Source: Phycisphaerae bacterium (GTDB lineage Bacteria > Planctomycetota > Phycisphaerae > Sedimentisphaerales > Anaerobacaceae). Taken from it: 64,000 nt of DNA. The notes beneath the pieces are model-generated. The model made no database searches. It saw nothing but the letters and a program-made list of their open reading frames with translations, and was not told the origin of the DNA. Below, one piece after another: positions 1 to 64,000 of this stretch (within the stretch, counting starts at the first letter, position 1; every line of letters starts with the position of its first letter). Location: contig JAUWBI010000005.1 in NCBI GenBank assembly GCA_030601745.1, positions 1-64,000 of the forward strand. The letters run 5' to 3'. A program made the translations under genes and the position numbers.

Positions 1-78
1 CTTGGACAACTGGTCGGTTAGATATGCGATAAATTTATGGAAAGTTCTGCCGCTTGCCGATAGGATATTATCGTTCAT
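1..78 (-). CDS. 5' end of an unidentified gene, cut by the window edge
   Basis: Reading leftwards from an ATG at 78-76 there is an open frame to the window edge, 26 codons, beginning MNDNILSASGRTFHKF. A strong GGAGG ribosome site lies 7-11 bases upstream. The ribosome site sits in the 3' arm of a long imperfect hairpin (84-129), an arrangement known from some transposase mRNAs, where it damps translation from read-through transcripts. I do not recognise the peptide; a transposase is only one possibility. The start is well supported by the ribosome site; the function is unknown. Confidence 0.5.
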   Translation of the reverse strand, partial: MNDNILSASGRTFHKFIAYLTDQLSK

Positions 79-83
79 GAGAT

Positions 84-129
84 ACCTCCGTGTACCGAGT
101 AGTTTTTGATACTATCGGCACATGGAGGT
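84..129 (-). promoter_or_regulatory. Imperfect hairpin that includes the ribosome site of the first gene
   Basis: Arms 84-103 and 111-129 pair over about 19 bases with two G:U-type differences and one bulge around a 7-base loop. On the minus strand the 3' arm holds the GGAGG ribosome site of the gene starting at 78, so the folded mRNA would hide it. It could instead be an end of a mobile element. Between here and 335 I see only a degraded repeat fragment (about 174-190, related to the GTCATTGCGAG family) and no credible gene. Confidence 0.5.
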
Positions 130-335
130 TATTTTTTGCACACTAAGATGGGTTACCCCTCACCACCCAGAAAAATGGGTCATCGCGAGCAATCCCCGCC
201 GATCCACTTGTTACTCCAAACACAGCCAAGGAATCTATTATAATAAAGACCCAGCAGGGCAACCCAAAACTATATGTTGGTTCAGGAACTACAGCGAGCG
301 CAGCAAAGGAACGGTGAACCAAATAGCATTGCCTA

Positions 336-2204
336 TTATTCAACTGTCGGCAGGTCATCCAGAATCTTTTTGACTTGCTTAGTATAAACACTATTGCGAT
401 ACAACTTGATAAAGTTCATCAGAGTTGCTCTTGTCTCACCCAGATACTTTTTCTTCTGCTCTTCATTCGATTCATTCTGATATAGACCAATCTCCAAACG
501 GGCCAGCTCATATAACGCCTGCATCCCCCCGTCGGTATTCTGAAATTTTTTGTGTAGCTGACTTAGTTCTTCCGCCCGCTGTTGCTCATCGGCAACGAGT
601 TTCGTTTGCGCCAACAAGATGTTGTCACGGAGAGGGTCGTTCTCACCTATTTGCGCCAGCAATTCCTCAAGGCGCCAGACATAATCGAAGGCATGGGGGT
701 TTAGCATAACAAATCTTGCTAAACGTTTGACCGATGTCGGCTTATCGGTCCGATTTTCCTTTCCTATAAGATTGCGCAACTGATTTAATTTCCTCTGCAA
801 TTCTTCTAACTTAGACTTTGTCATTGCCGAATCAGCCGGCTGACGAAACAGGCGAAAAAATGTGCCACTTTGTGCTTGTTCTTTTTCGAATAGTTTCAAT
901 CGCTCGGCGACCAGGGCTTGGCCCTCACCAAGAAGCTTGTCTGCCTGCTCAAACTTACCATGACCGGCCCAATGCTTCGCAATACGCCATCGTGCTTCTA
1001 ATGATTCCGGACTGTCACCAAATTCAGTGTACAACCGCTCCCAGATATCCTGCGACCTTTCGTATGGGTAATCACTGTAAAAACGCAATATTTCTTTTTC
1101 TCCGAACATATTAATATCCAGGCTGTATTCGCTCAGAAGCGCTTTGTAGTACAGTGCTATCGGCATCCGAGGACTTTTGAATCGCCGGCTTATAAATAAG
1201 TCGTACTGCCCGAAAAGCCATTGTCTTTTTGCTTGATATTTTAACTCCTCCGGCACTATAAACCACCATGGCCAACGATCGTAACTTAAATCAGTCTGGA
1301 TTTTCTCTTTCAACGCTGCACGAAGCGGTATTTCCTCAGTAGGGTAAAAGAAACTTCCAATATGTCTTCTGACCGCCTCAGAAGGATTTGTAATCATTTC
1401 GTCCAGCGCTTCTGTTATGTTGTGCTCCCGAAATTCGCTCACATCTTCCGGATTATTCTTTGCCACATAGAGCTGATAGTCTAATTCGTCAAAGCCCATT
1501 CTCATCTCAAAAGTCACGAGAGCCAATAAAAGGAAAACAGAAGTAAACGTCCAGACAAGGCCCGGCCGATAACGCGTAAAATGACCTATGCCGAGAACTA
1601 ATGCCGCTATGCTTAAACCAATAAGCCAGGCACAAATCCACGGCGTAAAAGAAAACCCCCATGTAATAGGTTCTACCCCCCTCGCACCGCCGAAGTACCC
1701 CCAATAAAGAAGCTGCGGTGCTGTGCATAACGCTATCGCAGTGAAGCGGGAACGAAAACGAAGCGGACGACACGCCGCCGCAACACAACTTATCAAAAGG
1801 CAAATCGCAAAGGCCGGCAAATTCGCTAAGAAAAATACTGCCAGTATAAAAAGCAAACTGTACCGGAAGCTCATAAGCTGCGATATCAACACCGGCACAA
1901 TGCCTAAAATACCCATAAGCAGACCTAAAGCAAGAATCTGCCAGGGATATTCAAATATGCTCACGACGGTTCTATCAGATTGACCCAAATGCCAAAATTC
2001 GGGAGAAGTTACAGCGACAAAGTTGAACGACCAGAATGAGCCGGTTACTATCTTCGACCAGAAAAGACAGCTTATACCAAAGGCCGCAACAGCAAGCAGC
2101 CAGCATCTTTGAACATTTTTATGGCTGTAGTGCAGCGTGGGGCCAACAGCCATAAAAGACTTCGAGGCCACTTTGGGCCTCTTATCTATCTGCTTATTAT
2201 CCAT
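336..2204 (-). CDS. Multi-pass membrane protein with C-terminal TPR-like region
   Basis: A 622-residue protein when started at the ATG at 2204, preceded by AAAGGTAGGG; upstream in-frame ATGs would overlap ahcY. After about 35 polar residues there are roughly seven hydrophobic segments (residues about 35-265), then about 350 soluble residues rich in Ala/Leu/Glu helices. These include helix pairs of TPR type such as FGDSPESLEARWRIAKHW and a run near the C-terminus (QALYELARLEIGLYQNE). This layout suits an inner-membrane protein with a TPR interaction domain. I do not recognise a named family. It lies 56 bases downstream of ahcY on the same strand and may be co-transcribed. Confidence 0.8.
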   Translation of the reverse strand: MDNKQIDKRPKVASKSFMAVGPTLHYSHKNVQRCWLLAVAAFGISCLFWSKIVTGSFWSFNFVAVTSPEFWHLGQSDRTVVSIFEYPWQILALGLLMGILGIVPVLISQLMSFRYSLLFILAVFFLANLPAFAICLLISCVAAACRPLRFRSRFTAIALCTAPQLLYWGYFGGARGVEPITWGFSFTPWICAWLIGLSIAALVLGIGHFTRYRPGLVWTFTSVFLLLALVTFEMRMGFDELDYQLYVAKNNPEDVSEFREHNITEALDEMITNPSEAVRRHIGSFFYPTEEIPLRAALKEKIQTDLSYDRWPWWFIVPEELKYQAKRQWLFGQYDLFISRRFKSPRMPIALYYKALLSEYSLDINMFGEKEILRFYSDYPYERSQDIWERLYTEFGDSPESLEARWRIAKHWAGHGKFEQADKLLGEGQALVAERLKLFEKEQAQSGTFFRLFRQPADSAMTKSKLEELQRKLNQLRNLIGKENRTDKPTSVKRLARFVMLNPHAFDYVWRLEELLAQIGENDPLRDNILLAQTKLVADEQQRAEELSQLHKKFQNTDGGMQALYELARLEIGLYQNESNEEQKKKYLGETRATLMNFIKLYRNSVYTKQVKKILDDLPTVE

Positions 2205-2220
2205 AACCCTACCTTTGAAA

Positions 2221-2262
2221 CTCGATTCTCGATTTGCCTTACGAGTATCGAGCATCGAGCTA
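2221..2262. repeat. Heptamer-phased array (6 units) reaching the ahcY stop codon
   Basis: The sequence divides into consecutive 7-mers: ctcgatt, ctcgatt, tgcctta, cgagtat, cgagcat, cgagcta. The unit changes but the phase is kept. The last unit supplies the stop codon of ahcY (minus strand). Confidence 0.7.
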
Positions 2263-3519
2263 CGTCCCTTCACCGCTGCTGGCAAGATAATCAACCTGTT
2301 CGGCCGTAAGTTTGTCTATTCCAATCGACATTGATTTCAGTTTCACCCTGCTCACTTGCTGCTCTATCTCGATAGGGACATCGTGGACCGCAACGGTAAG
2401 CTTGCCCTGTTTTCTTACCACATATTCTGCCTCTAACGCCTGCGTTGCAAAGCTCATATCCATCACGCTTGCAGGATGACCCTCAGCCGCTGCAAGGTTA
2501 ATCAACCGCCCTTCAGCCAGAAGGTAAATTCGCTTGTTATTTCTCAAGATATATTCATCCACGTGGTTGCGCACGTTACGGATTACCTTCTTGCTGAGCT
2601 TTTTCAGGGCCGGTATGTCTATCTCAACGTTGAAGTGCCCGCTGTTAGCAACGACCGCTCTATCTTTCATCGCACGGAAATGCTCGGCCCGTATAACGTT
2701 TTTATTGCCCGTGAGCGTTACGAACAGCCCACCGACCTTTGCCGCTTGTGCCATCGGCATAACCTCAAAGCCGTCCATAGCCGCCTCAAGCGCCTTGATT
2801 GCATCGACTTCCGTAATGATAACGATAGCCCCCATCCCTCTCGCTCGCATAGCAAAACCTCGACCACACCAGCCATACCCCGCCGCTACAATCTTTTTGC
2901 CGGCCATTAGAAAATCGGTCGCTCGAATAATACCGTCAACCGTTGACTGGCCCGTACCATAGCGATTGTCGAAAAGGTGCTTGGTTGCAGCGTCATTTAC
3001 CGCAATAACTGGAAACTTTAATTTGCGTTTCAGAGCCATCGCCCGCAGACGATTAACACCCGTTGTGGTCTCTTCCATACTCGCAATAATCCGGTGGGCT
3101 TCTTTCTTTCGGCGCGTATGTAACTCGTTCACCAAATCAGCACCGTCGTCAAACGTAATAACCGGCTTATGGTCGATGGCTGCGTTGATGTGTTTATAAT
3201 AAGTGCTGCGATTTTCACCACAGATGGCGAAGACCGGTATCTTAAAATCTTTCACCAGCGATGCGGCCACATCGTCCTGTGTGCTGAGCGGATTAGATGC
3301 GCAGAGAACAGCATTTGCCCCCCCTGCTTTCAGTGTCCTGGCCAGATTAGCCGTCTCAGCGGTTATGTGCAAACAAGCCGAAACGTTTTTACCCTTTAAT
3401 GGCTTGCTCTTTGCAAATCGCCTCCGTATCGCCGCCAGAACCGGCATATCATTATCAGCCCACAGAATGCGTCTCTTACCCTCCGGCGCCAACGACAAAT
3501 CAGCTATATCGTACTTCAT
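2260..3519 (-). CDS. ahcY: Adenosylhomocysteinase (S-adenosyl-L-homocysteine hydrolase)
   Basis: Cytosolic NAD-dependent enzyme that splits S-adenosylhomocysteine into adenosine and homocysteine, recycling the product of SAM methyltransferases. The 419 residues match the shorter bacterial/archaeal form. Visible signatures are EETTTGV, the NDAATK segment carrying the catalytic Lys, FDNRYGTGQS, and the NAD-binding glycine motif GYGWCGRG, followed by the acidic residue in ITEVDAIKA. The C-terminus lacks the usual K-x-D-x-Y-R-Y ending of the long eukaryote-type enzymes and finishes in residues encoded next to a heptamer array. The start has AAAGGG 9-14 bases upstream. No SAH riboswitch is visible in the leader; a sigma70-like promoter lies at 3554-3582. 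A related inosylhomocysteine hydrolase cannot be excluded from sequence alone. Confidence 0.95.
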   Translation of the reverse strand: MKYDIADLSLAPEGKRRILWADNDMPVLAAIRRRFAKSKPLKGKNVSACLHITAETANLARTLKAGGANAVLCASNPLSTQDDVAASLVKDFKIPVFAICGENRSTYYKHINAAIDHKPVITFDDGADLVNELHTRRKKEAHRIIASMEETTTGVNRLRAMALKRKLKFPVIAVNDAATKHLFDNRYGTGQSTVDGIIRATDFLMAGKKIVAAGYGWCGRGFAMRARGMGAIVIITEVDAIKALEAAMDGFEVMPMAQAAKVGGLFVTLTGNKNVIRAEHFRAMKDRAVVANSGHFNVEIDIPALKKLSKKVIRNVRNHVDEYILRNNKRIYLLAEGRLINLAAAEGHPASVMDMSFATQALEAEYVVRKQGKLTVAVHDVPIEIEQQVSRVKLKSMSIGIDKLTAEQVDYLASSGEGT

Positions 3520-3553
3520 TTATCAACCCTTTCAAAGATAAGCAGAAGCAATA

Positions 3554-3582
3554 AATATAAACTTAGGAGATGAAATTTGCAA
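3554..3582 (-). promoter_or_regulatory. Predicted sigma70-type promoter of ahcY
   Basis: On the minus strand TTGCAA (3582-3577), a 17-base spacer and TATATT (3559-3554). This would start transcription about 28 bases upstream of the ahcY start codon. Confidence 0.55.
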
Positions 3583-3659
3583 CCCTTTATTTTCGCAAAT
3601 ATAGTCGTATTTAGCCCTGAGTTTTACCCCGCCTTTATTACCGGTATCTTCAAAAGCGC

Positions 3660-3703
3660 ACAAAACAAGCCGTCCGGCGCTGTGATATCGTGCGCCGGAC
3701 GGC
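3660..3703 (-). terminator. Rho-independent terminator after the choice-of-anchor I gene
   Basis: A perfect 12-bp GC-rich stem (3669-3680 with 3692-3703), 11-base loop, followed on the minus strand by TTGTTTTG. It begins 48 bases past the stop codon of the gene at 3752-5371. Confidence 0.75.
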
Positions 3704-3751
3704 AAACATAATCGACCTTTTACGTACGAACCAAAGCCGTCTCAGGACCCA

Positions 3752-5371
3752 TTACGGTCCGACACCTCTGGTAACAACAATATAGATGGTGGTTGTTCCA
3801 CTGACCTCATTGCTTGCAACAACCAGGGCCTGGTCCATCGGACTTTTATCTGCCGGGATAAATATCAGGCCTTCTGTGCCGAGGTCACGTACCTTCCGAT
3901 TGGTTACACCATCTTCAATCTCGGGGTCCTCCTTAAGGTTACGGTTGTTGACGTAATCGAGGAACCTGGGATTGGCCGGGTCGCTGACATCATAGGCCAC
4001 GATTCCACCCATACGCTCAAGGCCGATGAACGCAATCGTGCTCTCGGCAATCTTACCTACAATGACGTGCTCAGGCTCTGGGCCCTTATCATCGCTACGG
4101 TCATCGAACTTGTTCTTGTCATCCGTCGTGTTGAAAAAGTCGGGATATGCCTCAGCAATAATCTGCTCTAATTGGTCACCGCTGTCGAACACGAGTTCTC
4201 CTTCATCGGTCCATATCGTGAATGACCTGGCGCCAAAGGAGTAGAGCTCGGCGTAGCCATCCGGGCCTTCCTCAGCCGGGAATGAGGTGGTAACCTTCAA
4301 TCGGCCAAGCTTCTTTTTGTCTTGAAGCTCTTCCCAATCTGGAAAGGCTACCGGGTCGAGGGTCAGGTCTGCCACCCTTGCTTCTTCGCAAAAAGCGACA
4401 ACCTCGATTTCCTCACCGGTTTCCGGATCAATGATCTCGTATACATACTCGCGTGCGTCGCCTTCGTTGGCCGTGATTAAGTAACGCCCGCCATTGATGG
4501 TAAAGGTGGCGATGGCATCCGGCTGATACATCCCGAGTACAGGCCAGGTTTGAATATTGATGGCCTTATCTTTATTGCTCGCATCGAGTCCGTTGCCCTC
4601 GGCGCCGTGGTCTTTGCAGCCGAGCCCCCGAACCCACTCGAACTGGGCGTTGTCGATGTCCAGCTTGGCGATTGCGTTGTTCTCCTGCAATGTAACCCAC
4701 GCAGTTGACGAGTCGTCCGAGACCGCGATGTACTCGGGCTCCAGGTCCTGGGCGGCGGTTGCGTTAGGGCCGAAGATGCGAACGTCTGCATCGATGGGAA
4801 CCCCAGTAAATCCGGCAGTCTCCACGCCTCCGCCGAGTGTAATAATCGAGACCGAGCCCTCCGGGTCGATTGTGTAGTCATCACTCGGCTCGCCCTCGTT
4901 GACGACCAGCAGTTTCTCGCCGTTGGGGGTCCATATAATCATATCAGGCAGCGAGCCGACCTCGATGGCATCGCCCAAAGACTCACCGTCGATACTGAAG
5001 AACTCCACCGTCCCGGGGTCGGTCGCTGGCTTGGCCTTGCAAGAGACAGCGACCAAATCGAGAGAGGGATGGACCGCAACACTTAGTGGCTTTCCAGACA
5101 ATTCGATTTGGAATAGTAATTTCGGTCGGCCAATCGCTAAAATGTCCACCACATCGATCGTTTTGTCTGAACAGTTTGTGATGAAAAGCCGCGTTGACGG
5201 TGCGTGGTAATCGAGAATCTGAGCACCCTTATCGTCGAAGACACCGGTCGAGTACGTCCCCACCCGGGCAAGCCGAATATCCAGTGCGGGCTTATCCGCA
5301 AAAGCCTGGGCGGCGAGTAAACCAGCGGCGACCAGACAACCGACAACCAGACAGAAAATTAACTTTCTCAT
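3752..5371 (-). CDS. Secreted choice-of-anchor I family beta-propeller protein
   Basis: A 539-residue exported protein with a clean signal peptide (MRKLIF, hydrophobic core to about residue 25, ending AQAFADK). The body shows the choice-of-anchor I family pattern: SGKPLSVAVHP, MIIWTPNGEKLLVVNEGEPSDDY, DLEPEYIAVSDDSSTAWVTLQ, then YLITANEGDAREY. Members are probably repeating-blade extracellular proteins, some fused to phosphatase domains, each with a different surface anchor. This one ends in VVTRGVGP with no sorting tail or transmembrane anchor that I can see, so it is probably free in the periplasm or medium. AAGGAGA sits well placed before the ATG. Its long leader holds a mini-ORF and a promoter, and a strong terminator follows, so it is likely monocistronic. 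Confidence 0.85.
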   Translation of the reverse strand: MRKLIFCLVVGCLVAAGLLAAQAFADKPALDIRLARVGTYSTGVFDDKGAQILDYHAPSTRLFITNCSDKTIDVVDILAIGRPKLLFQIELSGKPLSVAVHPSLDLVAVSCKAKPATDPGTVEFFSIDGESLGDAIEVGSLPDMIIWTPNGEKLLVVNEGEPSDDYTIDPEGSVSIITLGGGVETAGFTGVPIDADVRIFGPNATAAQDLEPEYIAVSDDSSTAWVTLQENNAIAKLDIDNAQFEWVRGLGCKDHGAEGNGLDASNKDKAINIQTWPVLGMYQPDAIATFTINGGRYLITANEGDAREYVYEIIDPETGEEIEVVAFCEEARVADLTLDPVAFPDWEELQDKKKLGRLKVTTSFPAEEGPDGYAELYSFGARSFTIWTDEGELVFDSGDQLEQIIAEAYPDFFNTTDDKNKFDDRSDDKGPEPEHVIVGKIAESTIAFIGLERMGGIVAYDVSDPANPRFLDYVNNRNLKEDPEIEDGVTNRKVRDLGTEGLIFIPADKSPMDQALVVASNEVSGTTTIYIVVTRGVGP

Positions 5372-5433
5372 CGCTATTTCTCCTTATTGTTAGCAAGATA
5401 GTTACCAAAAACTCAAACAAACAAAATCCCTAA

Positions 5434-5460
5434 CTAAAAAATCCCTGTTGGGTGTGTCAT
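5434..5460 (-). CDS. Possible 8-residue leader peptide (MTHPTGIF) with near-perfect Shine-Dalgarno
   Basis: An ATG at 5460 opens an 8-codon frame (MTHPTGIF, stop at 5434) preceded by GGAAGGAGGTGATGAGCTT. Its AAGGAGGTGAT matches the consensus anti-Shine-Dalgarno complement over 11 bases, much stronger than any other site in the window. It lies in the predicted leader, 62 bases upstream of the choice-of-anchor I gene. It could be a regulatory leader ORF or a ribosome standby/stabiliser site. No codon bias or alignment evidence is available. Confidence 0.35.
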   Translation of the reverse strand: MTHPTGIF

Positions 5461-5619
5461 AAGCTCATCACCTCCTTCCTGACAGTCTTGTTTTCGCAAC
5501 AAAATACTCCTGATTGCCTAAAACCTTTTGAGCGTGTACTGAAAGGAAAAGTTGAAAGTTGAAGTGAGAATAAACTAAAACCTTTCTCACCACTCCTCTA
5601 CACACTTCTATTAGCAAGC

Positions 5620-5648
5620 AATTTATGGCCGATAATAGCCAAAGTCAA
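5620..5648 (-). promoter_or_regulatory. Predicted promoter of the choice-of-anchor I transcript
   Basis: On the minus strand TTGACT (5648-5643), 17-base spacer, TAAATT (5625-5620). This predicts a roughly 240-base leader containing the mini-ORF at 5434-5460. Confidence 0.45.
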
Positions 5649-5992
5649 TAAAATTATGCTAATTTCTCGAAATTTTTTTGCTCTTTTTGGCACACCTTAA
5701 GCAGAAGCGTCTATCGACGTTTTTCAGGCGGTTATGCCAATTGCCCATCGCCCGGACAATTCAGCGACAATTTTATAGATATGATACCCCCGGATGAGTT
5801 TGAGATAACAATTGACTGTGAGTAGTAGGCCCCCCTGGGTTCCCAAAGGCTCTTTTCCGCGTTTGGGGGCCCTCTCACTTGAATCGGCACTTCGGTTACG
5901 CTCACTTAAGCCTGTGCCGGCGCAAGCAAGTATCAACGTTTCCAACTAATAAAACATATCCTGAAAGCCCATAAAATTAACAATCGTATATC
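5649..5992. other. Non-coding spacer after the pilus-like operon
   Basis: No credible gene. It contains a T-run near 5671-5683 and a GC-rich inverted segment around 5828-5871 (GGCCCCC with GGGGGCC) that may act as a terminator-like fold for the operon ending at 5993. I see no repeat array. Confidence 0.4.
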
Positions 5993-8074
5993 CTATCTAT
6001 CTAAATACTCCCTATAATATTCCTCATAGTATTCCTCCTCATATTCCGGCTCTGAAATGACCGGTGCACCTTCAGTCACTTTGCTGCCCCAATCTCGGAA
6101 AGGTTCCCTCGGCTCTTTTTCGGACTTCCTGATTTCATTAAACATAATCAGCAATTCTTTAGCCCAATACCTCGTTCTAATAGGCATACGCTCTATATTC
6201 ATCCCATCAAAAGTGTAAAGCATATCAAAATAACCTCTGCGATGCAGATTCTTTCCACCCGACCAATCATTCACAGCTATAATATCCACCAAAACTGCCC
6301 CGGTAGTATAATCAATTGTCTCGGGTACTGTACGTACCATAGGTACTATACCCGCGCCCATTGCTCTAAGCTCTTCCTCAGTATATTCTTCATATGCCAC
6401 AGTATATTCTTCTGCCGTTGCCCGACGTCTGCTTGCCGAGGTCGTTTCGGACTCGACAACCTTGCCTATAACTTCTCCCTGCTTGACCGCAAAGTCCTTA
6501 CTGTTCCAATAACCCAGCACATACCTGGAGACCTGTACCGTAACAATCTTGCCGGCCTCCTGTATATCACGCGCGAAAAAGTACAACCTCCCCGGAAGCT
6601 CTACGGCCTCCGTTATGTCAGAAAACTTACTCCACAAAACGACTTTGTTCTTCAAACCTCTATATCCCTCGCTGAACTGATTTGTCCCAGCTACCGGATT
6701 AAAAACGCCTAACCGAATTCTGTATTGGTAGTGCTTCTCCGGCTCAACAGTATCATCGTGAGCCCAGAACACCAATGGCTCACGCATCCTGGCAAGATCA
6801 GTTCTCCTGGTAATCAAAATCCCATTAAATTCTCTATAAACATCACCTACCGATGTCGTCCTTGAAACCTCTCTGCTCCTTGCTAAACGTAAACGTTCTT
6901 TCTCCCTCTCACGCTCCTCACGCTCTATTCTCCTTGGCGAAGAAAGCCTATCGCTCCCACGTTCACTTCGACTTGTTCTTGGCCGCCTTCCTCGTACAGA
7001 CGTACCGCCACCAGCAAACTCATAACTCCCCTCGATATCTTCATAGCTTCTGCCCACTGAACGCCGCCATGGCTCTGTGCTTCTGACGCCCCGCCCTTCG
7101 CGTCTCCTCTCAAAGTCCTGCTCACGCCCCGCCCTTTCTGCCTCCCTGGCCGCCTCTATGGCTGCACGCCTCTGTTCCATTTCTTTCTCTCTGAGCTGCT
7201 GCAGAAACATCCTATGCAGCGAGGGAGGAAACCACTCTTCTCTTGCAGATGCGATTTTGTAAGCCTTCGGCTGCAACAAATCCATCCTCACTACCCTATT
7301 ATCAAATTGAAGCAGACGCACCTTCATCCCGCCAGGCGGCAGCTTCTCAACATCTTCTATAACTTCAAACATTTTTTTGCGATGGTCAATCCTGGTTCGA
7401 GGCACGATTTGCCAATCACCCCAGCTGCCATCGGCCAGCGCCTCTCGTCTTTGCAACTGCACAGCCGCAAAAACCGGATTCGCAAGGCACGGGTCACGCC
7501 ATTCTTCTTCCTCAACATCGCTGCCGGCAAAACTGTCATAAAACCTCTCATACAATCCCTTAACATCGAACTTCGCTTCCACAGTTACAAAATCAATATC
7601 ATTGACCTCTCTCGCAGCTTTGTCATAAACATTTTGCTCGTTAATCTCCACGGTAGGCACATAAGCCACTGCCCTGATATACCCCATTGTCACTTCGTTG
7701 ACTTCACCAATCTCCGGAATACGATATTTACTTCTGTCACTAACCCTTGAGCTATGAATAGGCAGTGGCCACCCGGCGTTAATATCAATACCACTTATGG
7801 CCGAGTCGAGCCGAGCAACAAAAATGTCTTTTTTCCGCTCATATGACTTTGGCTCGGGCTTACGGTTCAGATTCTCCTCCAAATCCGCAGCCTGCTTGCT
7901 TGTTAATATGTAATCATCGATACCACCCGGGCTAAACTTGCCGCCTTCGTATTCGACATAATTGGGACTGAAAAGAACACGGGTAAAAAAAAGAATGACG
8001 CACGCAAGCCCAACAATAGCAAAAACTATCTTCTCAATATGTTCTTCGAACAAGTTATTGCCTTTTTTAATCAT
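5993..8074 (-). CDS. Third gene of PilM-type operon: membrane-anchored pilus/secretion assembly protein
   Basis: A 693-residue protein with one N-terminal membrane segment (about residues 14-31, IVFAIVGLACVILFFTRV) and a large soluble part, the topology expected of PilN/PilO/PilP-like partners of PilM. About residues 290-400 are charged and low in complexity (Arg/Glu-rich, then Arg/Ser/Gly). A Tyr/Glu-rich stretch near residues 553-575 contains YTEEELRAMG, also found in the PilM-like protein. The C-terminus is extremely Tyr/Glu-rich (EPEYEEEYYEEYYREYLDR). It follows the 459-residue gene by 42 bases. I cannot name a family. The role in type IV pilus or type II secretion assembly comes from context only. 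Confidence 0.75.
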   Translation of the reverse strand: MIKKGNNLFEEHIEKIVFAIVGLACVILFFTRVLFSPNYVEYEGGKFSPGGIDDYILTSKQAADLEENLNRKPEPKSYERKKDIFVARLDSAISGIDINAGWPLPIHSSRVSDRSKYRIPEIGEVNEVTMGYIRAVAYVPTVEINEQNVYDKAAREVNDIDFVTVEAKFDVKGLYERFYDSFAGSDVEEEEWRDPCLANPVFAAVQLQRREALADGSWGDWQIVPRTRIDHRKKMFEVIEDVEKLPPGGMKVRLLQFDNRVVRMDLLQPKAYKIASAREEWFPPSLHRMFLQQLREKEMEQRRAAIEAAREAERAGREQDFERRREGRGVRSTEPWRRSVGRSYEDIEGSYEFAGGGTSVRGRRPRTSRSERGSDRLSSPRRIEREEREREKERLRLARSREVSRTTSVGDVYREFNGILITRRTDLARMREPLVFWAHDDTVEPEKHYQYRIRLGVFNPVAGTNQFSEGYRGLKNKVVLWSKFSDITEAVELPGRLYFFARDIQEAGKIVTVQVSRYVLGYWNSKDFAVKQGEVIGKVVESETTSASRRRATAEEYTVAYEEYTEEELRAMGAGIVPMVRTVPETIDYTTGAVLVDIIAVNDWSGGKNLHRRGYFDMLYTFDGMNIERMPIRTRYWAKELLIMFNEIRKSEKEPREPFRDWGSKVTEGAPVISEPEYEEEYYEEYYREYLDR

Positions 8075-8116
8075 TTTAAGTTCCCCTTTTCAAATCCCCG
8101 CTCGTCGCTCCACCAT

Positions 8117-9496
8117 TCAATACCCGCGGCTCGCTGTCTTCGATTCTCCTTTTTTAACCAATTCCGGCTTAATTTCATCGTAGCCCTTTTTGTTAGAGAT
8201 ATATTCGCAAATTAATTCCAATTCTACCACGGCATCTTCGCCGTAACGGTAGAGATCATGAATCCCTTTAGAGGCGTAGAGGCCACCAGCACCTTCTCCG
8301 TATTCTTCATATTCTCCGTATTCGTAGAAGCCGCGAGTTCCTTCATATTCTGCGCCTCCCTCGACAACCAACCTAATCTTACTTTCTAAAATCGTTATCT
8401 GATTATGCTTGAAGATTTGCTCCTGCTCTTCGCCGAAAAACCCCTTGAATTTATGCCGCTTGGCGCTGCAAAGTTGCCGCATAAACGGCAAAATCTCCTT
8501 CGCACTAACCACAACACAAACGTTAAAATGCATAACATCAATATCATCATTGCACGTCCGCACCGTCCATGGGTCTGTAAGACCATCTCTAATCGAAAGA
8601 ACATAACTGGGCTTATCACGTGTCACTCTTTCTCTGCCTGTGTAGCGGCCGGCAGCAATAACCGAACTGACGCCTCCCATTGCAAACTCGTCGGCAAAGG
8701 TGAACCATACCCCCAGAAGCCGTTTGACCGGCGATGTGAAAACGCTATTCGAGCCGGAATTCATAGCGCCTATCGTATCGATAACGTCTTCGATAATCCA
8801 GTAAGCTGACTGGTAATACCAGCAGTCCTTAACTGCCTCGTCCATCCCCGCATATTCATATTTTCCCCAGAATTCGTATCCACTCAAATTAACCGGATTG
8901 GCATAGACAGAAGCAGATTCCGCTCTCGACCGGCAAATGGCGTCTCTTATCTCAGCCCTGGCCCCGCCTAACCGCCCATACGGCACCCCTATAACATCAT
9001 CCCAATCAGAAAAAGGACGAGGGCGGCCTAAGGAACTCTGCAAACTCTTCTCCAAATCGCCTTTGCTGGGGCATTCACCGGCATTTATACGGGCCATTAG
9101 ATTATCTACCGCACCGCGAAACTGCTGACCGAATTCCTCGAAAATGAACTGAGAACTGTCTTTCGGGGCAGGAAATATTTTATAGCTTAATAACTCCCTT
9201 TGAGTGCTCTGCCTGGCTAAATCTTCTATCTCATTGGCATCTTTTTTGTGCTCCTGCTGATACGCCTCCTCCACCTTCCATTGCTCACGCGCAACGGCAC
9301 TTCTGCTCAACAGCCCAATTTGTCTGCCCCTCTTTGTAATACTTTCATCTGCCATCCGCTCCTTGAGCTTACTGCTCATCAACAGGGTGGGTATAAAAAG
9401 AAGCACGCCAACAAGCCCTATAACAACCGGCACCAATAGCGATGAATGAGTCTTAAAAACACTTAGTATAACATCTTTAAATTTGGAGATATCCAT
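8117..9496 (-). CDS. Second gene of PilM-type operon: PilN/PilO-like membrane protein
   Basis: 459 residues with one N-terminal transmembrane helix (about 19-41, SLLVPVVIGLVGVLLFIPTLL), followed by a helical, probably coiled-coil stretch (LKERMADESITKRGRQIGLL, REQWKVEEAYQQEHKKDANE) and a mixed alpha/beta soluble domain. This bitopic layout with a periplasmic coiled coil resembles PilN/PilO. Near the C-terminus there is a short Tyr/Glu/Gly-rich insert (GFYEYGEYEEYGEGAGG), echoing the Tyr/Glu segments of both operon neighbours. It starts 49 bases downstream of the pilM-like gene with GGTGAT upstream. Assignment is by position and topology. Confidence 0.75.
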   Translation of the reverse strand: MDISKFKDVILSVFKTHSSLLVPVVIGLVGVLLFIPTLLMSSKLKERMADESITKRGRQIGLLSRSAVAREQWKVEEAYQQEHKKDANEIEDLARQSTQRELLSYKIFPAPKDSSQFIFEEFGQQFRGAVDNLMARINAGECPSKGDLEKSLQSSLGRPRPFSDWDDVIGVPYGRLGGARAEIRDAICRSRAESASVYANPVNLSGYEFWGKYEYAGMDEAVKDCWYYQSAYWIIEDVIDTIGAMNSGSNSVFTSPVKRLLGVWFTFADEFAMGGVSSVIAAGRYTGRERVTRDKPSYVLSIRDGLTDPWTVRTCNDDIDVMHFNVCVVVSAKEILPFMRQLCSAKRHKFKGFFGEEQEQIFKHNQITILESKIRLVVEGGAEYEGTRGFYEYGEYEEYGEGAGGLYASKGIHDLYRYGEDAVVELELICEYISNKKGYDEIKPELVKKGESKTASRGY

Positions 9497-9545
9497 TTTT
9501 AATCACCTTAATCTACTCATCCTTCTCAAACGCCCTGGGCGGTAT

Positions 9546-11783
9546 CTACCTCCAGAGCGTAGTAGACGCCCGAGGCCTCTTAGGTGCATCTTCCCAGATA
9601 AATTTAGCATTCAGTACGAACCAATAGTCATTAACTTTATAAACAATGTTGCCTGCCCTGTCGGTCTTCACTTTTCCGTCCTCGTCGCGCTCAGCAACCT
9701 TACTGACAACCTCTTTTGTCATAGGGTCACGCAAAACGAAAGTCTCACGACGCATGTTCACTTCTCTTCTTTCAGAACTGCCCTCTCTCTCCAACGCTTG
9801 TAAAATCCTTTCAACAGCCGGATTTTGCCGCGTTTTAGGGTCCCAACTAACTGGGTCTGTGTCCAACTTGAAGTGCTCGACCTCGGTTTTCTTGTACAGC
9901 ATAAACGGACTATTCACGTCATCAAGGTGCTCCAGTCGAGTAACAAATCCCCATTCACTCTCATCGCCTCCCACCCCGGGGGGGTCCATCAATTCGCCTA
10001 TGTTTTTATAGGGACTGTACCCGGCTATGGTTACCACAAACCCAGAATTTTCCTTGACCTCCTCTTCCTCCGCAGCGTCACGTATTACGCCCATTGCTAT
10101 AAGCTCTTCCTCAGTATATCTTTCATACACCGAAGCATATTCTTCTGCCGTATATTCTTCAGGATAGCCGCCATAGCCCCCGGCTCTACCCCTTCTCTCC
10201 ATCATAGAATCTACGTCACCAAACTGCGCAGTGTTAACATCCTCTACAAAGTAAACTGACATATGCGTTACAAATATCTGCTTTCGCTCCTTGCGGTCGC
10301 GGCAAATCTCCAAAACCGCTTCTACATCACCAGCGGCAAAGGCCTTATAAAACTCTGCCTGTTCCGGATTGTTTTCTTCGTTCGGTAAGGCTGAAATTAG
10401 CGTTTGATGCAATAGCGGAATCACATCACGATACTTAAAAGGTTCAAATTCCTTTTCTATTATCGCTTCGTAACCGGAACCTTTGCTTTTTTCAGCTTTA
10501 TCATTGCTGATGGCCTGCCTGGCATCGTCAATAAGGTCGCTGTTTTTCTGCCGGATGTCTGCTTTAGCGCTGTAAAGCTTGCTGTCGAAAAACGTTCTTG
10601 CAAAGGAGAGAACCGAAACCAGCAGCAGCACACACGCTGCAGCAGTAAAGTACCTGGCTTTACCTGCCCAGGCCATTGACCGCGCAATAGTGCGCGGCAG
10701 CAGATTGCTCTCTATCCGGGCCAGGCCCAAACCCTGCAAAGCAAGACCATAAACAACACCAAAGTCGCAGACACTCTCGTGAAATTTCGCCGCCGAGACA
10801 TCTGAGCTTATCGCAAGTCTCTTAAACGAATCCGGCCTTTCAATAGGTATCTGAACGCTCTGCTGCAGGTATTTCAGCAGGCCGCGCAGCTTCGTTCCTC
10901 CGCCCAGAGCAATAATCTTCGACAATTTAGTGTTGGGGTTCGAACTGTTGTAAAAGCCCAGTGACCGCTGGATTTCAGAGGCCAAATCCGTAAAAACCGG
11001 CTTCATCGCCTGGAATATCTGCCGGGCATATTTGCTCATTGGAGCGGTGCGCTTTAGTTTTTCAGCTTTCTCAAAATTAAGTTTAAATGTATCTGCTATC
11101 GCCCTCGTAAAGGCATTACCTCCTATAAGGATACATCTTTGCCAAACTGTCGACCTTGTGCAGACAACCAAATCCGTATTTTCCGCACCTATGTTAAGAA
11201 CAACGATGGCTTGCCCCTGCTTGTCGCCGGCAGCGCTAACCAGGTCGGAACGGTCATACAACACGTAGTTATACAGAGCCATCGGTGCCATTTGAACGTA
11301 GCCAACCTGCACATTTTCTCTGCTAAAATGCTCCAGTGCCGAGCTGACCACTTCATTTTTAATCGCAAAAATACCCACCCTGGTTTCAGGGCTGTCGGTC
11401 TCTGTCATCAACTGCCAGTCCCACTGCACATCGTTGATATCAAAGGGAATTTGCTGAACCGCTTCGAACCTGACGATTTCAGGAATGCGCTTCGGCTCGA
11501 CAGGCGGCAGGTTCACAAACCGTGCAAAACTATTCTGGCTCGGCACCGAAACAACTATATCATCTTTGCCCAGATCGTTCTGACTTACAAACCTGCGAAA
11601 ACTCAATGCAATCAGCTCGTCCCTTTCCGCAGCCCCTACTCCGCTTCCGGTAAGAATTTTGCCGTGCTGGATATTATCGAAGCCGATTACTTCAACAACG
11701 CCGCTCTCAGCGCTTAAGTGTAATGCTTTCAGCGAATTATTACCTATATCTATTGCCCAAACCGCCCCGAATTTTGCCGCCAT
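9546..11783 (-). CDS. pilM: PilM-like actin-fold ATPase with fused membrane and periplasmic region
   Basis: 745 residues. The N-terminal half (about 1-350) is a PilM/FtsA-like actin-fold domain: WAIDIGNNSLKALHL phosphate-1 loop, VSVPSQNSFARFVNLPPVEPK, VLNIGAENTDLVV, and the adenosine-site ALGGGTKLRGLLKYL. PilM is the cytosolic ring component of type IV pilus machines that binds the PilN tail. A transmembrane helix follows (about 370-392, YFTAAACVLLLVSVLSFA), then a long soluble region with a Tyr/Glu-rich insert (PEEYTAEEYASVYERYTEEEL). This is longer than canonical PilM (about 350 residues), so PilM and a PilN-like part seem fused. GGAGG precedes the ATG. It is the first gene of a three-gene operon, divergent from mtaB. 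Confidence 0.85.
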   Translation of the reverse strand: MAAKFGAVWAIDIGNNSLKALHLSAESGVVEVIGFDNIQHGKILTGSGVGAAERDELIALSFRRFVSQNDLGKDDIVVSVPSQNSFARFVNLPPVEPKRIPEIVRFEAVQQIPFDINDVQWDWQLMTETDSPETRVGIFAIKNEVVSSALEHFSRENVQVGYVQMAPMALYNYVLYDRSDLVSAAGDKQGQAIVVLNIGAENTDLVVCTRSTVWQRCILIGGNAFTRAIADTFKLNFEKAEKLKRTAPMSKYARQIFQAMKPVFTDLASEIQRSLGFYNSSNPNTKLSKIIALGGGTKLRGLLKYLQQSVQIPIERPDSFKRLAISSDVSAAKFHESVCDFGVVYGLALQGLGLARIESNLLPRTIARSMAWAGKARYFTAAACVLLLVSVLSFARTFFDSKLYSAKADIRQKNSDLIDDARQAISNDKAEKSKGSGYEAIIEKEFEPFKYRDVIPLLHQTLISALPNEENNPEQAEFYKAFAAGDVEAVLEICRDRKERKQIFVTHMSVYFVEDVNTAQFGDVDSMMERRGRAGGYGGYPEEYTAEEYASVYERYTEEELIAMGVIRDAAEEEEVKENSGFVVTIAGYSPYKNIGELMDPPGVGGDESEWGFVTRLEHLDDVNSPFMLYKKTEVEHFKLDTDPVSWDPKTRQNPAVERILQALEREGSSERREVNMRRETFVLRDPMTKEVVSKVAERDEDGKVKTDRAGNIVYKVNDYWFVLNAKFIWEDAPKRPRASTTLWR

Positions 11784-11865
11784 AACAAACCTCCTGCTTT
11801 ATGGTTCAAACTTGAGTCGATTAGCCTTGTAAATCCATCTCAACAAATATAAATTATACCATATT

Positions 11866-13284
11866 ATGAAAACTTTTTCCATAAATACTCTTGGCTGCAA
11901 AGTCAATCAATACGAAAGCCAGCAGATTCGAGAGCTGCTCGAACAGCTCGGACTCGACCAGGTCGACCCCGCACCTACCGAGTATGGGCTCACGCCTGAT
12001 AGGTGCGGGACTAAAAAGCCCGATTTGGTTGTTATCAATACCTGCTGCGTAACTCATACTGCCTCAGCCAAGAGCCAGCAATACATCCGAAAAGCCCAAA
12101 AGCTAAGCCCTGATGCTGTTATAGTTGTCTCTGGCTGCCTGCCAACTGTCGATATCGGCGAATTAAACGCTTCGGGTAAAAATGTCCATCTCATAAGGTA
12201 TCGGAACAGCCTTGCTGCCACGTTAAGCCAAATAGTCAACGGTGAAGCCGCTCCGGCGGCCTCACAAAGCCTTCAAACCTGCGAAAACACTATTATTAGA
12301 ACAGAAAATAGCTCTGAAATCAAGTATAAAAACAAGTCGGCCAATCGGCCCAAACTACCCCAATTAACCTCCTTTAGAGGCCATACCAGGGCTTTTCTAA
12401 AGGTCCAGGATGGCTGTGACGGATGCTGCTCCTATTGTATCATACCCAAAACCCGCCCCGTTGTTCACAGTAAGCCGGCCGAAGCGGTCCTTGAGGAGGC
12501 GCAGGCCCTTGTTGAAGCAGGCCACAGGGAAATTGTCGTAACAGGCGTGTTTCTCGGCGCTTACGGCCGAAGAAGCGTCAGACGAAAGAACCGGGATAAG
12601 CCGCAGAACGACAAATTAGCCAATCTGCTCGATAAAATGGCGGAAATCCCAAATCTTGCAAGGATAAGGGTAAGCTCGCTGGAGCCGGGTGACGTAACGC
12701 CGCGATTGCTCGATACCTTCTGCAAACACCGTAACATTATGCCGCACCTGCATTTGTCGCTGCAGTCGGGTTCAAACGCGGTACTAAAAAAGATGTGCAG
12801 GCAATACAGAACCGAGGAATTTAGAGATAAGATTGAGTTAATTAAATCCCGGCTCGACAGGCCTGCTATAACCGCCGATATTATCGTTGGTTTTCCAGGC
12901 GAAACGGATGCTGACTTTGAGCAAACTATCGATTTGGCGAAAGAGGCGGGCTTTGCAAAAATGCACGTTTTCAGCTTTTCGCCGCGTCAAGGTACCGCCG
13001 CGGCAGGTATGCAAGATACGGTAGATAATAGAGTTATAAAGAAAAGAGCGCAAATATTGCGTGACCTGGAAATCGAATTAGGGCTAAATTATCGGCAGCA
13101 ATTTATTGGCGAAACTGCTGTAATTTTAGTGGAAAATAGTAATGGGCAGGCCTGTGGGCGAAGCGAAAGATATTTTATGGTCTACCTCGAAAAAACAGGG
13201 AAAAAGGTGAAAAGAAACGAGCTGGTGAGGGTGAAATTGGTTGAAAACAGCGAAAATGGGGTAATTGGCCAAGCAGAAATGTAA
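11866..13284 (+). CDS. mtaB: tRNA t6A37 methylthiotransferase MtaB
   Basis: Radical SAM enzyme that converts t6A37 to ms2t6A in ANN-decoding tRNAs. 472 residues. The UPF0004 domain carries three cluster Cys (TLGCKVNQYES, INTCCVTHTA, VSGCLP), the radical SAM loop is CDGCCSYCIIPKTRP (CxxxCxxC pattern), and VGFPGETDADF and a C-terminal TRAM-like domain (GETAVILVENSNG, YFMVYLEKTGKKVKRNE) follow. A 42-bp element with perfect 10-bp inverted arms (11968-12009) adds about 14 residues between the first two Cys motifs compared with the usual MtaB spacing. It has its own start divergent from pilM with an 82-base spacer. Confidence 0.93.
   Translation: MKTFSINTLGCKVNQYESQQIRELLEQLGLDQVDPAPTEYGLTPDRCGTKKPDLVVINTCCVTHTASAKSQQYIRKAQKLSPDAVIVVSGCLPTVDIGELNASGKNVHLIRYRNSLAATLSQIVNGEAAPAASQSLQTCENTIIRTENSSEIKYKNKSANRPKLPQLTSFRGHTRAFLKVQDGCDGCCSYCIIPKTRPVVHSKPAEAVLEEAQALVEAGHREIVVTGVFLGAYGRRSVRRKNRDKPQNDKLANLLDKMAEIPNLARIRVSSLEPGDVTPRLLDTFCKHRNIMPHLHLSLQSGSNAVLKKMCRQYRTEEFRDKIELIKSRLDRPAITADIIVGFPGETDADFEQTIDLAKEAGFAKMHVFSFSPRQGTAAAGMQDTVDNRVIKKRAQILRDLEIELGLNYRQQFIGETAVILVENSNGQACGRSERYFMVYLEKTGKKVKRNELVRVKLVENSENGVIGQAEM
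11968..12009. repeat. REP-like palindrome inserted in frame in mtaB
   Basis: 10-bp perfect inverted arms (cccgcaccta / taggtgcggg) separated by 22 bases. The 42-bp length keeps the reading frame and falls in a loop between two cluster-Cys motifs. Confidence 0.65.
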
Positions 13285-13317
13285 GAGGGTCAGGGAACCT
13301 GATGGGTAGGGAGAGGG

Positions 13318-13880
13318 AAGCTGGGGGATTTGGGTAAGAGAAAAATTGGGTTTGATTGGGTTTGTTTTGGCTTTGATTGGGTTTGAATTGGGTTTGTTTT
13401 CACCAAGTGTCCAATCGGATTTATTTTCATAATCTGTTGTATTATATGGATTTACATTCATTTGACTTTTTTGGAAATTGGCTTTGTTTTGCATAAAAAG
13501 GGCTGATTTGTAGAGGGTTCTCGACAGATGTAGAGGGCAAGTTAGTTAAGAGTGAGCTAAAGTGCCTAAAGTGAACTAAAGTTGGATTCTCTCCACAGGA
13601 CGCCCAATGGCGGATTCTGGATACTTCCGCCTTCGCTGAAGCTACGGCGGACAGGCGATGCTTGTGAGTGGTTAAATAGTTCATTGGCGACGTGAATTTC
13701 AAATCTCAAATCTCAAATTGTACTGTCTCTCTACTATTGGGCGAACATGCGCGTTTGAGTCGAAAATAGTGCTCGATTCTCGATTCCTGATTCCCGTAAC
13801 TCGATGTGAGAAAAGGAGTAAAAAATATTTTAGAAAAATCTAAATTTTCTAAAAACTACCCGCACTTTTGATTGATTTTT
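13318..13880. repeat. Long dispersed intergenic repeat, copy 1 (TTGGGTTTG-rich)
   Basis: Matches the spacer at about 44238-44930 through several shared blocks. These are TTGGG/TTGGC-TTTG runs, CACCAAGTGTCCAAT, a core TTACATTCATTTGAC...GGAAATTGGCTTTG, TTTTGCATAAAAAGG, a GATTTGTAGAG...TTCTCGACAGATGTAGAG block, the (ctcgatt) heptamer array and ACTACCCGC...TTTTGATTGA. On the minus strand it reads as an Asn/Lys-rich peptide (NKPN, KSQMNVN), which I regard as a by-product of the repeat rather than a gene. The flank 13880-13960 carries a fragment of a TTCGACnACTTCGACGAAGCTCAG-type repeat. Confidence 0.75.
13772..13806. repeat. Heptamer-phased array (5 units)
   Basis: Units ctcgatt, ctcgatt, cctgatt, cccgtaa, ctcgatg in unbroken 7-base phase; nearly identical to 44826-44860. 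Confidence 0.7.
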
Positions 13881-13990
13881 ATAGATCCCTCGGCTTGGTT
13901 CGACCCATTCGACTACTTCGACGAAGCTCAGTGTAAACAAGCTCAGGACAAGTTTTTTGTTTTCAATTTGACAATTGCAACAATACTATA

Positions 13991-14128
13991 TAAGTATATG
14001 TATATATACTTATGGAGTGCTTTAAGAATCGTGGTTTTTGAAAGAGAGATTTGTGGTTTTTGTACAGAGATATGAGTATATGCATATATACTTATGGACT
14101 GCTTTAAGAATCGTGGTTTTTGAAAGAG
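13991..14128. repeat. Two 56-bp direct repeats with a palindromic head
   Basis: Copies at 13991-14046 and 14073-14128 (82-base period) differ at three positions. Each begins with a near-palindrome (tAAGTATATgtATATACTTa type) and continues into GCTTTAAGAATCGTGGTTTTTG. They lie 360-500 bases upstream of the XRE-ImmA gene and might be operator or replication-type iterons. From 14129 to 14488 I see no gene; an AT-rich stretch with a possible CATAAT -10 element near 14443 precedes the next gene. Confidence 0.7.
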
Positions 14129-14488
14129 GGCTTTGAGGTGGAGATTTTTTTATTTTTAGCCACAGATTTCACTGATTTCACCGAAAAACGCTGTTAAATC
14201 GCCACTCTTCAATCCTAAATATCCAATGAAATGTCCCCTTTTGGCATAAAATTTTCTATGGTTAAACCACCACGTTTACCCCAAGTAAAATCGAAGGAAA
14301 CCATCAAAATCATCGTTTTTGAGGCTAATATCGAGGATTTTAATCGTTGAGGGGGTGGACTACTGCAACAAAACGCCGAAATTTTTTGAAGATCTTATTT
14401 AAAAATACGAAAAATTATTTGGTAAGATGGTTGCTTTTGTTGGCATAATATGTAAAGATGTTTTAACATTTAAGTAAGGAACATAGAT

Positions 14489-15613
14489 ATGAGTAACCAG
14501 AGAAAGTACTCAGAACTAGGTTTGAAGCTCAAGCAGGCCAGAGAAGCGATTGGTATGTCAACACGTCACGTTGTGACATTACTGCCTAAGAACATCACTA
14601 TTTCTCATGTAACATTGACGAATTACGAAGCCGGAAGACATCAGGCGCCTCTCGATATTCTAGCTGCTCTTGCGGATGTATACCAGCGCCCAATTAACTG
14701 GTTCTTGGAAAAAAGGCCTATGCTAACCGGCATACATTATCGAAACAAGAAATCAAAAATCGGAGTTCGTGAACTGGCACAGTTCGAAGCAGTTGCACAA
14801 CAATGGCTGGGGGCTTATAGACGACTCGACGAAGAATTGAAGTCTATACGACGTAAACAGAATTTCGGAATTGCTGCGGATGAAACTGGCGCAGAAGTAG
14901 CAGCTGTCGTACGAAAACATCTTGAGCTTAAAGAAAGTGATCCGATCACAAGTGTTGTAGAAGTGATGGAAATGGCTGGTATACGCGTAATGGAAATGCC
15001 GACTGAGTTGGCTATTGATGCGATGGCCGCCCACCTGGGTGAAGAAGATGTCGTTGTGCTAAATAGTAACGTACCGAATGATCGCTCCCGTATGAATGCT
15101 GCGCATGAGCTTGGTCATGTTCTATTCCGTGATTACGCCGATTCAAAACCATCGAATCGTAAATTGTTGGAGAAGCGTGCTTTTGAGTTTGCATCTTATT
15201 TTTTATTAACAAAACATATGCTTCGGTCTGCGTTCTATGGTAAATCGATGGTGCGACTTGTTCAGTTTAAAGAGCGATTTGGCATCTCCTTGGCAGCCAT
15301 GATATATCGCGCCGAAGCTGAGGGAATATTATCTGAGCATCAAGCCAAACAGTTGTGGATCGAATTCTCCAAACGTGGATGGCGGAGAGAAGAACCGGGC
15401 CGCGTAAAGAAAGATAGGGCTACGAGATTTGAGCAGAAATTGGAGAGTGCAATCCATCAAAAATATCTAACATGGCAACAAGCAGCTAAGCTGACCGGTA
15501 TTCGGGAAGACCAACTGCGACAAAGAGTGAACCTGGCGATTGGTATATGCGAGCCAATGCGGTCGCCGGAGAAAGGAGAAGACAATATACCATTTTTGCG
15601 GCTCGCGAACTAG
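14489..15613 (+). CDS. XRE-family regulator fused to ImmA/IrrE-type zinc peptidase
   Basis: 374 residues. An N-terminal XRE helix-turn-helix (about 10-75: LGLKLKQAREAIGMSTRHVV, HVTLTNYEAGRHQAPLDILAALADVY) is followed by an ImmA/IrrE (COG2856) domain. Its zinc motif HELGH lies at 206-210 (RMNAAHELGHVLF), and a downstream Glu in EKRAFEFASYFL is the likely third ligand. Fusions of this kind act as self-contained repressor/proteases in prophages, integrative elements and toxin-antitoxin-like modules, cleaving a regulator on a stress signal. The region after about 300 is unassigned. AAGGAA precedes the start. It sits between a repeat-rich spacer and an unknown gene 93 bases downstream, with which it probably forms a unit. 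Confidence 0.85.
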   Translation: MSNQRKYSELGLKLKQAREAIGMSTRHVVTLLPKNITISHVTLTNYEAGRHQAPLDILAALADVYQRPINWFLEKRPMLTGIHYRNKKSKIGVRELAQFEAVAQQWLGAYRRLDEELKSIRRKQNFGIAADETGAEVAAVVRKHLELKESDPITSVVEVMEMAGIRVMEMPTELAIDAMAAHLGEEDVVVLNSNVPNDRSRMNAAHELGHVLFRDYADSKPSNRKLLEKRAFEFASYFLLTKHMLRSAFYGKSMVRLVQFKERFGISLAAMIYRAEAEGILSEHQAKQLWIEFSKRGWRREEPGRVKKDRATRFEQKLESAIHQKYLTWQQAAKLTGIREDQLRQRVNLAIGICEPMRSPEKGEDNIPFLRLAN

Positions 15614-15706
15614 AAGGCATGCAAAGGGCATACCTTAATTTAGGAAGATTAGCAGGTTGTTTTCAGAACGAATTTTACCTGCTCTAATTATGGAGAATTT
15701 TATATT

Positions 15707-16243
15707 ATGGAAAACAAAAAGTCCATTCGCTTGAATCCTGCGGATCGCGAAGTTTTAGTTACTCTTTATCTTGACAGACGTTTGGCTATTGATCCTTACG
15801 AGAAACGGCCCAAAGATTTGAAGGACTTAACAGATGCTTTCAACGCTCTTACTGAACGTTCTGATCCTCCCGAGGACATTCTACATTACATGCGAACGCA
15901 GCGGAAGAGCGTAAAATGGCCTCGGCTGGGAAGTACAGCTCGCAAAGTTTCCGAAAGCCTTGAGGAAATCATGTCACTTGATGATAGCAAGGTATTGGAG
16001 GCTTGTTACCTCAAGATTGGTAAAACTCACAAAAAGGGAAATGACAGTTTTGCGCATGAGCCTGAGCTTATGCGTGAGCTTGAAAAGGAGTTCCTGAATG
16101 CAACCGGCCATTACGTCCATAGAAGCCAACTCTTGGCTGCTCTTACTAAACTGCGCAAGGCTGGGAACTTGGAAACGTTGAAACTTGAAAAGCCCGGCCA
16201 GCGCGAAGTATTTGGCGATATGGACGAAGCTGCAAATATGTAG
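15707..16243 (+). CDS. Hypothetical protein paired with the XRE-ImmA gene
   Basis: 178 residues, soluble, charged, mostly helical by composition. I do not recognise it. The C-terminal part (HYVHRSQLLAALTKLRKAGNLETLKLEKPGQ) could be a winged helix: a recognition-like helix followed by a short strand pair. It follows the XRE-ImmA gene by 93 bases in the same direction, has GGAG before its ATG, and is followed at 16407 by a good terminator. By position it could be the substrate or effector of the ImmA-type peptidase, but no catalytic motif is visible. Confidence 0.7.
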   Translation: MENKKSIRLNPADREVLVTLYLDRRLAIDPYEKRPKDLKDLTDAFNALTERSDPPEDILHYMRTQRKSVKWPRLGSTARKVSESLEEIMSLDDSKVLEACYLKIGKTHKKGNDSFAHEPELMRELEKEFLNATGHYVHRSQLLAALTKLRKAGNLETLKLEKPGQREVFGDMDEAANM

Positions 16244-16352
16244 CCGTTAATGTCGCTTTTTTTGCAAGTTTTGTTGCGCCGTGCCCACAGGGCAAGCTGG
16301 CCCCTAAGGGGCAGGCAAGGCACACAAAAGAAGTGAAAAGGCAAGGGAAAAA

Positions 16353-16387
16353 TAGCGTTTAGCGGATAGCGTATAGCGTATAGCGTA
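16353..16387. repeat. Heptamer-phased array (5 units)
   Basis: tagcgtt, tagcgga, then three identical tagcgta units, in 7-base phase. Confidence 0.8.
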
Positions 16388-16406
16388 GACAGATGGATGA
16401 TAACGA

Positions 16407-16443
16407 AGGGCTGTGAGTATTACGCTTGCAGCCCTTTTTCTTT
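16407..16443 (+). terminator. Terminator after the XRE-ImmA pair
   Basis: AGGGCTG and CAGCCCT pair over 7 bp around a 15-base loop, followed by TTTTCTTTTC. It lies 164 bases after the partner gene's stop. Confidence 0.6.
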
Positions 16444-16560
16444 TCGACTCAAACCAGATTTTGGCGGTTGGCTGGCAGGCGTTGGCGATTGACTATTTTC
16501 AATTTACGATTTACAATTGAGGGTTGAGATTCTTCTCTGCGCTCAGAATGACAAAAACAA

Positions 16561-16587
16561 TGGATTCCCGCTTTCGCGGGAATGACA
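16561..16587. repeat. REP family A palindrome (GGATTCCCGCTTTCGCGGGAAT)
   Basis: Same element at 26739, 53487, 56274 and 57724, and a degenerate one at 50510. The rest of 16588-16880 holds no gene. A weak GGCCG/CGGCC hairpin with TTTTTT (16601-16630) and a GC-rich stretch near 16770-16820 were the only structures noticed. Confidence 0.85.
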
Positions 16588-16880
16588 AGCTCTTTGTTAG
16601 GGCCGTGGGCGTTATGTTTGCGGCCTTTTTTGCTGGTACGGGTTTTTACCTGAGTATTTCACCCAGCCCTTAATAGGGGCGGTGTTCACGGCTCTTTTGA
16701 ATCTTTTAATTTTGCACCGGCCTGCCTGTTTGTTCTGTATAGAGTTCAGATAATCCCTGGAAAACCTGGCTCCGCCCCGCTGCCTGCTTTGGGGGGCACA
16801 AGTTTCGCAGGAATGCCGAAAGGGGGTTAAAATTGCAATTTTAGGGGAAAATCAGCCGATACTATATTTTAAGTTGTGGG

Positions 16881-16909
16881 TTTGCAATGGTTTCAAAAAC
16901 GGGTATAAT
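16881..16909 (+). promoter_or_regulatory. Predicted promoter of the bamD-lptE-ftsH cluster
   Basis: TTTGCA, 17-base spacer, consensus TATAAT (16904-16909), about 50 bases upstream of the first start codon. Confidence 0.5.
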
Positions 16910-16959
16910 GTAATGGTTATTGATTATTGTAAAATTATCAATGGTGGTGGAGTGGGATT

Positions 16960-17934
16960 ATGCTGGAATGTAAAATGCGAATTGTAATGGTATTAGCCGT
17001 AATATTGCTGCTGTCGGCTTTGCCGGTGGTCGGGGGGGAGACCTGGCGTCTCGAGCAAGGCCGGGATTGGAAGGCCGTCTCGGATGAAGGCAGGGATAAA
17101 TATCTCCTAACAGTGGCTCAAATCAAAAAATTGGTCGTTACTGGCCAAACTGAGGAAGCGGGCAAGGCATTTGATAAACTTAAAAAAGACTTTCCGGAAA
17201 TTTCGGGGCCTGATTTGGATGCCTTTATCGAGGGGGAGATGCTGTTTTGTAAGGGAAAATTCACCGGGGCGGTCAGGGCTTATGATAAGTTTCTGAGAAA
17301 ATATCCGGAAAGTGAGCTTTATGAGGCGGCCCTGGACAGGGAGTTTGCGATAGCCACGGCTTTTCTGGCTGGCCAGAGAATACCTGTACTCGGCATCTTC
17401 AAAATGAGAGGATACTCTTCGGGCGTCAAAACTATGGAAAAGATTAGTGACCGTGCCGGCGATGCGCCAATTGCGAAAAAAGCGGCTGTAGCGGTTGCTA
17501 AAAGTTATGAAAAAAGAAGAAAGTTCAACGAGGCCTACCATAAATGGTCGGAAATATCATCGCGATGGCCGACAGAGCGAATAGGGAAGGACGCACTGCT
17601 GGGTATGGCCCGATGCAAGCACGCCGGGTATAGAGGGACGAAGTATGATGCCTCAAATCTGGTTAGCGCAAAGAGCTATTACGAGAATTTCAGATTGCGG
17701 TATTCTGAAGATGCCGCAAAAATTGGTGTTGATGAGAGACTTCAACAAATAAATGAGCAATTGGCCTATAAGCGATTCAGTATCGGCCGGTATTATCAAA
17801 AAACCGGTAACGAACAATCGGCTAATTTATATTACCAGATGGTCCTGGATAATTGGCCGGGCAGCTCCGCAGCAAAAATGGCAAAGGAAAAGATAAATCA
17901 AGAATTAAAAATCAAAAAGCAAAATGACAAATAA
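16960..17934 (+). CDS. BamD-like periplasmic TPR protein
   Basis: 324 residues with an N-terminal signal segment (MRIVMVLAVILLLSALPVVGG, possible later start at the ATG 16975). No lipobox Cys is present, so it may be soluble or use an uncleaved anchor. TPR repeats run through the body: FIEGEMLFCKGKFTGAVRAYDKFLRKYPES, KAAVAVAKSYEKRRKFNEAYHKWSEISSRWP, RFSIGRYYQKTGNEQSANLYYQMVLDNWP. This pattern, with Pro-ended helix pairs, matches the BamD / YfiO family that organises outer-membrane beta-barrel assembly. It overlaps lptE by 11 bases, so the two are translationally coupled, which supports an outer-membrane role. Confidence 0.75.
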   Translation: MLECKMRIVMVLAVILLLSALPVVGGETWRLEQGRDWKAVSDEGRDKYLLTVAQIKKLVVTGQTEEAGKAFDKLKKDFPEISGPDLDAFIEGEMLFCKGKFTGAVRAYDKFLRKYPESELYEAALDREFAIATAFLAGQRIPVLGIFKMRGYSSGVKTMEKISDRAGDAPIAKKAAVAVAKSYEKRRKFNEAYHKWSEISSRWPTERIGKDALLGMARCKHAGYRGTKYDASNLVSAKSYYENFRLRYSEDAAKIGVDERLQQINEQLAYKRFSIGRYYQKTGNEQSANLYYQMVLDNWPGSSAAKMAKEKINQELKIKKQNDK

Positions 17935-18481
17935 AAATTCAAAAAGAAAAGGGAAAAATCAACGTTTTGTTTTTGCAATTTCTTCGGGTTTAATTATTTC
18001 CGTCTGCCTGGGTTTTTGCGGATGTGGCCAGACGAGCGGCTATTCCGACGAATCGCTGTTTCCTGAAGATGTTGAGAGCGTTTACGTGGAAATGTTTGAC
18101 AACACAAGCTTCAGGCGGGGCGTGGAGTACGATTGGCTGACCGATGCGGTGGCAAAACGTATCGAGGCAGATACGCCCTATAAGATAATCTCCAGCCGAG
18201 ACCGGGCTGACACGGTGATAAGCGGACAAATTGTCGGGATTGGTGAATTGGTGCTTACGAGAGAACGAGAGACCGGCCGGGCACTGGAAAAAGAGGTGGA
18301 ACTGCGGGTGGTGGTCAACTGGAAAAATCTAAAGACGGGAGAGCTGCTGATAGACAACCGGTCGGTCGCTGCCTCAGCGAGCTTTTCGGAGTGGCAAAAT
18401 CAGGGCTTCAACTACGCCTCGGCGCTTGCGGCAAACAATATGGCACGAAAGATCGTAGAATTAATGGAAAAAGAATGGTAG
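17924..18481 (+). CDS. lptE: LptE-like outer-membrane LPS-assembly lipoprotein
   Basis: 185 residues with a positively charged N-terminus, a hydrophobic core and Cys residues in LGFCGCGQTSGYS that form a possible lipobox. The mature part fits LptE: VESVYVEMFDNTSFRRGVEYDWLTDAVAKRIEADTPYKI, then the DTVISGQIVGIGE strand and RVVVNWKNLKTGELL. LptE plugs the LptD barrel that inserts lipopolysaccharide into the outer membrane. The start overlaps the upstream TPR gene by 11 bases. No lptD is in the window. Confidence 0.75.
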   Translation: MTNKNSKRKGKNQRFVFAISSGLIISVCLGFCGCGQTSGYSDESLFPEDVESVYVEMFDNTSFRRGVEYDWLTDAVAKRIEADTPYKIISSRDRADTVISGQIVGIGELVLTRERETGRALEKEVELRVVVNWKNLKTGELLIDNRSVAASASFSEWQNQGFNYASALAANNMARKIVELMEKEW

Positions 18482-18526
18482 AAGCGTTGAGTGTATCTCG
18501 TGAAGCGAGATGAGAGATACTAAATT

Positions 18527-20524
18527 ATGAGTAACGGTCAAAAAAGAAAGCCGACTCAACCGGGTTCCGGCCCACAAGGCCGGGGAGGCAAAAAGCCGCC
18601 GCTGCCGAGTTATAAGCGCGGGCCGTTTACCTACCTTGTAATTGGACTTGTGCTGTTGACGGGGTGGATGATGCTGCAATGGCGAGGTAGTGACAAAATC
18701 AGGTGGGATGAATTTATCAGTTACGTTGAGAATGAGCACATCCTTAGTGCCGAGATTGGTGAGACGGAGATTAGAGGCAAGTTTAAGCCGGGGATAGTCG
18801 GCAGGGACGAAAAAGAGCTCAAAACCTTCACGGTGAACTACAACCGGGAGGCGATGGGTGAGCGGGTTGAAGAGATGTTGCGCCAAAGCGGGGCAGAAGT
18901 AACGTGGGCTGAGCAGCGTATCTGGCTTATTATGCTGATACAGTGGGTCTTGCCGCTGCTTATACTGGTGGGAATTTTCTATTTTCTGTTTGCGCGGAAT
19001 CTTCGCAGCGGCGCCGGCGGGATGTTGATGTCGTTTGGTCGAAGCAGGCATCGCTTACAGGACAAAGACCGTGTTAAGGTTACATTTGAGGACGTGGCTG
19101 GTGTCGAAGAGGCAAAGGAAGAAGTGGCTGAGATAATCGAATTTCTGAGAAACCCGAAAAAATTTCAACGCCTTGGCGGCCGTATTCCCCGCGGAGTTTT
19201 ACTTATAGGCCCGCCGGGCTGCGGAAAGACATTGCTTGCAAAGGCGATAGCGGGCCAGGCGGATGTCCCGTTCTTCAGTATATCGGGCAGCGATTTCGTA
19301 GAGATGTTTGTTGGTGTGGGGGCATCACGCGTTCGTGACCTCTTCAAGCAGGCCAAGGACAATTCACCCTGTATTATTTTCCTTGATGAGGTTGATGCTA
19401 TCGGCCGAAAACGCGGCGCCGGTTATGTTGGTGGTGGGCACGACGAACGTGAACAAACACTAAATGCAATTTTAGTTGAGATGGACGGGTTTGATACGAA
19501 CGACCAGGTGATAGTGATAGCGGCGACGAACCGGGCGGATATTTTAGACCATGCATTGACGCGTCCTGGAAGATTCGACAGGCAAATTACTGTACCTCTG
19601 CCGGATTTAAAGGGCCGAATGGATATTTTGAAGGTTCACGCCAAGAAAGTGAAATTAGCCACGGATGCCAACCTCGAAAGACTGGCGCGCGGGACACCTA
19701 TGTTTACCGGTGCCGACCTGGCAGCTATTATTAACGAAGCCGCCCTGGCGGCGACTATGGCCGATAAAGACTGGGTCGAGACGGCTGATTTGGAAGAGGC
19801 ACGGGACAAGGTGCGATGGGGAAGAGCGAGAAAAAGCAGGGTCATCGATGAGTATGACAAGAAAATTACGGCTTATCATGAGGCCGGGCATGCATTCATC
19901 CAATCTGTGCTGGAAGAGGCCGACCCTCTGCATAAAGTCAGCATCATCCCTCGCGGTCCTTACGGTGGGGCGACCTTTGCACTGCCCGAAAAGGACCGTT
20001 TGCATTATACAAAGAGATATTGTATGGCACTTTTGCAGGTGTGTTTCGGCGGTCGAATTGCAGAAGAGATATTTTGCGATGATATATCCAGCGGCGCCCA
20101 ATCGGATATTCAACAGGCCACCAATATTGCAAAGCAAATGATTTTGACGTGGGGTATGAGTGATGAGCTTGGGCTGATTAGTTACGGGCCGGATGCGGGG
20201 CTTAAGGATATGATGTATGTGATGCCGGGCGAGAAGGAATATTCGGAAAGAACGGCGGAAGTAATCGATAAGGAAATAAAAAGAATTACCGACGAGGCAT
20301 ATAAAAAAGCAAAAGAGTTGATAGAGTCAAACAAGGATAAACTCGAGAGAATAGCAAAGGCACTGCTGAAATACGAAACTCTCGATGCTGATGATGTCGA
20401 ATTGATTCTGGAAGGCGGCGAGCTGGACAAGCCCACAGTTAGCGATTTGTTGGCTGCCGAGCAAGCCAAAAACGAGCAGCCAAATTCCGAGCAAGAAGAG
20501 CAGCAAGAGCCGTCGAAAAGTTAA
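18527..20524 (+). CDS. ftsH: ATP-dependent zinc metalloprotease FtsH
   Basis: 665 residues, membrane-anchored AAA+ protease that extracts and degrades membrane and short-lived soluble proteins. Two N-terminal transmembrane helices (about 38-55 and 128-150) flank the periplasmic domain. The AAA domain has GPPGCGKT (Walker A, about 228-235), [11 protein letters not shown] (Walker B), and the second region of homology ending RPGRFDRQI. The zinc site is HEAGH (451-455), with the distal Asp in the [13 protein letters not shown] segment. The C-terminal tail is Gln/Glu-rich. The N-terminus is Lys/Gly/Pro-rich for about 35 residues before the first helix. It is 45 bases after lptE and 34 bases before dsbD, same strand. 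Confidence 0.97.
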
Positions 20525-20558
20525 CATTGTCTTTATTCCAATTACCTCTGAATTGTCT

Positions 20559-22379
20559 ATGCGGAAAAAATCTGCTGCGATATCAAAAGATACGCTTCTT
20601 ACAGGCGTGCTGTGGCCGGTTTTGATTCTTGCTGTCAACTGCTTTTGTGATGTGGACGCAAGTGGGGCAGCTTCTACAGCGTCCGTCGAGCTGGCAAGAC
20701 ACCAAAAGGAGTTTTCAACTGCGCATCTTGAGCCAGCTCGAATGGGTGACAAGTTTGGTGTAGCCGTCATATTCGAGGGGACCGATGACCTTCACTATTA
20801 TGCAAAGCCGGAAACTGCGCCTGCTGCCGGGTTTGAACTGAAGGTTGAAGCTAAATCCGATGCTTTTGAGTTTGGCGAAGCAATCTTTCCGAAATGGGAG
20901 ATCATTGTGGACCCGGTGGGTACCCAAGTCGAGGTATACGCCGGCCGGTTTACCGTTTTTGTGCCGATTACAGGAGTTGCGGCTAAAACAAAGGTTGATT
21001 TGAGCCAGGCTGATGTTGAGGTCAAGATTTCCGGCCAAGCTTGCACGAGTACGATTTGTCTGCTGCCGTTTGAGAAAGTATTGCCGGCGCAGATTGATTA
21101 TAGTCAGCGTGATTCCTGGAGAGAGATTAGTTTTGAAGCAGCCGGCGATGCAGGCAAAGTAGTTAAGGGGCCGAGTTATTCGGTTTGGTTTGCTCTTGGT
21201 TTGGCGCTCCTGGCGGGTTTGTCTTTGAATATTATGCCGTGTGTCTGGCCGGTATTGCCTATTATCGTGATGCGCATTGTTGAACAGGCAAAGGCAGGCA
21301 GAAGGCAATCCATTGTAATGGGGCTTGCCTTTTGTCTTGGAATATTGTTGTTCTTCGCCTGCTTTGCAGGGGCAAATATTATTTTGCAAGTCTTCTACGG
21401 AACGGTGCTGCAGTGGGGGGACCAATTTCGCAGTCCGGTCTTTGTTGCGGTGATGGCACTTTTGCTGGTGGTGCTGGCACTATTTATGTTCGGCGTCTTC
21501 ACGATTACTGTCCCGTCATCAATTGCAGGCAAATCCGGCTCCGGCAAAGGTTATCCCGGAGCTGTCGGAATGGGTTTTCTGGCAGCCATATTGAGTACGC
21601 CCTGCAGCTTTGCAATTCTGGCGGCGGCCTTTGCCTGGGCACAGGCCCAGCCTTTGCCGCTGGGAACTTTTGCAATAATGGTTATTGGTGTCGGGATGGC
21701 GGTGCCTTACGCAATACTAACTTCAATGCCCGGCTTGTTAAAACGCCTGCCCGGGGCGGGACGATGGATGGAGTTATTTAAGCAGGGCATTGGATTTGTT
21801 CTGCTGCTTATCGCAATAAAACTTATTGCAGCGCTGCCGGAACTGCGCAGAATGAGCGTGCTGTATTTTGCGGTGGTGCTCGGCTTTTGCGTTTGGATGT
21901 GGGGCAGCTGGGTGACGTACAATACTAAACTATCGTGCAAGTGGCTTATAAGAATTATCGCAATTGTTCTCGTAGTTACAGCAGGATGGACGTTCCTGCC
22001 GGCACCTGCCGAAGAACTCATTGACTGGCAAAAGTACGATGCTAACGCGATAGAAACCGCAAAGGCCGAGGGAAAACCTGTTCTGATTAAGTTTACCGCC
22101 GACTGGTGCTGGAACTGCGAAATGGTCGACAAAATAGTTTACCGGCGCAAAGACATTGCCAAGCTAATCGAAGAGAAAGGCGTATTAGCGATTAAGGCTG
22201 ATACAACGGTCAAAGGCGGTCCGGCTGCGCTCGATTTTAAAAGTGTCTATGGTGAACTATCACTGCCGGTCAGCATACTATTTGCGCCGGGCGGGAAAGA
22301 TGCAGTCAGGTGGCGCGGTAAATTCTTCTTTGCCAAAGAGCTCAAAACACTTTTGGAAAAGCTTCCTTCTAAAAAGTAG
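20559..22379 (+). CDS. dsbD: DsbD-like thiol:disulfide interchange protein
   Basis: About 606 residues from the ATG at 20559 (a TTG at 20553 is also possible; neither has a strong ribosome site). Signal segment, then an N-terminal DsbD-alpha/DsbC-like domain (EIIVDPVGTQVEVYAGRF, QACTSTICLLPFEK with two Cys). The eight-helix DsbD core follows with the redox Cys in NIMPCVWPVLPI and LSTPCSFAI, then a C-terminal thioredoxin domain with CWNC (517-520, FTADWCWNCEMVDKIV). All three electron-relay Cys pairs are present. DsbD moves reducing power from cytosolic thioredoxin across the membrane to periplasmic partners. It sits between ftsH and nth. Confidence 0.93.
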   Translation: MRKKSAAISKDTLLTGVLWPVLILAVNCFCDVDASGAASTASVELARHQKEFSTAHLEPARMGDKFGVAVIFEGTDDLHYYAKPETAPAAGFELKVEAKSDAFEFGEAIFPKWEIIVDPVGTQVEVYAGRFTVFVPITGVAAKTKVDLSQADVEVKISGQACTSTICLLPFEKVLPAQIDYSQRDSWREISFEAAGDAGKVVKGPSYSVWFALGLALLAGLSLNIMPCVWPVLPIIVMRIVEQAKAGRRQSIVMGLAFCLGILLFFACFAGANIILQVFYGTVLQWGDQFRSPVFVAVMALLLVVLALFMFGVFTITVPSSIAGKSGSGKGYPGAVGMGFLAAILSTPCSFAILAAAFAWAQAQPLPLGTFAIMVIGVGMAVPYAILTSMPGLLKRLPGAGRWMELFKQGIGFVLLLIAIKLIAALPELRRMSVLYFAVVLGFCVWMWGSWVTYNTKLSCKWLIRIIAIVLVVTAGWTFLPAPAEELIDWQKYDANAIETAKAEGKPVLIKFTADWCWNCEMVDKIVYRRKDIAKLIEEKGVLAIKADTTVKGGPAALDFKSVYGELSLPVSILFAPGGKDAVRWRGKFFFAKELKTLLEKLPSKK

Positions 22380-22381
22380 CT

Positions 22382-23068
22382 ATGGCTAAAAAAGCAGCAA
22401 AAAAAGCAAAGATAAGAGTTGATAAGGACGAGGCGGCTGAGCGGGTAAAAAAGATTTGGCCGATATTGAACAAAATATACCCGGAAGCGAGGACCGCACT
22501 GAGGTTTAAAAATCCGCTGGAGCTTTTGATTGCAACTATTTTGTCGGCACAATGCACGGACGTGCGGGTCAATATGGTAACTCCTGATTTGTTCAGGAAA
22601 TATAAATCGGCTGAGGATTGGGCGGGAGCTGATATAAAGGAGATTGAGTCGGACATAAAAAGTACGGGCTTTTATCACAATAAAGCAATCAGTATCAATC
22701 GCGCCTGTGCAGGGATAATTGAGCAGTTCGGCGGCAAAGTCCCTGATACAATGGAAGAGCTTTTGCAGCTTCAGGGCGTGGGCAGAAAGACGGCCAACGT
22801 TGTGTTGGGCAATGCTTTCGGCAAGCCGGCGATAGCCTGCGATACGCACGTTATTCGGCTGTCCCGGCGGCTGGGGCTTTCCGAAAACAGCGATGCGGTA
22901 AAGTTGGAATTTGATTTAGCCGAAATAGTGCCAGAGAGTAACTGGACGACGTTCAGTCACGTGTTGATTTTTCATGGGCGGAAGTATTGCCGCGCCCGTA
23001 AGCCGGACTGTGGAAATTGCCCGATTTCCAAATTCTGTCCTGCTGCAAAGAACCCGGCTTTATGGTAG
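22382..23068 (+). CDS. nth: Endonuclease III
   Basis: 228 residues. Bifunctional DNA glycosylase/AP lyase for oxidised pyrimidines. The helix-hairpin-helix LQGVGRKTANVVLG carries the catalytic Lys, and the catalytic Asp is in ACDTHVIRL. The C-terminal [4Fe-4S] motif is complete: CRARKPDCGNCPISKFC (C-x6-C-x2-C-x5-C). The N-terminus has about 20 extra Lys/Ala-rich residues before the conserved core, which may help DNA binding. The start codon is two bases after the dsbD stop codon, so translation is coupled. Confidence 0.97.
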   Translation: MAKKAAKKAKIRVDKDEAAERVKKIWPILNKIYPEARTALRFKNPLELLIATILSAQCTDVRVNMVTPDLFRKYKSAEDWAGADIKEIESDIKSTGFYHNKAISINRACAGIIEQFGGKVPDTMEELLQLQGVGRKTANVVLGNAFGKPAIACDTHVIRLSRRLGLSENSDAVKLEFDLAEIVPESNWTTFSHVLIFHGRKYCRARKPDCGNCPISKFCPAAKNPALW

Positions 23069-23094
23069 AGTGAATCGTGAAGCGAAATACGAGC

Positions 23095-23115
23095 CCCGCC
23101 CCTCCGAGGGGCGGG
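23095..23115. repeat. REP family C hairpin (CCCGCCCCT / AGGGGCGGG)
   Basis: 9-bp perfect arms around CCG, in the spacer between nth and the LOG-type gene. A close relative lies at 62841-62863 with 10-bp arms around CCG. No T-run follows, so it is not a standard terminator. The surrounding words (gaatcgt, gaagcga, aatacga) are in heptamer phase. Confidence 0.6.
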
Positions 23116-23154
23116 ACGAGCCACGAGATACGATATTGAAGGAGAGTTTTTTAT

Positions 23155-23865
23155 ATGATGGATATGATTGATAGTCCAGTGCAAGACCTCTGGCGGATAT
23201 TCAGGGTAATGGCTGAGTTCACCGAGGGCTTTGAGGAGCTTGCTTCCATAGGCCCTGCCGTGTCGTTTTTCGGCTCATCCCGCGCAAAGCCGGAGCAGCG
23301 GTATTATAAACTTGCCCAGGAGACCGCATCGGAGGTAACGAAAGCCGGCTTTGCGATAATAACCGGCGGCGGGGGCGGAATTATGGAAGCCGCAAATAAA
23401 GGGGCTGCGGAAGCGGGCGGTAGAAGCATCGGGCTCAATATCGAACTTCCGATGGAGCAGATTCCGAACGAGTACCAGAACCTGTCGCTGCATTTCAGGT
23501 ATTTCTTTTGCCGCAAGGTGATGTTCCTGAAATACGCTCACGGTTTTATAGTTTTCCCCGGCGGTTATGGGACTATGGATGAGTTTTTCGAATCGCTGGT
23601 GTTGATTCAAACATTAAAGCAGGCGTTTTTCCCTGTGATTTTGATGGGCAGTGATTACTGGGAGGGCTTGATTAAGTGGATGAAGGAAAAGATGCTCAAA
23701 GAACACAATCACATTTCCCCCGAAGATATGGATGTTTTTACCGTGGTGGATGACCCAAAGCAAGCGACCAAGATTATAGTAGATTTCAAAGAGGCAAAAG
23801 GCCGTGGCGGGCTGGCACTGCCGTCTGGAATGAGGAAAAACGCAAAATATAAAACCACACCCTAA
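23155..23865 (+). CDS. LOG-family (TIGR00730-type) nucleoside 5'-monophosphate phosphoribohydrolase
   Basis: 236 residues with a Rossmann-like fold: VSFFGSSRAKPEQRYY, AIITGGGGGIMEAANKGAAEAGG, then the family signature PGGYGTMDEFFE. LOG proteins hydrolyse cytokinin- or purine-nucleotide N-glycosidic bonds; in bacteria they act on nucleoside monophosphates. The RK and PGGxGTxxE elements both appear (FRYFFCRKVMFLKYA). GAAGGAGAG precedes the ATG. The true substrate cannot be told from sequence; older annotations call such proteins lysine decarboxylase-like, which is incorrect. Confidence 0.88.
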   Translation: MMDMIDSPVQDLWRIFRVMAEFTEGFEELASIGPAVSFFGSSRAKPEQRYYKLAQETASEVTKAGFAIITGGGGGIMEAANKGAAEAGGRSIGLNIELPMEQIPNEYQNLSLHFRYFFCRKVMFLKYAHGFIVFPGGYGTMDEFFESLVLIQTLKQAFFPVILMGSDYWEGLIKWMKEKMLKEHNHISPEDMDVFTVVDDPKQATKIIVDFKEAKGRGGLALPSGMRKNAKYKTTP

Positions 23866-23886
23866 AATCGGTAGATTCGCTTCTAA

Positions 23887-25674
23887 CTAAATAAACATAT
23901 TTGGAGGTTGTTTTTCGCTTTTCACTCCCTCCATTGCCTTATCTAAATGGCCAAGCAGATACTTTTTCTCAGGCCCGCCGAGATGTTCCCAGGGCAGAAT
24001 TTCGTCAGGGCCGAATCGCCTTTGTGCGGCAGTTTCAATATCTATACCGAATTTCTCGAATGCCCTCTGCCAGAGTTCATAGTCGAAGCATTCGTCCCAC
24101 AAATCGAATCTCGCACCGTCTTGCCAGGCCGCCTCGATAACGTCGCAACATTCCCTACCGCCTCGCGCTATTGCCGATTCCAGTATGCTGCGGTTTATAT
24201 CGTGGAACTTAAACTGGAGGAATTTTGCGTGAAGTTTTCTTTTCTCGTCAAGTATTAGCTTTTTTGCCTGCTCGAAATAAACTATCGGCTTTTGTCCGAG
24301 CCAGCCGAAGGGCGTGTGCGGCTTAGGCACGAGCCAGCTTATGGTAATGTTGATTCTGGCTGTTTTGCCGTCAACATTCCTGCGAAGTTTTGCTAATTGA
24401 AATGACAGCTCTACAATTTGTTTTATATCTTCTTCGGTTTCATCGGGCAGACCGACCATAAAGTAGAGTTTTAATTTTTGCCATCCGGCCCGGTACGCCG
24501 CCTCCACCCCGGCAAACAAATCTTCGTCTTTTAAGGGCTTGTTGATAATCTGTCTTAATTTTTCGCTCGCCGCTTCAACGGCAATTGTCAGACCGCTTTT
24601 TCTTACCGAAGTTACCAATATCGGCAGCAGTTTCAGGTGTCGGTCGACACGCAAACTCGGCAGTGATAGGCCGACGTACTTGTCTCGAAAATATTCCTGC
24701 AGCCGGGCGACTAATTCTTCGAGATTTGGATAATCGGCGGTTGATAAACTCAGCAGACCGACCGTGTCGAATCCTGTTGCGTGGTAACAGGCCCTTGCCA
24801 AACTAACGATTTTTTCGACGCCGCGGTAGCGAACAGGCCTTCTGCAAAAGCTCGCCTGGCAAAATCTGCATCGGCCCGGACAGCCGCGCATAATCTCAAC
24901 GCTGACTCGTTCGTGGACGGCCTGGGTAAACGGCACTATCGGGCGAAGCGGAGCGGCAGCGTTTTCGAAATCTTCGACAACGGCGTTTCGTCGCTGCGGT
25001 CCCGTACCCCGTGACCTGGACGCCGTGTAAAGGGCCGGGACATAAGCCCAGTCGAATTTTTTGGCGGCGCAGAAAAGGATTTCCTTTTTTGTCGCCCCGG
25101 CTTTTTTGTGGGCTTTGACCAATTGTATCAGCTCAACTACAGCTTCTTCGCCTTCGCCGAGCAGGAACAGGTCGATGAACTCAGCCATAGGTTCGCAGCA
25201 GTTTGCCATACCGCCGCCCGCGATTATCAATGGCTCGTTTTCGTCTCGAGCGGCGCTTCGGACATTCAGGTGAGCCAGGTCGAGCATATTAAGCACGTTG
25301 GTATAGCAAAGCTCGCTGGTTAAGCTAAAGCCGACGATATCAAAACTTTTTAGCGCCGCTCTGGATTCGAGACTAAACAGCGGGATTTTTTTCTCGCGCA
25401 GCACTTTTTCAGCATCAATCCAGGGCGCAAAGACCCGCTCAGCGGCCACGCCTTCTATTCTATTGAGAATGTCGTAAATAATCGCCAGACCTGTATAAGA
25501 CATCGCCACTTCGTAAATATCCGGAAAGCACAGTGCGACGGTGAGGCTGCATTGGTTGAGGTCTTTTTTGATTTGGTTTATCTCGCCGCCGATGTATCTG
25601 CCGGGCCTGCGAACAAACGGCAGAAACTCTCGCTCGACCTGCTCGGCCAATATTGTTACTTCTCTTTTATTCAC
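23887..25674 (-). CDS. TIGR03960-family radical SAM protein with B12-binding-like N-terminus
   Basis: 595 residues, GTG start. The N-terminal region (about 40-210) resembles the cobalamin-binding-like Rossmann module found in this family (VALCFPDIYEVAMSYTGLAIIYDILN, FDIVGFSLTSELCYTNVLNML, PLIIAGGGMANCCEP). The radical SAM core holds RGCPGRCRFCQA (CxxxCxxC), VGLLSLSTADYPN and YFMVGLPDETEEDI. Members usually sit beside a TIGR03936 partner and have been linked to tRNA/ribosome-associated modification, but their reaction is not firmly known. No TIGR03936 half is visible here; it may be elsewhere or absent. Convergent with the LOG gene, 21 bases apart. Confidence 0.88.
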   Translation of the reverse strand: MNKREVTILAEQVEREFLPFVRRPGRYIGGEINQIKKDLNQCSLTVALCFPDIYEVAMSYTGLAIIYDILNRIEGVAAERVFAPWIDAEKVLREKKIPLFSLESRAALKSFDIVGFSLTSELCYTNVLNMLDLAHLNVRSAARDENEPLIIAGGGMANCCEPMAEFIDLFLLGEGEEAVVELIQLVKAHKKAGATKKEILFCAAKKFDWAYVPALYTASRSRGTGPQRRNAVVEDFENAAAPLRPIVPFTQAVHERVSVEIMRGCPGRCRFCQASFCRRPVRYRGVEKIVSLARACYHATGFDTVGLLSLSTADYPNLEELVARLQEYFRDKYVGLSLPSLRVDRHLKLLPILVTSVRKSGLTIAVEAASEKLRQIINKPLKDEDLFAGVEAAYRAGWQKLKLYFMVGLPDETEEDIKQIVELSFQLAKLRRNVDGKTARINITISWLVPKPHTPFGWLGQKPIVYFEQAKKLILDEKRKLHAKFLQFKFHDINRSILESAIARGGRECCDVIEAAWQDGARFDLWDECFDYELWQRAFEKFGIDIETAAQRRFGPDEILPWEHLGGPEKKYLLGHLDKAMEGVKSEKQPPNMFI

Positions 25675-25687
25675 AACGGCATTATAA

Positions 25688-25736
25688 ATTGATTATTGAT
25701 TATTTTCTATTGATTATCGTTTCATTATCAATTATC
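25688..25736. repeat. Heptamer-phased AT-rich array (7 units)
   Basis: attgatt, attgatt, attttct, attgatt, atcgttt, cattatc, aattatc. The 7-base phase is kept as the unit turns into its reverse complement. It fills the spacer between the divergent radical SAM and apbE genes. Confidence 0.6.
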
Positions 25737-25761
25737 AAATCTTGCTGTGGAAAGGGTTTTT

Positions 25762-26853
25762 ATGAATAAGCAAAATGTCCGGATTGCTATTGGAATCATC
25801 GTTGGTGTCGGTTTAGTTGCTGCGTTGTATTTTTGGCCTGAGGAGCGAGTCGAGGCCAACAGCGGCCATCGGCTGGTTATGGGAACATTCGCACGGGTCG
25901 TTGCCGTGGCAGCAGATTCGAGCACAGCCAAGAAATGTATCGAGGCCGCTCTTGCGGAAATCGAGAAGGTTGACGAGCTGATGAGCGACTACAAGAGCGA
26001 TTCGGAAATAAGCGAGGTGAACCGGGACGGGGCCGAAAGAGCGGTCAAAGTCAGCAGGTCAACATACGAAGTTTTGCAAAGAAGCGTTGAGTTCAGCAAA
26101 CTTACCGGTGGCGCTTTTGATGTAACGGTTGGGCCTTTAGTGGACCTGTGGCGTTCAGCAGCCGAAGCAAATTCGACACCGAGCGATGCTGAACTGCGAG
26201 AAGCTCGCTCGAAGGTCGGCTACGAAAAACTTATGCTCGATGCGAACGAAATGAGCGTGCGGTTTGCGGTAGAGGGGATGAGAATAGATTTAGGCGGGAT
26301 AGCAAAAGGATACGCAGTTGATAAGGCAATTGAAGCAATGCAAAGAAGCGGGGCTGCCGGGGGAATGGTTGACATTGGCGGTGATATTCGGTGCTTTGGT
26401 GTTCCTGCAGGGCACAAGGATAGCTGGCTGGTGGGACTGCGGGACCCGGGCAAAGCCGTAGAGGGTATTGGCGGGGGTGAGCTTTTGTTGAAGTTGAAAT
26501 TAGTGAGCGGAGCCGTTGCAACCAGTGGTGATTATCAGCAGTTTATTTTAATCGAGGGTAAACGGCACAGCCATATTATAGACCGTAAGACGGCAGCAGG
26601 TGCGCAAGGTTTGTCAAGCGTGACCATTATCGCGAACAGTGCAACTGATGCTGATGCTTTAGCGACGGCGGTGAGCGTGATGGGGGCGGAAAAAGGCCTT
26701 GCCTTAATCGAGACAATACCGGATACCGAGGCGATTTTGATTCCCGCTTTCGCGGGAATGACAGGTCAGCCGAAGCCTGTCCCGAGCGAAGTCGAGGGAT
26801 CTGAGCTCATCAAAACCAGCGGTGCAGAAAAATACATAAAACACTCAAACTGA
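25762..26853 (+). CDS. apbE: FAD:protein FMN transferase ApbE
   Basis: 363 residues from the ATG at 25762 (a GTG at 25747 is in frame). The N-terminal membrane anchor (VRIAIGIIVGVGLVAALYFWP) places it in the periplasm. Family motifs: RLVMGTFARVVA, GGAFDVTVGPLVDLW, GGIAKGYAVDKAIE, GGMVDIGGDIR, GAVATSGDYQQF, HIIDRKTA and the metal/flavin site TDADALATAVSVMG. ApbE attaches FMN to Thr in the Rnf and Nqr subunits; both likely targets (RnfG, RnfD) are in this window at 55-57 kb. A REP-derived stretch of about 19 residues (PAFAGMTGQPKPVPSEVEG) interrupts the usual C-terminus before ELIKTSGAEKYI. Confidence 0.94.
   Translation: MNKQNVRIAIGIIVGVGLVAALYFWPEERVEANSGHRLVMGTFARVVAVAADSSTAKKCIEAALAEIEKVDELMSDYKSDSEISEVNRDGAERAVKVSRSTYEVLQRSVEFSKLTGGAFDVTVGPLVDLWRSAAEANSTPSDAELREARSKVGYEKLMLDANEMSVRFAVEGMRIDLGGIAKGYAVDKAIEAMQRSGAAGGMVDIGGDIRCFGVPAGHKDSWLVGLRDPGKAVEGIGGGELLLKLKLVSGAVATSGDYQQFILIEGKRHSHIIDRKTAAGAQGLSSVTIIANSATDADALATAVSVMGAEKGLALIETIPDTEAILIPAFAGMTGQPKPVPSEVEGSELIKTSGAEKYIKHSN
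26739..26800. repeat. REP elements inside apbE
   Basis: A full family A palindrome (26739-26763) directly followed by a second dispersed motif (about 26766-26800, ...CCGAGCGAAGTCGAGGGAT). Both are read in frame as IPAFAGMTG and PVPSEVEGS. The homologous reading frame resumes after them. Confidence 0.85.
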
Positions 26854-26902
26854 CCGACGGTATTATTTAGACAGGGATTAACACCGCTCTTTTCCTCTCG
26901 TC

Positions 26903-27005
26903 ATTCCGAGCGCAGTTGAGGAGTCTATTATAAAAATCGTCATTGCGAGTCCGCCCAAGGCGGACGTGGCAATCTATATTTAGCCTGCGGTTTTACCGCA
27001 GGTTT
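26903..27005. repeat. Intergenic REP cluster (GTCATTGCGAG and TTTAGCC-hairpin families)
   Basis: GTCATTCCGAG..., GTCATTGCGAGtccgcccaaggcggacGTGGCAATCT, then TTTAGCCtgcggttttaccgcaGG. After it, GGTGTCTTGGTGCCTTTGTGGC (27024-27045) is a further dispersed word, seen also near 56130, 56230, 56325 and 58605. No gene in 26854-27096. Confidence 0.7.
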
Positions 27006-27096
27006 TATTTGATTCGGGGTTGGTGTCTTGGTGCCTTTGTGGCAAAAAATAAAAATTCGTGCAATCCGTGCAATCTGTGGCTATAATAAAAGAACT

Positions 27097-27678
27097 ATGA
27101 AACTGCCGAAACTTGAAAAACCTGAAAAATACGTCGGCCTGTATATCTTCGACTTCGGCGACCACGCAGGCGTCGGCTTTACCGCTGAAGAAGTGGCTGA
27201 GCTTCTGGAAAGCGAGAAATACAAACACGGCAAAGTATATAAGATACACAAGGCCTACCCCGACGGCAAACTCGAACTAAAAGGCGTCCGGGCGGAAACT
27301 TTCCAGCTTGAGGCCGGGATGTTCTTTTATTCGAGTAAGCTCGAAACCGCCAGGCGGGATTTCAAAACGCTCGTTAATTTAGCCGTCAAGTCTGTGCCAC
27401 CTTGCCGGGCCAGGGTGCACTTAGCTAAATACACTAACGACAAATTTGTGATGGCACTTATTTATCCCGCCGAGTACGATGATGAAGTAAGCTCCTGGCT
27501 CTCAGATGGCGAGTATAAAACCAGCGGCGCTGCAGAAGCCGGCATCGAGGCGGTCCAGAGATATTATGATTACGAGCCGCAGATTCTGGAAAGGCATCAA
27601 TTATTCGGCAAATCTGAATTTGAAAGCCGCACCGGTGAAGAGTTATTAGCCAGCTTAAAATTGGCCGTGCAAAGATAG
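27097..27678 (+). CDS. Hypothetical protein, 193 residues
   Basis: I do not recognise a family. It is soluble, begins MKLPKLEKPEKYVGLYIFDFGDHAGVGF, and has an alpha/beta feel: YIFDFGDHAGVGFTAEEVAELLESEKY, a short strand pair (GKVYKIHKAYPDGKLELKG), a central VHLAKYTNDKFVMALIYPAEYDDE and a C-terminal helical part ending LASLKLAVQR. There is no signal or membrane segment. It lies after a repeat-rich spacer and 51 bases before a small membrane gene and nrdJ, all same strand. The start chosen is the internal ATG where protein-like sequence begins; upstream in-frame codons come from the repeat GTGCCTTTGTGGCA. Confidence 0.75.
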   Translation: MKLPKLEKPEKYVGLYIFDFGDHAGVGFTAEEVAELLESEKYKHGKVYKIHKAYPDGKLELKGVRAETFQLEAGMFFYSSKLETARRDFKTLVNLAVKSVPPCRARVHLAKYTNDKFVMALIYPAEYDDEVSSWLSDGEYKTSGAAEAGIEAVQRYYDYEPQILERHQLFGKSEFESRTGEELLASLKLAVQR

Positions 27679-27729
27679 ATTATCGCTAATTCGAAGAGAA
27701 AGTAAAAATAATCAATAATCATTTTTGAT

Positions 27730-27945
27730 ATGTCTGCTCGCACTAAAATAGGTTTGGTTCTCGGATTTTTGGCGGGGGTATTATTGTCGATATTCGGCAA
27801 ATCGCCGGCCAAGCCAACTGTTGACGATTTGCAACGCGCCGAGTTCAAGACAAGCACGCAGCGTCTGGGAATCCGATTTACCGAAAGGATTCGTGACGTC
27901 TTTCGGTTCAGATGGCTCAGAAAACAGAGGATAAAGCACAGATAA
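27730..27945 (+). CDS. Small membrane protein upstream of nrdJ
   Basis: 71 residues: one N-terminal transmembrane helix (about 6-23, IGLVLGFLAGVLLSIFG), a short linker (PAKPTVDDLQRAE) and a basic C-terminus (ERIRDVFRFRWLRKQRIKHR). It is protein-like in composition and sits in line with nrdJ (36 bases to the next start), but the ribosome site is weak. Function unknown. Confidence 0.55.
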   Translation: MSARTKIGLVLGFLAGVLLSIFGKSPAKPTVDDLQRAEFKTSTQRLGIRFTERIRDVFRFRWLRKQRIKHR

Positions 27946-27949
27946 GCGG

Positions 27950-27977
27950 AATACGATACACGATATACGAGATATGG
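27950..27977. repeat. Heptamer-phased array (4 units)
   Basis: aatacga, tacacga, tatacga, gatatgg; it fills the spacer before nrdJ and forms its ribosome-site region. Confidence 0.6.
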
Positions 27978-27981
27978 AAAA

Positions 27982-29832
27982 ATGACTGAGTTCAATATCA
28001 TACCGCCGCCCGGAGAGGCCCCCGCGCTTAGCAAAAATGCTTTGACCGTTATGCAAAGCCGGTATCTAATCAAAGACCAGCAGGGCAAGTGCATCGAGAC
28101 GCCGGCCCAACTCTTCAGCAGGGTGGCGTCGCTGATAGCCGAGGCCGAAGCCAGATACGGAGCCACCCACACCGAAGTTAAAGGCTGGCACAGAAAATTT
28201 TATGATTTAATCGCCTCACTGAAATTTTTGCCCAATTCCCCCGCCCTTATGAACGCCAATCGTCCCAGTGGAATGCTCAGCGCCTGCTTTGTGCTGCCGA
28301 TTGAAGACAGTATAGAGGCGATATTCGAAACGATTAAGCAGACCGCTCTGATTCAAAAGGCCGGCGGCGGCACCGGATTTTCCTTAGATAAATTAAGACC
28401 CACAGGAGACCGCGTCGCATCCAGCGGCGGGACAACGTCAGGGCCAATAAGTTTTTGGCGGGTCTTTTCCGAAACTACCGATGCGATTCAGCAGGGCGCT
28501 TTTCGCCGCGGTGCAAATATGGGTATGATGAGCGTCGAACACCCCGACATCTTAAAATTTCTGCACGCCAAACAGAACTTAAAGGCCTTTACCAACTTCA
28601 ATATTTCCGTCAAAATCACCGATGACTGGATGGAAACCCTGACTACATCGGGCAAGTCTTTGAACATTGTCAAAAATCCTCGCACGCAACAGAGGTATTT
28701 ATTGCCGCGGCGAATTGATATTGCAAACTACACAATAAACGATTTACATAAACTAACCGGCAAACAGGTGCTGACCTCCGCGCAGGCAGGCCAATTCTAC
28801 ACCGTCAGTGACATCTGGGAAACTATCATCAAGTGTGCCGCAAACAGCGGGGAGCCCGGCGTAGCTTTCATTGACCGAATCAATCGTGACAATCCGACAC
28901 CTTCGCTGGGCCGAATAGAAGCAACCAATCCCTGCGGCGAGCAGCCGTTGCTTCCCTTCGAGGCCTGCACGTTAGGCAGCATCAATCTTGTCGGATTCGT
29001 AACATTTACCGACGGCAAAGCCGATATGGATTGGCCGGCACTGGCTAAGACCATCAAATTGGCCGTGCGATTTCTCGACAATATTATCGACGTCTGCAAT
29101 TATCCGGTCAGAGATACCGTCCGACTCGCTCAGGGAAATCGCAAAATCGGCCTCGGCGTTATGGGCTTTGCCGACTGCCTGTTTCTGCTTAAGATACCCT
29201 ACGATTCGCAACAGGGGGTCGAATTTGGGTCGATGCTTATGGAGTTTATTAACAAAAAAGCACGCCAGGCCAGTACCGAGCTTGCCAATTCGCGAGGGCC
29301 TTTTCCAAACTGGAATGACAGCATCTGGCGAACCGAAAGAAATCAAAAGGTCCGGAACGCTTCTATTACGTGCGTAGCCCCGACCGGTACGATAAGTATA
29401 ATTGCGAACTGTTCTTCCGGAATTGAGCCGGCCTATTCGCCGGTGTTCGTCCGCCGGATATTAGATGGCTCGAAAATGCTGCAAATAAACCCGATTTTCA
29501 AGCAAATAGCCCAAAAAGCCGGCTTTTACAGCAAAGAGCTGGAAAAACAGATTGCCGAGACCGGCAGTATCCAAAAAATCAGCAAAATTCCCGCTAACGT
29601 GCGGAAAATCTTCAGATGCGCCTACGATATCAAGCCGGAATGGCATATCAGAATGCAGGCGGCTTTTCAGGAGCACTGCGACGCAGCGGTCAGCAAGACC
29701 ATAAATTTCAGCGAAAAGGCCACCGTCGCCGCCGTCGGTAAGGCCTACAAATTGGCCTATCAGCTTGGCTGTAAAGGGATTACGATTTATCGCCGGCACA
29801 GCCGTCGCCACGAGCCGATGAGTCTTTATTAG
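27982..29832 (+). CDS. nrdJ: Adenosylcobalamin-dependent (class II) ribonucleotide reductase, short C-terminus
   Basis: 616 residues. Catalyses reduction of ribonucleotides to deoxyribonucleotides with B12, needing neither oxygen nor a separate radical subunit. Core motifs: LKFLPNSPALMNANRPSGMLSACFVLPIEDS, KAGGGTGFSLDKLRP, RRGANMGMMSVEHPDI, NPCGEQPLLPFEACTLGSINL (active-site Cys/Glu), APTGTISIIANCSSGIEPAYSPVF and GCKGITIYR. It stops directly after GITIYRRHSRRHEPMSLY. Class II enzymes normally continue into a linker and a Cys-rich tail that re-reduces the active site; that tail is missing here. A REP-type inverted repeat (29938-29999) lies just downstream, so truncation by a repeat insertion or frameshift is likely. 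The terminator at 30067 follows. Confidence 0.93.
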   Translation: MTEFNIIPPPGEAPALSKNALTVMQSRYLIKDQQGKCIETPAQLFSRVASLIAEAEARYGATHTEVKGWHRKFYDLIASLKFLPNSPALMNANRPSGMLSACFVLPIEDSIEAIFETIKQTALIQKAGGGTGFSLDKLRPTGDRVASSGGTTSGPISFWRVFSETTDAIQQGAFRRGANMGMMSVEHPDILKFLHAKQNLKAFTNFNISVKITDDWMETLTTSGKSLNIVKNPRTQQRYLLPRRIDIANYTINDLHKLTGKQVLTSAQAGQFYTVSDIWETIIKCAANSGEPGVAFIDRINRDNPTPSLGRIEATNPCGEQPLLPFEACTLGSINLVGFVTFTDGKADMDWPALAKTIKLAVRFLDNIIDVCNYPVRDTVRLAQGNRKIGLGVMGFADCLFLLKIPYDSQQGVEFGSMLMEFINKKARQASTELANSRGPFPNWNDSIWRTERNQKVRNASITCVAPTGTISIIANCSSGIEPAYSPVFVRRILDGSKMLQINPIFKQIAQKAGFYSKELEKQIAETGSIQKISKIPANVRKIFRCAYDIKPEWHIRMQAAFQEHCDAAVSKTINFSEKATVAAVGKAYKLAYQLGCKGITIYRRHSRRHEPMSLY

Positions 29833-29937
29833 AACAGCTTATAACAAAATCTCTAATCCTGGGGAAAATACAGAACCTTTATCGCCCGATAACGTAAAGT
29901 CTTATGAAAACAGGCCAAACTGCGGTTTTTCGATTAA

Positions 29938-29999
29938 CCCCGTTAGAAATTCCAGGGAGGGTAAGAATATCCGACAAAAAGCGAAAATTTCTAACGGGG
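29938..29999. repeat. REP family D inverted repeat after nrdJ
   Basis: Perfect 14-bp arms (ccccgttagaaatt / aatttctaacgggg) separated by 34 bases, followed by GCTAAAG. In one frame it reads NPVRNS...ISNGA. The remainder of 29833-30066 shows no gene. Confidence 0.8.
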
Positions 30000-30066
30000 C
30001 TAAAGTCGTGGTTATGCTGTTGCCGATAACAAAAAAGCAGGTAAAAAAAAGTTTTTCTCCCCTCCG

Positions 30067-30110
30067 GAAAACATCGGGTGGCCGGATGTTGCTCGATGTT
30101 TTCTTTTTTT
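30067..30110 (+). terminator. Strong rho-independent terminator between nrdJ and secA
   Basis: A perfect 10-bp stem (GAAAACATCG / CGATGTTTTC), 17-base loop, followed by seven T. The T-run touches the secA stop codon (convergent gene). Confidence 0.8.
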
Positions 30111-33100
30111 AGGCATTTTTTCCGCAGCATTTTTTGTATTTTTTCCCGCTGCCGCACGGACAGGGCTCATTGCGCCCGACCTTCGGCTGTTCCAGCCGAA
30201 TTTGTTTTACCTTCGGCTCGCCCTGCGGGGCCTGGGCGGCGGCCCGCTGCTGCTCGGCCATCGCGAACTGACCGACCTCGTCGTGGGCCGTTCGGCTTAC
30301 ATTCCAGACACTTCTGGCTCTGGCGCCCGCTTCCAGACGAACCTTGAAGATAATATCCGTAACCCGGTCCTCAATCGTTTCGAGCATCTCTTCGAACATT
30401 CGATAGCCTTCGCGCTTGTATTCCGTCTTGGGGTCTCTTTCAGCCCAGCCTCGCATCCAGATACTGTCTTTTAGATGGTCCATCGAATAGAGATGGTCCT
30501 TCCAGGTGCTGTCGTAAACCTGGACCAAAACATATTTTTCAAGGTCGCTTAGTTCCCTGCGCAGGAACTCTCTTGCGAGCTGCGACAGTTTCTCTTTGCG
30601 TTCCGCCTCGCCGGCGAGCTCCTTTTCACTCAAAGAGGCCTCGAATCTTTCGTTGGCCCACTTCACCAACTCGGCGGTATTTAATTGAGCTCGCTTTTCA
30701 GCGAGCTCTCGCTCTAATTCGCCATTGCTAAAGCTTTCACTCAATTCGAGCAGTTGTTTGTGTAAGGCCCTGGGTTTGACGTTTTGTATCCGCTCAACTG
30801 AAAGGCCGGCATTATATTTTTTGTTCGCCCAGTCCGCCAGCGCCTCGAACGCATATACGTTAGGGCCGCCCGGCCCGTAAACCATATTCATCGCAAATTC
30901 AACAGGATACTCAATCTCCCTTTGTTTGTATTTGGCTGCGGTTTTTTCACCAAGCTGCTGACGGATTTGGGACGCATTTAAGCTCGCAACATCGCCGAGG
31001 TCCAGTCTTATATCGAATTTCGCCCGCGCCCATTCGGTAAATGTGCGGACAGAAAAATCCGGCTTCAAAAATTCGATTAGTTGTGAGCAATCCTTTTTAT
31101 CAATTTGCTCAGCAGCGGCTGAAATCAACTGCTCTTCAATCTCCTCCGGCTCCTGTGCCTTGATTTTGGTAGGGCTTAAACTGACACGAAAGGCGCTCAT
31201 CGCCCACTTGCACAACCCGGCAATGTCCCAGCTTCGCGGGTCTCCGTAGTCTTCTAAATATTCCCCCATAGAAAGCGATATATCATTAGCTGCATTATCT
31301 TTCGCCTGCTGCTTTATTAATCTCTCAATTTCCTCCGGCTTAATGCCGGCAACATCCGAGGGCTTTAAATCAACGCCGAAAGCGGTTCTGGCCCACTCGA
31401 TAATGCACTTACGCGGGTAGCTCTCGTTAAGAATCGTGTCACAATTTTTTGCGATAGCGGCATCTATCATCTCTTCGATAATGTTCTTGAGCCCTTTGCC
31501 GGCCAGAATCTCACGTCTGCGCGAATAGAAAATCTTTCGCTGGTAGTCCATTACCTCATCGTATTCAAGCAGACTCTTGCGTACCTCGAAGTTTCGCTCT
31601 TCAACCTTCTTTTGTGCCTTCTCGATGCCCTTGCTTATCCGCCTGTGTACGATGGGCTGACCTTCCTCCCAGCCTATCCACGAAAGCGCCTTGACGGTCC
31701 ACTCCGGCGCAAAAACTCGCATCAGGTCATCGTCAAAGCTCAAAAAGAACTCGCTCGAACCGGCGTCACCCTGTCTGCCGCACCGGCCGCGGAGCTGATT
31801 ATCGATTCTTCTGGCCTCGTGGCGCTCAGTACCAAGGACATGTAAGCCGCCGATTTCAGCTACGCCGGGGCCGAGTACAATATCCGTACCTCTGCCTGCC
31901 ATATTTGTTGCGATTGTTATATTGCCTCGCATTCGGCCGTCCCGGGCACTGTGCTGCTGGCCGGCCTTGGCAACAATCGCAGCTTCTCGCTCGTGGTGCC
32001 TGGCGTTGAGGACCTCGTGCTCATAGTCTTTGCCGTATCGCGTTTTAAGAGCCTTCGACAGTGCCTCATTCTTCTCAATGCTTACCGTGCCCACAAGCAC
32101 CGGCCGACCGGAGCTGCTGACCTCGTTTATCTCTTCCACTATCGCATTAAACTTTTCGCGCATCGATTGATAGATTACATCATCCCGGTTCTCCCTGATG
32201 CAGGGCTCGTTCGTCGGTATTACAACAACGTCAAGCTTGTAGATATTCATAAACTCCTCGGCCTCGGTCGCCGCCGTGCCCGTCATTCCAGCTATCTGGT
32301 CATAGAGTTTGAAGAAATTTTGCAGCGTGATAGTAGCAAGTGTTTGGGTTTCTTCTTTTACCGATACATTTTCTTTTGCTTCGACCGCCTGGTGCAGTCC
32401 GTCCGACCACTGCCGGCCGTGCATCAATCGGCCCGTAAATTCGTCAACGATAACGACCTTGCCTTCCATAACGACGTAGTCTTTTTCTCTCTCGAACGTA
32501 ACGTGGGCCCGCAGGCTCTGTTCCAGAAGATGGGGCCATTCCATATTTGAGCCGGTAAAGAACGACCCTACGCCGGCTATCTCCTGTGCGGCCCCTACCC
32601 CTTCGTGCGTAAGATGCGCCTGCTTCCTGTCGTATTCGACTTCGTAATATTGCGTAGCGCCTGTCAGCCTGACTTGTGCGCTCTCAAGCTCCGCCTGACT
32701 TTCCTCGATTGTCTTCTGGGCCTTTTCGATTCGCTTGTTGTCCTTTTCTTTTTTTGCTTCGGACACCTCGCCCTGAGCGCCGGCTATCCTTCGCTGGGCG
32801 GAATCAATTTGCCTTTTGGTGCGGTCGTAGTTACCGTGCAAGCCAATCAGCTTCCTTGCCACCTGGTCTGCTGTTTTATATCTGCTGACATCATCAAAGG
32901 CCGGACCCGATATAATCAGAGGCGTCCTGGCCTCATCAATTAGAATCGAATCGACCTCGTCGATTATCGCGTATTGCAGTTGGCCCTGCACCATTTGCTC
33001 AAGTGATATCTTCATATTGTCCCGAAGATAATCGAAGCCGAACTCATTGTTTGTGCCGTAGGTTATATCGCAGCCATACTGGCCTTTCCGCTCGTCACCG

Positions 33101-33603
33101 GACGTATCCATTCCCGCTTGAATCGCACCAACGGTTAATCCCAGCGCCTTATACACCGGCCCCATCCATTCTGCATCACGCTTGGCCAGATAATCGTTGA
33201 CCGTAACTATATGGACCTTTCTTCCGGTCAGATAAACAAGGTATGCCGCCAGTGTCGCCACCAGCGTTTTACCCTCCCCGGTTACCATTTCAGCAATCTT
33301 GCCTTCGTACAGGACGTTGCCTCCGATAAGCTGAACGTCGAAATGCCGCATATCGACATTTCGCCTTGCCGCTTCGCGAACGACTGCGAAGACCTCTGGC
33401 AGAATATCCTCCGGCCTGGCGCCCGCTTTTAGGGTGGACTTGAACTCAGCAGTTTTCGCTTTTAAGGCCTCGTCGTCGAGCTTTTTTATTTGCTCCTCAA
33501 ATTCGCCCGACTGCTCAGCGATTACCGAATACGCCTTTACCAACCGCTCATTACGAGAGCCGAAAACCTTTACAAGAATTTTGCTTACTTTATCAAACGG
33601 CAT
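30109..33603 (-). CDS. secA: Preprotein translocase ATPase SecA, enlarged form
   Basis: 1164 residues, about 250 more than typical SecA. Motor motifs are intact: MVTGEGKTLVATLAAYL (Walker A), DEVDSILIDEARTPLIISG (Walker B), TNMAGRGTDI, RCGRQGDAGSS. The C-terminal zinc-binding SEC-C motif is PCPCGSGKKYKKCCG. Two expansions stand out. One is a Lys/Glu/Gln-rich probable coiled coil in the preprotein-binding region (about residues 245-310). The other is a stretch in the helical scaffold/wing part with five diverged repeats around the conserved WA pairs at W737, W800, W858, W925 and W982. It drives proteins through SecYEG at the inner membrane. It lies 60 bases downstream of efp on the same strand. 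Confidence 0.96.
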   Translation of the reverse strand: MPFDKVSKILVKVFGSRNERLVKAYSVIAEQSGEFEEQIKKLDDEALKAKTAEFKSTLKAGARPEDILPEVFAVVREAARRNVDMRHFDVQLIGGNVLYEGKIAEMVTGEGKTLVATLAAYLVYLTGRKVHIVTVNDYLAKRDAEWMGPVYKALGLTVGAIQAGMDTSGDERKGQYGCDITYGTNNEFGFDYLRDNMKISLEQMVQGQLQYAIIDEVDSILIDEARTPLIISGPAFDDVSRYKTADQVARKLIGLHGNYDRTKRQIDSAQRRIAGAQGEVSEAKKEKDNKRIEKAQKTIEESQAELESAQVRLTGATQYYEVEYDRKQAHLTHEGVGAAQEIAGVGSFFTGSNMEWPHLLEQSLRAHVTFEREKDYVVMEGKVVIVDEFTGRLMHGRQWSDGLHQAVEAKENVSVKEETQTLATITLQNFFKLYDQIAGMTGTAATEAEEFMNIYKLDVVVIPTNEPCIRENRDDVIYQSMREKFNAIVEEINEVSSSGRPVLVGTVSIEKNEALSKALKTRYGKDYEHEVLNARHHEREAAIVAKAGQQHSARDGRMRGNITIATNMAGRGTDIVLGPGVAEIGGLHVLGTERHEARRIDNQLRGRCGRQGDAGSSEFFLSFDDDLMRVFAPEWTVKALSWIGWEEGQPIVHRRISKGIEKAQKKVEERNFEVRKSLLEYDEVMDYQRKIFYSRRREILAGKGLKNIIEEMIDAAIAKNCDTILNESYPRKCIIEWARTAFGVDLKPSDVAGIKPEEIERLIKQQAKDNAANDISLSMGEYLEDYGDPRSWDIAGLCKWAMSAFRVSLSPTKIKAQEPEEIEEQLISAAAEQIDKKDCSQLIEFLKPDFSVRTFTEWARAKFDIRLDLGDVASLNASQIRQQLGEKTAAKYKQREIEYPVEFAMNMVYGPGGPNVYAFEALADWANKKYNAGLSVERIQNVKPRALHKQLLELSESFSNGELERELAEKRAQLNTAELVKWANERFEASLSEKELAGEAERKEKLSQLAREFLRRELSDLEKYVLVQVYDSTWKDHLYSMDHLKDSIWMRGWAERDPKTEYKREGYRMFEEMLETIEDRVTDIIFKVRLEAGARARSVWNVSRTAHDEVGQFAMAEQQRAAAQAPQGEPKVKQIRLEQPKVGRNEPCPCGSGKKYKKCCGKNA

Positions 33604-33631
33604 AGGGTTATCCTGATTCGTAGTCTTTTTT

Positions 33632-33666
33632 CTACGAACTCATAACTACCAACTATGAACTCATTA
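33632..33666. repeat. Heptamer-phased array (5 units) at the efp stop codon
   Basis: ctacgaa, ctcataa, ctaccaa, ctatgaa, ctcatta on the plus strand; the last unit includes the efp stop codon. A short CGTAG/CTACG hairpin overlaps its left side. Confidence 0.7.
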
Positions 33667-34224
33667 TTCCTTCACTCTGGTCACGTATTCGCCGCTGCGT
33701 GTATCGACACGGACAATGTCACCGACCTTAATAAAAGGCGGCACCTGCACGATAAGCCCTGTTTCAAACGTTGCCGGCTTGGGCTGATTTGTCGCCGTGG
33801 CGCCCCTAATCTCCGGCGGGGTATTGGTAACTTTCAAATCCACCGTGATAGGCAGAGTAACTATAATCGGCCTGCCCTGGTACATACTAACCTGAAGCTG
33901 AGTATTTGGCTTGAGATATTTCGGCCCATCGCCGAATGCATCATCATCGAGGGTGATTTGGTCGTAGGTCTTGGTATCCATCAGAACATGTTCGCTGCCG
34001 GCTGAATATAGGTATTCGTATGTGCCCTTGTCCAGATACGCCTCTTCGACCGTTTCTTCCGAGCGCAGCCGAACATTTTGAATTGAACCGTCGGTCAGAC
34101 TTTTAAGCTTTGTCTGATAAACCGCACCGCCTTTGCCTAATTTGACGTGTTGATAATCGACAATCGCATACAGTTTACCGTCGATTTTAACGGTCTGGCC
34201 TTTTCTCATCTCCGACGCTCTCAT
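33664..34224 (-). CDS. efp: Translation elongation factor P
   Basis: 186 residues, full length for EF-P. It relieves ribosomes stalled at polyproline. The N-terminal KOW-like domain includes the tip loop KLGKGGAV, whose Lys31 corresponds to the beta-lysylation site (Lys34 in E. coli). OB domains II and III are present (YEYLYSAGSEHVLMDTKTYDQI, PITVDLKVTNTPPEIRG, ATFETGLIVQVPPFIKVGDIVRVDTRSGEYVTRV, the EF-P signature). GGAGTG precedes the ATG. No lysyl-modifying EpmA/EpmB gene is in the window. Same strand as secA and rnr. Confidence 0.97.
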   Translation of the reverse strand: MRASEMRKGQTVKIDGKLYAIVDYQHVKLGKGGAVYQTKLKSLTDGSIQNVRLRSEETVEEAYLDKGTYEYLYSAGSEHVLMDTKTYDQITLDDDAFGDGPKYLKPNTQLQVSMYQGRPIIVTLPITVDLKVTNTPPEIRGATATNQPKPATFETGLIVQVPPFIKVGDIVRVDTRSGEYVTRVKE

Positions 34225-34239
34225 TTTTCACTCCAAAAA

Positions 34240-34267
34240 AATCAATAATCAGTAATCAATAATCATT
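34240..34267. repeat. Heptamer-phased array (4 units)
   Basis: aatcaat, aatcagt, aatcaat, aatcatt, 15 bases upstream of efp; related words occur at 25688 and 53328. Confidence 0.65.
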
Positions 34268-34356
34268 GGCATAGGCAAGTATCTCAAAATTGCCGCAAAA
34301 TGTCAAGAAAACGTAAAACGCAAAGCGAAAAACGTAAAGCGACGCAACACGAAAAT

Positions 34357-34413
34357 GTCATTGCGAGCGAAGCGAAGCAATCTCTATTTAGCCCCGCAAT
34401 TTATTGCGGGCTC
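34357..34413. repeat. REP cluster overlapping the rnr 3' end
   Basis: GTCATTGCGAG...GCAATCT joined to TTTAGCCCCGCAATTTATTGCGGGCT. The right half encodes the last seven codons (RNKLRG and stop) of the RNase R gene on the minus strand. Confidence 0.75.
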
Positions 34414-36601
34414 GTTTAGTTTTTCGCCTTCTTTTCCCGGGCTTCTTTGCAGCTTTCTTTTTTCGAACAGGCTCTTTAGCCAGCGCCTCAACAGGGGACA
34501 CATTTAACTGACGGGCGGGAACATTTACCGAAACTATACGCACTTTCATCGCCTGGCCCAAATGAACACTGTGTCCGCAGCGCAGTCCGACAATACACTG
34601 GGTTCTTGGGTTGAATTTCCATTCGTCCGGCCCCAAATCGCCCATCTGTATAAGACCTTCAATCCCGAATTTTCGTGACTGAACGAATACCCCAAAACTC
34701 GCAAGGCCGGTAACAACGCAGTCAAGTTTGTCACCAATACGATTGCTTAACATTTGCAATATCAGAACGGTGGTCAGCTCTTTTTCAGCGTCCTCAGCTC
34801 GCTGTTCGGTGAAGCTGATGTGTTTTCCAATCTCGGTCAAATCCAGCCCGGCCGAGATGTCCCCGGCCGAACCAGAACGATTTCGCAGATAGCACTCCAG
34901 AACTCGATGAACAAGTAAATCCGCATACCGCCGTATCGGGCTGGTAAAATGACAGTAATTACTCGAAGCCAGCGCAAAATGGCCGATATGCAGCGGTGAG
35001 TACTGGGCTTTCTCGAAACTCCGCAGCACCGCCAGATTCACGCCGAAAGAACAGTCGGCCCCCTCAACGGCAGCTAACAAATCCTGTATCGCCGCGCGGC
35101 CCGGATTTCGGGGCAGACTAAAACCAAACGCTCTAACGAGCTTGGCGAGATTTTTCATACTCAAAGCATCCGGCTCCGGATGAATCCGCCGCATAAAGCC
35201 GACATTGACCCGGTCCAGAAGCGAGGCCACCGCCTCATTGGCCTCCACCATAAACATTTCGATTATCGTATGCGGATAGCTGTCATCAGCGGGGCAAGCG
35301 TCCACAACCCGTCCCGATTTATCCATTATTAATTCTGTTTCCGGCAAATCCAGATGTAGCATTCCGTTTTTCGTTCTTCGTCTTTCAATAACTCGGCTGA
35401 GCGTCTCCATATCTTTCAGCAGCTCAACCACTTCCGGCTTAATCCCCTTGACGCGCCCTTTCAAAGTTTTGTCCGCTTCTTGGTAGGTCAATCGCTGCGA
35501 CGAATGCATAATACTGTTGGCAAAGCGGCGAGACAAAACCTTACCATCGTCGTCGTAGGTCAAGTACGCACTTTTAACAAATCGCCTTTGGCCGGGCTGA
35601 AGACTGCATATCCCGTTACTCAAAATCTCCGGCAGCATCGCAATGGTCTTGCCGGGTAAATAAGCGCTGTTTCCGCGATTTTTTGCTTCCGTATCTAACG
35701 GAGAATCGGCCGGCACAAAATTACTGACATCGGCAATGTGAACGCCAAGAACCCAGTTGTTTTCGGAATCCTTCTCCAGACTTATCGCATCGTCAAAATC
35801 TTTTGCATCCGGCGGGTCAATTGTGATAATCACCTTTCCCGTTATGTCCTCTCTTGCACCGAGTTGCTCGGGATTAAATTCAGCAGCGGCTTCGCGCGCC
35901 TGCTCGACACAATCAGCGTCAAATTCGCTCGGCAGATGATATTGGCGGATTATCGACTTTATCTCGCTTTCATATCGCCCCGCTTTGCCCAGCACCTCGA
36001 TAATTACGCCGCGCGCCAGATATTTTTCCGTCGGATACGAAAGTATTTCAACCACAACTTTATCTTTCTGCCTGGCCCCTTTTGCGCCGACATCGTCAAC
36101 AGAAATCGGCTCGACAAAGGCTGTCCCGTCCGGCTGAACAATCCATCCATCGGGCCCTTTTAATAAAGTTCCGACAAATCTATTTTGTGCCCGTTCAAGA
36201 ATCTCGACCACTTTGCCGCTGTACCGCATCTGTCCGCCGCGTTTACCTTTTTTTACAACCTTGGCGGCAACGATATCACCGGTCATTGCCTCGCCTGTTT
36301 CATTCGGCGGTACAAATAAATCACCGTGCAAATGGGGTTCAAGAGGCGTTATGAACCCAAATCCTTTAGGATTTGCCCTGAATGTCCCTATAATTCGCCC
36401 CGACATTGACGGCAGGCTAATCAAATTCCTCGCACCCACTACCACGTGTCCGGCCCGACGAAGCTCCTCAAAAGCCGATTTGAACTGCGCATAATCTTCC
36501 GAGCTTACACCTAACGCTTTGGCTAATTGTGAAAGTTTCAGCGGTGCGTAATCGGCGTGCTTCAATAACTTAACGATTTTTCTTTTGAAAATTTCCGCCA
36601 T
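34388..36601 (-). CDS. rnr: Ribonuclease R
   Basis: 737 residues, processive 3'-5' exoribonuclease of the RNB family used in RNA turnover and ribosome quality control. An N-terminal winged helix (KIVKLLKHADYAPLKLSQLAKALGVS) is followed by cold-shock domains (GRIIGTFRANPKGFGFITP). The RNB core has the metal-binding Asp series TIDPPDAKDFDDAIS, HIADVSNFV and SPIRRYADLLVHR. A C-terminal S1 domain (GVVTGLASFGVFVQSRKFGIEGLI type) comes before a Lys/Arg-rich tail (KKKAAKKPGKRRRKTKRA). The final residues are encoded by a REP element. Downstream is efp, same strand. Confidence 0.96.
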   Translation of the reverse strand: MAEIFKRKIVKLLKHADYAPLKLSQLAKALGVSSEDYAQFKSAFEELRRAGHVVVGARNLISLPSMSGRIIGTFRANPKGFGFITPLEPHLHGDLFVPPNETGEAMTGDIVAAKVVKKGKRGGQMRYSGKVVEILERAQNRFVGTLLKGPDGWIVQPDGTAFVEPISVDDVGAKGARQKDKVVVEILSYPTEKYLARGVIIEVLGKAGRYESEIKSIIRQYHLPSEFDADCVEQAREAAAEFNPEQLGAREDITGKVIITIDPPDAKDFDDAISLEKDSENNWVLGVHIADVSNFVPADSPLDTEAKNRGNSAYLPGKTIAMLPEILSNGICSLQPGQRRFVKSAYLTYDDDGKVLSRRFANSIMHSSQRLTYQEADKTLKGRVKGIKPEVVELLKDMETLSRVIERRRTKNGMLHLDLPETELIMDKSGRVVDACPADDSYPHTIIEMFMVEANEAVASLLDRVNVGFMRRIHPEPDALSMKNLAKLVRAFGFSLPRNPGRAAIQDLLAAVEGADCSFGVNLAVLRSFEKAQYSPLHIGHFALASSNYCHFTSPIRRYADLLVHRVLECYLRNRSGSAGDISAGLDLTEIGKHISFTEQRAEDAEKELTTVLILQMLSNRIGDKLDCVVTGLASFGVFVQSRKFGIEGLIQMGDLGPDEWKFNPRTQCIVGLRCGHSVHLGQAMKVRIVSVNVPARQLNVSPVEALAKEPVRKKKAAKKPGKRRRKTKRARNKLRG

Positions 36602-36675
36602 TTGACAACCTGCAAAAAAACAAGAAAGCGCCCAATCGATTTCTATATCGACTAAGCGCCGTATTTATCTGAAAT

Positions 36676-36712
36676 TAAACGAGCGGGCCGGGACTTGTTC
36701 GTGCGGCCCGAA
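36676..36712 (-). terminator. Hairpin after the DUF5703 gene
   Basis: CGGGCCG (36684-36690) pairs with CGGCCCG (36704-36710) around a 13-base loop; the minus strand then reads CTCGTTTAATTT, a weak T-tail. Confidence 0.45.
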
Positions 36713-36726
36713 TACCTTTTGTGAGG

Positions 36727-39003
36727 TCACTGCGGCTCTATTTTCACCACGTCCTTTGCCCGCCACCGCGGTGTTACTTGCAACTGCCGGACTTTACCGT
36801 CCCGATACACGCCTTCCACCGTTGTGTTCATAGGTGCGTGCAGCTTGAATTCAACGTCCCATTCTTTCGGCCAGGCGCCGAACAGCAGTATTTTTCTGCC
36901 CTCGGTTTGTATCAACATTCGTTGCAGCGCTGTCATCGCAACGCTGCCGTGGTCTTGGTCAGGAATCCAATCGTAGTTCGGCCCCCAGAAGGCGGGGAAC
37001 CGGCTGCCGCCGTGTTTGGTTGAGAAATTCTTCGTCACAAATTTCGACGCGTCCCCCGTCAAGCCAAGATACGCCGCCTGGATTGCCGTCTGATACCAAC
37101 CTCCCGTCCCTTTGTGCACCCGACGGTTATATGTCTCAAGAGCAACCTCCACATCCGCCTTGCCAATCCCAAAAAGCCGATACGGAAAAATGGCGTACAG
37201 CTCAGGATTTTCCTGATTTCGCTTCATGTTATATTTCTCCGCCGGCAGTATAAAACGTTTGCTATTCTCTTCTTTCATCGGCAGTGCCGGCAGCTCCGCC
37301 AGCATCTTCTTCCACGACTTACGCTGCGCCCTCGTCGTCAAATCCGCCGGCAGTTCCAGCAGCCGACTGAGCACATACCTGAGCCCCGCAACCTCCGGCA
37401 GCGGATTAACGCACTCCCACCACGTCTCTAACGACTGGGACGGCTCGAAGCGAATCTTGCCCCCCTCGTCCCGCTCCCAGTGCTGGTCGTAGAAAGTGGT
37501 GGTCGCCTCGGCCAGAGGCAGTAGCGTATCACGCAGAAACTCCTTATCTTGCGTAATCGCATAATAATCCAGCATCATCGCGGTTAATTCGATTCCGCCC
37601 TGCCATTCCCGCCGGATATACCGGTTAATCGTTTCAGGCCCTTTATGTCCCCACCCGTAATCGCAATTTCCATTCGTACCCCAGAAGTACATCGTCTCCG
37701 GAAAGAAAGCGCCATCGTGCTTATAGTAAATCTTTGTCTTGTCCCTGCACAGGCCAAGGACATTATTGTACATCCGGAATAGCGGCTGCATCAGGTCGAA
37801 GTCTCCCGATGCCGGCATAGACCAGTACGGAAGTCGCGTGTTTTGCCACCAAAACATCCCGCCCCAGCGTCGATAATCACCATCAAAATGCTCCTTACCC
37901 ACCTGGGCATCGACCGTAAAGATTGAGCCGTTGAACTTGATGGGATAAGCCCCTCTGCCCCCGCACGCATTAATCCAACGCTGCAAGGTGTAGCCGCGCG
38001 TGACTGTCTCAGCATCTTCTGCCCCGCTGACGAAAATCCAGCTTCGGTTCCAGAACTCGTCCCACCATTTCCTGTGTGCCGCACGCGCGGTCTCTAAATC
38101 TATCGCCTCGACCGTCCTTATCTGTTTTTCGAGCACTCTCAACCAGGCCCCGCTGGTTTCGGTCTGGGACGTCAGAGGATAAATCGAAACCACAAAACGT
38201 TTACTCGCCTTGGCCGATTTCAGAGTCTCATTGTCAACAGCTTTCAGACCCTCGCCTTTGATACATCCGCCGAATGTCCGGCCCATAAGCGGGTCAGGAT
38301 ATTTGGCTATCAGCTCCCCGAGGTGTTGATTCTTTAGCGTTATTGGATAGCACGACTTCTCATTTCGATGATACCATACAATGCGGTTGTCTTTGGCGGG
38401 TACAATAGTGTCGGGATAAACGATGATTGGATAATCATTCTTGTCGTTACGAGTTAGCCCGCGGGCGCTGTTCGCTTCGTTTCCCTTGAGTTCCCGCTCA
38501 CTCGTGCGCCATACCTCAAGGTGCGTCTCAAGATTGAAGTTCTGCTTACCCTCGGCTTCAACACGTATGACCTGCTGATTGGCGTCCACCCATACGCGCA
38601 GCGTTACCTTTCGTTCTGCCGGCCCGGCTGTTATCTCAATCTCCCCCTGGCGCAGCTTCAGAATTTGCCTGAACGGCATTGTCTTTTCAAAGGGATTCGG
38701 CAAGAGTTTTACTCGCATCATCCCGAGTTTGAGTAAGCGAGCGTTCTCGCTCCACGCATCGGTCTTACTAATATAAAACAGAAGGTCGCCGCCTTCCTCG
38801 ACCCAGACGTTCAGACCGATGTTACCGTTACCTATCGGCATCGACCCGGACGAATCCCTGCTCGGCGTCTCCCAAACCACATTATATTGACCCAACGGGT
38901 CTTCAAACTCCTCAGCCCCAATCGCAGCCGGGCAGATTACAAAGCACACTGAAAATATCAACAAAACTGATAGTCTGCTTTTTTTCTCCATTACCCTTCC
39001 CAT
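36727..39003 (-). CDS. Secreted DUF5703 / GH95-like glycoside hydrolase-type protein
   Basis: 758 residues with a signal peptide (SRLSVLLIFSVCFVICPAAIGA). The start may be 39003 or the ATG at 38991; both have purine-rich sites. The N-terminal beta-sandwich shows DUF5703 wording (YNVVWETPSRDSSGSMPIGNGNIGLNVWVEEGGDLLFYISKTDAW). The C-terminal part is an (alpha/alpha)6-barrel typical of GH95-like proteins (YTLQRWINACGGRGAYPIKFNGSIFTV, WGGMFWWQNTRLPYW, PLAEATTTFYDQHWERDEGGKI, GYVMNT-like ending absent). Predicted to act on plant or algal polysaccharide side chains such as fucosides or galactosides; substrate unknown. It is followed upstream by a GH43-like gene in the same direction. Confidence 0.85.
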   Translation of the reverse strand: MGRVMEKKSRLSVLLIFSVCFVICPAAIGAEEFEDPLGQYNVVWETPSRDSSGSMPIGNGNIGLNVWVEEGGDLLFYISKTDAWSENARLLKLGMMRVKLLPNPFEKTMPFRQILKLRQGEIEITAGPAERKVTLRVWVDANQQVIRVEAEGKQNFNLETHLEVWRTSERELKGNEANSARGLTRNDKNDYPIIVYPDTIVPAKDNRIVWYHRNEKSCYPITLKNQHLGELIAKYPDPLMGRTFGGCIKGEGLKAVDNETLKSAKASKRFVVSIYPLTSQTETSGAWLRVLEKQIRTVEAIDLETARAAHRKWWDEFWNRSWIFVSGAEDAETVTRGYTLQRWINACGGRGAYPIKFNGSIFTVDAQVGKEHFDGDYRRWGGMFWWQNTRLPYWSMPASGDFDLMQPLFRMYNNVLGLCRDKTKIYYKHDGAFFPETMYFWGTNGNCDYGWGHKGPETINRYIRREWQGGIELTAMMLDYYAITQDKEFLRDTLLPLAEATTTFYDQHWERDEGGKIRFEPSQSLETWWECVNPLPEVAGLRYVLSRLLELPADLTTRAQRKSWKKMLAELPALPMKEENSKRFILPAEKYNMKRNQENPELYAIFPYRLFGIGKADVEVALETYNRRVHKGTGGWYQTAIQAAYLGLTGDASKFVTKNFSTKHGGSRFPAFWGPNYDWIPDQDHGSVAMTALQRMLIQTEGRKILLFGAWPKEWDVEFKLHAPMNTTVEGVYRDGKVRQLQVTPRWRAKDVVKIEPQ

Positions 39004-39125
39004 CTAACTATCCTTTCTCATCATCGTTTAACTCCTAATACCGCTGGTCGTCAAAACCGCAATCTACTATATCAACTCTTCGGTCGGTGAACAAGTAAGG
39101 CTTGCCGCAATTTGAAGTTTCCCGC

Positions 39126-40181
39126 TCAGCGGCGCCAATTCTTTGCGTCCGCTGCAGCGCCCTGTGGGACAGGAGCTTTTCCGGGCCAGCTCCAGTTCTT
39201 TAGGTCATCACTCCATGCAATCCCTAAAGAGCAATTGGCATCCACGTTATCCTGGGTCTTCTTCTTTCCTGGGCCGCCACCATGAAAAAACATCAGGTAT
39301 TTTCCGATGCGAGGTTCTTTTCGTAAATCCAGCACAACTCCCGCGGTAATTCTGTTTTCCGCCCAGGGCCACTGCTGCTGGCCGAGTGTGATTAGACCGT
39401 TGACATCACGCCATTGTTTCAAATCCTTCGAGCGTTTGACTCCGATGCCATTGCCGGGAGAATGAAAGAGCACATATTCGTCACCATCAACGAGAACGCA
39501 CACATTTTCACCACTATCGGCGCGCCCGAAATAAGTCCAATTCTCGAGGTCGTAAGACCACGAAAGACTCACCCCGTGTTGTTTGTAAAAGCACCACCAC
39601 TTGCCGGGCTCATTCTTGTCTTCAATAAGGTACGGGTCTATCATTCGCCCCATCTGCTCCACTGCTGCGTCCGGGCCCTTCACACGCAGCAGCTCGGGTT
39701 CGCTCCAGTGCAGCAGGTTCTTGCTCCGCATGATAAACAAACGGGCGTTCTCGTTGGCCCAGCGCAGCTTCTCACCCCGCCGATAGTTCAGGCGTGGATA
39801 GCTCTGCAGGCACAGAACCCAAACGTCGGCGAAACGTACCACATTGCCCGGACTTGAGAAGTTCAGGTGCTGTCCCTTCGGTGTGATGATTCTGGGCGTC
39901 GAGAAGTCCTGCAAATCGCGAGATGTGCTGACGGCCGTGTAAGAATAGATTCGCCCATCGGCTTGCGTTCGCACGAGCGTGTAAAACAGATAAAATGTTC
40001 CAGCGTGATAGAGCCCAGCCGGGTCACGGTAGGCGGTACGAGAATCACCCCGCAGGACGATAGGAGACTTGATGCCGGAGAAGTTAATTGCCGCATTAAG
40101 ATTCGTGTTTGCGCCCGATACTACATCGGCGACAAATAGCCCAAGAAAAAACCCTGTAAGGAATACCTTCTTACCAAGCAT
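39126..40181 (-). CDS. Secreted five-bladed propeller glycosidase-like protein (GH43/GH32-type)
   Basis: 351 residues with a signal peptide ending near VVSGA. Propeller-type features are an early Asp in AYRDPAGLYHAGTFYLFYT, YSYTAVSTSRDLQDFS, RMIDPYLIEDKNEPGKWWCFYKQHG and GIAWSDDLKNWSWPG. These repeated W/Asp blade ends are typical of the GH43/GH32/GH117 superfamily, though catalytic acid assignments are uncertain. It precedes the DUF5703 gene in the same direction, 122 bases apart, which suggests shared use of one polysaccharide. GGGCAGGA precedes the ATG. Confidence 0.75.
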   Translation of the reverse strand: MLGKKVFLTGFFLGLFVADVVSGANTNLNAAINFSGIKSPIVLRGDSRTAYRDPAGLYHAGTFYLFYTLVRTQADGRIYSYTAVSTSRDLQDFSTPRIITPKGQHLNFSSPGNVVRFADVWVLCLQSYPRLNYRRGEKLRWANENARLFIMRSKNLLHWSEPELLRVKGPDAAVEQMGRMIDPYLIEDKNEPGKWWCFYKQHGVSLSWSYDLENWTYFGRADSGENVCVLVDGDEYVLFHSPGNGIGVKRSKDLKQWRDVNGLITLGQQQWPWAENRITAGVVLDLRKEPRIGKYLMFFHGGGPGKKKTQDNVDANCSLGIAWSDDLKNWSWPGKAPVPQGAAADAKNWRR

Positions 40182-40302
40182 GGTCCTGCCCTAACCTTGG
40201 AGATAAGCGGCGGCTTCGCGAAGCGAAGACGTCCCTGGGAAATCCAGGATCGTATTGCGTAACTCCCGACGTATCACGCGCAACGCACAACGAAAAGAGC
40301 AG

Positions 40303-40578
40303 TTACCCCTTTTTCGCCTTAAGGCTGTTAAGGCGCTTGGCAAGACGTGATTTTTTTCGTGCGACTGTTCTTTTATGCATTGTGCTGGTAGCTGCGGTTT
40401 TGTCCAATCTCTGGCCGACAAGCCGGTATTGTTCGCTCGCCGCCTCTACGTCACCGCTGCTCAAAGCCGTCTCAAAATGCTTAATTTGTGTCTTTATCTG
40501 GCTTTTACGGGCGCGATTAATCGTCCTTCTTTTGGTATTTTGTTTCACTCTTTTTTTGGCTGATAACGAATGTGCCAC
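40303..40578 (-). CDS. rpsT: 30S ribosomal protein S20
   Basis: 91 residues, almost all basic helices: SAKKRVKQNTKRRTINRARKSQIKT, then TAATSTMHKRTVARKKSRLAKRLN. S20 binds 16S rRNA. The start codon is GTG with AGGAGA upstream; the E. coli gene also uses a non-ATG start that matters for autoregulation. It lies 44 bases after a TPR gene on the same strand. Confidence 0.96.
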   Translation of the reverse strand: MAHSLSAKKRVKQNTKRRTINRARKSQIKTQIKHFETALSSGDVEAASEQYRLVGQRLDKTAATSTMHKRTVARKKSRLAKRLNSLKAKKG

Positions 40579-40622
40579 CGTATTCTCCTGAAAATCCTGC
40601 TGGTTGGGTTTCTAAACGTCCC

Positions 40623-42017
40623 TTATTGCGCCTGTGCTTCCCTTAACTTATCTACTCGCTGGCGGACATCTTTGTATCCAAAATCAAGCTGAGCAATCTT
40701 GCGAAAAATCTCCAGCGCCTTTTCCGTATCACCCTTCTGCTCATAAGAGCAAGCCAGATTGTACCGCAATTCTTTGGCGACACCATCATCTTTTATCTCG
40801 TAGGCCTCTATCGCCCGGCCAAAAACATCGATTGCATCTGCAAACCAGCCCTTCATATAAAAGCAGTAGCCAATTTTATCCATCGATGAAATCTTTCGTC
40901 TCGGGTCTTTTTGCGCCTCCTGGAACAAAGGTATCGCATCGTCATACCGTTTATTCCGAACCAAACGAACACCATATTCGTACTTGGCCTGCAGGTCGGT
41001 CGGATAGTTCTCCACACAAAGCCGGTAATGCTCTAATTCCGTGCTGTTTAGTTGCGCCGACAAGTCTGCGACCTCGGCCTTGGCCTGCGCCTCATCCGGC
41101 TCAGTTTCAAGAGCTGCTTTTGCCGCTCTTTCTTTGCGTTTGAGCTGTTTTATTCTGAACAGCCCTGCCCGCTGCTTAAAGCTAAAATCGCTTTTACTTT
41201 TATACGCATTTTCCAGCAGCTCTATCGCCTCATTCTCCGCCTCGTCGTTTCGCAAATCCGACAGCGCCTGCGCCAAATTAAATATGTGCTTCGGCAGATT
41301 TGGGTCCTCGGACAGTGCTCTTCTGGCCTCTTCAACCGCCAACATCCGGTAATCCTCCGTCTTGACAACACCCTCCTGCGCGTGAAGTTTTTCCTGCGCC
41401 TCACGGTCCTTGATGGACTGCCTGAAGTCACCCTCCTGGTCATACTTGCCTCTAACAACAGTCAGCTCGGCTGTGAGGTTCTTAAACTCATCCGCCAAGT
41501 CGCCGTCCTCCGGCTTAAGCCGCGAGGCATGTTGGCACGCTATAATCGCTCTGTCGAATTCGCCAATGGTTTTGTACGAATCTTTTAACAGGATATATGT
41601 TTGTAAAGATGGTTTCCGGGCAGCATTATTTCCCTGAAACACCAAATCAGCAATCCACTTGGCCGTCTGCTTGTAATCGCCTGCCACCGCAGCCTTTAGT
41701 ATATGCTCGGCATAAGGCAAATGGCCGGGGTCCTTGGCGAAAAGGTACTCGGCGTTAAGCATCTGCTCAAGCGGTGTTTTACCTCGCAGACGCTTCATTC
41801 TTTCCATCATTGAGGGCTTCTTGCCGCCTTTTCCCTGTCTGACCAGCGCCAATTCGTGAAGCGGTATATGCCCGTGCTGCAGCGCCTCTGGGGTGCATCG
41901 CAGACCCTCAAGGTACATATCGATAGCGTAATCGAAATTATTTGTCTCCGCTACCTTTCGGGCTCTTTCAAAAAAAACCGCCGCCTTAATAGACTCTCCT
42001 ATACCTTTTTCTTCCAT
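40623..42017 (-). CDS. Cytoplasmic TPR repeat protein
   Basis: 464 residues, no signal peptide. TPR repeats run nearly end to end: ARKVAETNNFDYAIDMYLEGLRCTPEA, KDSYKTIGEFDRAIIACQHASRLKPED, LRYNLACSYEQKGDTEKALEIFRKI, and GVRLVRNKRYDDAIPLFQEAQKDP. A middle stretch (about 175-330) is charged and coiled-coil-like, with DREAQEKLHAQEG. A protein-protein scaffold is likely; the partner is unknown. It is co-directional with rpsT and divergent from glyA. Confidence 0.85.
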   Translation of the reverse strand: MEEKGIGESIKAAVFFERARKVAETNNFDYAIDMYLEGLRCTPEALQHGHIPLHELALVRQGKGGKKPSMMERMKRLRGKTPLEQMLNAEYLFAKDPGHLPYAEHILKAAVAGDYKQTAKWIADLVFQGNNAARKPSLQTYILLKDSYKTIGEFDRAIIACQHASRLKPEDGDLADEFKNLTAELTVVRGKYDQEGDFRQSIKDREAQEKLHAQEGVVKTEDYRMLAVEEARRALSEDPNLPKHIFNLAQALSDLRNDEAENEAIELLENAYKSKSDFSFKQRAGLFRIKQLKRKERAAKAALETEPDEAQAKAEVADLSAQLNSTELEHYRLCVENYPTDLQAKYEYGVRLVRNKRYDDAIPLFQEAQKDPRRKISSMDKIGYCFYMKGWFADAIDVFGRAIEAYEIKDDGVAKELRYNLACSYEQKGDTEKALEIFRKIAQLDFGYKDVRQRVDKLREAQAQ

Positions 42018-42101
42018 ACCTTTTAACCGGTTCCTTTGTCTAATGCCTCATTTAACCCGCTTATCCTAATCCGCCGCTCAAATTTGTCAACAAATAAAAA
42101 C

Positions 42102-42130
42102 TTGTATAAAAAGTGAAGCTGTGATATATA
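42102..42130 (+). promoter_or_regulatory. Predicted promoter of glyA
   Basis: TTGTAT, 17-base spacer, TATATA (42125-42130), about 70 bases before the glyA ATG. The leader holds a short word of the GAGATACGA repeat type. No glycine riboswitch is visible. Confidence 0.5.
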
Positions 42131-42200
42131 CCCTGAAGCGTATTTCTTGAAGCTGGACGCGAGATACGAAACACCAGATACAAGTTTATGGAGAACTAAT

Positions 42201-43472
42201 ATGGTAAATGCTCTTGAGCTGTATGACCCGCAAATTTACGAGCTTGTAAGGCAGGAAAGGGCACGCGAAAGCGGCTCAGTTCGCCTTATCCCCTCGGAAA
42301 ACTACGTCTCCAGGGCCGTAATGTTGGCCAGCGGAAGCTGTCTTACAAACAAATATGCCGAAGGCTACCCCAACAGGCGATACTACGAAGGCCAGCAGGT
42401 AACCGACCTTATCGAAAAAATGGCCCAGGACCGGGCAAAAAAGTTGTTCAAGGCCGACCACGCAAACGTCCAGCCCTACTCCGGCTCGGTGGCCAACCTG
42501 GCAGCATATCTGGCTCTCGTTGAACCCGGCGATATGATTATGGGCCTGTCTCTTCCACACGGCGGACACCTCACCCACGGCTGGAAAGTCAGCGTAACAA
42601 GCAAAGTATTTAATTCCGTCCAATATACAGTCAACCCCGACACCGGCAGATTTGACTATAACCAGATTGAAGAGCTCGCAAAAAAACACAAACCCAAAAT
42701 CATCATCTCCGGCGCCACGGCATATCCTCGCGAGATTGACTTTGAAATATTCGGACAGATAGCTAAAGAGGTAGGTGCATATCACGTCAGTGATATTGCC
42801 CACATCGCAGGTCTTGTTGTAGCCGGAATACACAAAAGTCCGGTGCCATACGCCGACATTGTATCAACCACGACGCACAAGACTCTGCGGGGGCCCCGCG
42901 GCGGAATGTTACTTTGCAAAGCAGAACACGCAGAAAATGTGGACAAAGCCGTCTTTCCGGGTCTGCAGGGCGGCCCGCATATGCACACATTAACCGCCAT
43001 CGCCGTAGCAATGGCTGAAGCTGATACGCCGGAGTTCGTCGCCTACGCAAAGCAGATAGTCAAAAACGCAAAAGCTCTCGCCGAGAAGCTGCTCGAATAC
43101 GGGTTCAACCTTTCATCCGGCGGAACCGACAATCATCTAATCTTAATCGACCTGCGAAATAAAAATATCCCCGGCAAAAAACTGGCAAAGGCCCTCGACA
43201 GGGCAAGAATTGTTACTAATTATAACACTACACCTTTAGACCCGGCTCATCCATCTAACCCCAGCGGACTGCGTATGGGAACGCCAGCAATTACCACTCG
43301 CGGAATGAAGGAGCCGGAGGCCGAGCAAATTGCCTCCTTTATAAATAAAGTGGCTGAAAATATTGACAATGAGTCGGTAATCGAAGAGGTCGGAAAAGAG
43401 GTTCTGCTTTTATGCTCGGCATTTCCTGTGCCCGACCACTTCATCATACCAAATAAGAATAACCGTTTGTAA
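42201..43472 (+). CDS. glyA: Serine hydroxymethyltransferase
   Basis: 423 residues. PLP enzyme that interconverts serine and glycine with tetrahydrofolate, feeding one-carbon units that also supply the SAM cycle (ahcY is in this window). Motifs: RLIPSENYVSRAVMLASGSCLTNKYAEGYPNRRYYEG, VQPYSGSVANLAAY, the Lys of STTTHKTLRGPRGG that binds PLP, VFPGLQGGPHMH, and RIVTNYNTTPLDP. The start is the internal ATG at 42201 with GGAG upstream. It is the first gene of a short plus-strand pair with a Nudix-like gene. Confidence 0.97.
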   Translation: MVNALELYDPQIYELVRQERARESGSVRLIPSENYVSRAVMLASGSCLTNKYAEGYPNRRYYEGQQVTDLIEKMAQDRAKKLFKADHANVQPYSGSVANLAAYLALVEPGDMIMGLSLPHGGHLTHGWKVSVTSKVFNSVQYTVNPDTGRFDYNQIEELAKKHKPKIIISGATAYPREIDFEIFGQIAKEVGAYHVSDIAHIAGLVVAGIHKSPVPYADIVSTTTHKTLRGPRGGMLLCKAEHAENVDKAVFPGLQGGPHMHTLTAIAVAMAEADTPEFVAYAKQIVKNAKALAEKLLEYGFNLSSGGTDNHLILIDLRNKNIPGKKLAKALDRARIVTNYNTTPLDPAHPSNPSGLRMGTPAITTRGMKEPEAEQIASFINKVAENIDNESVIEEVGKEVLLLCSAFPVPDHFIIPNKNNRL

Positions 43473-43517
43473 TGTCATTGCGAGCGAGACGCAGCCGAGC
43501 GTGGCAATCTCATAACC
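43473..43517. repeat. GTCATTGCGAG-family repeat after glyA
   Basis: GTCATTGCGAGcgagacgcagccgagcGTGGCAATCTCATAACC; same family as 26938 and 34357. Confidence 0.65.
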
Positions 43518-43560
43518 GTAGGCAGATACGGAAGGTGAAAGATGCTCAAGGAGTGACCGC

Positions 43561-44190
43561 ATGGCCCAGAAAGAACAGGTACTTGTTGTCGAGCGAAAGG
43601 TCCTTGAGCAGGTAGGGATGTTCCAGGGGCTCACATTGGACGTGGACCGGTATCTCCCCAAAATCTTTGCTCAGGGCGTTCCCTGTTTTATGCCGAGGTC
43701 GCAAGCCGAAAAAGACCCCTCCTATAAGCAAATCATTCCCTACGTAATAATGGCTTGTGACGGCAAGTACCTTAACTACGTCAGGGGGACGCGAGCGGGA
43801 GAAACACGGCTCATCGGGAACAGGTCCATCGGCATAGGCGGCCATATAAACCCTACTGATGACATGCCCTTATTCAACGCAAATTTCCGCGAGACCTACC
43901 TCACAGCCGTTGAGCGTGAGGTAGCCGAGGAAGTGTCCGTAGAAACGACATACAGCGACCGTATTGTTGCTCTGCTCAATGACGATTCCAACGAGGTCGG
44001 AAGTGTGCATCTCGGAATAGTCCACTACTGGATTTTGGATGCCCCAAAGGTCAACAAGCGAGAACAGATGATTACCCAGATGGCCTTTATGACACCTGCC
44101 GAGCTGCACGAAGTCCGAGATACTCTCGAGACATGGTCGCAATTGTGCCTTGACAACCTCGGCGAAATGGCGAATAAGAACATAATGTGA
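43561..44190 (+). CDS. Nudix-fold phosphohydrolase-like protein
   Basis: 209 residues. The central part has a stretched Nudix box: SIGIGGHINPTDD, then an insertion, then ETYLTAVEREVAEEVSVE, which supplies the REx2EE-type metal-binding helix. Nudix enzymes hydrolyse nucleoside diphosphates linked to another moiety; the N-terminal 80 residues (PRSQAEKDPSYKQIIPYVIMACDGKYLNYVRG) are typical of a small subfamily often annotated only as phosphoesterase. AAGGAG precedes the ATG. It begins 88 bases after glyA. Substrate unknown. Confidence 0.75.
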   Translation: MAQKEQVLVVERKVLEQVGMFQGLTLDVDRYLPKIFAQGVPCFMPRSQAEKDPSYKQIIPYVIMACDGKYLNYVRGTRAGETRLIGNRSIGIGGHINPTDDMPLFNANFRETYLTAVEREVAEEVSVETTYSDRIVALLNDDSNEVGSVHLGIVHYWILDAPKVNKREQMITQMAFMTPAELHEVRDTLETWSQLCLDNLGEMANKNIM

Positions 44191-44237
44191 CCAGTGGCTC
44201 GTGTCGGCCTTTCGGTCGTAAGCAACGGCTGCTTGAG

Positions 44238-44930
44238 CATTCTTGAGATTGGGTTTGATTGGGTTTGTTTTCCCGGCGTCTGCGAAGTGGTACATTTTCA
44301 TAATCCTTTGTTAAAATAGAACTTACGTTCATTTGAGTATCCAGCAAATTGGCTTTGTTTTGGCTTTGTTTTTTTGGACTGCGAAATCATCCTATTTTCT
44401 GTAATCCTTTGCTATAAGTGAGTTTACATTCATTTGTGCTTTTCGGAAATTGGCTTTGATTGGCTTTGTTTGGGTTTGTTTTTACCAAGTGTCCAATTGG
44501 ATTTATTTTCATAAGCCACTGTATGAAAAGACTTTACGTTCATTTGACTTTTTCGGAAATTGGCTTTGTTTTGCATAAAAAGGTCGATTTGTAGAGCGTT
44601 CTCGACAGATGTAGAGGTGCCTTATAGGCACGTAAATAACTGGATTCTTGATGCTTGTGAGTGGTTAACTGGTTCATTGGTTATTGGTAATTGACTCCGT
44701 CCAATCTGTCCAGGGGCCGGACTTTCAGCACAACGGGCGCCGGATCTTCGATATTGGTTCATTGGTTAAATGGTACCACTCCCTCTATAAAAGGACGAAC
44801 CTGCGCGTTTGAGTCGAAAATAGTGCTCGATTCTCGATTCCCGATTCTCGTAACTCGATGTGAGAAAAGAAGTTAAGATTTTTTTAAATTTTCCGATTTT
44901 TACTTCTAACTACCCGCGTTTTTGATTGAA
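44238..44930. repeat. Long dispersed intergenic repeat, copy 2, with tandem sub-units
   Basis: Diverged copy of 13318-13880. Here the core (TTAC[AG]TTCATTTG ... GAAATTGGCTTTG) occurs three times at about 44323, 44424 and 44534, a period of 101-110 bases. The end carries the DNA of the (ctcgatt) heptamer array (44826-44860) and an ACTACCCGCGTTTTTGATTGAA segment. No gene is supported in 44191-44930. Confidence 0.75.
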
Positions 44931-44966
44931 ATTTGCAGGAAATTTGCAGATTTGTCATTTTTTTTG

Positions 44967-44995
44967 TTGACATTCTTATGTCTGGCTGGTATTAT
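44967..44995 (+). promoter_or_regulatory. Consensus sigma70-type promoter for the predicted small RNA
   Basis: TTGACA, exactly 17 bases, TATTAT (44990-44995). It has no long ORF after it; a compact hairpin RNA with terminator begins about 10 bases downstream. Confidence 0.65.
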
Positions 44996-45001
44996 TGATT
45001 T

Positions 45002-45064
45002 TCTACAAGCCCTTCCATAGCGGCTCTTCGGGTGTGGAGCCCATATTAGGGGAGGGCTTTTTTT
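45002..45064 (+). ncRNA. Predicted about 60-nt standalone small RNA ending in a terminator
   Basis: After the promoter at 44967 the RNA would fold with an outer stem (45007-45016 with 45050-45059, 10 pairs, one G:U) enclosing a GGCTC/GAGCC hairpin (5 pairs), followed by seven T. I do not recognise the RNA family. From 45065 to 45349 I see only a possible spurious frame; nothing supported. Confidence 0.5.
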
Positions 45065-45349
45065 CTAAAGAAGCGATTGCCTATAAATTTTCATTCGCTG
45101 ATTCCGGAGCATTTGAGGGGCCTTGCCCCCAGACGCCAGCGGCGGTGCCTACGCGGTAGAAGCTGTTTTTGCGCTTGCAAAAAACAATTGCCTTTTCCCA
45201 CTCTTGATGGTACTATTGTCCTGAATCTGGCTATAACAATGCCTATGGAGAAACAACCAAATGGCGAAGTAAATCGTCAATCACAAATCGTCAATCGTTA
45301 ATAGTGAATCCCCAATTGAAAAGGAAAAAAGATAAACTTAAAGTTTGCT

Positions 45350-46075
45350 CTAGGCTCTAAGATCTAGCTTTTGCCCAGTTTCTTTTGTAAGAAGCTCGGC
45401 CATTTCCTCATCATTCGTATGCTTAAGAAAGAGAGCGAAGCATTGATCCTTTATATGCCGACAGTATTTCTCATAGCTTGTAACAGCTTTAAATACAGCT
45501 TTGTTATCGTTCGGAATTGTAATCTTCTTCTCTCCAATCCTGTGGGCATAAATAACGTATTTGGCTTCTGGTCGATTCTTTGCTTTGTAGCGAAAATGCC
45601 GCTTTGGGGAAACAATCATAGTTTGGGAATTTGGATCAAGCTGAAGTTGAGTCCCAGACACCATTATCTTGCGCATGTCTTCATCTTCCACACAACCTCT
45701 AAGAAAATCTTCGGGAAATTTTTTAGTACCCTCTGGCGAAACTTCACTAAGAACCTTTTCGACCAAGGCTTGCTCGTGCTCGGATGGCTCATTGAGGATT
45801 TTCGACAAAGCTGTCCTTCCCACGTCAGCTCTTGATTTTGGTGCCTCCCCTGGCAGGTAAATCATAACACCCCTTTTCACTGGTCTGATTTCTATCTTGC
45901 CTTTGCTAGCAAGTTCCTGTGTTACCTTTACGGGGTCCTCGCCATAATATTCACGGAATGCTTCATTAAAACCACTAAAAACGCAATGGATACCACTTGA
46001 TTTTGAGACATTCCGTAATTTCAAAATGGATCTTTTATAAAAATCTTCGTAACTGAGTTTTTTCTTTTTAGCCAT
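45350..46075 (-). CDS. Fourth gene of the AAA/HerA cassette: possible winged-helix protein
   Basis: 241 residues, basic at the N-terminus (MAKKKKLSYEDFYKRSI). Residues about 28-75 look like a winged helix (CVFSGFNEAFREYYGEDPVKVTQELASKGKIEIRPVKRGVMIYLPGE). The rest is unassigned, with mixed strands (HFRYKAKNRPEAKYVIYAHRI) and a helical C-terminus. No nuclease motif is visible. The ATG overlaps the 3' end of the third gene by 8 bases, indicating translational coupling. Probable DNA- or RNA-binding component of the cassette. Confidence 0.75.
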   Translation of the reverse strand: MAKKKKLSYEDFYKRSILKLRNVSKSSGIHCVFSGFNEAFREYYGEDPVKVTQELASKGKIEIRPVKRGVMIYLPGEAPKSRADVGRTALSKILNEPSEHEQALVEKVLSEVSPEGTKKFPEDFLRGCVEDEDMRKIMVSGTQLQLDPNSQTMIVSPKRHFRYKAKNRPEAKYVIYAHRIGEKKITIPNDNKAVFKAVTSYEKYCRHIKDQCFALFLKHTNDEEMAELLTKETGQKLDLRA

Positions 46076-47330
46076 CTTTACCCACAGTGAATTTCACAAA
46101 GGCCAGAGCCCCCCAACGGTCCACATTAAATCTTACCAGTTCCGGTCTTTCTTTCTGAAGGGACTTAAGCATATCAATACATTCGGCGAGTTCAAAATAA
46201 GTGCCTCTTTCTGTTATGGAATATATCCCCGCAAGAAGGCACACCTCTAATATTGGAGCGTATCCAAGTGGACTTTTAAGTACGATGTAGGCTTTCTGAA
46301 TTGTGGATAGCATCGTTTCTCTATCTATTTTGTGCTCACCATTGAGTACGAGAGCTTTATTTGCCGAATTAAAGAAAGAATGCTGAAGGAAGTGGTCAAT
46401 ACTTTCCGAATTTATAAGTGCCTCGAAAAATGTTTTTGTAGCATCGGTTATCTGATACTGGTAGGCAAAAGGGTTGGGTTTACCAAGGAGGCCGATGTCC
46501 ACAAAGGGTTCGAGCCTTATGGTTATAGCATGCTCTCTAGGATTTTTCCCACCCGGAGCAGACTTCTCTTTCACCGCTTCGATCTTCGCTGCCGTATCAA
46601 GCAGCTTCTGAACTCTCTGAAGATCATCTCCACTTCTTGTTTTTGGTCTATACTCCTTAGAAATGATACGATATATTTCTGGAAGATATTCGCCACACTC
46701 TTTGTCTATGAACCCTTCAGTAATTCCTAGTACTTTCGGATAAAGCCGCCTTAATACATCCCCATCCCCTTCAACAAATGAGAAAAGCAGCAGGATCTTC
46801 TGTTGGACGGTCAAAAAAAAGGGATTTGCTCTTTCTTGGTAAGAAGTATCCCCAGAAATATTAAACGCGTTTTTTTCATCCTCGCTTACAAGTGAGAGTA
46901 AAGCTTGCCCTCTAACTAGAAGGGAATAAGTACCTTTACGCAACAGTCCCAGATCGAGTGCTAAATACACATACCTGTTCCAATCATCGCTAACTAATCT
47001 CCCCCTATGTGAAGGAATATTAGAGTCAGCTAAATAGACATCTTGAATCTCAACTTGAACTTTCAGATTGTCAGAGGTTTCTTCACTAGCTTTGAGGGCC
47101 GCAGCTCGAAGATTTTCGTACTGGGAACTCGTAAGGGATTTTTTTATGTATTCTTGAAGTTGCGGCGTTAATCCAACAGAAACTTTCCGTGAAACCGCAG
47201 TAATCAACTCATTACCCAAGTTGGAAATGCTGTTGGTTGCGGATTTGGACGCGTGCCATAACAAGTGTTTTATAAAACCCACTCTTTGCATTGAACGTCG
47301 AGGATTAACAAATACTCGAATGAATCCCAT
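46068..47330 (-). CDS. Third gene of the AAA/HerA cassette: unknown, helix-rich
   Basis: 420 residues, no signal or membrane segment, AT-rich. It begins MGFIRVFVNPRRSMQRVGF, then polar helices (VGLTPQLQEYIKKSLTSSQYENLRAAALKASEE). Around about 270-310 a strand-turn-strand segment (ITIRLEPFVDIGLLGKPNPFAYQYQITDATKTFFEAL) looks like a winged-helix fold. I cannot name a family. The stop overlaps the next gene by 8 bases and its start shares one base with the HerA-like gene's stop, so it belongs to the same transcription unit. Confidence 0.75.
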   Translation of the reverse strand: MGFIRVFVNPRRSMQRVGFIKHLLWHASKSATNSISNLGNELITAVSRKVSVGLTPQLQEYIKKSLTSSQYENLRAAALKASEETSDNLKVQVEIQDVYLADSNIPSHRGRLVSDDWNRYVYLALDLGLLRKGTYSLLVRGQALLSLVSEDEKNAFNISGDTSYQERANPFFLTVQQKILLLFSFVEGDGDVLRRLYPKVLGITEGFIDKECGEYLPEIYRIISKEYRPKTRSGDDLQRVQKLLDTAAKIEAVKEKSAPGGKNPREHAITIRLEPFVDIGLLGKPNPFAYQYQITDATKTFFEALINSESIDHFLQHSFFNSANKALVLNGEHKIDRETMLSTIQKAYIVLKSPLGYAPILEVCLLAGIYSITERGTYFELAECIDMLKSLQKERPELVRFNVDRWGALAFVKFTVGKDG

Positions 47331-48793
47331 TAGAACGCAAATCCTCCATGTACGCTTACCCGGGGCCGAATATCCATAATAAAAGTTCTGTCCGCCTCAG
47401 TATTAGAAACGATAGCCTGGCCAATATCCAAAGACCTCAACAGATCATTAAAAGATAGGACATTATTGCCGTACTTTACTTCTTTCGGCCATACCGATTT
47501 CATATTGCGCTTTATGTGCTCAATATCACCTTGGACAGTCAGTTTGTGGATTATGAGCGTGTCGATCTGGGCAAGGATTCGCTGATCAATGGCCGATGGC
47601 TGCTGGGTGGTTAACATAAAAGAAAGCCCAGAGTTTCTGCCTTCTCGAACAAGCCTGATCAAAACATCGGTTGCCGTCGTTTTCCGTTCTGAAGGGAGAA
47701 AATTCTGAGCCTCGTCGGCAACAATCCAAGCAGGCGGAATCCCCTCACTGATTTTCTTCCGGATTGTATTTCTTTCATCATCCGTCAGGTTTGGCAAGAT
47801 ACGCAGGTTTTTCTCCATTTCGGAAGTCTCAATGCGGGCTTGCATAATCTTGCGGATCAGGGAGACGATAACAACAAACCGCAGGTCATCGGACATCTTG
47901 TGCAGAAGCAATACACTAAGTTGGCCTGGTTTTAGGAGCGAAATCAACGATGCTCCCTCCCGACACTCCGCACCGAGTCCCTCATCTTCCGACCCTTCGG
48001 CTTTGATATTCCTCCGCTCCAAACCGGTTGGAGTCTTCCGTTTTGGCTGAAACAGCGGGTTGCGCCGGTAGACACTCAGTTGTTGGCGGACGGCTCTTAT
48101 CGTTTCTCTGTGGTAGTCCGCTGAAATCCCTGTATCACCCTGAACACACTCTATTAGGTCCTCGATGCCGTAGCGTGGCTTAGGGCAATAGTTAGACCGG
48201 CCGTCCGTCCAGCCCTCGTTCACAACTTTTTCATACGTCTCATTGAGAAGCTGGCCCATTTTGTCTTGAACGATGTCCCAACCAAAGAGATAGCCCCAGT
48301 CGGAAGCGGTAAAATCCGCGCAGTTAATAGTGAACTCGTTGTATTGTCTGGCGGAGCGTTCCATTCCCCTCGGTGCCCAGATTTGGACATCGAGAGGCTC
48401 ACTCCGAATCTGCCATCCCCTATGGATAAGAGCTTGCTTCCTAATGACTTCGCTATCTGAATCGGGCGATAGAGGGACATTTAACCACTGGAAGATACCC
48501 AACGTATCAAATAGCAGGGCCGCCTGAGTCTTACTAATTGTGGAGATGCTCGTCCTGCTCTCCTTAGTACAGAGCCCCTCAAGGAAACTCCCTAAGCTAT
48601 AAGACTTTCCAGACCCCCTTTTGCCAAAGATGCCAACCACATGAGGAATCGCAAGGTCAAAATCAACCTTAACCAATTGACCTGCTTCAGCAAGCTGGCC
48701 GAGGAAGATATGCTCTTGCCCCTCATCTTGATTCCCGATAAGGATGCGCCTGGTGTGGCTTAGTTTAGGTTTCACCGTAAACTTCTTCATCAC
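47330..48793 (-). CDS. HerA/DUF87-type ATPase
   Basis: 487 residues. Walker A GKRGSGKS at about 57-64 (VVGIFGKRGSGKSYSLGSFLEGL) and Walker B/ADEAQNF at about 355-362 (PPAWIVADEAQNFLP), then LTTQQPSAIDQRILAQIDTLIIHKL, the arginine-finger region of the HerA/VirB4 branch. HerA-type motors form hexamers that pump DNA, and in bacteria many belong to phage-defence cassettes with nucleases, SIR2 or DUF4297 partners. No such partner domain is fused here. The gene starts two bases after the AAA gene ends, and stops at the start of the third gene. Confidence 0.85.
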   Translation of the reverse strand: MMKKFTVKPKLSHTRRILIGNQDEGQEHIFLGQLAEAGQLVKVDFDLAIPHVVGIFGKRGSGKSYSLGSFLEGLCTKESRTSISTISKTQAALLFDTLGIFQWLNVPLSPDSDSEVIRKQALIHRGWQIRSEPLDVQIWAPRGMERSARQYNEFTINCADFTASDWGYLFGWDIVQDKMGQLLNETYEKVVNEGWTDGRSNYCPKPRYGIEDLIECVQGDTGISADYHRETIRAVRQQLSVYRRNPLFQPKRKTPTGLERRNIKAEGSEDEGLGAECREGASLISLLKPGQLSVLLLHKMSDDLRFVVIVSLIRKIMQARIETSEMEKNLRILPNLTDDERNTIRKKISEGIPPAWIVADEAQNFLPSERKTTATDVLIRLVREGRNSGLSFMLTTQQPSAIDQRILAQIDTLIIHKLTVQGDIEHIKRNMKSVWPKEVKYGNNVLSFNDLLRSLDIGQAIVSNTEADRTFIMDIRPRVSVHGGFAF

Positions 48794-48795
48794 AA

Positions 48796-49959
48796 TTATC
48801 CAAACACAAGAGGAGCGACCTCATTGATAATATTCAGTCCAATGATATGCTTTCTCTCGTACCAGGCCGAGATTGCACATTCATTTACAGCCTTTATTAG
48901 GTTTCGAGGGAGAGCTTTTATTAGGTCCTGCGAAGCAAACTCACACAACGTATCAAAAGCCTCTGTCGTAAACGGATAGGTTTCGAGCCTCACTGAAAGA
49001 GATTCGTCTTGAATCTTCTTCTCTGCTTCTTTTTGCTTAATTAGTTGCTTTAAAAGTTCTTTCAAGAATATCTGTATATCTTTAACGGAAGGTAGAGGAG
49101 GAATCTCAATGAAGTTATTTTCTCCTATGCGTGTCCGTATGTCAGATCTAACAATAATCTCTGCCATGTCATCCCTTGTCAGTGCATATGCTGATAAGAT
49201 GAAGCCCAATGATGCATTCCAAGGCTCGGATAACTTTCTTAAATAGGTATGAATTGATTCAGATTGGTCACCTGTCTTAATTCTTGTGAAGTGCTCTGCC
49301 TCGTCCATTAGGAATATTAGTCTTTTCCCGTTACGCTCAGCCAGTCGTCCAATCCCTATCAAGGTCTTTACCATGTCCCCTGCTCCAATATCCCCGAGAC
49401 TTCTCGTCACTCGTAATCGCTCCAGTTCCGATGTTGTCATTTTCCTCCCACAAAGCCATCTCCAAGTAAGGTGCGCAATCTCACCACCTGCTCTTAAATT
49501 TTTTGTAGCTTCCGCTAAATTGTTGTCCCGAAAAACGCTTTTCAGTTCATTATCTAGATTTTGAACGCTATCAAAAAGGTGATCCATCCATTGCGAAACA
49601 ACTTCTTTTCCTAATGTTTCCAAAATTTGAACATGCCAATCACTACAATCTGACTTGCTATGCATTTCAAGATCAAGGTGCAGTATTAGAGGTTCCTCTT
49701 TACATGCCTCTGGCTTATCATTTAGCAAGACATGTTTAATATGATACAACGTCTGTGTCTTTCCAGAACCATAAGAACCAAAAATTATCATCTTCGGCAC
49801 CCCTGGCTCTACAAACGAACGCCTCAACTGTGCCTTAATGTTCTCAAACTTTTCATCTCGTCCAAAATAAAACTTTGCATCGTCAGGGTTCACCTTGGCA
49901 TCAATCGTGAAGCTATCCCGCTTATCCAGGCAAAACCATTTTTTAAACTCCATAGCCAT
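48796..49959 (-). CDS. First gene of the cassette: Orc/AAA-like P-loop ATPase
   Basis: 387 residues. Walker A GSYGSGKT (61-68, KMIIFGSYGSGKTQTLYH), Walker B LIFLMDE (214-220, KRLIFLMDEAEHFTRI), sensor-1-like ILSAYALTRDDM and an Arg-rich SDIRTRIG segment. A C-terminal helical region (VNECAISAWYERKHIIGLNI) may be a winged helix. The layout resembles Orc/Cdc6-like or KAP/ExeA-type switch ATPases that load or gate partner motors. GGAGGT lies 7 bases before the ATG and a sigma70-like promoter at 50031-50059 precedes it. It is the first of four packed genes. Confidence 0.85.
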   Translation of the reverse strand: MAMEFKKWFCLDKRDSFTIDAKVNPDDAKFYFGRDEKFENIKAQLRRSFVEPGVPKMIIFGSYGSGKTQTLYHIKHVLLNDKPEACKEEPLILHLDLEMHSKSDCSDWHVQILETLGKEVVSQWMDHLFDSVQNLDNELKSVFRDNNLAEATKNLRAGGEIAHLTWRWLCGRKMTTSELERLRVTRSLGDIGAGDMVKTLIGIGRLAERNGKRLIFLMDEAEHFTRIKTGDQSESIHTYLRKLSEPWNASLGFILSAYALTRDDMAEIIVRSDIRTRIGENNFIEIPPLPSVKDIQIFLKELLKQLIKQKEAEKKIQDESLSVRLETYPFTTEAFDTLCEFASQDLIKALPRNLIKAVNECAISAWYERKHIIGLNIINEVAPLVFG

Positions 49960-50030
49960 AATATTACCTCCGTTTATATTTCACCTTCTTTACGAGCTTC
50001 CAGCAAATACTACTTCCTTTTTCACACTAT

Positions 50031-50059
50031 ATAATACCCAAACCCGCAATTCCCGTCAA
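50031..50059 (-). promoter_or_regulatory. Predicted promoter of the AAA/HerA cassette
   Basis: On the minus strand TTGACG (50059-50054), 17 bases, TATTAT (50036-50031), giving a leader of about 65 bases to the ATG at 49959. Confidence 0.6.
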
Positions 50060-50066
50060 GTAAATT

Positions 50067-50122
50067 AGTTCGTAGTTCGTAGTTCATAGTTCATCGAGCA
50101 TCGAGCATCCAGCATCGAGAAT
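50067..50122. repeat. Heptamer-phased array (8 units) with drifting unit
   Basis: agttcgt, agttcgt, agttcat, agttcat, cgagcat, cgagcat, ccagcat, cgagaat: the clearest example in the window, beside the cassette promoter. The rest of 50123-50315 is AT-rich and holds no gene. Confidence 0.8.
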
Positions 50123-50315
50123 CCAATTTTGCTTTTTAATCTTTGATTTTTGATTTTCCCTCCTATTCGAATATCCGTTCTAAAGGCGTGTTATTTTGCA
50201 TAAAAATAGCCGGTTTTTATGGTTACTTTTTCGCAAGTGGAATGTAAAATCAGCCGAGCAGAGAATTGTGTTGCAGATTACAAAGTGAAAGGCAAATTTG
50301 GGGGCATTGTATAAG

Positions 50316-51440
50316 ATGAGCGAAGGTAAATTAAAAACCGCGGTACTCGGCCTCAATGACCAGGGCCGGCTCCTGCTCGAAGCGGCCTCGAAAATTGATT
50401 ATTTCGAGATTGCGGCCGTCGCCGACAAAGACAGCACGCTCGCCGAAAGAGTCGCCGCGGAATACAAATGTGCGGCCTATGACGATTACCGGCAGCTAAT
50501 AACAGCAATGGATTCCCGCCCCCGGTCGGAGTCGAGGACAAGCTTGCGCGGAGACAACGGCTGTCTGCTGGTTGCCGCTGGTATGTATAGCTGCGAGAAG
50601 CAAGTTCGAGCGGCGATGAAGAAGAAATTCAATATACTCAAGCTGGCACCGGCGGCGAGGAATTTTGAAGAGGCGGCGGAGTTTGTCCGGCTGGCCGAAG
50701 ATGAAAACATCAAATTTGCCGTTGCCAATCCCAGTCGGTTCGCCCAAAGTTTTCTCGCTTTTCGCCAGTTTTTGCAACAAGGCCGGATTGAACAAGTTTT
50801 TCTGATAACCGCCTTTTGCAATGTTGGCGACCAGCCGCACCGGGACCCCAAACACAATAGTGTGCGTTTGGGAACCCAGCCTGCCTGGCAGACTGACCCG
50901 AAACTGGCCGGCGGCGGAGTGCTGCTGCGCAACTGTTACGAGATAATCGACCAGATAATCTGGAACTTTCCCACGCCAGAGCAGGTTTATTCATTAAACA
51001 CAAACCAGGCGGCAGATAGACAACAGCGGCTCTATTTGACAGAAGATACCGCTGTTGTAACGATGAAGTTTAGCGACACTCTTATCGGCAATCTGATAGC
51101 GAGCAAGGCCTTTGGGCCAGGACAGAAACTTTTGAAAGTCTACGGCAAAGATAAAATTTTGACCGTCAGCAATAAGCAACTTACCGTCAGCGATGGGCTT
51201 GGGCAGAGAAGCGAGGAATGGGAATACGACGACGACGAGCTCGGCTGGTATACAGCCCTACTGGAAAATTTTTCTCTAAGTATATTGTCGCCGGATGAAA
51301 ACAAGCTCTGCAGCAGCGGCAGAGAGAACCTGAAGAATATGGCGGTCATTGAATCAGCTTATCTTTCGGCGCGGACGGCTATGCCGGAAGAGCCCGGCAG
51401 GATTCTGCAGATGGCACAGATCGAGCCGACAAGTATTTAG
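50316..51440 (+). CDS. Gfo/Idh/MocA-type oxidoreductase
   Basis: 374 residues from the ATG at 50316 (a TTG at 50298 is in frame). N-terminal Rossmann fold (LKTAVLGLNDQGRLLLEAA, FEIAAVADKD, AAEYKCAAYDDYRQLI), NAD-binding with a non-standard GxNxxG. Mid region FNILKLAPAARNFEEAAEFVRLAEDENIKFAVANPSRF corresponds to the catalytic Lys-Pro segment but with KLAPAAR instead of EKP, so activity may be altered. The C-terminal alpha/beta domain follows. A degenerate REP element (50510-50560) adds about 17 residues (DSRPRSESRTSLRGDNG) in the N-terminal fold. Family members oxidise sugars or cyclic polyols. Convergent, overlapping the M48 gene by 4 bases. Confidence 0.8.
   Translation: MSEGKLKTAVLGLNDQGRLLLEAASKIDYFEIAAVADKDSTLAERVAAEYKCAAYDDYRQLITAMDSRPRSESRTSLRGDNGCLLVAAGMYSCEKQVRAAMKKKFNILKLAPAARNFEEAAEFVRLAEDENIKFAVANPSRFAQSFLAFRQFLQQGRIEQVFLITAFCNVGDQPHRDPKHNSVRLGTQPAWQTDPKLAGGGVLLRNCYEIIDQIIWNFPTPEQVYSLNTNQAADRQQRLYLTEDTAVVTMKFSDTLIGNLIASKAFGPGQKLLKVYGKDKILTVSNKQLTVSDGLGQRSEEWEYDDDELGWYTALLENFSLSILSPDENKLCSSGRENLKNMAVIESAYLSARTAMPEEPGRILQMAQIEPTSI
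50510..50560. repeat. Degenerate REP family A element inside the Gfo/Idh gene
   Basis: Starts GGATTCCCGCC and continues CCCGGTCGGAGTCGAGGACAAG, then a decayed right arm (GCGCGGAGACAACGG, compare GCGGGAATGAC). Read in frame. Confidence 0.65.
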
Positions 51441-52273
51441 TCGGGCTTTTTTGAATCTTTTAATTTTGCTAACGGTTCCAGGACAAACTTGCGATAATCT
51501 TCCTTTCCGATTCTCAACCCGCCAAAGGTACCGTACCTCGTTTGAATCCTTCCCCTCAAATATACCAGCCGATTTTGCGGGTCCGGGTGCGTTGAGAAGA
51601 ACTCAACCGGCCTGACCGCATCCTCCCGCTCAAGCATTTTCATAGACTCAATCGTGCCATAAGGATTGTAGCCGGCGGCGACCATATAATCGAGACCTGC
51701 CAAATCAGCCTCTCTCTCGTCCTTTCTGCTATATCGAAGGCCAATAATTTGTCGAGCGAGGTCTGCCGCCCTTAAAGCACCCGCCGGTACTTTCGCACCA
51801 CTCAGGGCAGCAGCTAAAACCATTATTCCCGACTCGCTGGTTTCGCGGCTGGCAGCGGCTGCGTAGTGCCTTGCGACGACGTGCACTATCTCGTGTGCCA
51901 ATATGCCTGCAAGCTGCGCCTCGGTTGTCAGCTTTTTTAGCATCCCCTTTGTGATAAAAATATACCCGCCGGGCAGAGTGAAGGCATTAATCGATTTATG
52001 ATTCAATGCGACGAAGTGATAGTCCCAATAGGGCTTGTGGCTAACGCGAGCAATTCTTTGGCCGACACTGTCAATGTAGTTTTGCACACTTTTATTGTCA
52101 ATTCTGCCGCCCATTTCCTTTTCAACTTCAGGAGCATATTGGCGCCCTATTTCAAAATCCTGCTGTACCGAAATCATCATAAGGCGTTTTTCGCCGGTTA
52201 TAGGGTTGACCGCACAGCCGGTGCAGAGGCAGAATATAACGGCTGATATTAGCAGGGCCAATTTTTTTGACAT
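51437..52273 (-). CDS. M48-family metalloprotease lipoprotein
   Basis: 278 residues, lipobox CTGCAV after a short signal (LALLISAVIFCLCTGC). The zinc motif is HEIVH (LAHEIVHVVARH) and the second ligand Glu is in KDEREADLAGLDYM. TPR or DNA-binding segments are absent. Outer-membrane-associated M48 proteases of the LoiP/YcaL/BepA group degrade misfolded periplasmic or outer-membrane proteins, consistent with the diderm envelope implied by LptE and BamD. No strong ribosome site precedes the ATG. Confidence 0.9.
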   Translation of the reverse strand: MSKKLALLISAVIFCLCTGCAVNPITGEKRLMMISVQQDFEIGRQYAPEVEKEMGGRIDNKSVQNYIDSVGQRIARVSHKPYWDYHFVALNHKSINAFTLPGGYIFITKGMLKKLTTEAQLAGILAHEIVHVVARHYAAAASRETSESGIMVLAAALSGAKVPAGALRAADLARQIIGLRYSRKDEREADLAGLDYMVAAGYNPYGTIESMKMLEREDAVRPVEFFSTHPDPQNRLVYLRGRIQTRYGTFGGLRIGKEDYRKFVLEPLAKLKDSKKPD

Positions 52274-52362
52274 AATTATGCCCGCAATTATGAAAAGTTC
52301 TGTTTGAAAATCTCAACTATATCTATTATAAATTCTGTTTATTTTATAGGGTAGTGAAAACT

Positions 52363-52629
52363 ATGACCCAGCAAAAATTCTGCGAAGACTGCAACCAGAA
52401 GCATGACTGCCGGGAGGTTTACCAGAAGCTGGGCAATACTAAAGGCCCCTCGGTGGTTCTCAAAGCTGTGGTTGCGTTCCTGCTGCCGATATTGGTTTTT
52501 ATTGGCTGTTTAGCAGCTTTTGAAGCGATTTTGGCCAGAACAGCCCTTAGCTTCCTGCTTGCTGTGTTAGTAACGTTTATCTTCGTTGTTAGTTGTTCGT
52601 TGCTCGTTGCTCGTGGAGATAACAAGTGA
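52363..52629 (+). CDS. Small membrane protein with Cys-rich N-terminus
   Basis: 88 residues from the ATG at 52363 (a GTG at 52354 is in frame). The N-terminus FCEDCNQKHDCREVYQK has three Cys in a C-x2-C-x5-C arrangement, followed by two transmembrane helices (about 34-53 and 60-77). It lies about 960 bases before rnfC in the same direction. The C-terminus (SCSLLVARGDN) is encoded by a heptamer array (52585-52619), so that end is probably repeat-derived. A redox or metal role near Rnf is a guess. Confidence 0.7.
   Translation: MTQQKFCEDCNQKHDCREVYQKLGNTKGPSVVLKAVVAFLLPILVFIGCLAAFEAILARTALSFLLAVLVTFIFVVSCSLLVARGDNK
52585..52619. repeat. Heptamer-phased array (5 units) inside a coding region
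   Basis: gttgtta, gttgttc, gttgctc, gttgctc, gtggaga; it encodes the C-terminus of the small Cys-rich membrane protein. Confidence 0.7.
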
Positions 52630-52718
52630 CTGAAAAGATAAGAAGTTTCAGAAATCTGGATGAAATAACGTTTCCGATGCCTTGGAACTGGACGTGTATT
52701 GACGTTAATATGGAGTAG
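52626..52718 (+). CDS. Possible 30-residue small protein, coupled to upstream gene
   Basis: A GTG at 52626 overlaps the TGA of the small membrane gene (GTGA), opening MTEKIRSFRNLDEITFPMPW...DVNME with a stop at 52716-52718. The overlap and position in a gene string suggest translational coupling, but length and lack of a ribosome site keep this tentative. Confidence 0.3.
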   Translation: MTEKIRSFRNLDEITFPMPWNWTCIDVNME

Positions 52719-52723
52719 CAGAG

Positions 52724-53233
52724 GTGTCCAGTCAGCGCAAATCCCTTATTTTATTTGCTTCCATACTTACAGCAGCAATAGTATTTTTCTTGTGGCAGAG
52801 GGTTTGCTTTAAAAGTACGAGTTATTATCGAAAACTAATAGCCGAGGCTGATAGTGTGGTCATCACGTATTATATACTCAATCCCGAAAAATATGGCGAG
52901 GTTGTAGCCACGATTACCGACAAAAAGCTACTTGGTAGATTGGCCAACAGCACTAAACTACGGTGGTTCTGGCTCCCAGATACTACGCGGCATCGCACAG
53001 GTTGTTTCCGAATCAGAACGTTCCATAATGGTGAACATAATGATATTATAGTTAGACAGTACGGGCAAATCCAAGAAAACGGGTGGATAGTAAGTGTCGA
53101 TAATAAATTGGTCGAAACAATTAAGGAGTTAGTTAAGGAATCGGGGGGAAAACTACCAGATCTTAAGAAGATATTGGAGCGAGCGAGGCATCGTCGCGAA
53201 GAGAACTTTCGGAACGACACTCCGAGAAAATAG
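52724..53233 (+). CDS. Hypothetical membrane-anchored protein
   Basis: 169 residues, GTG start with GAGGT nearby. One N-terminal transmembrane helix (about 7-25, SLILFASILTAAIVFFLW), then a soluble domain (SYYRKLIAEADSVVITYYI, DKKLLGRLANSTKLRWFW, RIRTFHNGEHNDIIVRQYGQ) and a helical basic tail (DLKKILERARHRREENF). I do not recognise it. It follows the small Cys-rich membrane gene in the same direction. Confidence 0.6.
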   Translation: MSSQRKSLILFASILTAAIVFFLWQRVCFKSTSYYRKLIAEADSVVITYYILNPEKYGEVVATITDKKLLGRLANSTKLRWFWLPDTTRHRTGCFRIRTFHNGEHNDIIVRQYGQIQENGWIVSVDNKLVETIKELVKESGGKLPDLKKILERARHRREENFRNDTPRK

Positions 53234-53402
53234 GTATACCGCATATGGTAGAGAATATCGAAGAGTGGATTAGAGAATTATTTGATTAGGGTATCAAGAT
53301 ATCAGGATCATAGTGAATTAGAGACTGATTATTGATGAATGATTATTGATTAATGATTGTTTTGAGATTGCTTCGCGATGCTCGCAATGACGTGAACGCT
53401 GC

Positions 53403-53570
53403 AGTAAATTGCGGGGCTAAATATGAGCGTCGCCGTGCCGGCGACGGCTAAACGAGCCCACAAATAAATTTGGGGGCTAAATACCTGGATTCCCGCTTTC
53501 GCGGGAATGACAAACCCCGCGTAAAACGCGGGGCTAAATGACCCCCAAGGTAAACTTGGGGGCTAAACAG
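53403..53570. repeat. Cluster of five palindromic repeats before rnfC
   Basis: In order: an AGTAAATTGCGGGGCTAAAT unit; CGTCGCCGTGCCGGCGACGGCTAAAC; CCCACAAATAAATTTGGGGGCTAAAT; a REP family A palindrome (53487-53512); CCCCGCGTAAAACGCGGGGCTAAAT; and CCCCCAAGGTAAACTTGGGGGCTAAA. Four or five hairpins each end in the word GGGGCTAAAT or GGCTAAAC. Upstream, 53328-53355 is a heptamer array (attattg, atgaatg, attattg, attaatg) and 53290-53310 has TATCAGG words. No gene in 53234-53586. Confidence 0.8.
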
Positions 53571-53586
53571 TACGGATTTTTCAAAT

Positions 53587-54960
53587 ATGAGAATTGACAC
53601 TAAAGGCAGATTTTCCTTTACCGGCGGAACCCACCCTCCGGAAAGCAAAACGCTTACCAGTGAAAGCAAGATACAGTCTTTCCCTGCCGTCAAACAAGTT
53701 GCAATAATGCTCAGCCAGCATACCGGTGCTGTTTGCCGGCCTCTGACCAGAAAAGGAAACACGGTGCAGGCAGGTCAAAAGATCGGCGACTCAGACGCAT
53801 TTGTGTCCGCACCGGTTCATTCTCCCATCACCGGCAAAGTAAAAGAAATCACCCTGCAGTCGCACCCGGTTTTAGGCCGAAGCCCGGCAGTAGTTATAGA
53901 TGCGTTACCACACTATCCGCCAAAGCGGCCGGACTTTAAGTTAAAGGATGATTTCGATGAAAACAGCTATTCAGCGGAACAGATATGCGATGCCGTCCGT
54001 CAGGCGGGTATCGTCGGTATGGGTGGCGCCGGCTTCCCGACGAGGGTAAAGATAGAACCAAACCCGCGATTGCCAAAAGAGACATTGGTCATCAACGGAT
54101 GCGAGTGCGAGCCGTATATTACCTGCGATTATCGTATTATGCTTGAGTGGACGAACCAAATCATCGCGGGAATCAAACTTGCCAGAAGAGCGTCCGGCTG
54201 CTCAAAGGTCTTTGTCGGCATCGAAGATAACAAGCCGCAAGCGATAGAGGCGATGAACGCGGCGCTGAACACCTGTGCAGACAGTGACGGCATCAAAGTT
54301 GTGCCGGTTAAAACAAAATACCCACAAGGCGGTGAAAGGCAGCTTATAAAAGCGATTCTAAAAAAAGATGTCCCCGCGGGCGGAATTCCGCCGATGATTG
54401 GTGTGGTGGTGCTTAACGTTGCCACTGTCGCGGTGATAGCGGAAGCGGTGATTTATGATTCGCCGCTGACCCACAGGGTCGTAACCGTTACCGGAGAAGG
54501 AATTGCAAATCCCGGCAATTTCTACGTCCCGATAGGAACATCGGTTGCCGAGCTTATCGAATTCTGTGGAGGATTGACCGAGGAAGTGGTAAAGGTCATC
54601 ATTGGCGGACCAATGATGGGAATAGCAATCGCCGATTTGACAACGCCTGTTGCAAAAACCACCGGCGCTGTAACCGTATTAACAAAAAAACAAATCGGCG
54701 CAGCCAAATTCGCAGGACGACAAACACCGTGTATTCGCTGCGGCAGATGCCTAGAAGTTTGTCCTGAGCATTTGAACCCGACGAAAATCGCCCATGCGGT
54801 AAAAAATAATCTTCTGGAAGTAGCAGAAAACTATTATATCAATGCGTGTATGGAGTGCAGCTGCTGCAGTTACGTCTGCCCGGCCAATATAGAACTGACA
54901 GGATATATCAAAACAGGCAAAACCCTTCTTGCCGGGCAAAAGGAAAGTTCGCCGGGATAA
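53587..54960 (+). CDS. rnfC: Rnf electron-transport complex subunit C
   Basis: 457 residues. Peripheral cytosolic subunit, NADH/FMN-binding, that passes electrons between NAD(H) and the membrane subunits. N-terminal barrel-sandwich part (GGTHPPESKTLT, FVSAPVHSPITGKVKEI), NADH/flavin region (GIVGMGGAGFPTRVKIEP, LVINGCECEPYITCDYR), SLBB-like GNFYVPIGTSVAELIEFCGG, then two [4Fe-4S] motifs CIRCGRCLEVCP and CMECSCCSYVCP. The ATG has only a weak upstream site (GGATTTTTC). First gene of rnfCDGEAB. Confidence 0.95.
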   Translation: MRIDTKGRFSFTGGTHPPESKTLTSESKIQSFPAVKQVAIMLSQHTGAVCRPLTRKGNTVQAGQKIGDSDAFVSAPVHSPITGKVKEITLQSHPVLGRSPAVVIDALPHYPPKRPDFKLKDDFDENSYSAEQICDAVRQAGIVGMGGAGFPTRVKIEPNPRLPKETLVINGCECEPYITCDYRIMLEWTNQIIAGIKLARRASGCSKVFVGIEDNKPQAIEAMNAALNTCADSDGIKVVPVKTKYPQGGERQLIKAILKKDVPAGGIPPMIGVVVLNVATVAVIAEAVIYDSPLTHRVVTVTGEGIANPGNFYVPIGTSVAELIEFCGGLTEEVVKVIIGGPMMGIAIADLTTPVAKTTGAVTVLTKKQIGAAKFAGRQTPCIRCGRCLEVCPEHLNPTKIAHAVKNNLLEVAENYYINACMECSCCSYVCPANIELTGYIKTGKTLLAGQKESSPG

Positions 54961-54980
54961 AAAATTAACCGCAGAGGATA

Positions 54981-55020
54981 TTAGTTGATTAGTTAATTGG
55001 TTAATTAGTTAATTGGTTAA
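54981..55020. repeat. Octamer-phased array (5 units) between rnfC and rnfD
   Basis: ttagttga, ttagttaa, ttggttaa, ttagttaa, ttggttaa in 8-base phase. Confidence 0.65.
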
Positions 55021-55108
55021 ATAATCACCAATTACCAATTGCCAATCACTATATTATCTCTGTGGGCTTTGCGAGGTCGGCGGTAAAGAATAAGAAGGAA
55101 AAAGCTAA

Positions 55109-56119
55109 ATGCTCGAAAATATAACAGTTTCGTCTGCACCGCATATCAGCAAGCCGCTTTCTACCCGCAGTGTTATGATAGATGTCATAATCGGTTTAGT
55201 CCCCGCTATGGCGGCAGCCGGTTATTACTTCCGCATCTATGCACTTATCCTTATTCCCACCTGTGTTTTCTCAGCAGTGGCAACCGAATGGCTTTGTAAT
55301 CTAATCCGCAAAAAGCCCAATTCCCTCGGCGACCTCAGTGCGGTGGTTACCGGCATAATCCTTGCGCTGTCTCTTCCGCCGAGTTTGCCTATCTGGGCAG
55401 CCATAATCGGCAGCGTTTTCGCCGTTGCAATTGGAAAAATGGTCTTTGGCGGACTCGGCGCCAATGTCTTCAATCCTGCTATGGTTGGGAGAGCTTTTTT
55501 GACTGCCTCTTTCGGTATGATGATGACAAGCTGGACGGTCCCGGCCACAATCGATGCCAAGATGCCCAGAATTGCCCCGGAAAATATGATGCACTCAAGG
55601 ACGCAGGCAACGCCATTGTGGTGGAGTAAACTGGCCATAAAGAATAAATTGGGTGCTGACGTCTATAGCAACGCACAGTTCGAAAGTACATTCACGGGCG
55701 AGGTGGGTGGCTGTCTGGGCGAAACCAGCGCCATCGCACTTTTAATCGGCGGCCTCTATTTATTGATAAGACGAACAATAAACCCATCTCTCCCGTTGGC
55801 TGTTTTGTTATCTGCCTTTATCTTTGCTGCGATTGCCTATCTTATTGATTCCGACGCCTATGTCCAGCCGGTCTTCCACTTGACCAGCGGGGCAATGTTG
55901 CTGTGTGCCTTTTTTATTGCTACCGACCCCGTTACCGCTCCTTTGACAACCAAAGGAATGTGGATTTTCGGAATCGGAGTGGGGGCAATAACAATGCTTA
56001 TAAGAATTGTCGGAGAATACCCGGAAGGCGTAATGTACGCTGTTCTTCTAATGAACGCTGTAACACCGTTGATTGACAGGTTCTGCAAGCTGGTCCCGGC
56101 AGGAGGCAAGCTGAAGTAG
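55109..56119 (+). CDS. rnfD: Rnf complex membrane subunit D
   Basis: 336 residues, multi-pass (about 9-10 helices) NqrB/RnfD protein with covalently bound FMN. Conserved parts: RSVMIDVIIGLVPAMAAAGYYF, LGGLGANVFNPAMVGRAFL (FGGLGANVFNPA), and the presumed flavin-bearing Thr168 in the TQATPLW segment, where the usual SGAT motif is altered to TQAT. VTFDPVTAPL-type ending is present as ATDPVTAPLTTKG. It helps form the ion-translocating path. GAAGGAAAA precedes the ATG. Confidence 0.94.
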   Translation: MLENITVSSAPHISKPLSTRSVMIDVIIGLVPAMAAAGYYFRIYALILIPTCVFSAVATEWLCNLIRKKPNSLGDLSAVVTGIILALSLPPSLPIWAAIIGSVFAVAIGKMVFGGLGANVFNPAMVGRAFLTASFGMMMTSWTVPATIDAKMPRIAPENMMHSRTQATPLWWSKLAIKNKLGADVYSNAQFESTFTGEVGGCLGETSAIALLIGGLYLLIRRTINPSLPLAVLLSAFIFAAIAYLIDSDAYVQPVFHLTSGAMLLCAFFIATDPVTAPLTTKGMWIFGIGVGAITMLIRIVGEYPEGVMYAVLLMNAVTPLIDRFCKLVPAGGKLK

Positions 56120-56159
56120 AAAAAAATTAGCCACAGAGACACGAAGGCACAAAGAAAGA

Positions 56160-56300
56160 AATAAAATTCGAAATTCGAAACAAATTCAAAATTCGAATGT
56201 TCAAATGTTCGAAACATAAGGAAAAGTAGCCACTAAGGCACAAAGGCACGAAGAAATTAAAAGGTAAAAAAATGGATTCCCGCTTTCGCGGGAATGACAA
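56160..56300. repeat. Repeat block between rnfD and rnfG
   Basis: AAATTCGAAATTCGAAAC..., ...AGTAGCCACTAAGGCACAAAGGCACGAAGAAATTAAAAGGTAAAA, REP family A palindrome (56274-56299). A diverged copy occurs at 57608-57749. The flank 56120-56159 and 56300-56348 also carries GCCACAGAG / GGTGCCTTTGTGGC words. Confidence 0.8.
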
Positions 56301-56348
56301 ATTAAAATCTTAGTGTCGTGGTGCCTTTGTGGCGAAAGAGGTTTCATA

Positions 56349-56969
56349 ATGCTTAAGATAAAACATTTTATCCAACAAAGCTGGCTGCTGATTGTTTCAT
56401 CGTTCTTCTTCGGGCTGCTGATAGCGATAGCAAGCGCCGCCTGGTCGCCGAGAATCGAGCAGAATAAAATCGATAAACTTAACCGCCTGACTGCCGCTCT
56501 GCTGCCGGAGGCCAAACACTTCATCGAGATAGACACGGAAATCGAAATTGAATTGGCCAAAGGTAAAAGAAAGAAGATTAAAGTTTACAAGGCCGTGTCG
56601 GATGCGGACGAATGTGTCGGCTGGAGTTTTAACGCCGCTGGGCAAGGCTTTCAAGACAAAATCGAGCTGGTCGTGGCTGTTGACAAGGATTTCCAAAGCA
56701 TAGCAGGCTTCGATGTTTTGGCAAGCAATGAAACCCCCGGCTTCGGGGACAAGATAAAATTGCCGAACTGGCGCAATCAATTTGCAGGGGCGCCAGTTGA
56801 AGAACTGAAGCTTGTAAAAACCGGCGATGTAAAAAAAATCGATTCCGAAATCGTTGCCATAAGCGGCGCTACCGTGAGCAGCGAAGCAGTGGTCAAGATA
56901 ATAAATAATTCCATAACCCAGATTAAAAAGCAAATGCAAGAGAAAGGATTAATCGGCAATGGCAAATGA
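56349..56969 (+). CDS. rnfG: Rnf complex flavoprotein subunit G
   Basis: 206 residues from the ATG at 56349. One N-terminal membrane helix (LLIVSSFFFGLLIAIASAAW), then the periplasmic FMN domain: GFQDKIELVVAVDKDFQSIAGFDVLASNETPGFGDKI and the flavin-attachment site SGATVSS with Thr175. ApbE adds FMN to this Thr; the apbE gene is at 25762-26853. It overlaps rnfE by 11 bases. Confidence 0.95.
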   Translation: MLKIKHFIQQSWLLIVSSFFFGLLIAIASAAWSPRIEQNKIDKLNRLTAALLPEAKHFIEIDTEIEIELAKGKRKKIKVYKAVSDADECVGWSFNAAGQGFQDKIELVVAVDKDFQSIAGFDVLASNETPGFGDKIKLPNWRNQFAGAPVEELKLVKTGDVKKIDSEIVAISGATVSSEAVVKIINNSITQIKKQMQEKGLIGNGK

Positions 56970-57585
56970 CACAAAAGTTGCCGCCGGTCTTTATAAGCAA
57001 ACGCTGCTGGCCGGATTGTGGCGTGAAAATCCGGTCTTTCGGCTTCTGTTGGGAATGTGTCCGACACTGGCGGTTACGGCGGCGGTCAAGCCGGCTTTGA
57101 CTATGGGTCTTAGCGTCATCTTTGTATTGCTGTGCAGCAACATCGTGGTCAGCCTGATGCGCAACCTTCTCAAGCCGCACCTGCGAATCCTGATGTTTAC
57201 CCTGACGATAGCAACCTTTGTCACTATAGCGGATTTGTTCCTGAAGGCGTTTACGCCGGTGATGAGTGAGACGCTTGGCCCGTATGTCCCGCTGATTATT
57301 GTCAATTGCATCATTATTTGTCGAGCTGAGGCCTGTGCCAGTAAAAACAACCTTATCGTAAGTATCATCGATGCACTTGGAATGGGCGTCGGCTTTACAT
57401 TAACATTGTGCGTTTTAGCCGGCATCAGGGAGCTGCTCTCGACAGGGGAGATATTCGAGGTGCCGGTGATGCCCGATGCGTTTGTGCCGTGGGTTGCGAT
57501 GAGTATGCCGGTGGGAGCGTTTATAACTTTAGGTCTGCTGTTAGGATTGGTGAACATAATCAGCAAGAAAAAACGAAAAACGTAA
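56959..57585 (+). CDS. rnfE: Rnf complex membrane subunit E
   Basis: 208 residues, six-helix NqrD/RnfE-type subunit. Typical words: LWRENPVFRLLLGMCPTLAVTAAVKPALTMGLSVIFVLLCSNIVVSL, FKAFTPVMSETLGPYVPLIIVNCIIICRAEACA, DALGMGVGFTLTLCVLAGIRELL. The Cys residue in IVNCIIICRAEA is in the conserved [2Fe-2S]-site region of the RnfA/E pair. Start overlaps rnfG. Confidence 0.95.
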   Translation: MANDTKVAAGLYKQTLLAGLWRENPVFRLLLGMCPTLAVTAAVKPALTMGLSVIFVLLCSNIVVSLMRNLLKPHLRILMFTLTIATFVTIADLFLKAFTPVMSETLGPYVPLIIVNCIIICRAEACASKNNLIVSIIDALGMGVGFTLTLCVLAGIRELLSTGEIFEVPVMPDAFVPWVAMSMPVGAFITLGLLLGLVNIISKKKRKT

Positions 57586-57607
57586 AGCCAAAGCATTATG
57601 AAAGAAT

Positions 57608-57749
57608 AAATACGAAATACGAAATACGAAATCCGAAACAAATTCGAAATTCAAATGTTCAAATTTTCCAAACTTAAGGGAAAGTAGCCACGAAAGCACG
57701 AAGAAATTAAAAGGTAAAAAACTGGATTCCCGCTTTCGCGGGAATGACA
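57608..57749. repeat. Repeat block between rnfE and rnfA
   Basis: Heptamers aaatacg (x3), aaatccg, then AAATTCGAAATTCAAATGTTC, ...AGTAGCCACGAAAGCACGAAGAAATTAAAAGGTAAAA, REP family A (57724-57749). Diverged copy of 56160-56300. Confidence 0.8.
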
Positions 57750-57768
57750 TAATACGAGGTGTGAAATA

Positions 57769-58359
57769 ATGGATACGCTTAACATTTTAATTATGGGCTT
57801 TATATCAATCGTCATAGTCAACAACCTTGTGTTCACGAAGTTTCTCGGTATCTGCCCCTACCTCGGCGTATCCGGCAGAATCGATATGGCCTTCGGTATG
57901 GGAATGGCGGTAACGTTCGTTGTAACTCTCAGCGGGACGCTGACGTGGATGATTGACCATTGGGTTTTAATGAAACTTGGTCTGGAGGTCACGCGATATG
58001 TCTGCTTCATATTAGTTATTGCCGGTGCCGTTCAGCTTGTGGAAATGTATGTGCGAAAGTTTTTCCCCTCCCTGTACGAAAGCTTTGGCATATTCCTGCC
58101 GCTGATTACTACAAACTGTGCGATTCTGGGATTGTGTCTGTTTATAAACCTGTGGGAGATTGACAACCTGCTCGAAGCAGTGGTACTTAGCTTTGGTGCG
58201 GGGATTGGCTTTACTATGGCCATTTGTATTATGGCCGGTATCCGCGAAAATCTAAATCTGGCCGATGTGCCGGACTGCCTTAAGGGCGCACCGATTACAC
58301 TTATTACCGCAGGGATACTCGCTCTGGCATTTATGGGTTTTGCAGGAATGATAAGATGA
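57769..58359 (+). CDS. rnfA: Rnf complex membrane subunit A
   Basis: 196 residues, six-helix NqrE/RnfA subunit paired with RnfE. Conserved words: VNNLVFTKFLGICPYLGVSGRIDMAFGMGMAVTFVVTLSGTLTWMIDH, YESFGIFLPLITTNCAILGLCLF, FGAGIGFTMAICIMAGIRENL, TLITAGILALAFMGFAGM. The paired Cys in LGICPYLG and TTNCAILG are the ligands of the membrane [2Fe-2S]. GAGGTG precedes the ATG. Followed by a 277-base repeat spacer and rnfB. Confidence 0.96.
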   Translation: MDTLNILIMGFISIVIVNNLVFTKFLGICPYLGVSGRIDMAFGMGMAVTFVVTLSGTLTWMIDHWVLMKLGLEVTRYVCFILVIAGAVQLVEMYVRKFFPSLYESFGIFLPLITTNCAILGLCLFINLWEIDNLLEAVVLSFGAGIGFTMAICIMAGIRENLNLADVPDCLKGAPITLITAGILALAFMGFAGMIR

Positions 58360-58636
58360 GAAAGTGAGCTAAAGTGCCTAAAGTGAACTAAAGTGACTAA
58401 AGTGAGCTAAAGATTCAGGCTATCAGTGTATCAGACTATCAGGTAGTGGGCATCAGGTTATCAGGACATCAGGTTCGCACTACGTAGCTTTTGCAAAGTA
58501 GCGTTGTTTTTCCTGATACCCTGTTCTGCTGATAACCTGTATCCTGATTTCTTGTTCTCCTGATATCCATACTTTAGGCACTTTAGTCACTTCAAACTTT
58601 TTTGTGTCTTCGTGCTTTTATGGCTAAAAGAAAAAA
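58360..58636. repeat. Repeat spacer between rnfA and rnfB
   Basis: Left side AAAGTGCCTAAAGTGAACTAAAGTGACTAAAGTGAGC, middle TATCAGG-type octamers, then a mirrored part (CCTGATAACC..., ACTTTAGGCACTTTAGTCACTT). AAAGTGCCTAAAGT and ACTTTAGGCACTTT are perfect 14-bp inverted arms about 200 bases apart. A CTAAAGTGCC word also occurs at about 13557. Confidence 0.7.
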
Positions 58637-59512
58637 ATGAATTTGGCTGATATTTATCAATTGTGGCAAGGTGCGTGGCCGGCCGGGGTAACAATGCTGG
58701 CCCTGGGCAGCAGCTTCGCAGTGGCACTTTTGATAGCAAGCGAAAAACTCAAGGTCAAGGTTGACCCGAAAATAGAGCAAATCTACGAGGCCCTGCCGCA
58801 CCTGGACTGCGGCGCCTGCGGCTTTGCCGGGTGCAGCTCATACGCGAGGGCCGTTCTGGAAAAGCCCGAGCTGATAGGAAAATGCGCGCCCGGCGGGCCG
58901 GAAACGTCAGGGAAAATCGCGGAAATATTGAGCCTGCAAATCAGCGATTCAGGCGTCCTCAAAAGGCCAATCGTACACTGCCGTGCTCACGACGATGATA
59001 AAAGCTGTTACGGAAAATATCAAGGCATCCCGACCTGCACCGCCGCAAACGTATTACCCAATGTGCAGGCCTGCAAATTCGGCTGCCTCGGGTTCGGCGA
59101 TTGCTGTTACGCCTGCAAGTTCGACGCCCTTGGCATTGTTGACGGCCTGGCGACCATTGACTATGAGAAATGTACCGGCTGCGGGGCCTGCTCAAAAGCT
59201 TGTCCGCGCAATCTAATTGAAATGATTCCCTTCAGTTATGAAAATATGATGACGGTTGCCTGCAGCAGTAAAGAGGCCGGCAAGACAACACGAGCAATGT
59301 GCAAAGTCGGCTGTATCGGCTGTGGTATCTGTGGCAAACAAACCGAGCAATTCAGAGTCGAAGATAACTTAGCCCGGCTGGATTACGAAAAATACCAGCC
59401 CACCGAGCAGACTGAAACGGCCTTGAACAAATGTCCCACCGGCGTAATCATCTACGTCGGCAAAACCGCCCCTGCTGCAAAACAACCGACCGAAAAAGCT
59501 GTAAGCGCTTGA
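58637..59512 (+). CDS. rnfB: Rnf complex iron-sulfur subunit B
   Basis: 291 residues, soluble domain on one N-terminal membrane helix (LALGSSFAVALLIA). It accepts electrons from ferredoxin. The first cluster site is CGACGFAGCSSYA with a fourth Cys in GKCAPGGPE. The ferredoxin-like part has CLGFGDCCYACKFDALG, CTGCGACSKACPRNLI and CKVGCIGCGICGKQ. The last gene of the rnf set; transcription is presumably continuous from rnfC, though large repeat spacers interrupt it. Confidence 0.95.
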   Translation: MNLADIYQLWQGAWPAGVTMLALGSSFAVALLIASEKLKVKVDPKIEQIYEALPHLDCGACGFAGCSSYARAVLEKPELIGKCAPGGPETSGKIAEILSLQISDSGVLKRPIVHCRAHDDDKSCYGKYQGIPTCTAANVLPNVQACKFGCLGFGDCCYACKFDALGIVDGLATIDYEKCTGCGACSKACPRNLIEMIPFSYENMMTVACSSKEAGKTTRAMCKVGCIGCGICGKQTEQFRVEDNLARLDYEKYQPTEQTETALNKCPTGVIIYVGKTAPAAKQPTEKAVSA

Positions 59513-59637
59513 GCACAACGCAATACTAATACGTCATCTCTGAAAGCGCAAAAATACTTTAGCCCTGAGCAATCTGCTTTATTACCCTGTTCACACAGTA
59601 CCCATAGGTCGAGAGAGGTGCCTTTTTAACAAAAACA

Positions 59638-59666
59638 TTGCAAGATTATCTTCTTGCCACTACACT
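59638..59666 (+). promoter_or_regulatory. Possible promoter before the sigma factor gene
   Basis: TTGCAA, 17-base spacer, TACACT (59661-59666), 44 bases before the ATG. Weak -10; no clear ECF self-promoter element seen. No gene in 59513-59710. Confidence 0.35.
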
Positions 59667-59710
59667 TTATCGGGAAATGTGTTAAGGTCAGTTAAGAAAG
59701 AAATAAAAAG

Positions 59711-60292
59711 ATGCAGTGGGTAACCACAACCCAGGTTCTGGAGGAGCTCAAAGCCTCTAATGAGGCGCAGGTATGGCGCAGGTTCTGCGACCATTTCCGT
59801 CCTGTGGTGGTCAACTTTGCCAGACACCTCGGCTTGTCAGCAACTGATGCAGAGGACGCTGCTCAGGAAACAATGGTAGAGTTTTTGAAAGCATTCCGGG
59901 ACGGGAAATATGACCGACAGAAGGGTCGCCTAAGTAATTGGCTTTTTGGAGTAGCCAGGCGAGTGATACTCAACTTGCGAGGCCATCAGCCTCTGGAACG
60001 GTTAGTAGCGGACAAGACAACAGGCACATCGTTCTGGGACTTGATACAAGATGACCACAGCATCAAACACTCCTGGGAGACTCAATGGCGACAGATGGTT
60101 CTGACGAAATGTCTTGAGCAGGCTCGCCGCGAGCTCGACTCGAAAGTGTTTGAAGCCTTTGAGCTTTATGCACTTTCTGAAACGCCCGTTGATGAAGTTG
60201 CTCAACTGCTTAAGATGTCGAGAAATGCGGTTTATATTGCCAAAAGCCGGGTGTTATCCAGATTGCGTCAGCTCGAACGCCAGTTCGAATGA
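59711..60292 (+). CDS. ECF-type RNA polymerase sigma factor
   Basis: 193 residues. Region 2 (about 24-90): WRRFCDHFRPVVVNFARHLGLSATDAEDAAQETMVEFLKAFRDGKYDR, with the WLFGVARRVILN core-binding/-10 segment. Region 4 helix-turn-helix near the C-terminus (FELYALSETPVDEVAQLLKMSRNAVYIAKSRVLSRLRQLERQF). A spacing of 20 bases to the kinase gene and its zinc-finger N-terminus suggest a partner-switch or phosphorylation-controlled sigma system. Planctomycetota have many ECF factors paired with Ser/Thr kinases. Confidence 0.9.
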   Translation: MQWVTTTQVLEELKASNEAQVWRRFCDHFRPVVVNFARHLGLSATDAEDAAQETMVEFLKAFRDGKYDRQKGRLSNWLFGVARRVILNLRGHQPLERLVADKTTGTSFWDLIQDDHSIKHSWETQWRQMVLTKCLEQARRELDSKVFEAFELYALSETPVDEVAQLLKMSRNAVYIAKSRVLSRLRQLERQFE

Positions 60293-60312
60293 ATTGACGA
60301 GGGAATAGCCGA

Positions 60313-62757
60313 ATGAATTGTCCTGAGCAAGAAGTTATAGAGCACTATATGTCGGGTGAGTTAACAGATGTGGAACTGACTGAATTCAAAACGCATTTAC
60401 AAGCGTGTCCTGCCTGTAAGGCCAAAGTGGCTGAAGCCGATACAAATGAAAGATTGCTTACCGAGCTGCGCACTTTCGGAAAACAAATCCCGCAGGCTTC
60501 AAAATATAGTAACACAGAAGTAGCAACTATAGACCGTGCACAATCGTTTTTGGGCGACAGGTATCGGGTAATCAGGAAGGTTGGCGAAGGTGCCGCCGGT
60601 CAGGTGTTTCAAGCTATTGACACTGTTCTGGAGCGGCTGGTGGCGATAAAGTTCCTTCGGCAGAAACCGAAGCACGACGCGAAGGTTCCCGACGTCTGTA
60701 AAAACAGGGAGGTTTTTACTCGGAAAAGTCCGGTTGATGGAGCCGACTCGGAAGCCTGGCGTGAAGCCCGGCTAATGAGTCAGCTTAATCATCCGAATAT
60801 TGCCCAGGTTTATGAAATCGGTGAGCTGGGCGCGCAAAGGTTTATCGTAATGGAATGGGTGGATGGGCTGCCGCTTACTGAGGCGTGGAAAGGATTACAG
60901 CTTCAGCAAAGATTACGCATCTATTTAAGCGTATTAGATGCAGTGGCTGCGGCACATCGCAGGAACATCATACACCGGGACATCAAGCCCTCGAATATTC
61001 TGGTTACTTCTGAACAGAAACCCAAGGTGCTGGACTTTGGTATTGCCCTTGAAACTTTGGAGCGTATTGAAGAAGGGGTGTATCGGGGCACACCTTCCTA
61101 CAGTGCGCCGGAACAGATTTCCCCACCTGTGAAAATTTACCCTGCAACCGACGTTTTCGCCCTGGGTGTTCTATTCTACGAACTCTTAACTGACACCTTG
61201 CCTTTTCCGCAAACTGATGCCAAAGAACTTTTCCAGGCGATACGCAGCGAGTACCCGGAGCTGCCGAGTGCAATACAGGAGAAGATACCTATCCCATTGC
61301 AGAACATCTGCCTGAAGGCCTTGGAAAAGGAACCCCAGAAGCGATACCCCAACGCCCAGAGTCTATCCGACGAAATTCATCGTTATCTTGGTGGTGAAAA
61401 AATCTGGTCAAGGCCCTCCTTTCTGACAGACAAAGTCCACCAGGAAGTCTTTTATCATCGGCAAAAACTCAAGGTCTGGCACGATAATGAACTCCTCACG
61501 GAAAAGGAGTTCGACAAGTTGGAAGGCATCTACGAGCGTATGATATCTCCGCCTGATCTGTCAATCATTGAGGCCAGGAAACTGTCGCTTTCGCAGGTTT
61601 GTTTATATCTTGGTGGCTGGGTCGTTGTATTGGGCAGTTTTGTGCTCTTTTACAAAAATTGGGAACAGATTCCGAGAGGCTGGCGTCCTATGCCTGCAAT
61701 CGTAGCAACTGCAGTGATGGTCATATTCGGCATCGCAATGTGGTACAGGAATGAAAGCAGATTATCTGTTGGATTCTTAGCGACAGCAAACTTATTGATT
61801 CCTATCACGATCCTGCTGACATTGGCACAGTGGGAAATACTGTCCCCTGCCTACTACCCATGGGGTGAAGAATCAATAGCAGAAGGGCTGAGAAAGTCTA
61901 AGTCCTATCTGATAGTAGGCAATGTCCAATTGTTTACTTCATCATTATGTTGGTTTGTAGCTTCGCTCGTTTTTTTAAGGACCACACGGTCATCAATTTT
62001 TTTGGTCTTCAGTATAATCGCGTTTCTGGCCTGGTTAAGCACGTACTACATAATAAGTGGGATGGAGGACTGGACAACGGATATTGTTGCCGGCAGGTAT
62101 CTTTTTCCGCATATTGGCTTGTTAATATTGGGAGTGATCTTAGATCGTCATAGGTACGTCAAATATGCCTGGCCACTGTGCGTAGTTGGTTTGGCGGGGA
62201 TTGTTATTTGCCTGTCCATTATTGCCCGGTCAGATAAAACATTGTTTTTCTGGTTATGGCCCACTGAGAACATACCTGAATGGTATGGGAAGATTATTAT
62301 GACAATTATGGAGGGACAAAAGGATGCCGAGCTGCTGGGTTTTGTATGCAACGGTATCGTATACTTTTGTCTGGCGCATATTTGTAGATTACAGGCAACA
62401 AGACTTCAGCGAGGACTGGCACAAGTACTCAACTGGCTTGGTCCGATACATATTTTAGCTACCTTGAGAATGCTGGATGGAGTCGTGGAGTCTGAGACAC
62501 GTGAATTGATTTATCGCATACTCTTGCCCATTGCGTCATTGGGTTTTGTTTTCGGCAGCGTGGCGCGGCAAATGAAATCCTTCTTCTTTTCAGGATTGGC
62601 GGGTATCGCTGCTGCGGTGCATAAGTTCACTGTTGAGCATTTGGACAAATCCTTTGCCTGGCCGGTCTCGCTGATTATTACAGGTATAGTCTGGATGTTC
62701 GTTTCCTGGCTGGTACCCCGCTGGAAGGCCAACCAGGCCCTTAAACGCAAAGGATAG
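60313..62757 (+). CDS. Zinc-finger / Ser-Thr protein kinase / multi-transmembrane fusion
   Basis: 814 residues in three parts. The N-terminus (1-50) has an anti-sigma-type zinc finger, HLQACPAC in HxxxCxxC form. A Hanks-type kinase follows (about 78-345): VGEGAAGQVFQ (Gly-loop), VAIKFLRQK (Lys), IIHRDIKPSNIL (catalytic loop), KVLDFGIA and GTPSYSAPEQ. The C-terminal 380 residues hold about ten transmembrane helices resembling DUF2157-type membrane proteins (LYLGGWVVVLGSFVLFYKNWEQIPRGWRPMPAIVATAVMVIF). There is no PASTA or other sensor domain. It directly follows the ECF sigma gene, so the zinc finger may hold or regulate that sigma factor while the kinase phosphorylates it. Confidence 0.88.
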   Translation: MNCPEQEVIEHYMSGELTDVELTEFKTHLQACPACKAKVAEADTNERLLTELRTFGKQIPQASKYSNTEVATIDRAQSFLGDRYRVIRKVGEGAAGQVFQAIDTVLERLVAIKFLRQKPKHDAKVPDVCKNREVFTRKSPVDGADSEAWREARLMSQLNHPNIAQVYEIGELGAQRFIVMEWVDGLPLTEAWKGLQLQQRLRIYLSVLDAVAAAHRRNIIHRDIKPSNILVTSEQKPKVLDFGIALETLERIEEGVYRGTPSYSAPEQISPPVKIYPATDVFALGVLFYELLTDTLPFPQTDAKELFQAIRSEYPELPSAIQEKIPIPLQNICLKALEKEPQKRYPNAQSLSDEIHRYLGGEKIWSRPSFLTDKVHQEVFYHRQKLKVWHDNELLTEKEFDKLEGIYERMISPPDLSIIEARKLSLSQVCLYLGGWVVVLGSFVLFYKNWEQIPRGWRPMPAIVATAVMVIFGIAMWYRNESRLSVGFLATANLLIPITILLTLAQWEILSPAYYPWGEESIAEGLRKSKSYLIVGNVQLFTSSLCWFVASLVFLRTTRSSIFLVFSIIAFLAWLSTYYIISGMEDWTTDIVAGRYLFPHIGLLILGVILDRHRYVKYAWPLCVVGLAGIVICLSIIARSDKTLFFWLWPTENIPEWYGKIIMTIMEGQKDAELLGFVCNGIVYFCLAHICRLQATRLQRGLAQVLNWLGPIHILATLRMLDGVVESETRELIYRILLPIASLGFVFGSVARQMKSFFFSGLAGIAAAVHKFTVEHLDKSFAWPVSLIITGIVWMFVSWLVPRWKANQALKRKG

Positions 62758-62987
62758 ATCAGGCAATCAGGCGAGCAGGGAATCAGGCTGCCTGATAACC
62801 TGATAACCCGGTATGGTGATAAGTCGGGATGTCCTGCGAACCCCGCCCATCCGATGGGCGGGGCGAACGCAAGCACATTTTTTTGTCAAAAAGCAAATTT
62901 TTTCCCGATTTTTCAGAAAGATTCTGTACCTCAAGAGCCAATATACTTTAGCTGTTTTATGATAACTGTCCTATTGGGAGCAAGATA
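62758..62987. repeat. Spacer with TATCAGG words and a REP family C hairpin
   Basis: ATCAGG-type words (62760-62810) form a degraded array with inverted copies (CCTGATAACCTGATAACC). CCCCGCCCAT/ATGGGCGGGG (62841-62863) is the second REP family C element. No gene. Confidence 0.65.
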
Positions 62988-63545
62988 ATGGGAAGCTGTG
63001 CTGAAGTCCGGCAAAATGCCGGAATGGAAAAATTTGATGTTGGTTCACATAACACCGACAGTCCCTCACATTCGACCTCAATTGACGTTCCGATAGTTCC
63101 GCTTTTCGACCGGCTCCTGTCCTTCGTCGAGGGGGTTGTGGAATATGCCTTCGGGATGCACATAGGTTTTGCGGTCGGCTGGCTACTTGGGTGGTACGGC
63201 GGTAATCTTTATGTCGAACATTTTGAGCCTGCGTATTTTTCTGGTTTGAATGAGCTCAGGCAATGGAGTCTGATGCCCTATGGCCTTGCAAAAACCGGGG
63301 CGATTATCGGAGCGGTTGCAGGTGCAATCACAATAGCGGTTTTAACCAGGAAATTGCTAATAACAAGAATAGTATCTTTATATAAGGAAGAGGTCATAAA
63401 GCCGAAGGATATTGCGCGAGTCATCGGCAAGAGTGAAAGGCAGATTCAGAGGGTAATAAACAAACTCGCAAAAAAAGGAGAAATAGTCTGCCAGAAAACA
63501 CATTTTTCAGAAAGAATCTGCGTTTGTAAGGCCAATACTTATTAG
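62988..63545 (+). CDS. Membrane protein with C-terminal winged-helix domain
   Basis: 185 residues with GGGAG before the ATG. The N-terminal 35 residues are polar, then two transmembrane helices (about 58-75 and 99-121, YGLAKTGAIIGAVAGAITIAVLT), then a cytosolic tail with a helix-turn-helix or winged-helix signature (KPKDIARVIGKSERQIQRVINKLAKKGEIVCQKTHFSE). A membrane-tethered DNA-binding protein is plausible. I do not recognise a named family. It sits between the kinase and a lipoprotein gene. Confidence 0.7.
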   Translation: MGSCAEVRQNAGMEKFDVGSHNTDSPSHSTSIDVPIVPLFDRLLSFVEGVVEYAFGMHIGFAVGWLLGWYGGNLYVEHFEPAYFSGLNELRQWSLMPYGLAKTGAIIGAVAGAITIAVLTRKLLITRIVSLYKEEVIKPKDIARVIGKSERQIQRVINKLAKKGEIVCQKTHFSERICVCKANTY

Positions 63546-63599
63546 AGCTTGTTGCTTTAATCATTATCAAAAACGTAAGAATCAGAAAGGGGAATCAAG

Positions 63600-64000
63600 A
63601 TGAGAGCGAAAAAAGCTGCTTTTTATTTGCTGGCTGTAATGTTGGGTGGTTGTGTTCTTTCTTCACTCCATCCGCTTTATACGGATGAAGAACTAATCTT
63701 TGAAGAAAAACTGATAGGAAAATGGTCGGACGAAAATAATCTATGGGAATTTCGAGAGGGAGAACCAAACACTTATCAAATGAGAATATTCGACGGGAAA
63801 GAAGGACGATTCGTGGCACATCTGGTCAAGCTCGAAGATATGCTCTTTCTTGATATATTCCCAGATGAACCGTGTTTAGAGCAAGATAGCGATTTTTATA
63901 AGTGGCATATCCTGCCGACACATACATTTATGAAAGTCGACCAGATAGAGCCGAAATTACAATTGCGAATGATGAATTACGAAAAAGTTTCCGAAATCCT
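63600..64000 (+). CDS. Lipoprotein, N-terminal part (runs off the window)
   Basis: At least 133 residues open to the window edge. AAAGGGG lies upstream of the ATG at 63600. A lipobox LGGC (about 15-18) follows a short hydrophobic signal. The mature part starts SSLHPLYTDEELIFEEKLIGKWSDENNLWEF, then has beta-rich words (TYQMRIFDGKEGRFVAHLVKLEDMLFLDIF). Such ~LHPLYT-beginning lipoproteins recur in planctomycete genomes without known function, as far as I recall; the assignment is by signal only. Confidence 0.75.
   Translation, partial: MRAKKAAFYLLAVMLGGCVLSSLHPLYTDEELIFEEKLIGKWSDENNLWEFREGEPNTYQMRIFDGKEGRFVAHLVKLEDMLFLDIFPDEPCLEQDSDFYKWHILPTHTFMKVDQIEPKLQLRMMNYEKVSEI

What the first reader, a model, noticed from the sequence alone, without database searches (positions are those of the whole stretch)
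45350..50059. Four-gene AAA ATPase / HerA-like ATPase cassette of unknown function
Seen: four minus-strand genes with 2-base gap, 1-base overlap and 8-base overlap, under one good promoter (50031-50059). They encode an Orc/AAA-like ATPase (Walker A GSYGSGKT, Walker B LIFLMDE), a HerA/DUF87 motor, a 420-residue helix-rich unknown and a 241-residue possible winged-helix protein. It is flanked by repeat-rich spacers. Known: HerA-type ATPases are common in bacterial anti-phage cassettes with SIR2, DUF4297 or nuclease partners. Inference: this may be a defence or DNA-processing system that uses two ATPases and two unrecognised partners instead.
Basis: partly seen in the sequence, partly recalled or inferred. 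Interest (0 to 1): 0.85.

Follow-up and report, generated by a model that had tools for sequence, protein, structure and literature searches.

The report
Two-motor DNA-restriction cassette, new variant
Four overlapping genes in a planctomycete encode an ATP-driven protein set whose relatives sit, in other bacteria and on a virus-like element, beside DNA-marking enzymes and a DNA-cutting enzyme, so it is most likely a mobile anti-virus system of a recently recognised general type but with a gene combination that I did not find described.

Summary
In detail: four tightly packed minus-strand genes, A (ORC/BrxD-like AAA ATPase), B (HerA/DUF87 motor), C (420 aa, no family) and D (241 aa, no family). 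A, B and C form a real unit: all seven distinct loci that I found with this HerA type (six planctomycete genomes, one prophage-like contig) also carry A and C in the same gene cluster. The unit is rare (4 of 392 sampled planctomycete genomes). In the window it is a lineage-specific insert: relatives carry the same two flanking genes with 0.26-1.1 kb, or other genes, between them. Elsewhere the trio neighbours DNA-modification enzymes in five of six loci (SspABCD phosphorothioation, a type IIG-like methyltransferase, C5 methylase, HsdM/HsdS, GNAT-ABC protein) and a small PLD nuclease in four of six. In one it fills the slot that SspFGH occupies in other Ssp operons. D's C-terminal domain is the tail of type IIG restriction enzymes; in the prophage it ends three different proteins. 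Best reading: a HerA/FtsK-capture-type restriction module, new variant of a known kind, coupled to exchangeable DNA marks. The window copy lacks a recognisable nuclease or modification enzyme, so its own activity is unproven. No function was tested.

The parts
48796..49959 (-). Gene A: 387-aa ORC/BrxD-like AAA ATPase (Walker A 61-68, Walker B D219 E220)
   Evidence: Pfam BrxC_BrxD 7e-7, AAA_16 9e-5; 46% identical without gaps over 385 aa to the prophage homologue; related to the AAA protein of haloarchaeal 7-deazaguanine (Dpd-type) clusters, E 1.8e-27 in a small comparison set
47330..48793 (-). Gene B: 487-aa HerA/DUF87-type motor; Walker A GKRGSGKS, Walker B DEAQ, invariant C-terminal RPRxxxHGG; likely start at 48790
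   Evidence: DUF87 2e-7; PADLOC mad8 4e-20; 54% identical to the prophage copy; tree places the trio HerAs with the Haloplanus BRC-type HerA, 100/99; motifs intact
46068..47330 (-). Gene C: 420-aa fast-evolving partner, no known family
   Evidence: No family in four libraries; homologues in all seven loci, 16-35% identical to the window copy; structure model unusable, pLDDT 36.5
45350..46075 (-). Gene D: 241 aa; N-terminal domain of possible winged-helix type plus C-terminal tail domain
   Evidence: Tail homologous to the C-terminus of a type IIG-like methyltransferase (3e-17) and of a PC4 protein (9e-16); N-terminal secondary structure fits a winged helix, but the model is weak, pLDDT 57
45350..45775 (-). 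Tail domain of D (about residues 100-241), the only copy detected in this genome
   Evidence: Profile search of the own genome finds one copy only; elsewhere it is the C-terminus of ~1150-aa type IIG-like enzymes
50031..50059 (-). Possible promoter TTGACG-17-TATTAT
   Evidence: 10 of 12 consensus matches, but such sites are not enriched over shuffles
43561..44190 (+). Left flank gene, conserved (Nudix-like by eye; no Pfam hit); marks the insertion interval
   Evidence: Adjacent to the right flank gene in at least eight family genomes
50313..51440 (+). Right flank gene, GFO/IDH/MocA-type oxidoreductase
   Evidence: Pfam GFO_IDH_MocA_C 2.6e-11; synteny

Best explanation
A, B and C are the core of a mobile anti-invader restriction module that works in the manner of the proposed HerA/FtsK capture systems. 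Inferred steps: the ORC/BrxD-like ATPase A, helped by the fast-evolving adaptor C, loads or licenses the HerA-type ring B on DNA that lacks the host's mark. B then pumps that DNA to an effector. In four related loci the effector would be the neighbouring PLD nuclease. The mark is exchangeable (phosphorothioate, adenine or cytosine methylation, possibly an acyl-type modification). D would link the core to DNA or to a modification enzyme through its tail domain. Shown: the gene unit, intact ATPase motifs, recurrence, insertion at a variable site, and the neighbouring modification and nuclease genes. Not shown: complex formation, translocation, cleavage, or protection. The window copy has no detected nuclease or modification enzyme, so it may act with trans-encoded partners, act without cutting, or be a reduced copy.
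For: A+B+C profiles match in all seven loci. The unit is rare: HerA type in 4 of 392 phylum genomes and 3 of 249 in one class; C absent from the 147 other genomes of a relatives search. Insertion: the same flank pair is empty, or holds other genes, in eight family members; GC3 of A, C and D is 37-39% against 52-62% in neighbours. Mobile context: prophage-like contig with integrase, terminase and portal genes; integrase beside the G407 locus. Modification neighbours: SspABCD and TIGR04096, Eco57I/N6 MTase, C5 MTase and HsdM/HsdS, GNAT-ABC. Nuclease: PLD in four loci with H-x-K...GSxN conserved. In the prophage the IIG-like enzyme lost its PD...ExK nuclease residues, which three standalone relatives keep. 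The trio cluster lies in the slot that SspFGH fills in a normal Ssp operon. The general HerA/FtsK + ORC/Cdc6 capture mechanism is proposed in PMC10853773 and PMC12839542.
Against: No experiment. The window copy has no nuclease and no modification enzyme beside it; no PLD match in its genome (a negative without positive control, genome 87% complete). Only seven loci, six of them in one phylum, found by HerA-first searches. Modification genes are common in defence islands, so adjacency alone is weak. No defence genes were recognised right beside the window cassette. Fold and role of C are unknown.
Confidence: 0.6

Rival explanations
1. The window copy is a reduced or orphan remnant: it lost (or never gained) the modification enzyme and PLD nuclease and now does little, or acts only as a regulator of incoming DNA.
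For: No second tail-domain protein and no PLD match in the own genome; no modification gene beside it, unlike five of the other six loci.
Against: All four frames are open and packed with overlaps; ATPase motifs intact; A aligns with the prophage copy without a gap over 385 residues.
Confidence: 0.2
2. It is a DNA-processing or transfer module of a mobile element (segregation, packaging or conjugation motor) and not a defence system.
For: HerA/FtsK motors serve such tasks; one copy lies on a prophage-like element; PMC10853773 notes capture of such motors from mobile elements.
Against: The trio sits with several unrelated DNA-marking systems and restriction-type nucleases; the window copy has no relaxase, pilus or capsid genes beside it.
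Confidence: 0.12
3. A non-nucleolytic defence: the two motors alone displace proteins or block replication and transcription of unmarked DNA; the nuclease is an optional booster.
For: The window, G350 and G407 loci have the trio without a PLD gene; SspFGH was reported to suppress phage DNA replication without visible degradation products (PMC8092258).
Against: Four of seven loci have the PLD nuclease in the gene cluster; G350 has a NOV_C protein, which in PADLOC matches defence proteins, and G407 a 478-aa protein of unknown role.
Confidence: 0.15
4. A housekeeping DNA-repair set, like the archaeal HerA-NurA pair.
For: B is a HerA relative (NCBIfam HerA 1e-14).
Against: Absent from close relatives; trio HerAs form a separate clade from NurA-linked HerAs; no NurA, Mre11 or Rad50 beside it.
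Confidence: 0.03

Closest known systems
HerA/FtsK capture systems with ORC/Cdc6 ATPase (NAR 2024, PMC10853773)
   Same: ORC/Cdc6-clade AAA ATPase plus HerA/FtsK motor plus fast-evolving, possibly winged-helix proteins in mobile neighbourhoods; proposed to intercept invader DNA
   Different: That class is described with an inactive REase inserted in the AAA protein and an active REase; neither was seen here. Related loci use a PLD nuclease instead, and the tail domain of type IIG enzymes is recruited
BREX-Related Capture (BRC) systems (NAR 2026, PMC12839542); the Haloplanus HW8-1 plasmid locus looks like one
   Same: Its HerA falls in the same clade as the trio HerAs, beside a GNAT gene as in G376
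   Different: The window has no PglZ, no BrxC-like large ATPase, no DUF4007
SspFGH effector of SspABCD phosphorothioation (PMC8092258)
   Same: Three genes, a Walker A protein plus an FtsK/HerA-like motor plus a third protein; same operon slot in G667
   Different: No homology beyond ATPase motifs: C against SspG E 0.2-0.8; SspH is about 1770 aa, B is 487
DndFGH
   Same: Motor plus two partner proteins; translocation-coupled nicking (PMC11662687)
   Different: B matches only the HerA end of DndH; no DndF or DndG match
MADS (PADLOC mad1-mad8)
   Same: B's best PADLOC match is mad8, E 4e-20
   Different: No match of A, C or D to other mad models (A to mad8 only, 0.0015)
BREX type 2 BrxD and the AAA protein of haloarchaeal 7-deazaguanine (Dpd-type) clusters
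   Same: A belongs to this ATPase group
   Different: No HerA next to the Dpd-type AAA genes in the four loci read
Type IIG (Eco57I-like) restriction-modification enzymes
   Same: Their C-terminal tail domain is D's C-terminal domain
   Different: D has no methyltransferase or nuclease

Membership tests
HerA/FtsK capture system (ORC/Cdc6 type) | HerA/FtsK ATPase with intact motifs | tested here: met
   DUF87 2e-7; Walker A and B conserved in seven loci
HerA/FtsK capture system (ORC/Cdc6 type) | ORC/Cdc6-clade AAA ATPase in the same operon | tested here: met
   BrxC_BrxD 7e-7, ORC-CDC6-like 0.015; best PDB profile hits RuvB and ORC, weak, 0.005
HerA/FtsK capture system (ORC/Cdc6 type) | Inactive REase inserted between AAA core and C-terminal wHTH | tested here: not met
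   A is 387 aa with no REase match and little room after the AAA core; judged from length and profiles, not from a structure
HerA/FtsK capture system (ORC/Cdc6 type) | Active REase in the operon | tested here: not met
   No nuclease family in A-D; relatives carry PLD nuclease instead
HerA/FtsK capture system (ORC/Cdc6 type) | wHTH protein, fast-evolving 2-4 wHTH protein in a subset | tested here: inconclusive
   C model pLDDT 36.5; D N-terminus winged-helix-like at pLDDT about 60, no significant fold match
BRC system | PglZ, DUF6079/BrxC, STAND NTPase and DUF4007 present | tested here: not met
   None among the four genes; neighbours are the two flank genes
BRC system | HerA of the BRC clade | tested here: met
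   Haloplanus HerA groups with the trio HerAs, 100/99, on a long branch
SspFGH | Sequence homology to SspF, SspG and SspH | tested here: not met
   Only P-loop or Walker B stretches match
SspFGH | Encoded with sspBCD | tested here: not met
   Not beside the window cassette; met only for G667
MADS | mad1-mad8 set | tested here: not met
   Only mad8-like B
DndFGH | DndF, DndG and multi-domain DndH | tested here: not met
   Only the HerA end of DndH matches B
HerA-NurA repair / HerA-SIR2 / HerA-DUF4297 | NurA, SIR2 or DUF4297 partner | tested here: not met
   No such domain in A, C or D
Anti-phage defence system | Protection against phage or plasmid | not testable with these tools
   Needs expression and plaque assays

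The most novel reading that the evidence does not exclude
A-B-C is a plug-in restriction core that is reused with chemically different self marks (phosphorothioate, methyladenine, methylcytosine, perhaps Mom-like acyl marks). A tail domain taken from type IIG enzymes serves as a docking tag that joins methyltransferase, single-strand-binding (PC4), modified-base-reading (HARE-HTH) and winged-helix proteins to that core.
Probability: 0.3. Interest if true: 0.8.

Novelty: new variant of a known kind. Interest (0 to 1): 0.6.

Why it matters
If right, one compact motor pair is combined with several unrelated DNA-marking chemistries, which makes the open question of how such motors sense the absence of a mark directly testable by swapping modules. 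It also offers a new protein family (C) and a recurrent tail domain (D) as handles for finding further defence systems that current libraries miss: PADLOC 2023 had no model for C or D, and A matched only distantly.

Tried and rejected
C in plasmids and viral contigs: nothing. B in annotated phages: nothing. The single genome-contig scan with the two-sequence HerA alignment found only the locus already known. L035 hit of the AAA alignment: a chance match inside a terminase-like gene. NurA-linked haloarchaeal HerAs and five viral HerAs fall outside the trio clade. Structure of C unusable, so no fold search was run on it; D fold search gave no match below E 0.36. PDB sequence profiles of C and of the tail gave nothing significant. 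SspFGH orthology tested and rejected. Short standalone tail proteins in related planctomycetes have no trio beside them. Paper searches for MADS by its full name found nothing useful.
Full report
WHAT IS THERE. A is a 387-aa AAA ATPase of the ORC/BrxD group, B a 487-aa HerA/DUF87 motor; C and D match nothing convincing in Pfam, PADLOC, NCBIfam or PHROGs. The promoter is unremarkable statistically. The spacer repeats are real: three ~110-nt direct copies at 44247-44573.

A, B AND C ARE A UNIT. Searching planctomycete genomes with C, then with HerA alignments, gave six further distinct loci: G350 (L007), G407 (L015), G376 (L016), G611 (L020), G667 (L021) and a 49.6-kb IMG/VR contig, G739 (L022, L030, L031). 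Profiles of A, B and C each match in all seven loci, with the three genes in one gene cluster each time. Identities to the window are 17-46% for A, 33-54% for B and 16-35% for C, so the unit is old and C evolves fastest. ATPase motifs are intact throughout, except that the Walker B glutamate of A is Gln in G350 and G407. The HerA tree groups all seven with a haloarchaeal HerA from a BrxC/PglZ/GNAT locus (100/99), apart from NurA-linked and viral HerAs. The haloarchaeal row and G667 have long branches, so their exact places are unsure.

IT IS A LINEAGE-SPECIFIC INSERT. C was absent from the 147 other genomes in a search of close relatives, and the HerA type was in 4 of 392 sampled phylum genomes, the window's own included. 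The two genes that flank the cassette are adjacent and in the same orientation in G042 (256 bases between them), G013, G051 and G037 (about 1.0-1.1 kb). In G005, G052, G017 and G040 the same interval holds 2.8-4.9 kb of other genes; in G040 these include an HD-domain (dGTPase-like) protein, an N6-adenine methyltransferase-like protein and an HNH/AP2 protein. GC3 of A, C and D is 37-39% against 52-62% in the neighbouring genes measured; B is 54%.

NEIGHBOURS IN OTHER LOCI. G739 carries phage terminase (GpA-type), portal and integrase genes beside the cassette. There the order is PLD nuclease, A, B, C, an Eco57I-type N6 methyltransferase, a 530-aa protein, a PC4 protein and a HARE-HTH protein. 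G667 has a complete SspA(IscS)-SspB-SspC-SspD set (PADLOC E 1e-88 to 1e-170 for B-D; aminotransferase class V for the first gene), then a second AAA gene, PLD, A, B, C, further genes, and the phosphorothioation-associated methyltransferase TIGR04096 (2.9e-173). In an ordinary Ssp operon (Azospirillum plasmid) the space between SspD and TIGR04096 is filled by SspF, SspG and SspH. Direct profile comparison shows that A, B and C are not orthologues of SspFGH, so this looks like one effector replacing another. G350 has a C5 methylase upstream and a GHKL protein, an unclassified protein and a NOV_C protein downstream. G407 has an integrase, two further BrxC/D-type ATPases and HsdM/HsdS. G376 has a GNAT-ABC fusion overlapping B and a PLD nuclease between C and A. 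G611 has a PLD nuclease and BrxD-like genes but no modification enzyme in the stretch read. The four PLD proteins share H-x-K and GSxN.

D AND ITS TAIL DOMAIN. D's C-terminal ~140 residues match the C-terminus of the prophage methyltransferase (BLASTP 3e-17) and of the PC4 protein (9e-16); the HARE-HTH protein carries it too. Elsewhere in planctomycetes the same domain ends standalone type IIG-like enzymes of ~1150-1200 aa, or short proteins, with no trio beside those that were read with flanks. Three standalone enzymes compared keep PD...ExK-type nuclease residues at the N-terminus; the prophage enzyme, which sits beside the trio and a PLD nuclease, has lost them (TVLIC / AVVLMTAP). This fits handing the cutting role to the trio plus PLD, but it is one case. 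The own genome has a single tail copy (D) and no PLD match; the genome is 87% complete and the PLD negative has no positive control.

HOW IT MOST LIKELY WORKS. Published comparative work proposes HerA/FtsK capture systems, in which an ORC/Cdc6 ATPase places the apparatus, winged-helix proteins recognise DNA, and the HerA motor pumps invader DNA to a nuclease (PMC10853773), and BRC systems that join HerA with BREX and Dpd parts (PMC12839542). The window trio fits this logic: A as loader or gate, B as pump, C as fast-evolving reader or adaptor, D as link to DNA or to a modification enzyme. The effector and the mark are exchangeable. All of this beyond gene content is inference. The window copy lacks a visible nuclease and marker, so it may depend on partners elsewhere, act without cutting, or be reduced.

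KNOWN OR NEW. It works like a HerA/FtsK capture system but fails two described features of the ORC/Cdc6 class (inserted inactive REase, active REase) and fails BRC, SspFGH, DndFGH and MADS membership (see table). I found no description of the A-B-C-PLD combination or of the shared tail domain in the two closest papers; only passages found by term search were read, and their supplementary data were not read, so prior description there cannot be excluded. Hence 'new variant of a known kind'.

LIMITS. Seven loci, HerA-first sampling, six of the seven from one phylum; adjacency to modification genes was not compared with a background rate; no structure for C.

Noticed in passing
window 44967-45067 (+): A TTGACA-17-TATTAT promoter-like site (11 of 12, TG before the second hexamer) is followed at once by a ~55-nt stem-loop and a T-run (MFE -27.1, z -3.2): a possible small RNA or stand-alone terminator. 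No Rfam match and no clear copy in syntenic relatives.
   Followed up: partly
window 47330-48793: GC3 of the HerA gene is 54% while its operon partners are 37-39%; in the other six loci the trio genes differ by 10 points or less. This may mean that the HerA gene was exchanged separately.
   Followed up: no
L021:14558-17369: In G667 the GHKL/MORC-like 599-aa protein and the following 317-aa protein share a C-terminal segment (AWARLE ... DWGR.AR; seen by eye), a second case of neighbouring proteins with one common tail.
   Followed up: no
L086 (G040): The same chromosomal interval as the window cassette holds HD-domain, N6-adenine methyltransferase-like and HNH/AP2 genes: the interval may be a small defence or mobile-gene hotspot.
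   Followed up: partly
L051-L054: Haloarchaeal plasmid 7-deazaguanine (TGT) clusters carry a conserved pair: an AAA gene related to A and a preceding ~300-aa unnamed gene.
   Followed up: partly
window 44247-44573: Three ~110-nt direct repeats just after the left flank gene.
   Followed up: no
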